Origin: an uncultured Candidatus Saccharibacteria bacterium | GTDB taxonomy: Bacteria; Patescibacteria; Saccharimonadia; Saccharimonadales; JAEWBQ01 | DNA: 14,737 nt | NCBI GenBank assembly: GCA_946885745.1 | Contig: CAMPGV010000020.1 | Span: 1 to 14,737, forward strand | Direction of reading: 5' to 3' | Shown: one piece after another, positions 1 through 14,737 of the stretch | Layout: every line of letters starts with the position of its first letter | Position numbering within the stretch: position 1 is the stretch's first letter | Position numbers and translations under genes: made by a program | The notes under the pieces: generated by a model | Database searches by the model: none | Told to the model about the DNA's origin: nothing | Seen by the model: the letters and a program-made list of their open reading frames with translations, nothing else

Positions 1-950
1 GTGTTCTACTTTTGTTCGTATTTAGATATAAAGTATATTTTGAAATAAAAATATTAAAAAAGCAAATAACATAGGGCAGGGTGAAACAGGAGAGTAGGGG
101 TGTGGCAATGCGTAGTGGGCTAGCGAAAAAATATATAGCACCACGCAAAATAGAAAAAGCAAATAAAACTATCATTCTGTGGAAAAGTCAAAATCTTACA
201 TAAGCGTATGGCCGGATCAAGCTTGTGGCTATGTATATGGCCGTATGGCACTTGGGTCGGTTCGGTGCCAAGATTGTTCCGTAATAGTATTAAAATTGTT
301 AACGATAAGGAGTTGTTGTGCGTGTCAACGGAAACGTATATTCCCTCCGATAGATGTATGTAGGTATAGTATGGTAAATTAACTATTTATCTAGATGTAT
401 CGTGATTCATCTATTATATATAATGTTAATGTCGTAAAAGATATATTGTGCGACGCATAGTCTATATTGCCTTTATGCACTCTCACTCACGATTTTTATA
501 AATATTTATGACCATACTAACTATGAATTTTATTATTAACTCACTACTGCCCTCATTCACATGGCACATTTCCCGTCCGGCCATTTGTCGGCCCATTTGT
601 ACATATATACTTAATAGCCATTCAAAAGCTTATGTATGTCCAACAGTCACAGTCATCTGTCTAGTCTATCGCGCTTATAGGCAATGTTCTAATTATGTTC
701 TATTATCGTTTCGACGCTCAAACTAGGCTGATGCTGGGCCCGGGTGGGAAAGTAGGGGACATTCCCCTGCACCGCCTTTCGTCTTGGACGCGCTGTTGGA
801 TCCATCCTAGTGAATCAAGCTTTGAAACTAGATTCGCAGCCGTACTGCGTGATGGTGGGTAATCTGAAGATAGAGGAGGGGTTATGGGTAATCTTCTGGC
901 GGATTAATGCAGTGGGGATCCCCTCTTCCCTGCTGTATTTGTAAAATGGC
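1..950. other. Gene-free stretch, AT-rich in its first ~725 bases
   Basis: I see no supportable gene here. Open frames are short, have no ribosome site in the right place, and their translations look random. Bases 1 to about 725 are visibly richer in A and T than the rest of the window. A 13-base direct repeat (AAAAAGCAAATAA) occurs at 57-69 and 154-166. Composition becomes more balanced from about 726 onward. The piece from 726 to 950 could be decayed coding sequence or 3' flank of the pilin gene, but nothing in it is recognisable. Confidence 0.5.
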
Positions 951-976
951 ATGATACAGCCCCAAGGGGCTATCAT
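951..976 (-). terminator. Hairpin downstream of the pilin-like gene
   Basis: ATGAT at 951-955 pairs with ATCAT at 972-976, and an inner GCCCC/GGGGC stem is set off by a two-base bulge. Read on the minus strand, the stem is followed within a few bases by ATTTTAC. It lies about 60 bases beyond the stop of the pilin-like gene, so it probably ends that transcript. The T tract is short, so efficiency is uncertain. Confidence 0.4.
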
Positions 977-1033
977 TATTTACTTCATCGAACAGTGTGC
1001 GGGCCACTATCCCTCCCGAAAAGGCTACACGAA

Positions 1034-1996
1034 TTATAAAGTTGGGCCGGTTGAGGTAGAGAGGTGTTGTGTACCGTTCCATATCCAGTTTGATGATGCG
1101 CCATCAGCGTAGTTTGAAAGCGTCGAGTCTTTTGAGACCATGACGTCGTCAAGCCACCAGTTGTCGCCAACCTGGCCGTTGTTGAAGTAGAACGAGACGT
1201 GACTATAACTCGCCGAGGCGGGTGCTGTAGCCGTGAAGTTTATGCGTGTCCATCCTGTCCCCAGACTAAAGTTACTGCTGGATGAGGCGCTAAGTTCTGT
1301 GAGTGAGCTATTGCGCCACCTGTCAGCGATTTGCAGGGTTCGGCCTGCGACTGATGACTTTACCCATGCAGAAATCGTCACAGAGTCTCCGGGGGATACT
1401 GGTACAAGTGGCGTAGCTGAGCCGTCCCAGAGTTGAGTTGACGCATTGCCTGCAACGTTGACCGTAGTGCGAATACTGCCTGTCGTAAGTGAGCCGGTAC
1501 GCGTCTCGGCTGGGTCTCGACTAAGGGTGCTATTTGAGGTGTTTGTTGACCAGTAGTTAGCGCCTGTGGCTGCACTTGGGTTAATAGCAAGGTTTGTAAT
1601 AGCTGCTGCCCCGCCCTGCCCGTGACCTGCGCAGCCGCCGCTTGACGGTGCTGTGCTTGTTGAGCTGGCTTTGTAGGAGGTTGAGCCGGTGGTTGCGGTG
1701 ATACAGTATGCCGCTGGGCTGGCGCTATTGTTGACGCTGTATTGATAGCTGACATTGCCACTATTAGTAATACCAATACTTGCAAGATCGGCTGGGTACT
1801 GATTGGGATTGTCCACTTGGTAAACGGCGATCTTTTTAGTGGCTTGATTAAGCGCCGCACTTACCGAGCTGACGCGAGCCCGTTCCTGTATGCCGTTAAA
1901 GGCAACGATCGTGATGGCCGCTAAAATAGCAATCACAACAATTACGATGAGAAGTTCAACGATAGTGAAACCGGTTTTTGTGTTGGGTATTGTCAC
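1034..1996 (-). CDS. Type IV pilin-like protein with C-terminal jelly-roll-like domain
   Basis: A 320-residue secreted or pilus-associated protein with a class III (type IV pilin) leader. Gly9-Phe10 is the predicted prepilin peptidase site, Glu14 is the +5 glutamate of the mature protein, and a hydrophobic helix runs to about residue 33. A variable region follows (about 40-125), with Cys98 and Cys122 placed to form a disulfide. After a Gly-rich linker, residues about 133-320 resemble carbohydrate-binding/concanavalin-like jelly-roll modules: an NLAINPS opening, alternating Ser/Thr-rich strands, a WWLDDV motif near the end, and a YADG...W.WNGT closing motif. The start is GTG; an in-frame stop lies just upstream and there is no clear ribosome site. 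In Saccharibacteria, type IV pili are associated with host attachment and motility, so a surface-binding (adhesin) role is my inference. A minor pilin or pseudopilin is equally possible. Confidence 0.85.
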   Translation of the reverse strand: MTIPNTKTGFTIVELLIVIVVIAILAAITIVAFNGIQERARVSSVSAALNQATKKIAVYQVDNPNQYPADLASIGITNSGNVSYQYSVNNSASPAAYCITATTGSTSYKASSTSTAPSSGGCAGHGQGGAAAITNLAINPSAATGANYWSTNTSNSTLSRDPAETRTGSLTTGSIRTTVNVAGNASTQLWDGSATPLVPVSPGDSVTISAWVKSSVAGRTLQIADRWRNSSLTELSASSSSNFSLGTGWTRINFTATAPASASYSHVSFYFNNGQVGDNWWLDDVMVSKDSTLSNYADGASSNWIWNGTQHLSTSTGPTL

Positions 1997-2038
1997 GGTA
2001 TTACTTAAGATGCCCGTTAAGTACTAAATATAATACTC

Positions 2039-2047
2039 AGTATAGCA
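2039..2047 (-). promoter_or_regulatory. Extended -10 element, probable pilin promoter
   Basis: On the minus strand the bases read TGCTATACT, an extended -10 (TGn plus a TATAAT-like hexamer). It lies about 42 bases upstream of the GTG start of the pilin-like gene. No good -35 is visible, as is usual for extended -10 promoters. The surrounding 11 bases (ATGCTATACTG) are identical to those in the promoter of the Fur-type gene at 11906-11916. Confidence 0.4.
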
Positions 2048-2066
2048 TAAGAGGCGTACGCGGAAT

Positions 2067-4808
2067 TTACCGTAGCTTTAACTCGGCAGAGTCACCTGCT
2101 GGAGTCGGTTGCTCGCGCGGAGCTGGTGATTGCGCTGGCCGACTTGGGATTGACGGTGTGGTAGTCGTCGCTGTGTCACCGCTTCCTTCTGTCGGAGTCT
2201 TGCGTTTACGCTTGCGGGTACGCTTTTTCTTTGGCGGCGCAGCTGCTTCTCCTTCTGGGGTAGAGTTTGGCGTAGAAGGCACACCTGTTCCCTGCTCTGC
2301 TGGTTTTGAGGCGGCTGGCGTAATAACGTTGCTCTGCGCATTGATTGGCCACTGCTTGGCTTGAGACTGGCTTTGCTTTGGCTGTTGCTGCGGTTGTGGT
2401 GGATTGATGGCGCTCGCAATCTCCTGTTCTATATCTGCCCTCGTGCGACTGAAATTGAGGCGGGTGTGCTCAATAATACGACCGGTATTGTCGGTCTGGG
2501 CTGGCGGTAGCGTGAGAGTTGTCGCACTGAAGGCTGGTGCCTTTTCGCCGTTAATAACCATGTTGATAATGAAGTGGCGGTTGTGCATCTGCAAAAGGTC
2601 ATTTGGCTCAAACTGTGGCTCAAACTGCTTGGCAAGAATTGGCGCATCGTCTGCAGAGACGCGGAAGCTAATCATGGTGCCGACGTTACCGAAGACGGCG
2701 TCACGGACGGTATCACTCATCTGGGAGATATACTGGTTGGCGACGGTGAGGTTGAGACCGTACTTGCGGGCTTCCGACAGGATGGTGGCGAATGAGTCGG
2801 TGGCAAAGTTCTGGAACTCGTCGACGTAAAGGAAGAACGGGCGGCGGTCCTTGATATCTGGAATGTCGCTACGGCTCATGGCAGCTAGCTGGATCTTGGT
2901 GACGAGGAATGAACCGAGGATACCAGCGTTGTCTTCACCGATCAGGCCCTTTGACAGGTTGACGATCAGGATCTTGCCTTCGTCCATGATCTGGCGAATG
3001 TTGAAAGTCGACTTTGGCTGACCGATGATATTACGGATCACTGGGTTGGCTGTGAAAGCACCAACCTTGTTGAGAACTGGCGCGATAGCTTCGGCCTGGA
3101 ATTTGTCGGTCCAGCTATTGAACTCGACATTCCAGAACTGGAGGACGACGGTATCTTTACAGTAGCCAAGCGTTTCTTTGCGGAACTTCTTATCGGTCAA
3201 CATGCGAGTGATGTCGAGCATGGTGGTTTCTGGACGATCGAGGAGTGCCAAGATGGTGTAGCGGAGGATGTATTCGAGGCGTGGTCCCCAGCTGTCGCCA
3301 AACATACGCTTCAAAACACCGATGACTTCGGAGCTGATATTGGTCTTTTGGTTTGGATCGGTGACTTCAAGCGGATTGAAGCCAAGTGGAAATGCCGTGT
3401 CGGCTGGGTTGAAGTAGACGACGTCTTTCAGACGTGAGCCTGGGATAAAGCGCATATTGTTGATAGCGAAGTCACCATGCGGGTCGATGATAGCGTAACC
3501 TTGGCCGTGGAAGATGTCGGAAAGCGCGAAGAGCTCGAGCATACCCGACTTACCTGCACCGGTCTGACCAATGATGTAGACGTGGCGAGAACGGTCGTAG
3601 CGCAGCATACCAAACTGGTGGTTGATGCCGCGGAAGTTGGTAAGGCCAAAGGCGCTGATGTTTTCATCAACAGCGCTATTACCGGTGATAATCGGTAGTT
3701 TCGCTGGTGGTTCGGCTGTCTTCGAAGAGGCCCAAACGATATTTGGGGTTTCAACGTTGGTGTGGGGCAAGTGGAAGACTGACGCCAGTTCTTCGATATT
3801 GAGGATAAAGCCACGGTCTCCAAACTGACGTTGGCTGTACTTGGCGAGGTCTTCTGGCTTGAAGCTTGGTGCCGACATGCGGAAGCCGTTGAGGTTGGTG
3901 CTGTTGAACTGCTTGAACGTACCAACAATAGCCTGCATGCGAAGCTTGGCGTTTGGTTCACTTTCGCCAAGGTATGCTAGGCGGATTTTGACCTGGTAGC
4001 CAAGCTTTGTTGCCTTCTTTTCGGCTTCGGCAATGCGGTTCTTGTTGCGGTCAGAGAGCTCTTTGGGTGCTGCTGTACCGCTCCCCTGCTCTGGAACTTT
4101 CCACATTGCTTCAAATAAGCTGCCGAGTAGCTTTAGGCTAAAACCGCCACTTAAAAATGCAAACGGATTGCCGTTTTTGACGCTGTTGATCCAGTTGTCA
4201 GAGGCCTTGTGCCAGTCGTCGGCCAGGGGGCGCACGAGTACTTGCACCCAAAGTTCTTCGCCGGTTGATTCGAGCTTGGCAAGTGTACCGGTGATGCCGG
4301 CAAGCGGGTCAACTTCGAAGTTTTGGAAGGTTTTAATCGGCAGGAACTCGCTGTCGGTGAGGGTGATCTCTGAGGTGTATGTGACGCTGTGCTGACGCTC
4401 GTGGGTTACATAATCTTCGTCGGCAGTATGGATTTGTACGGTTGGGTACTGAGAATAGATCTGTCCTTCAACGAAGCTCTGCAGAGCTTTTGGTACCCAG
4501 GCATAAAAACGGATCTGGCCATTTACGGAGGCAATCTCAAAACTAAGATGTTCCTGGATGCCGCCGCTGTATTTAAGCTCCGCTTTGTCGCGAAGAATAC
4601 CGTGAAGGCTGGCGAAAAGCTGCTCGGCGGCAAGCTCCGACTTGTCGTTAGCTTTTGGAATCTCAAGGACGAGGAGGACGCTGTCAAAGTCAGCTGCTTT
4701 TTCGACGCGTTGGTAGTTACGCCACGTCAAAAACAGCAGCACCAGAACAATTGGCAGCCAGACGTACCATTGCAGTAGCAGAGTGAAAATCCACAAAAGA
4801 ACATCCAT
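2067..4808 (-). CDS. Membrane-anchored TraG/HerA-type ATPase (type IV secretion/DNA-transfer family)
   Basis: A 913-residue P-loop ATPase. One hydrophobic segment at about residues 4-28 anchors it in the membrane, and a long domain of unknown function (about 35-370) follows. The motor domain has Walker A GQTGAGKS at about residues 412-420 and Walker B FFLYVDEFQNF at about 654-664, followed by an SEARKYGLNLTVANQY segment typical of TraG/TraD/VirD4 and HerA-FtsK ATPases. The C-terminal ~130 residues are low-complexity: Gln/Pro/Ser-rich, with a dense Lys/Arg patch near residues 857-868 that could bind nucleic acid. These proteins couple ATP hydrolysis to moving DNA or protein across membranes. 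No relaxase or other conjugation gene is nearby, so it may serve DNA uptake, secretion or the pilus system rather than conjugation. It lies 47 bases downstream of the sigma4-HARE gene on the same strand and is probably co-transcribed. The family call is firm; the cellular substrate is unknown. Confidence 0.85.
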   Translation of the reverse strand: MDVLLWIFTLLLQWYVWLPIVLVLLFLTWRNYQRVEKAADFDSVLLVLEIPKANDKSELAAEQLFASLHGILRDKAELKYSGGIQEHLSFEIASVNGQIRFYAWVPKALQSFVEGQIYSQYPTVQIHTADEDYVTHERQHSVTYTSEITLTDSEFLPIKTFQNFEVDPLAGITGTLAKLESTGEELWVQVLVRPLADDWHKASDNWINSVKNGNPFAFLSGGFSLKLLGSLFEAMWKVPEQGSGTAAPKELSDRNKNRIAEAEKKATKLGYQVKIRLAYLGESEPNAKLRMQAIVGTFKQFNSTNLNGFRMSAPSFKPEDLAKYSQRQFGDRGFILNIEELASVFHLPHTNVETPNIVWASSKTAEPPAKLPIITGNSAVDENISAFGLTNFRGINHQFGMLRYDRSRHVYIIGQTGAGKSGMLELFALSDIFHGQGYAIIDPHGDFAINNMRFIPGSRLKDVVYFNPADTAFPLGFNPLEVTDPNQKTNISSEVIGVLKRMFGDSWGPRLEYILRYTILALLDRPETTMLDITRMLTDKKFRKETLGYCKDTVVLQFWNVEFNSWTDKFQAEAIAPVLNKVGAFTANPVIRNIIGQPKSTFNIRQIMDEGKILIVNLSKGLIGEDNAGILGSFLVTKIQLAAMSRSDIPDIKDRRPFFLYVDEFQNFATDSFATILSEARKYGLNLTVANQYISQMSDTVRDAVFGNVGTMISFRVSADDAPILAKQFEPQFEPNDLLQMHNRHFIINMVINGEKAPAFSATTLTLPPAQTDNTGRIIEHTRLNFSRTRADIEQEIASAINPPQPQQQPKQSQSQAKQWPINAQSNVITPAASKPAEQGTGVPSTPNSTPEGEAAAPPKKKRTRKRKRKTPTEGSGDTATTTTPSIPSRPAQSPAPREQPTPAGDSAELKLR

Positions 4809-4855
4809 AACTATCGTCTATTCTCTCACCTCTTGACGAGGGTTGCAAGTAAACC

Positions 4856-5977
4856 TTAAGCGGTTGCCTGACCGGCAAGATCACCGGTTGTCGGTGCGGC
4901 TGAAGCCTTAGTGGGTTTGCTTTCGTCGTCAGCGAGTACGTAGGTTGCTTTGGCGACGCGCTTGAACTGTGGCTTGCTCTGGAGATTGAGAAGAATGGTA
5001 GTTTCCTTCACCTGGCGGCTTTTAAGAACACGCTTCACGATTTCATCACGGTGAAGTGGCTCGGTAGCATTCTTGAGGACATCGGTAATGATGTCGGCAA
5101 CGGTGCCCTTTGAGAAGCCCCAGCTATCGAGAGCGTAGATGCCGCGGCCAATAAGAACGAAGCGCTTATCTTTGATAAGTTCATTATGGATTGCCTGAGT
5201 GGTGACGTCTTTACGCTTAAAGCCACTTTCTTTGATTGACTTAGCGATGTCAGAGAAGTGCATAGGTGTGGTGTTGTCGGCTAAGATGACATAGATTTTG
5301 TCACGGATGTTCTTTGGGTTGACGGTTGGCCACTTCGCAAGACCCCAGCTGTCCTTGAGGTGTGCGAGAAGCTTACTGACGCTAGCAAGGGCACGGACCT
5401 GGCTTGGGTTTTCGTAGTCAAGTTGTTCGTGAAGGCCTTCGATTGAAATTGGCTCGCCATGCTTTTTGATAGTCTTAACGATCTCGTCAACACGAGCACG
5501 GATTGCTTTTTCGTCACCGTATTCGCTGATAGCGATCGCGTGGTGGTAGTTGTCGTTTTCGCTGACTACAACAAGCTTCGGAGCGAGCTCGGCGACAAAG
5601 GCAACGTGAGAGCGGCTAAGGTTGTTTGCCTCCCCTGCTTTGCCAATAAGACGGTCGGTAATATCGCTAACGCGAGCTAGGCGGCCGTTCTCAGAGAGGT
5701 CACGGACAATGAGACGCTCGATGTCGTGGACGGCAGGAATTTTGCCTTCTTCGGCGGCAATTTTGAGACGAATCAAGATTGCTTTTTCAAGCTGTCGGAC
5801 GCGTTCGCGTGTGATGCCAAGGAGTTCGCCGATTTGTTCAAGGGTTTCACGGCGGTCGAGTAGGCCGAAGCGACGAGTGATAATCTCACGCTCACGCTCC
5901 TGGTCAATCACATTTAAAATATCGGTTACCGCTGTTTTTAGGCTGGTCGCTGTATCGGTTTGTGTGGCATCGCTCAT
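4856..5977 (-). CDS. Sigma-70 region 4 plus HARE-HTH domain transcription protein
   Basis: A 373-residue DNA- or RNA-polymerase-binding protein. Residues about 27-71 match sigma-70 region 4: REREIITRRFGL, then the helix-turn-helix ETLEQIGELLGITRERVRQLE, the -35-recognition motif of primary sigma factors. There is no region 2, so it cannot melt promoters like a full sigma factor. Two winged-helix modules of the HARE-HTH type (found in the Firmicutes RNA polymerase delta subunit) follow at about residues 223-290 and 293-352, each ending in an aromatic/hydrophobic wing (GRGIYALDSWG; ATYVLAD). The last ~20 residues are an Ala/Thr-rich tail. It may be a polymerase accessory factor or global regulator. 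The ATG is preceded by a possible -10 eight bases away rather than a close ribosome site. It is first in a unit with the TraG-like ATPase. Confidence 0.85.
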   Translation of the reverse strand: MSDATQTDTATSLKTAVTDILNVIDQEREREIITRRFGLLDRRETLEQIGELLGITRERVRQLEKAILIRLKIAAEEGKIPAVHDIERLIVRDLSENGRLARVSDITDRLIGKAGEANNLSRSHVAFVAELAPKLVVVSENDNYHHAIAISEYGDEKAIRARVDEIVKTIKKHGEPISIEGLHEQLDYENPSQVRALASVSKLLAHLKDSWGLAKWPTVNPKNIRDKIYVILADNTTPMHFSDIAKSIKESGFKRKDVTTQAIHNELIKDKRFVLIGRGIYALDSWGFSKGTVADIITDVLKNATEPLHRDEIVKRVLKSRQVKETTILLNLQSKPQFKRVAKATYVLADDESKPTKASAAPTTGDLAGQATA

Positions 5978-5985
5978 GGCAGCTT

Positions 5986-5991
5986 AGTGTA
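5986..5991 (-). promoter_or_regulatory. Possible -10 element of the sigma4-HARE gene
   Basis: Minus-strand TACACT lies eight bases before the ATG at 5977, the same geometry seen for the Fur-type gene, the nicotianamine synthase and pth. No convincing -35 is seen. If used, the transcript would be leaderless. Confidence 0.25.
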
Positions 5992-6224
5992 TTCCTCTCT
6001 GTCCCACTCTGCAGATAATCTGGTTACTATTTTTTAATCTATCTATGTATGACTATAGAACAATATTTATAAATTGTCAAATAGTTGTGCTGTATAACTA
6101 ATTATAGCATGAAGTAGACAGTATTAGTAAAGAGTGTTTTGGGGCTTTTTATTATGGAATGATGTGTCATTATGTCTTTACAAGCTTATGCTTATCTGCT
6201 ATCTATTGCTTGAATCTGGCATGA
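5992..6224. other. AT-rich intergenic stretch
   Basis: No open frame, tRNA or strong hairpin is seen here. The stretch is rich in A and T. It separates the sigma4-HARE/ATPase unit from the topA-proximal unit, both on the minus strand, and probably holds upstream promoter sequence for the former. Confidence 0.4.
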
Positions 6225-6274
6225 AAGAACCCGCCCCTAGAAGCGCGCGGCACCTCCTGTGGAGGCGGGTTCTT
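6225..6274 (-). terminator. Long hairpin, probable terminator of the 96-aa gene
   Basis: AAGAACCCGCC at 6225-6235 pairs perfectly with GGCGGGTTCTT at 6264-6274 (11 bp). On the minus strand the outgoing arm ends in TTCTTTC, a modest T tract, about 25-70 bases after the stop of the 96-aa gene. The loop also holds a competing small hairpin: CCTCC 6253-6257 pairs with GGAGG 6261-6265, which overlaps the start of the long right arm. Confidence 0.5.
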
Positions 6275-6297
6275 CAGTGGACGGGCTTGTAAACACC

Positions 6298-6588
6298 CTA
6301 CAGGGTGACACCAGCGTGGTGCGTAATGTACCCCTGTCCCATAAGTCGGTAGACGGTGTCTGCAGTGAGGGTGGCGATGTCGCGTGTTGCGTCGATAGCT
6401 TCGGGCTTCTCTGCTTTTGCGTAGAGGGCCATCGGCCTCCCTCCTTCTGAAGCTTGCACCCCCTGAGGTGTGGCGTAATACTTCTTCGCCTGATCCTCCG
6501 CCTCCTGTCTACTAACATTCGAATGCCCAATGATAGCTAGGCTATCGTCGTTGCCTCCGATAAAAACATGCACTGCTTTTTGTGTCAT
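6298..6588 (-). CDS. Hypothetical protein, 96 aa
   Basis: I do not recognise this protein. The start at 6588 is chosen because AAGGA lies seven bases upstream; a longer frame reaching 6630 would begin inside a hairpin. It opens with a strand-like hydrophobic stretch (KAVHVFIGG), followed by a mixed helical region with a QEAEDQAKKYY segment. There is no signal peptide, membrane segment or cysteine. It lies downstream of topA on the same strand, separated by a 12-bp hairpin, and has its own probable terminator. It is likely a small cytoplasmic protein. Confidence 0.6.
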   Translation of the reverse strand: MTQKAVHVFIGGNDDSLAIIGHSNVSRQEAEDQAKKYYATPQGVQASEGGRPMALYAKAEKPEAIDATRDIATLTADTVYRLMGQGYITHHAGVTL

Positions 6589-6608
6589 GAGTGTATCCTT
6601 ACATACGG

Positions 6609-6641
6609 AAATAGGTGGTACGCATAGCATACCACCTATTT
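6609..6641 (-). terminator. Perfect 12-bp hairpin between topA and the 96-aa gene
   Basis: AAATAGGTGGTA (6609-6620) and TACCACCTATTT (6630-6641) are perfect inverted repeats around a 9-base loop, starting 18 bases after the topA stop. The T tract on the minus strand is short (ATTTCC), so termination may be partial. It could instead be an operator or an mRNA-processing hairpin ahead of the 96-aa gene, whose start is only 20 bases further on. Confidence 0.45.
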
Positions 6642-6658
6642 ATGAACGGGTAAATTAG

Positions 6659-9016
6659 TTACTTTTTCTTTGTTGCAGGCTTTTTGGTCACCGTCTTTTT
6701 TGCTGCTGGTTTCTTCGCCGCTGTTTTGCGAGCAAAGCGACCTTTTGCTGGAGTCGCCTCGGCGAGCAACTCTTTGGCCTGTTCGTGAGTGATCGTCTTT
6801 GGATCGGTGTCCTTCGGAATCTTGGCATTTTTCTTGCCGTCGGTTATGTACGGACCATAGCGACCGTTTAGGACCTTGATGCCGTCACCAAAGTCAGCAA
6901 TGTTCTTCTCTGCTTCTGCCTTTAGTTTTGCATCGTAGAGCTCAAGGGCCTGCTCAAGGGTGATATCGTGCGGGTCGAGCGGCTTGATACTGACAAACAG
7001 CTTGTCGACTTGGATGTACGGACCGAAGCGGCCGATGTTTGCTTTAATCACCTTGCCGTCCTTGGTCTCGCCAACGGTGCGGGGTAGCTTGAAGGCGTGG
7101 AGGGCTTCTTCGAGAGTGATGGTTTCAATCTTTTTGCCAGCTGGCATTGGCGCAAACTGTGGCTTCTCTTCTGACTCAGTTGAGCCGAGCTGGAGCATCG
7201 GGCCAAAGCGGCCAAAGCGTGCGGTGATCGGCTTGTTGGTCTTTGGGTCAATGCCGATTTCGCGAGAGGCGCCAACGGTCGAGCGGTCGATGCCGCCTGA
7301 TTCAAGGATGAGTTTGTGGAATGGATCGTAGAAGCCTTGGAGCATGACGTTGCGTTCCATTTTTTCGCTGGCAATTTTGTCGAACTGCTCTTCGACTTCA
7401 GCGGTAAAGCCGTAGTCTACAACTTGCTCAAAGTGATTGCCAAGGAAGTCACTGATCAATTCACCACTTGGGGTTGGCACGAGTTTTCCTTTGTCGGCGC
7501 CAGTCTTCTCCTGGATGATTTCACGCTCAACACTGCCGTCCTTGAGGCTTAGCGATATAACATCACGTGGCGTACCTTCGCCTTCACCACGTTCAGCATA
7601 ACCGCGCACCTGGACGGTGTTGATGATGGTCGCGTAGGTTGACGGACGGCCGATACCCAACTCTTCCAGCTTCTTGACGAGGCTACCTTCAGTGAATCGT
7701 GCGGGTGGACGAGCAAAGATCTGCTTGGCGTTTGCGCTTGCAATGGCGAGTGTGTCACCTGACTTAACTGGCGGCAAGATGTCATCTTCTTTTTTGCCAC
7801 CACCATACACCCTAAGGAAGCCGTCAAAGATAATCACCTCACCCTTAGCTTCGAACTTCTTGTCGCTCGTGCTGATGGCAATAGTGATGGTCGTCTTTTC
7901 AAGCTTAGCTGGCGCCATCTGGCTGGCGAGCGTGCGGTTACGGATCAGGTTGTATAGCTTCTGGTCATATTCATTGCTACTGCCCTTTTCGACACGCATG
8001 TCGGTCGGACGGATTGCTTCGTGAGCTTCTTGTGCGCTTGACGATTTGGTCTTGAACTTACGAATCTGTGAATACTGCTCACCAAAAGCGTCTTTAATAT
8101 ATGCAGCCGCTGCGGCAATGGCTTGGCCTGATAGGTTGACCGAGTCGGTACGCATGTAGGTGATCTTACCTTCTTGGTAGAGCTTCTGGGCGCTGGCCAT
8201 AGTGGCTTTTGAACCAAAGCCAAGTTTGGCGTTGGCATCTTGCTGAAGTGTACTGGTAGTAAATGGCGCCGCTGGGTTGCGAGTTGACGGGCTGGTCGTG
8301 ATGTCGGTGACGGTAAATGAAGCGCCGATCAGGCTCTGGAGAAAGGCTTGGGCTTCCTCTTCGGTATTAAAGCGCTGTGGCAGTTCGGCCTTCACCTCTT
8401 CTCCATCGTAGGTGAACATAGCAGTTACCTTGAACTGGAAAGAGCCTTCGAACTTGGAAATTTCACGTTCACGCTCGACAAGCAGGCGAACTGCTGGGCT
8501 TTGAACGCGGCCGGCAGATTTGCCGCCGGGAACTTTTTGCCAAACGACAGGGCTGAGCTCAAATCCCACCAGGCGGTCCAAAATTTGACGAGCCTGTTGG
8601 GCGCGGACTAAGCTCATGTCGACGGTACGAGGGCTCTTGATCGCCTCTGTAATAGCGTCTTTGGTGATTTCGTGGAAGACGATTCGTTTCGTAGTCTTCG
8701 GATCAAGTTTTAATACCTCGCAAAGGTGCCAGGCGATCGCCTCCCCTTCGCGGTCTTCATCGGTTGCGAGCCAGACTTGCTCGGCGGTCTTAACGGCTCG
8801 CTTAAGCTCGGTGATGACTTTCTTTTTTTCGGGGTCAACTTCGTATTGAGTTTCAAACCCGTTCTTGACGTCTATCGGCGGCGTTCCGTCTTTGGTTTTC
8901 TTTACGATACTGCGAATGTGGCCCACGCTCGAGAGGACATGAAAATCTTTACCGAGGTATTTCTCGATAGTCTTTGCCTTGGCTGGGCTCTCTACAATTA
9001 CTAAATTTTTACTCAT
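6659..9016 (-). CDS. topA: DNA topoisomerase I (type IA)
   Basis: A 785-residue type IA topoisomerase that relaxes negatively supercoiled DNA through a transient 5'-phosphotyrosine link. The N-terminal TOPRIM domain shows VIVESPAKAKTIEKYLG, with the catalytic Glu at residue 8, and the ATDEDREGEAIAWHL acidic motif at about 100-114. The active tyrosine is Tyr287 in ITYMRTDS. The C-terminal part lacks the cysteine zinc fingers of E. coli TopA. It has instead three topoisomerase C-terminal repeats marked by RFGRFGPMLQLG, NIGRFGPYIQV and NGRYGPYITDG. A Lys/Ala-rich tail (last ~30 residues) probably contacts DNA electrostatically. Expression is from a good promoter at 9060-9088, with an AGGA close to the ATG. 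The order dprA, small gene, topA on one strand echoes the common bacterial dprA-topA neighbourhood. Confidence 0.98.
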   Translation of the reverse strand: MSKNLVIVESPAKAKTIEKYLGKDFHVLSSVGHIRSIVKKTKDGTPPIDVKNGFETQYEVDPEKKKVITELKRAVKTAEQVWLATDEDREGEAIAWHLCEVLKLDPKTTKRIVFHEITKDAITEAIKSPRTVDMSLVRAQQARQILDRLVGFELSPVVWQKVPGGKSAGRVQSPAVRLLVEREREISKFEGSFQFKVTAMFTYDGEEVKAELPQRFNTEEEAQAFLQSLIGASFTVTDITTSPSTRNPAAPFTTSTLQQDANAKLGFGSKATMASAQKLYQEGKITYMRTDSVNLSGQAIAAAAAYIKDAFGEQYSQIRKFKTKSSSAQEAHEAIRPTDMRVEKGSSNEYDQKLYNLIRNRTLASQMAPAKLEKTTITIAISTSDKKFEAKGEVIIFDGFLRVYGGGKKEDDILPPVKSGDTLAIASANAKQIFARPPARFTEGSLVKKLEELGIGRPSTYATIINTVQVRGYAERGEGEGTPRDVISLSLKDGSVEREIIQEKTGADKGKLVPTPSGELISDFLGNHFEQVVDYGFTAEVEEQFDKIASEKMERNVMLQGFYDPFHKLILESGGIDRSTVGASREIGIDPKTNKPITARFGRFGPMLQLGSTESEEKPQFAPMPAGKKIETITLEEALHAFKLPRTVGETKDGKVIKANIGRFGPYIQVDKLFVSIKPLDPHDITLEQALELYDAKLKAEAEKNIADFGDGIKVLNGRYGPYITDGKKNAKIPKDTDPKTITHEQAKELLAEATPAKGRFARKTAAKKPAAKKTVTKKPATKKK

Positions 9017-9059
9017 AAATCCTGTTCATGCTTATGTATTCAGCTAAGCACAGGGCTTA

Positions 9060-9088
9060 TTTATACGCAACCGGATGAGGTTTGTAAA
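9060..9088 (-). promoter_or_regulatory. topA promoter
   Basis: On the minus strand, -35 TTTACA (9083-9088) and -10 TATAAA (9060-9065) are separated by exactly 17 bases. This gives a leader of about 35-40 bases before the topA ATG. Both hexamers match the sigma-70 consensus at five of six positions. Confidence 0.6.
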
Positions 9089-9103
9089 GTCTAGACATGT
9101 CAA

Positions 9104-9128
9104 AGGCCGTCACAATATGCGACGGCCT
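9104..9128 (-). terminator. Terminator hairpin after the 151-aa gene
   Basis: AGGCCGTC (9104-9111) pairs with GACGGCCT (9121-9128) around a 9-base loop. On the minus strand the stem is followed by TTTGAC. It lies about 33 bases beyond the stop of the 151-aa gene and upstream of the topA promoter, so it should separate the two units. The T tract is short. Confidence 0.5.
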
Positions 9129-9160
9129 CGGACGTTTGATACTGAGGAACGCAGACAGGA

Positions 9161-9616
9161 TTAGCTCACCTGCTCCAGGGCATGCATGCGCAGTGCGCGC
9201 CGACCGACGGCGTATAGGGTGTCGCCGAGGATAAGCAACTGCTCAATCCCCTCTTCGTTTTGCACGTTCTCTTCAACAAGAACAGCAAACGGGATCGATG
9301 CGGTAGTCATGACTGGAGTGTTGGCCGGTCGCCTGGTGTCGAGGGGGCTAATAAAGCCCTCTCGACCTTCGGCGAGACCATGCAGCGAGTCGTCAAGCTG
9401 GAAGATCTGGTACTGCGTACCGAGGATGGTCCAGCGATCAAGCGACGACGCCAAATAGTTGGTTCGAACCATGCTGGCCAGGGCTACGAGTCGGTCAATA
9501 ATCTCGTTGGTGCCGGGCGCAAGCGCTGGAAGCTGGGCTCGGTAAATCGCATAGCGCCGTATACTTCTGGTGTACTGGCAATGAGTCTCGTGAATGGCTG
9601 ACGACATGATGGGCAT
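9161..9616 (-). CDS. Hypothetical protein, 151 aa
   Basis: I do not recognise this protein. The ATG at 9616 has AAAGGA about six bases upstream, a clear ribosome site. There is no signal peptide or membrane helix. The N-terminal half is probably helical (an SIRRYAIYRAQL-type amphipathic stretch, then EIIDRLVALASMV). The C-terminal half has strand-like hydrophobic runs (ASIPFAVLVEE; EQLLILGDTLYAVG). It sits between dprA and topA on the same strand, with its own gap on both sides (106 bases to dprA), so it is probably a separate transcript. No function is implied by the sequence. Confidence 0.65.
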   Translation of the reverse strand: MPIMSSAIHETHCQYTRSIRRYAIYRAQLPALAPGTNEIIDRLVALASMVRTNYLASSLDRWTILGTQYQIFQLDDSLHGLAEGREGFISPLDTRRPANTPVMTTASIPFAVLVEENVQNEEGIEQLLILGDTLYAVGRRALRMHALEQVS

Positions 9617-9722
9617 GACGGTTCCTTTCGGGTTGGTTGGGGTATCAAAAGTCCGTCACGCGGAGCTCTGATACGTATTGTATGCGACGAGCTCGACGCA
9701 ATGGGTGTATTATGCAACAAAA

Positions 9723-10580
9723 CTACTTAATAGTCCAGTGGTTGCCGCCGAGGGCGCGAATACTGCCGGCAAGTTCGAGCATGGTGAGGGCTAGATTAAG
9801 GTCTGCGGCGCTGGCGCCGGTTGTTCGCTGGATTTCCTCACCGTCACGTAAACCCGCTTGAATACACTCAATAATAGCCGTCTCTAGTGGCGTGTTGCCA
9901 AGGGCAAGGCTTGTCTGTTGTATGAGGAGATCAGGTGCGATAACTTCCAGTATGTCTTCGGTGCAAGTGGCGACGTGCGCACCTTGCTTGAGAAGTGCGT
10001 TGCAGCCGGCGCTCATGGGGCTGGTGATATTGCCTGGCACGACAAATACTTCTTTACCCTGTTCAAGCGCGTGGGCGGCCGTCGAGAGTGTCCCGCTACG
10101 TTCGGCAGCTTCGGTGATAAGGACAGCGTCGGCTAATCCACTCACGATGCGGTTGCGTGCTAGGAATTGGTAGTCACGAGGATCGGTTGGTGGTTCGTAC
10201 TCGCTGAGGAGTGCCCCGCCCTTTTCAAGGATTTGTTCAGCAAGGGTTGCATGTGTGCGGGGGTAGATCTGCTCGACGCTATTTGCCATGACGGCAAGCG
10301 TGATGCCACCAGTTTCAAGGCAGGCTCGATGAGCAATGCTATCGGTACCCAGTGCTAGGCCACTAATAATAATTACACCCCGGCGTGCCAGATCGGCAGC
10401 CAGGGTGTAAGTCACTTCTTTGCCGTAAGTAGTCGGCTTGCGCGTGCCTACGATCGCAACACTTGGGATACGTGCGTCAGGAAGGGTTCCGCGAAAAAAG
10501 ATATTCTTTGGCACCTTGTGTAGCCTTAATAATGGCTGTAAATATGGGTGTTTGTCGGGGGTGGCTCTATTGATTTTCAT
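9723..10580 (-). CDS. dprA: DNA-processing protein DprA (Smf)
   Basis: A 285-residue DprA-family protein. It binds incoming single-stranded DNA during transformation and loads RecA in the cytoplasm. The Rossmann-like core is clear: VAIVGTRKPTTYG at residues 41-53, SGLALGTDSIAHRA starting at 73, then the FLARNRIVSGLADAV block and the ERSGTLSTAAHALEQGKEVF and PGNITSPMSAGCNALLKQGA motifs. The N-terminal SAM-like domain of longer DprA proteins is reduced to a short PYLQPLLRLHKVPKNIFFRG segment. The last ~65 residues look like the small winged-helix domain (DML1-like) found at many DprA C-termini. No ribosome site is visible before the ATG. A divergent plus-strand promoter starts only 20 bases upstream. 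Together with the pilin-like gene it hints at DNA uptake ability, but no other competence gene is present here. Confidence 0.95.
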   Translation of the reverse strand: MKINRATPDKHPYLQPLLRLHKVPKNIFFRGTLPDARIPSVAIVGTRKPTTYGKEVTYTLAADLARRGVIIISGLALGTDSIAHRACLETGGITLAVMANSVEQIYPRTHATLAEQILEKGGALLSEYEPPTDPRDYQFLARNRIVSGLADAVLITEAAERSGTLSTAAHALEQGKEVFVVPGNITSPMSAGCNALLKQGAHVATCTEDILEVIAPDLLIQQTSLALGNTPLETAIIECIQAGLRDGEEIQRTTGASAADLNLALTMLELAGSIRALGGNHWTIK

Positions 10581-10600
10581 ACGAAATGTGTCAAAAGGTG

Positions 10601-10629
10601 TTGACGAAAAGTCAAATACGTGCTAATAT
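10601..10629 (+). promoter_or_regulatory. Near-consensus sigma-70 promoter of an orphan RNA
   Basis: -35 TTGACG (10601-10606) and -10 TAATAT (10624-10629) are separated by exactly 17 bases, giving a predicted start near 10636. A small inverted repeat (TTGAC, five bases, GTCAA) covers the -35. It diverges from dprA and points into a stretch with no convincing protein gene. Confidence 0.65.
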
Positions 10630-10635
10630 CAAAGA

Positions 10636-10884
10636 CGATTGGTTGCGACTGCGAGTTCAACCAAACGTACATTATACCCCCTATTCTAACTTATGTTAGG
10701 TTGTGTGCAATGTGTTACGCAGTATTCTACCCTCCACTACGTAGCATCAAAAACATTGCATGCATACTAATCCCTTTAACCGGCGGACCTCCATTATGTG
10801 TGAGGTGGGTCACGCTTAACCCCCAGGGGTGCGTTAAAGGGTTAAACGGCGCCAGGTGATGCCCACCCTTACCTGGCGCTTTTT
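10636..10884 (+). ncRNA. Probable structured non-coding RNA, ~250 nt, family unknown
   Basis: The unit is bounded by a good promoter and a strong rho-independent terminator and is full of complementary arms. TTGGTTG pairs with CAACCAA at its 5' end. CTAAC/GTTAG form a small hairpin near 10687-10699. TGCAATGT (about 10707-10714) pairs with ACATTGCA (about 10753-10760). CCCTTTAAC (about 10772-10780) pairs with GTTAAAGGG (about 10833-10841) and encloses an ACCTC/GAGGT hairpin. I checked by eye for tmRNA, RNase P, SRP and tRNA signatures and found none. A 79-residue GTG frame from 10620 crosses the region, but its start lies within the promoter, it has no ribosome site, and its composition is odd. 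A base-pairing regulatory RNA or a 6S-like RNA is possible. The RNA call rests on architecture, not homology. Confidence 0.5.
10849..10884 (+). terminator. Rho-independent terminator of the orphan RNA
   Basis: GCGCCAGGT (10849-10857) pairs with ACCTGGCGC (10871-10879), a 9-bp GC-rich stem with a 13-base loop, followed immediately by five Ts (10880-10884). This is the clearest intrinsic terminator in the window and reads on the plus strand. Confidence 0.8.
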
Positions 10885-10913
10885 AAGTGGAAAAAATATA
10901 CACAATTGAACAG

Positions 10914-10939
10914 CCCGCCGTATTGCTACGGCGGGTTTT
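10914..10939 (+). terminator. Second, tandem terminator
   Basis: CCCGCCGTA (10914-10922) pairs with TACGGCGGG (10927-10935) around a TTGC loop, followed by TTTT. It lies 30 bases after the first terminator and would stop read-through into the opposite-strand 136-aa gene. Its position 17 bases beyond that gene's stop suggests it could also serve that gene, although the minus-strand T tract is poor. Confidence 0.7.
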
Positions 10940-10955
10940 GTGTTCGGCTGATAGA

Positions 10956-11366
10956 TTACAAAAATTCACGAAGTAGTGGATCTGGCCCGAGGAAGTTATT
11001 CCACGATGACACTACATGCAGCGCAACCTTGAATAATTCACGTGACGTATTTTGTCGCGTCATCGGGAGGTAGAGAGAGGATCCTTCAGCTTGTGTTGCT
11101 ACGGTTCCATTTTCGAGTAGAAGGATAGGCAGGCGTAGCTTGTCGGTTTGCGGATTGAAGCTCTTCAGTATCTCTGTGTGTACTATTGAGCTTGAATGAA
11201 GAGGAATGTGCCATGGTCCGATAAAGAGCGTGCTGTTTACGAGAGATCTTTCTACGATCACTTTCGCGGGGAGTGTATACAAGCCGCGGCGCTGGAGGTA
11301 TTCATGGAGTATACACACTTCGTGATCAAGTATCGCCCACTGTTTACGTGAAGTTTGAATGTACAT
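10956..11366 (-). CDS. Hypothetical protein, 136 aa
   Basis: I do not recognise this protein. The ATG at 11366 has AAGGA six bases upstream, and a consensus promoter sits about 90 bases further back. The protein is soluble by appearance, with no signal peptide or long hydrophobic helix. Alternating short strands (LFIGPWHIPLHSSSIVHTEIL; LRLPILLLENGTVATQAEGSSLYLP) suggest a beta-rich fold in the middle, and the C-terminus is helical (RELFKVALHVVSSWNNFLG). It follows the Fur-type regulator on the same strand, but the consensus promoter between them suggests separate expression. No link to metals is shown by its residues. Confidence 0.6.
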   Translation of the reverse strand: MYIQTSRKQWAILDHEVCILHEYLQRRGLYTLPAKVIVERSLVNSTLFIGPWHIPLHSSSIVHTEILKSFNPQTDKLRLPILLLENGTVATQAEGSSLYLPMTRQNTSRELFKVALHVVSSWNNFLGPDPLLREFL

Positions 11367-11454
11367 TCGGATTCCTTACGGAGAGTGCGTAGCAGCCGAA
11401 CTTCATTGCGAAGCCAGCGTCACTGATGATTATGGAGGCTTTGCAACTGAGTAT

Positions 11455-11483
11455 ATTATAAAACTTTTCGTATGAGTGGTCAA
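11455..11483 (-). promoter_or_regulatory. Consensus promoter of the 136-aa gene
   Basis: On the minus strand, -35 TTGACC (11478-11483) and a perfect -10 TATAAT (11455-11460) are exactly 17 bases apart. The -35 overlaps the stop of the Fur-type gene. The predicted leader is about 80 bases and ends with an AAGGA ribosome site. Confidence 0.7.
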
Positions 11484-11899
11484 TTAGGCGACGTCGCACG
11501 ACACTGGTTGCATGTACCAGTAATTTCAAAGTGATGGTTACGTGGTGTGAAGTCTTGTTCTTTACCGATGGTCTCGATAAGTGCTTCAAGGTGCTTTGAA
11601 TGTATTTCAATGTGTCTTGAGCAGGATGTGCAAAATAAGTGATGATGATGCGGCTTTAGCGGTGATGCGAGCTCATACCGCTGTTTCCAGCCGTAGTTGA
11701 CGGCTGTCGTAATACCGAGCCTCGTGAAAAGTTCAATCGTGCGGTAGATGCTTACCCTATCAGCGTCCGGAAGGAGCTTTGTTAACTGTACGATACTGAG
11801 TGGCTCGTGGGCTCGCGTGAGTTCGTCAAAAATCTGGCGCCTGGGAGTAGTGAGGCGAAGGTGATGTTCTGATAAGAGAGTGGCAAGCTGGCTGTCCAT
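11480..11899 (-). CDS. Fur-family metalloregulator (probably Zur-like)
   Basis: A 139-residue Fur-family DNA-binding repressor. An N-terminal winged helix (about 1-80) carries LRLTTPRRQIFDEL and the recognition region DADRVSIYRTIELFTRLGIT. The C-terminal metal and dimer domain has HHHHLFCTSC (His84-87, Cys90, Cys93) and a final C130-N-Q-C133, which together give the four-cysteine structural zinc site of Zur/Fur/PerR proteins. His122-His123, Glu105 and His100/His103 could complete sensing sites. Known family members bind DNA when loaded with Zn, Fe or Mn. The divergent CobW-type GTPase and nicotianamine-synthase-like genes favour zinc, but sequence alone cannot exclude another metal. Its ATG lies just three bases from a 26-base palindrome containing its own -10, so it is probably leaderless and autoregulated. 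Confidence 0.9.
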   Translation of the reverse strand: MDSQLATLLSEHHLRLTTPRRQIFDELTRAHEPLSIVQLTKLLPDADRVSIYRTIELFTRLGITTAVNYGWKQRYELASPLKPHHHHLFCTSCSRHIEIHSKHLEALIETIGKEQDFTPRNHHFEITGTCNQCRATSPN

Positions 11900-11901
11900 T
11901 G

Positions 11902-11927
11902 GTTGCAGTATAGCATGTTACTGCAAC
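11902..11927. promoter_or_regulatory. Perfect palindrome, probable operator for the Fur/Zur-type regulator
   Basis: GTTGCAGTA (11902-11910) and TACTGCAAC (11919-11927) are perfect 9-bp inverted repeats around an 8-base centre. The site sits in the divergent gap between the regulator and the nicotianamine-synthase operon. A second, overlapping inverted repeat (TGCAA, five bases, TTGCA; 11922-11936) extends it toward the operon's -35. Placement and symmetry fit a Fur-family operator. The sequence does not match the classical E. coli Fur or Zur boxes, so a lineage-specific motif is inferred. Confidence 0.65.
11907..11915 (-). promoter_or_regulatory. Extended -10 of the Fur-type gene, inside the palindrome
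   Basis: Minus-strand TGCTATACT, an extended -10, lies within the palindrome, with seven bases between its end and the ATG at 11899. Transcription would start at or within a base or two of the start codon. A repressor bound to the palindrome would cover it. Confidence 0.5.
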
Positions 11928-11931
11928 TTAT

Positions 11932-11961
11932 TTGCATTAGATGAAGCGGAGGGGCTATAGT
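11932..11961 (+). promoter_or_regulatory. Probable promoter of the nicotianamine-synthase operon
   Basis: A -35-like TTGCAT (11932-11937) is followed after 18 bases by -10 TATAGT (11956-11961), six bases before the ATG at 11968. The -35 lies in the second inverted repeat beside the main palindrome. A GGAGGGG at 11948-11954 overlaps the spacer; it could act as a distant ribosome site (13 bases) if transcription began further upstream. Confidence 0.45.
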
Positions 11962-11967
11962 GAAACC

Positions 11968-12735
11968 ATGTTACAGAACTCTATTGAACAAGTGCTCGCG
12001 ATTGATGACTATCGCCCCTCCGCTGTTGTCAACGAGCTATTTTCTCGGCTTGTTGAGGGGGTAGTGCAAGCACCAGACCAAATGACATTTACAGACGAAA
12101 CGATGCGCAATGTGCAGCGCGCGGCTTCGGCTGCTGAAACTGAACTTGAGCTCTACTGGGCGCGGAAGATTCAGTGCGCTGAAGATCCTCGCGCGGTCCT
12201 AGAGCAGTTCCCCTATACGGACAATTACGCCGAGCTGGTTCGACGAGAAATTGATCTCGTTGAGAAAAGCGGCATGCCACTTGTGCCTAGGGCGCGGCTG
12301 TTGATTATTGGGAGCGGTCCTCTGCCGCTTAGTGCCCTAGAGTATGTACGCCAGCGTGGTCTTGTGGTTGATCATGTCGACATATCAATGCGGGCTGTGG
12401 TGCTTTGTCGCAGTGTCAGTGGGCTTTTGGGTATACAAGGTGAAACCTTACTGGGCGATGGCCAAACGGTTCACCTGGAGGCCTCATACGACGCCATACT
12501 GATAGCGGGTCTTGCTGGTGAGTCACTTGCGGATAAGCAGTCGATTATTGATCACATCCTCCCTTCCCTGCGTAACGACGGACGGTTGATTGTGCGCAGT
12601 GCCGCTGGTGCGCGACGCCTTCTGTACCCCGCGATTGAGGCACGTGATTTAGCCGGTGTGCAGCTGCTTGAGGAATACCACCCCGACGATGAAGTTATTA
12701 ATTCAGTATTTGTATATAAGAAAGAGTTATCATGA
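11968..12735 (+). CDS. Nicotianamine-synthase-family enzyme (aminobutyrate transferase using SAM)
   Basis: A 255-residue member of the nicotianamine synthase (NAS) family, which moves the aminobutyrate part of S-adenosylmethionine onto an acceptor amine to build a metal chelator. Matches to the plant/archaeal family are strong over the whole length: AETELELYWA (about 56-65, with the family's catalytic-region Glu), FPYTDNY (81-87), the SAM-site loop IGSGPLPLS (114-122), RSAAGARRLLYP (about 210-221) and YHPDDEVINSVFVYKK near the end. Length fits archaeal NAS and staphylococcal CntL (about 260-290). I chose ATG 11968 because a -10 precedes it by six bases; an in-frame ATG at 11941 would add nine residues. 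It heads a three-gene operon and diverges from a Fur/Zur-type regulator. No opine dehydrogenase (CntM-like) or transporter is present. Whether it makes nicotianamine, thermonicotianamine or a staphylopine-like precursor cannot be told. Confidence 0.88.
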   Translation: MLQNSIEQVLAIDDYRPSAVVNELFSRLVEGVVQAPDQMTFTDETMRNVQRAASAAETELELYWARKIQCAEDPRAVLEQFPYTDNYAELVRREIDLVEKSGMPLVPRARLLIIGSGPLPLSALEYVRQRGLVVDHVDISMRAVVLCRSVSGLLGIQGETLLGDGQTVHLEASYDAILIAGLAGESLADKQSIIDHILPSLRNDGRLIVRSAAGARRLLYPAIEARDLAGVQLLEEYHPDDEVINSVFVYKKELS

Positions 12736-13631
12736 AACCAAAACTTTACCTGATCAACGGTCCGCTTGGCGCCGGTAAAACAACACTCTTACGGGAGCTA
12801 TTAAAACAGCCGCAATTCCAGTCTGCGCGTGTCATTGAAAATGAATTTGCTAGCACCAGTGTCGACACCGACCAGCTACATGACCATCAGGCGGAAGTGA
12901 AGACGATCGCCGGCTTGTGTATTTGCTGTTCGACCGGAGATGAATTGATCGAAGCGCTGTTGTCGCTCGCTGATAGTCCTGAGCCGGTTATTATCGAAGC
13001 AACAGGTGTGGCAAATTCATTGATGCTGATTGAAAAGCTTATCGTGGGTAATATTCTTGATAAGTACGAACTGGCGCACGGTATTTTTGTTCTCGATGCC
13101 GTTGAGGCGGTCGCTCATCCGGACTCGCTCGAGGTGTACCACGACGAGTTACAGGCGGCCGACACACTACTTGTAAGTAAGACCGATCTGATATCGCCGG
13201 AGGACTACGATATATTGATGGAGCGACTTGAGGCAATCCGCACACTCCCTGTTGCTCCGGTAACCGAAGGTGTGTGTGACCTTGCGCTACTTGATAGGCC
13301 ATCGCAAGTGCTTGACTACTATGTGGAGCATGATGGTGAGATTAAGTCGCATGATAGCGCGGTAAACTATACAGTTCTTCGGCTCCCTGGTCCTGTGTCA
13401 CCCGCTTCAATTGAGCAAAGCTGGCCGATGCTGTCAGCCGAGTTTGGCCTGCGACGCATGAAGGGCGATATTGCCGATGGTGATGGCGACTGGTGGCATA
13501 TCGAGGCGACACCAGCACAGTGCCGCGTTCGCCCAGCAGATACTGCGAAAAATTCGCAGCTTGTCTGTATTGGCGAGGCGGCCACGACGCTGACGGCCGA
13601 AGCCTTTATGGCAGAGGTGACGCGTGGATAA
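12732..13631 (+). CDS. COG0523/CobW-family GTPase (putative zinc metallochaperone)
   Basis: A 299-residue G3E GTPase. Walker A is GPLGAGKTT (10-18). The metal-binding motif C63-I-C65-C66 is the CxCC hallmark of COG0523 proteins. The switch/Walker B region is VIIEATGVANS (86-96), and SKTD (149-152) replaces the usual NKTD guanine-specificity motif. A C-terminal CobW_C-like domain (about 210-299) includes a DWWHIEAT segment. Members such as ZNG1, YciC and ZigA use GTP to deliver zinc to client proteins and are often under Zur control. The start codon overlaps the stop of the nicotianamine-synthase gene (ATGA), so translation is probably coupled. With the divergent Fur/Zur-type gene, this argues for a role in zinc allocation. 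A cobalamin (CobW) role is unlikely, as no cobalamin gene is near. Confidence 0.92.
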   Translation: MKPKLYLINGPLGAGKTTLLRELLKQPQFQSARVIENEFASTSVDTDQLHDHQAEVKTIAGLCICCSTGDELIEALLSLADSPEPVIIEATGVANSLMLIEKLIVGNILDKYELAHGIFVLDAVEAVAHPDSLEVYHDELQAADTLLVSKTDLISPEDYDILMERLEAIRTLPVAPVTEGVCDLALLDRPSQVLDYYVEHDGEIKSHDSAVNYTVLRLPGPVSPASIEQSWPMLSAEFGLRRMKGDIADGDGDWWHIEATPAQCRVRPADTAKNSQLVCIGEAATTLTAEAFMAEVTRG

Positions 13632-14148
13632 GCAAGAGATACGCCAGCAGGTTGATCAGCTCATCGATATGTACAAGAGCTACCAGGCGGTAGCTCAGCG
13701 CCAAGCAGACTGTCGGCGCGAACTTGCAAAGGCCAAGCTGCGCCAAGTTGACACTATGCCCCTGCAGGTGGCATACGATGCTGCTACGGCGGATCTCCAG
13801 GCTGTATCTGATGCGATGACCTATGCATCGCCTTCTATATGGATGCTGTATAAGTATGAAGCGTATGCAAACGAGGCGCAGCCAATTCGTACAATGCACG
13901 ACTTTAGGGTTCACTGCAGTAAACCTGGCTATATCTGCACGAAACGGTATGAGTTTACAAATGCCGCCCTGGTTGAGCGCAGCTTGGCGCCTCTTTCTGA
14001 CGACACCGTCTACCCGGATACGCTCAGTTTAGACAAAGCACTGACGGCCGTGACGCCTCTTGAGCGTGACGAGCTGTTTATGTCGGCCTGGGGCGGCCAT
14101 GAGTATTATCGTGATGGCGATCGTGTCGCTAAATGGGAAAATATTTAG
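13624..14148 (+). CDS. Hypothetical protein, third gene of the metal operon, 174 aa
   Basis: I do not recognise this protein. It starts at GTG 13624, inside the last codons of the GTPase gene (8-base overlap), so it is probably translationally coupled and made with it. The N-terminal ~65 residues are charged and helical, likely a coiled coil (QRQADCRRELAKAKLRQV). A region rich in aromatic residues follows (about 67-81). His92, His97, Cys98 and Cys105 cluster in one short segment and could bind metal, but this is only suggestive. The C-terminus is acidic and ends WENI. There is no signal peptide or membrane helix. Its place in the operon suggests it helps metallophore synthesis or metal delivery. 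No terminator separates it from the convergent pth, whose stop is 12 bases away. Confidence 0.8.
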   Translation: MDKQEIRQQVDQLIDMYKSYQAVAQRQADCRRELAKAKLRQVDTMPLQVAYDAATADLQAVSDAMTYASPSIWMLYKYEAYANEAQPIRTMHDFRVHCSKPGYICTKRYEFTNAALVERSLAPLSDDTVYPDTLSLDKALTAVTPLERDELFMSAWGGHEYYRDGDRVAKWENI

Positions 14149-14159
14149 TAAATAACACC

Positions 14160-14720
14160 TTACTGGGTAAGCGTATGGCTTGAGACTTCGAGATTGCCTC
14201 TGCAGAAGGACTCAACAAGCTCATCAATCTTTGGGATGATTGTTTTGATCAAGAAAGCTTGTTCAGTGCTTGATAAGTTGCCGAGCACAAAGTCGGCATC
14301 GTGCATGCGATCGCGAAGGTCGTTGTAGATGCCGACGCGGAGGCGCATGTAGTCTGGGCCAAGATGGGCGTTCAGCGACTTGATGCCGTTATTGCCGGCG
14401 TCACTTCCCTTTTCCCGGATGCGTAGGCTACCAAATGGGAGAGCGAGGTCATCGTGAATGACGAGCAGGTCACTCGGGTCGAGCTTGTAGAAATCGAGGA
14501 TGGCACGGGCGCTACGGCCGGTTTCATTGTAGAAAGTTTGCGGTTTGACGAGCAGGGTTTTCTCCCCTGCTATTTGTGTTTCAGCCATTTCTGCGAAGAA
14601 CTTTGGCTTCGGCGCAAAATTAGCGCCATCTGCAAGCGCGTCAAGAATGATAAACCCGACGTTGTGACGGGTGGCGGTATATTGGCGGCCAGGGTTGCCT
14701 TGCGCAAAGATTACTTTCAT
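14160..14720 (-). CDS. pth: Peptidyl-tRNA hydrolase
   Basis: A 186-residue Pth that frees tRNA from stalled peptidyl-tRNAs in the cytoplasm. Family motifs are present: GNPG (8-11), catalytic His19 in TRHNVGF, KPQTFYNETG with Asn65, the Asp90-Asp91 pair in HDDLALPFG, and GSDAGNNGIKS with Asn111. In most Pth proteins the last motif reads GHNG; here the His is Asn (residue 110), though the following key Asn is kept. Length matches the family. The ATG at 14720 is preceded by a -10 eight bases away and no ribosome site. It is convergent with the metal operon. Confidence 0.97.
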   Translation of the reverse strand: MKVIFAQGNPGRQYTATRHNVGFIILDALADGANFAPKPKFFAEMAETQIAGEKTLLVKPQTFYNETGRSARAILDFYKLDPSDLLVIHDDLALPFGSLRIREKGSDAGNNGIKSLNAHLGPDYMRLRVGIYNDLRDRMHDADFVLGNLSSTEQAFLIKTIIPKIDELVESFCRGNLEVSSHTLTQ

Positions 14721-14728
14721 CTGTTACT

Positions 14729-14734
14729 ACTATA
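14729..14734 (-). promoter_or_regulatory. -10 element of pth
   Basis: Minus-strand TATAGT lies eight bases before the pth ATG; the -35 would fall beyond the window. The spacing implies a leaderless or nearly leaderless transcript. Confidence 0.4.
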
Positions 14735-14737
14735 CTG

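Follow-up and report, generated by a model that had tools for sequence, protein, structure and literature searches.

Which metal-related function is served by a nicotianamine synthase (NAS) whose gene forms a unit with that of a COG0523-type GTPase in a Saccharibacterium? We studied this question for one locus within a window of 14,737 nucleotides, i.e., the whole stretch of DNA that was analysed. Here, the genes of the NAS (11968..12735, forward strand), of the COG0523/G3E-type GTPase (12732..13631, forward strand; 299 aa) and of a 174-aa protein from a family without a name (13624..14148, forward strand; GTG start) form a cassette, which is divergent from the gene of a Fur-family regulator (11480..11899, reverse strand; 139 aa; PF01475 E 6.8e-17). 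The NAS and GTPase genes overlap by 4 bases, the GTPase and 174-aa genes by 8 bases. All coordinates were re-derived and agree with the overlaps and the divergent regulator of the first-pass annotation. Mechanically, the NAS reading frame starts at 11941; P0002 and P0003, the closest among the homologues shown, begin at the methionine of 11968 instead. Downstream follows pth (peptidyl-tRNA hydrolase; 14160..14720, reverse strand; PF01195 E 3.7e-52), which is the kept flank of the slot and has BLAST matches in L003, L004, L093, L162 and L164-L167. The upstream flank consists of the genes of DprA (9723..10580, reverse strand; PF02481 E 3.3e-70) and topA (6659-9016; PF01131 E 1.9e-114), both of which are also found upstream of the cassette in L003 and L004. 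The window is without Rfam matches at gathering score and without tRNAs. A viral origin was considered and rejected: none of the 18 pattern stretches in viral_contigs is a relative.

The NAS family membership proposed for 11968-12735 is borne out by the respective HMM search (PF03059, E 4.9e-41). That is, the score of 141.3 bits is over the curated cut-off of 27.1, the match covers nearly the whole profile (17-272 of 276) and the catalytic residues are retained. E66, E70 and Y96 show no variation in 37/37 aligned rows. E70 is aligned with chain position 81 of MtNAS, which we take to be the catalytic Glu of the latter. Within one alignment, E70 and Y96 are present alongside plant rows as counterparts of AtNAS1 E77 and Y106, which are described as catalytic Glu and Tyr in parts of PMC10248798. 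The same parts report E73 and the 206-209 loop of AtNAS1 to be both required and to be features of nicotianamine-producing NAS (PMC10248798). The E73 counterpart E66 is also found in 14/14 CntL-like rows and is thus not discriminating for the NAS type. The four-residue loop (AGES or similar), on the other hand, is observed in 33/33 rows of the Saccharibacterial clade as well as in the 33 rows of the plant/fungal/actinobacterial group (P0075 being one residue short), and it is missing in the 14/14 CntL-like and 8/8 archaeal-type rows of the alignment.

The NAS type was also studied in a tree of 93 rows, which comprise 49 of 89 NAS homologues, 39 of 80 pattern-scan loci, the window and 4 genome loci; the non-Saccharibacterial sample stems from the pattern scan (80 of 102 kept). 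The window NAS is placed in the Saccharibacterial clade with a bootstrap of 98. A CntL-type assignment was rejected, given 13.7 bits for NF033601 versus a cut-off of 350 and the retained four-residue loop. Judged by loop and tree, the window NAS is of the plant/fungal/actinobacterial type and not CntL-like. The absence of histidine racemase and opine dehydrogenase is therefore neither a counter-argument nor a puzzle.

The product of 12732..13631 is, by its motifs, a COG0523/G3E GTPase: it shows the cobW domain (PF02492 E 2.8e-32), a Walker A motif (GPLGAGKT), ENE, CICC as its CxCC and the base-recognition motif SKTD. Its structural match is YjiA (1nij, E 1.9e-25), and it scores under the cut-offs of those NCBIfam COG0523 equivalogs that it matches. 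For the 174-aa protein (motif HCSKPGYICTKR), no convincing Pfam match was obtained. It belongs to a conserved family, is predicted to be mostly alpha-helical and yields in the PDB fold comparison a generic helical hairpin with no lead past that. Fusions of GTPase and 174-aa protein are found in G397 and P0210-P0213; the fusion model reaches a pLDDT of 91.1 and a pTM of 0.75, with no claim on domain contacts resting on it. In G397, the fusion is located under the operator (see below) together with the regulator, and NAS is absent both from the locus and from the draft genome. GTPase and 174-aa protein thus look like the core of the module with NAS as an added layer. The candidate NAS::GTPase fusion P0277 was rejected and taken as a broken NAS, since its Pfam NAS match ends at residue 152 and the next stretch seems out of frame.

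Next, we evaluated how the cassette might be regulated. The regulator carries two CxxC pairs (C90, C93, C130, C133), which are retained together with E76, H84-H87, H122 and E125 in 35/35 rows; by these residues, it is a Fur-family protein with a structural Cys4 site. MtZur (2o03) has a sensory Cys (Cys76) ahead of its His run, whereas the regulator has none at that place, i.e., no Cys is observed between G70 and H84 in 35/35 rows. The label 'Zur' is thus taken solely from the regulon.

The putative operator TTACTGCAACTTATTTGCATTAG (11918..11940) shows 3 mismatches to the consensus TTATTGCRACNNNKTYGCAATAA, which was derived from the cassette and NAS-like loci. It is the best match in the whole window (runner-up with 6 mismatches) and the joint weakest of eight sites, tied with G360 (3 mismatches). 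The site overlaps the -35 of the presumed NAS promoter (11932..11961, forward strand), assigned by eye with -35 TTGCAT at 11932-11937, an 18-base spacer and -10 TATAGT at 11956-11961. The latter ends six bases ahead of the ATG, and the NAS mRNA would probably be leaderless. Furthermore, a perfect inverted repeat GTTGCAGTA-N8-TACTGCAAC (11902..11927) has one match at up to 3 mismatches compared to an average of 0.01 for shuffles and is possibly a second, overlapping regulator site that spans the promoter of the regulator itself. In relatives, regulator orthologues adjoin the same operator, and we infer that the regulator is a Zur-type repressor of the cassette. The second GTPase genes are without operator (best 9 mismatches in G003, 8 in G360). 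A larger regulon within the cassette genomes was rejected for G003 and G004, where a loose 19-base pattern has 0-1 mismatches at the cassette sites only.

Among relatives, the operator pattern is found in 79/392 genomes versus 8/392 (counted by eye) for the backward-read control. We surveyed 40 stretches from 38 genomes, covering the perfect matches in genomes other than G004, the majority of sites with 1 mismatch and, chiefly from long contigs, a part of those with 2 mismatches. Many 2-mismatch sites were left out, as were the 1-mismatch sites of G258, G066, G212, G224 and G327, the latter because they resembled a different TTGCAAA-type repeat. Neighbour labels are based on BLAST to seeds from the same loci, with 1-2 seeds per family checked by Pfam. 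This results in 42 sites in 40 loci; at 25 of these sites, a regulator orthologue starts no more than 200 bases away. ZIP (16/42), ZnuA (4/42) and CooC-like genes (8/42) also start within 200 bases of the operator, and 34/42 sites come with at least one of these four gene types; ZIP and ZnuA sites are often accompanied by a regulator gene. The operator-linked set of ZIP, ZnuA-type, COG0523 and His-rich proteins resembles Zur regulons from the literature as far as covered in parts of a review (PMC6103462). The operator is thus predicted to mark a Zur-type regulon, including regulator binding and metal response. The zinc-type regulation suggested earlier gains support from an operator that is common to the cassette and to ZIP and ZnuA genes of relatives.

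The order NAS-GTPase-174-aa recurs in G002, G003, G004 and G360. The arrangement is thus not due to chance, and the conserved synteny that had been expected within Saccharibacteria is present. The divergent regulator adjoins the cassette in G003 and G004; in G002 and G360 (2/5 relatives) there is none beside the cassette, with the operator present in both. A close NAS is found in 4/5 genomes carrying the GTPase/174-aa pair. Within one sample, the 174-aa family occurs in 3/392 genomes, which are exactly the three with a close NAS. NAS as such is rare (9/392), so that most members of the class can do without the cassette. Furthermore, 62 NAS and 120 listed 174-aa clusters have 11 equal contig sizes in common, which is only suggestive of shared contigs.

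The slot itself differs among relatives: four of them (L164-L167) show the order regulator-operator-ZIP-pth, where the window has regulator-operator-NAS-GTPase-174-pth. ZIP is found in 89/151 family genomes versus 0/5 genomes with the GTPase/174-aa pair (probability by chance 0.011), and ABC-3 (ZnuB) is likewise found in 0/5 of the latter; all are drafts without completeness values, so that these absences are no proof. G092 lacks both importers and has a different CobW-like module, and about 57/151 family genomes are without ZIP and without the 174-aa gene (taking both samples as identical). Given its position in the slot of the relatives' ZIP importer, cells with the cassette seem to swap import for chelation and allocation; alternatively, the cassette may work alongside some other uptake route.

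We therefore lean, by a modest degree, towards a Zur-type zinc-starvation cassette in which nicotianamine would serve a two-part GTPase chaperone as its zinc ligand. In this reading, the Fur-family protein would function as Zur: under ample metal supply, it would bind the operator between both promoters and shut off regulator and operon; under a shortage of zinc, the operon would be switched on. NAS would then join aminocarboxypropyl groups of SAM to nicotianamine or a close analogue, whose main role would be to bind zinc in the cytosol. Essential client proteins would receive their zinc from the GTPase at the expense of GTP, and the 174-aa protein would be the dedicated partner of the GTPase, i.e., a substrate adaptor or zinc acceptor. 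A further point in favour of this reading is the ArsP_1/DUF1980 permease pair that adjoins the cassette in G003 (Pfam) and G004 (by eye); B. anthracis Zur is reported to bind upstream of an ArsP_1 permease gene (PMC6336718). The stronger version, i.e., importers replaced by a relay in which GTPase and partner take zinc from nicotianamine under an atypical Cys-poor Zur, is offered tentatively. The zinc-starvation reading given initially is partly supported, namely in its NAS family, synteny and zinc-type regulation; it is modified in that the enzyme is not CntL-like and NAS is probably not at the core.

Nicotianamine might instead be exported to take zinc from the surroundings or the bacterial host, with the complex being imported and GTPase and 174-aa protein releasing the zinc. 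Known opine zincophores are secreted. Their NAS-type genes adjoin import and export genes according to parts of PMC7438024, and with ZIP and ABC-3 not found in the five relatives, some uptake route is needed. A candidate is the ArsP_1/DUF1980 permease pair near the cassette of G003 and G004. However, the pair is present in 2/6 such loci only and reads on from pth instead of the operator. The Pfam scan of the 13 window proteins gave no transporter and none of the partners of opine zincophore clusters (CntM-type dehydrogenase, exporter, importer). Nor were these recognised by eye in L003, L004, L094 and L122, the permease pair aside, or any transporter beside the cassette in G360, G397 and G002. 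We thus consider secretion unlikely.

The metal could also be another one, i.e., manganese, iron or nickel, to which the regulator would respond and which the cassette would handle. None of the families ZIP, PF01297/PF00950 and ArsP_1 is restricted to zinc; in other bacteria, ZIP and PF01297 systems also transport Mn or Fe. Iron, nickel, copper and manganese are further metals handled by nicotianamine (PMC10341464), and the missing Zur-type sensory Cys fits as well. Against this, ZIP, ZnuA-type, COG0523 and His-rich proteins share a predicted regulon that resembles published Zur regulons, which makes a non-zinc metal improbable. Finally, that GTPase and 174-aa protein are the whole metal function and NAS a side branch with, e.g., a free azetidine amino acid as product would fit the NAS-free fusion of G397, the 170 matches of the 174-aa family versus about 62 Saccharibacterial NAS clusters and the lone NAS of L001, but is highly improbable given the shared operator, the translational overlap and the close NAS in 4/5 pair-bearing genomes.

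To our knowledge, no COG0523 metallochaperone has so far been described as one regulated unit with a small-molecule zinc ligand, such that the relay, if true, would be the first case. If the cassette replaces ZIP importers, a cell with a very small genome would thereby meet zinc starvation in a different way. Our literature search found nothing on zinc acquisition and allocation in host-dependent CPR bacteria. The operator motif may serve as a readout of the zinc-type regulon across Saccharimonadia, and the bacterial plant-type NAS is readily tested via single-gene expression. With the 174-aa family, COG0523 GTPases would gain a new family of partners; what these GTPases do in zinc homeostasis is called unclear in a 2018 review (PMC6103462).

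Among solved structures, archaeal thermonicotianamine synthase MtNAS (3fpe, E 8.9e-11) is nearest to the window NAS in sequence; the 8 archaeal-type rows lack both the loop and the E66 counterpart. With CntL-type systems (staphylopine, pseudopaline), the locus shares a NAS-type enzyme, the E66 counterpart and the putative zinc-starvation setting; it differs in that the four-residue deletion of CntL-like rows is not found in the window NAS and in a cassette without dehydrogenase, exporter and importer (13 window proteins scanned). Plant, fungal and actinobacterial NAS (PF03059) have E66/E70/Y96, the four-residue loop after the LAG/LVG motif and the HPxDxVINS-type C-terminal end in common with it over a nearly full-length match. 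In contrast to these, the window NAS belongs to a separate Saccharibacterial clade, in which the loop reads AGES/AGET versus VGMD, and shares its operon with a GTPase. That GTPase, in turn, has the G3E domain and CxCC of the Zur-regulated COG0523 GTPases YciC, ZigA and ZNG1, and its operon is likewise placed under a Fur-family regulator with a predicted zinc-type regulon; what sets it apart is its dedicated, sometimes fused 174-aa partner and the NAS within the same operon.

The four genes that the first-pass annotation had combined into a candidate divergent metallophore module of a CPR bacterium lie exactly where it placed them and overlap as it described: a regulator gene (11480-11899, reverse strand) is followed in the opposite direction by a nicotianamine synthase (NAS) gene (11968-12735), a GTPase gene (12732-13631) and a gene for a 174-aa protein (13624-14148). 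Their family assignments hold as well. The NAS matches PF03059 over almost the entire profile (E 4.9e-41), the GTPase PF02492 (E 2.8e-32) and the Fur-type regulator, with its Cys4 site kept, PF01475 (E 6.8e-17). The GTPase carries the motifs GPLGAGKT, ENE, CICC (the proposed CxCC) and SKTD; its nearest solved chain is YjiA (1nij, E 1.9e-25). For the 174-aa protein, already described as unknown, no convincing match was found in either Pfam or NCBIfam. Overall, the observation is confirmed and extended.

The order NAS-GTPase-174, for which a synteny survey had been suggested, is found again in four relatives (G002, G003, G004, G360). Three of them (G003, G004, G360) share the window's topA and pth flanks, while the G002 cassette sits in a different genomic place, behind a gene that reads by eye as histidyl-tRNA synthetase. 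The divergent regulator adjoins NAS in G003 and G004. Around the G002 and G360 cassettes, tblastn with 35 regulator sequences found none in the fetched stretches, although both retain the operator described below. Since these operators remain, the odds of our reading are unchanged even though 2/5 relatives with the GTPase/174-aa pair lack an adjoining regulator. In G002 (L002, 1330-1580), the kept operator is accompanied only by a stretch that reads by eye like a decayed regulator C-terminus. A further GTPase paralogue, not preceded by an operator, lies close to the cassette at two loci (L003, 10665-11633; L094, 7542-8522).

Among 392 Saccharimonadia genomes, 9 encode a NAS domain and 3 the 174-aa family; the latter are exactly those with a close NAS (chance of full overlap 1e-7, given 3 and 3). 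The remaining six NAS-like proteins are only remotely related (22-31% identity), and their 3.4-3.6 kb loci contain no GTPase or 174-aa match. The 174-aa protein occurs in 5/151 genomes of the family to which G360 belongs. One distant NAS-like gene (G174; L099, 5234-7257) is convergent with a putative SAM synthetase gene, a name we presume from its sequence.

Between regulator and cassette, we located a candidate operator, TTACTGCAACTTATTTGCATTAG (11918-11940); a perfect inverted repeat adjoins it at 11902-11927. Comparable sites precede the cassette, a GTPase::174-aa fusion or NAS in G002, G003, G004, G279, G360, G397 and the contig stretch L001. The eight sites, including the window's, are identical at 12/23 positions; the window and G360 have the weakest ones, each departing from the consensus at 3 positions. 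Allowing at most 2 mismatches, the consensus TTATTGCRACNNNKTYGCAATAA occurs in 79/392 genomes, the control pattern (i.e., the consensus read backwards) in 8/392. For 42 such sites in 40 fetched stretches, genes starting within 200 bases encode a regulator orthologue (25/42), a ZIP protein (16/42), ZnuA (4/42) or a CooC-like ATPase (8/42). At least one of these four types is near 34/42 sites and none near 8/42. Neighbour seeds were confirmed by PF02535 (ZIP), PF01297 (ZnuA), PF00950 (ABC-3), PF01545 (cation efflux) and PF01656 (CbiA-type), the last of which we take to be CooC-like.

Given the operator at ZIP and ZnuA genes of relatives, the regulator is presumably zinc-type (Zur-like) by its presumed targets, which favours the earlier proposal of a zinc module. 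Its residues are unusual: E76, HHHH84-87, H122, E125 and the Cys4 site are kept in 35/35 rows, but the segment from G70 to H84 is free of Cys in all 35, whereas MtZur has one in the matching region. A hairpin-like, GC-rich stretch, GGCGCCAGGTGATGCCCACCCTTACCTGGCGC, lies upstream of the regulator (10850-10880) and recurs near the G360 cassette; Rfam has no match within the window.

The cassette appears to occupy a site that holds a zinc importer in some relatives. Four relatives (G286, G063, G375, G078; L164-L167) show regulator-operator-ZIP-pth where the window has regulator-operator-NAS-GTPase-174-pth. ZIP is found in 89/151 family genomes versus 0/5 of those with the GTPase/174-aa pair, namely G002, G003, G004, G360 and G397 (chance 0.011, kinship uncorrected), and the ZnuB family (ABC-3) was not found in these five either, both absences being limited by draft genomes that may miss genes. 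Against a simple swap, about 57 family genomes lack ZIP and also the 174-aa gene, and in G092, where both importers are missing, the operator is followed by a different CobW-like gene.

In the G092 locus (L163, 5044-7674), the regulator gene and an exact operator site stand ahead of genes for an SDR-like protein (292 aa) and a CobW-like one (541 aa), forming another GTPase-based module; neither ZIP nor ABC-3 was matched in this genome. Elsewhere, the operator precedes a CooC-like ATPase and PLP-enzyme genes: a decarboxylase, a PALP/rhodanese protein and a class V aminotransferase in L180 (5048-9766; Pfam), two class I/II aminotransferases in L159 (5028-8239; Pfam), and a decarboxylase-like ORF, by eye, in L160 (2639-5001) and L161 (2628-5082). 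These loci are candidates for a second small-molecule pathway in the zinc-type regulon. In L158 (4948-6212), L176 (5086-6278) and L181 (5113-6340), the operator is followed by an unknown protein of 260-280 aa, paired with one of 136-166 aa that carries a His-rich segment close to its end; neither protein of the L158 pair has a Pfam match. One contig filed under Micrococcales carries an isolated NAS gene preceded by an exact palindromic operator (L001, 5949-6789). In the tree, this NAS clusters with P0039, from an oral Saccharibacterium, and with P0049 (support 99); the GC3 of the gene, 66, is below that of the two downstream genes (82) and like that of one upstream gene (65). Either a transfer between epibiont and host lineages or a chimeric contig may explain it.

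We propose that under zinc shortage the regulator would leave the operator, NAS would spend SAM on nicotianamine, and the GTPase and its 174-aa partner would allocate zinc. COG0523 proteins are described as common in Zur regulons, with an unclear role there, in passages of PMC6103462 and PMC2770081. The ligand might alternatively be secreted. A Pfam scan found a transporter among none of the 13 window proteins; in G003 (by Pfam) and G004 (by eye), an ArsP_1 and DUF1980 pair lies on the other strand between cassette and pth, and a passage of PMC6336718 reports B. anthracis Zur binding upstream of an ArsP_1 permease gene. We prefer a ligand acting inside the cell over secretion.

Which ligand is expected depends on the type of NAS. 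The nearest solved structure is MtNAS (3fpe, E 8.9e-11), whose Glu81, which we take to be catalytic, aligns with E70 of the window NAS. Invariant in 37 aligned NAS rows are E66, E70, Y96, GxGPLP and the NS of VINS. In a 93-row alignment, 33/33 rows of the Saccharibacterial clade, the window NAS among them, have the E66 equivalent and also, where plants have VGMD, a loop of four residues (AGES or similar). Both features recur in the 33 rows of the plant, fungal, actinobacterial and related group, with the P0075 loop one residue short. The four loop residues are absent from 8/8 archaeal-type and 14/14 CntL-like rows, the latter label resting on 4 rows for which CntL is the sole NCBIfam match at E <=0.001 (25-50 bits, under the cut-off). 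The E66 equivalent is absent in archaeal-type but retained in CntL-like rows, so it is the loop and the HPxDxVINS-type end that set the window enzyme apart from CntL. In the tree of this set, the window NAS falls into a separate Saccharibacterial clade (support 98), alongside CntL-like (100), archaeal-type (100) and plant/fungal/actinobacterial (78) clades, whose branching order is not firm. Loop, E66, C-terminal end and tree together lead us to expect nicotianamine or a close analogue as the product.

In the literature searched, mostly open-access, we found no published nicotianamine/COG0523/zinc-Zur system of this kind in Saccharibacteria or Patescibacteria. As far as the excerpts go, PMC8485483 names NAS in Methanobrevibacter only, PMC12454661 gives fungi and actinobacteria as microbial holders of NAS, and PMC11794875 treats azetidine synthases of another family, some in Patescibacteria. 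The zincophore survey PMC7438024, by its excerpt, takes CntM as starting point, such that cassettes like the window's would escape it. According to part of PMC10248798, AtNAS1 activity requires both E73 and the VGMD loop; the window NAS shares the E73 equivalent (E66), while its clade carries AGES or similar instead of VGMD. What is new is the combination: a plant-type NAS and a COG0523 GTPase, both of known kinds, together with a new partner family behind a Zur-like operator, at a site where some relatives have a zinc importer.
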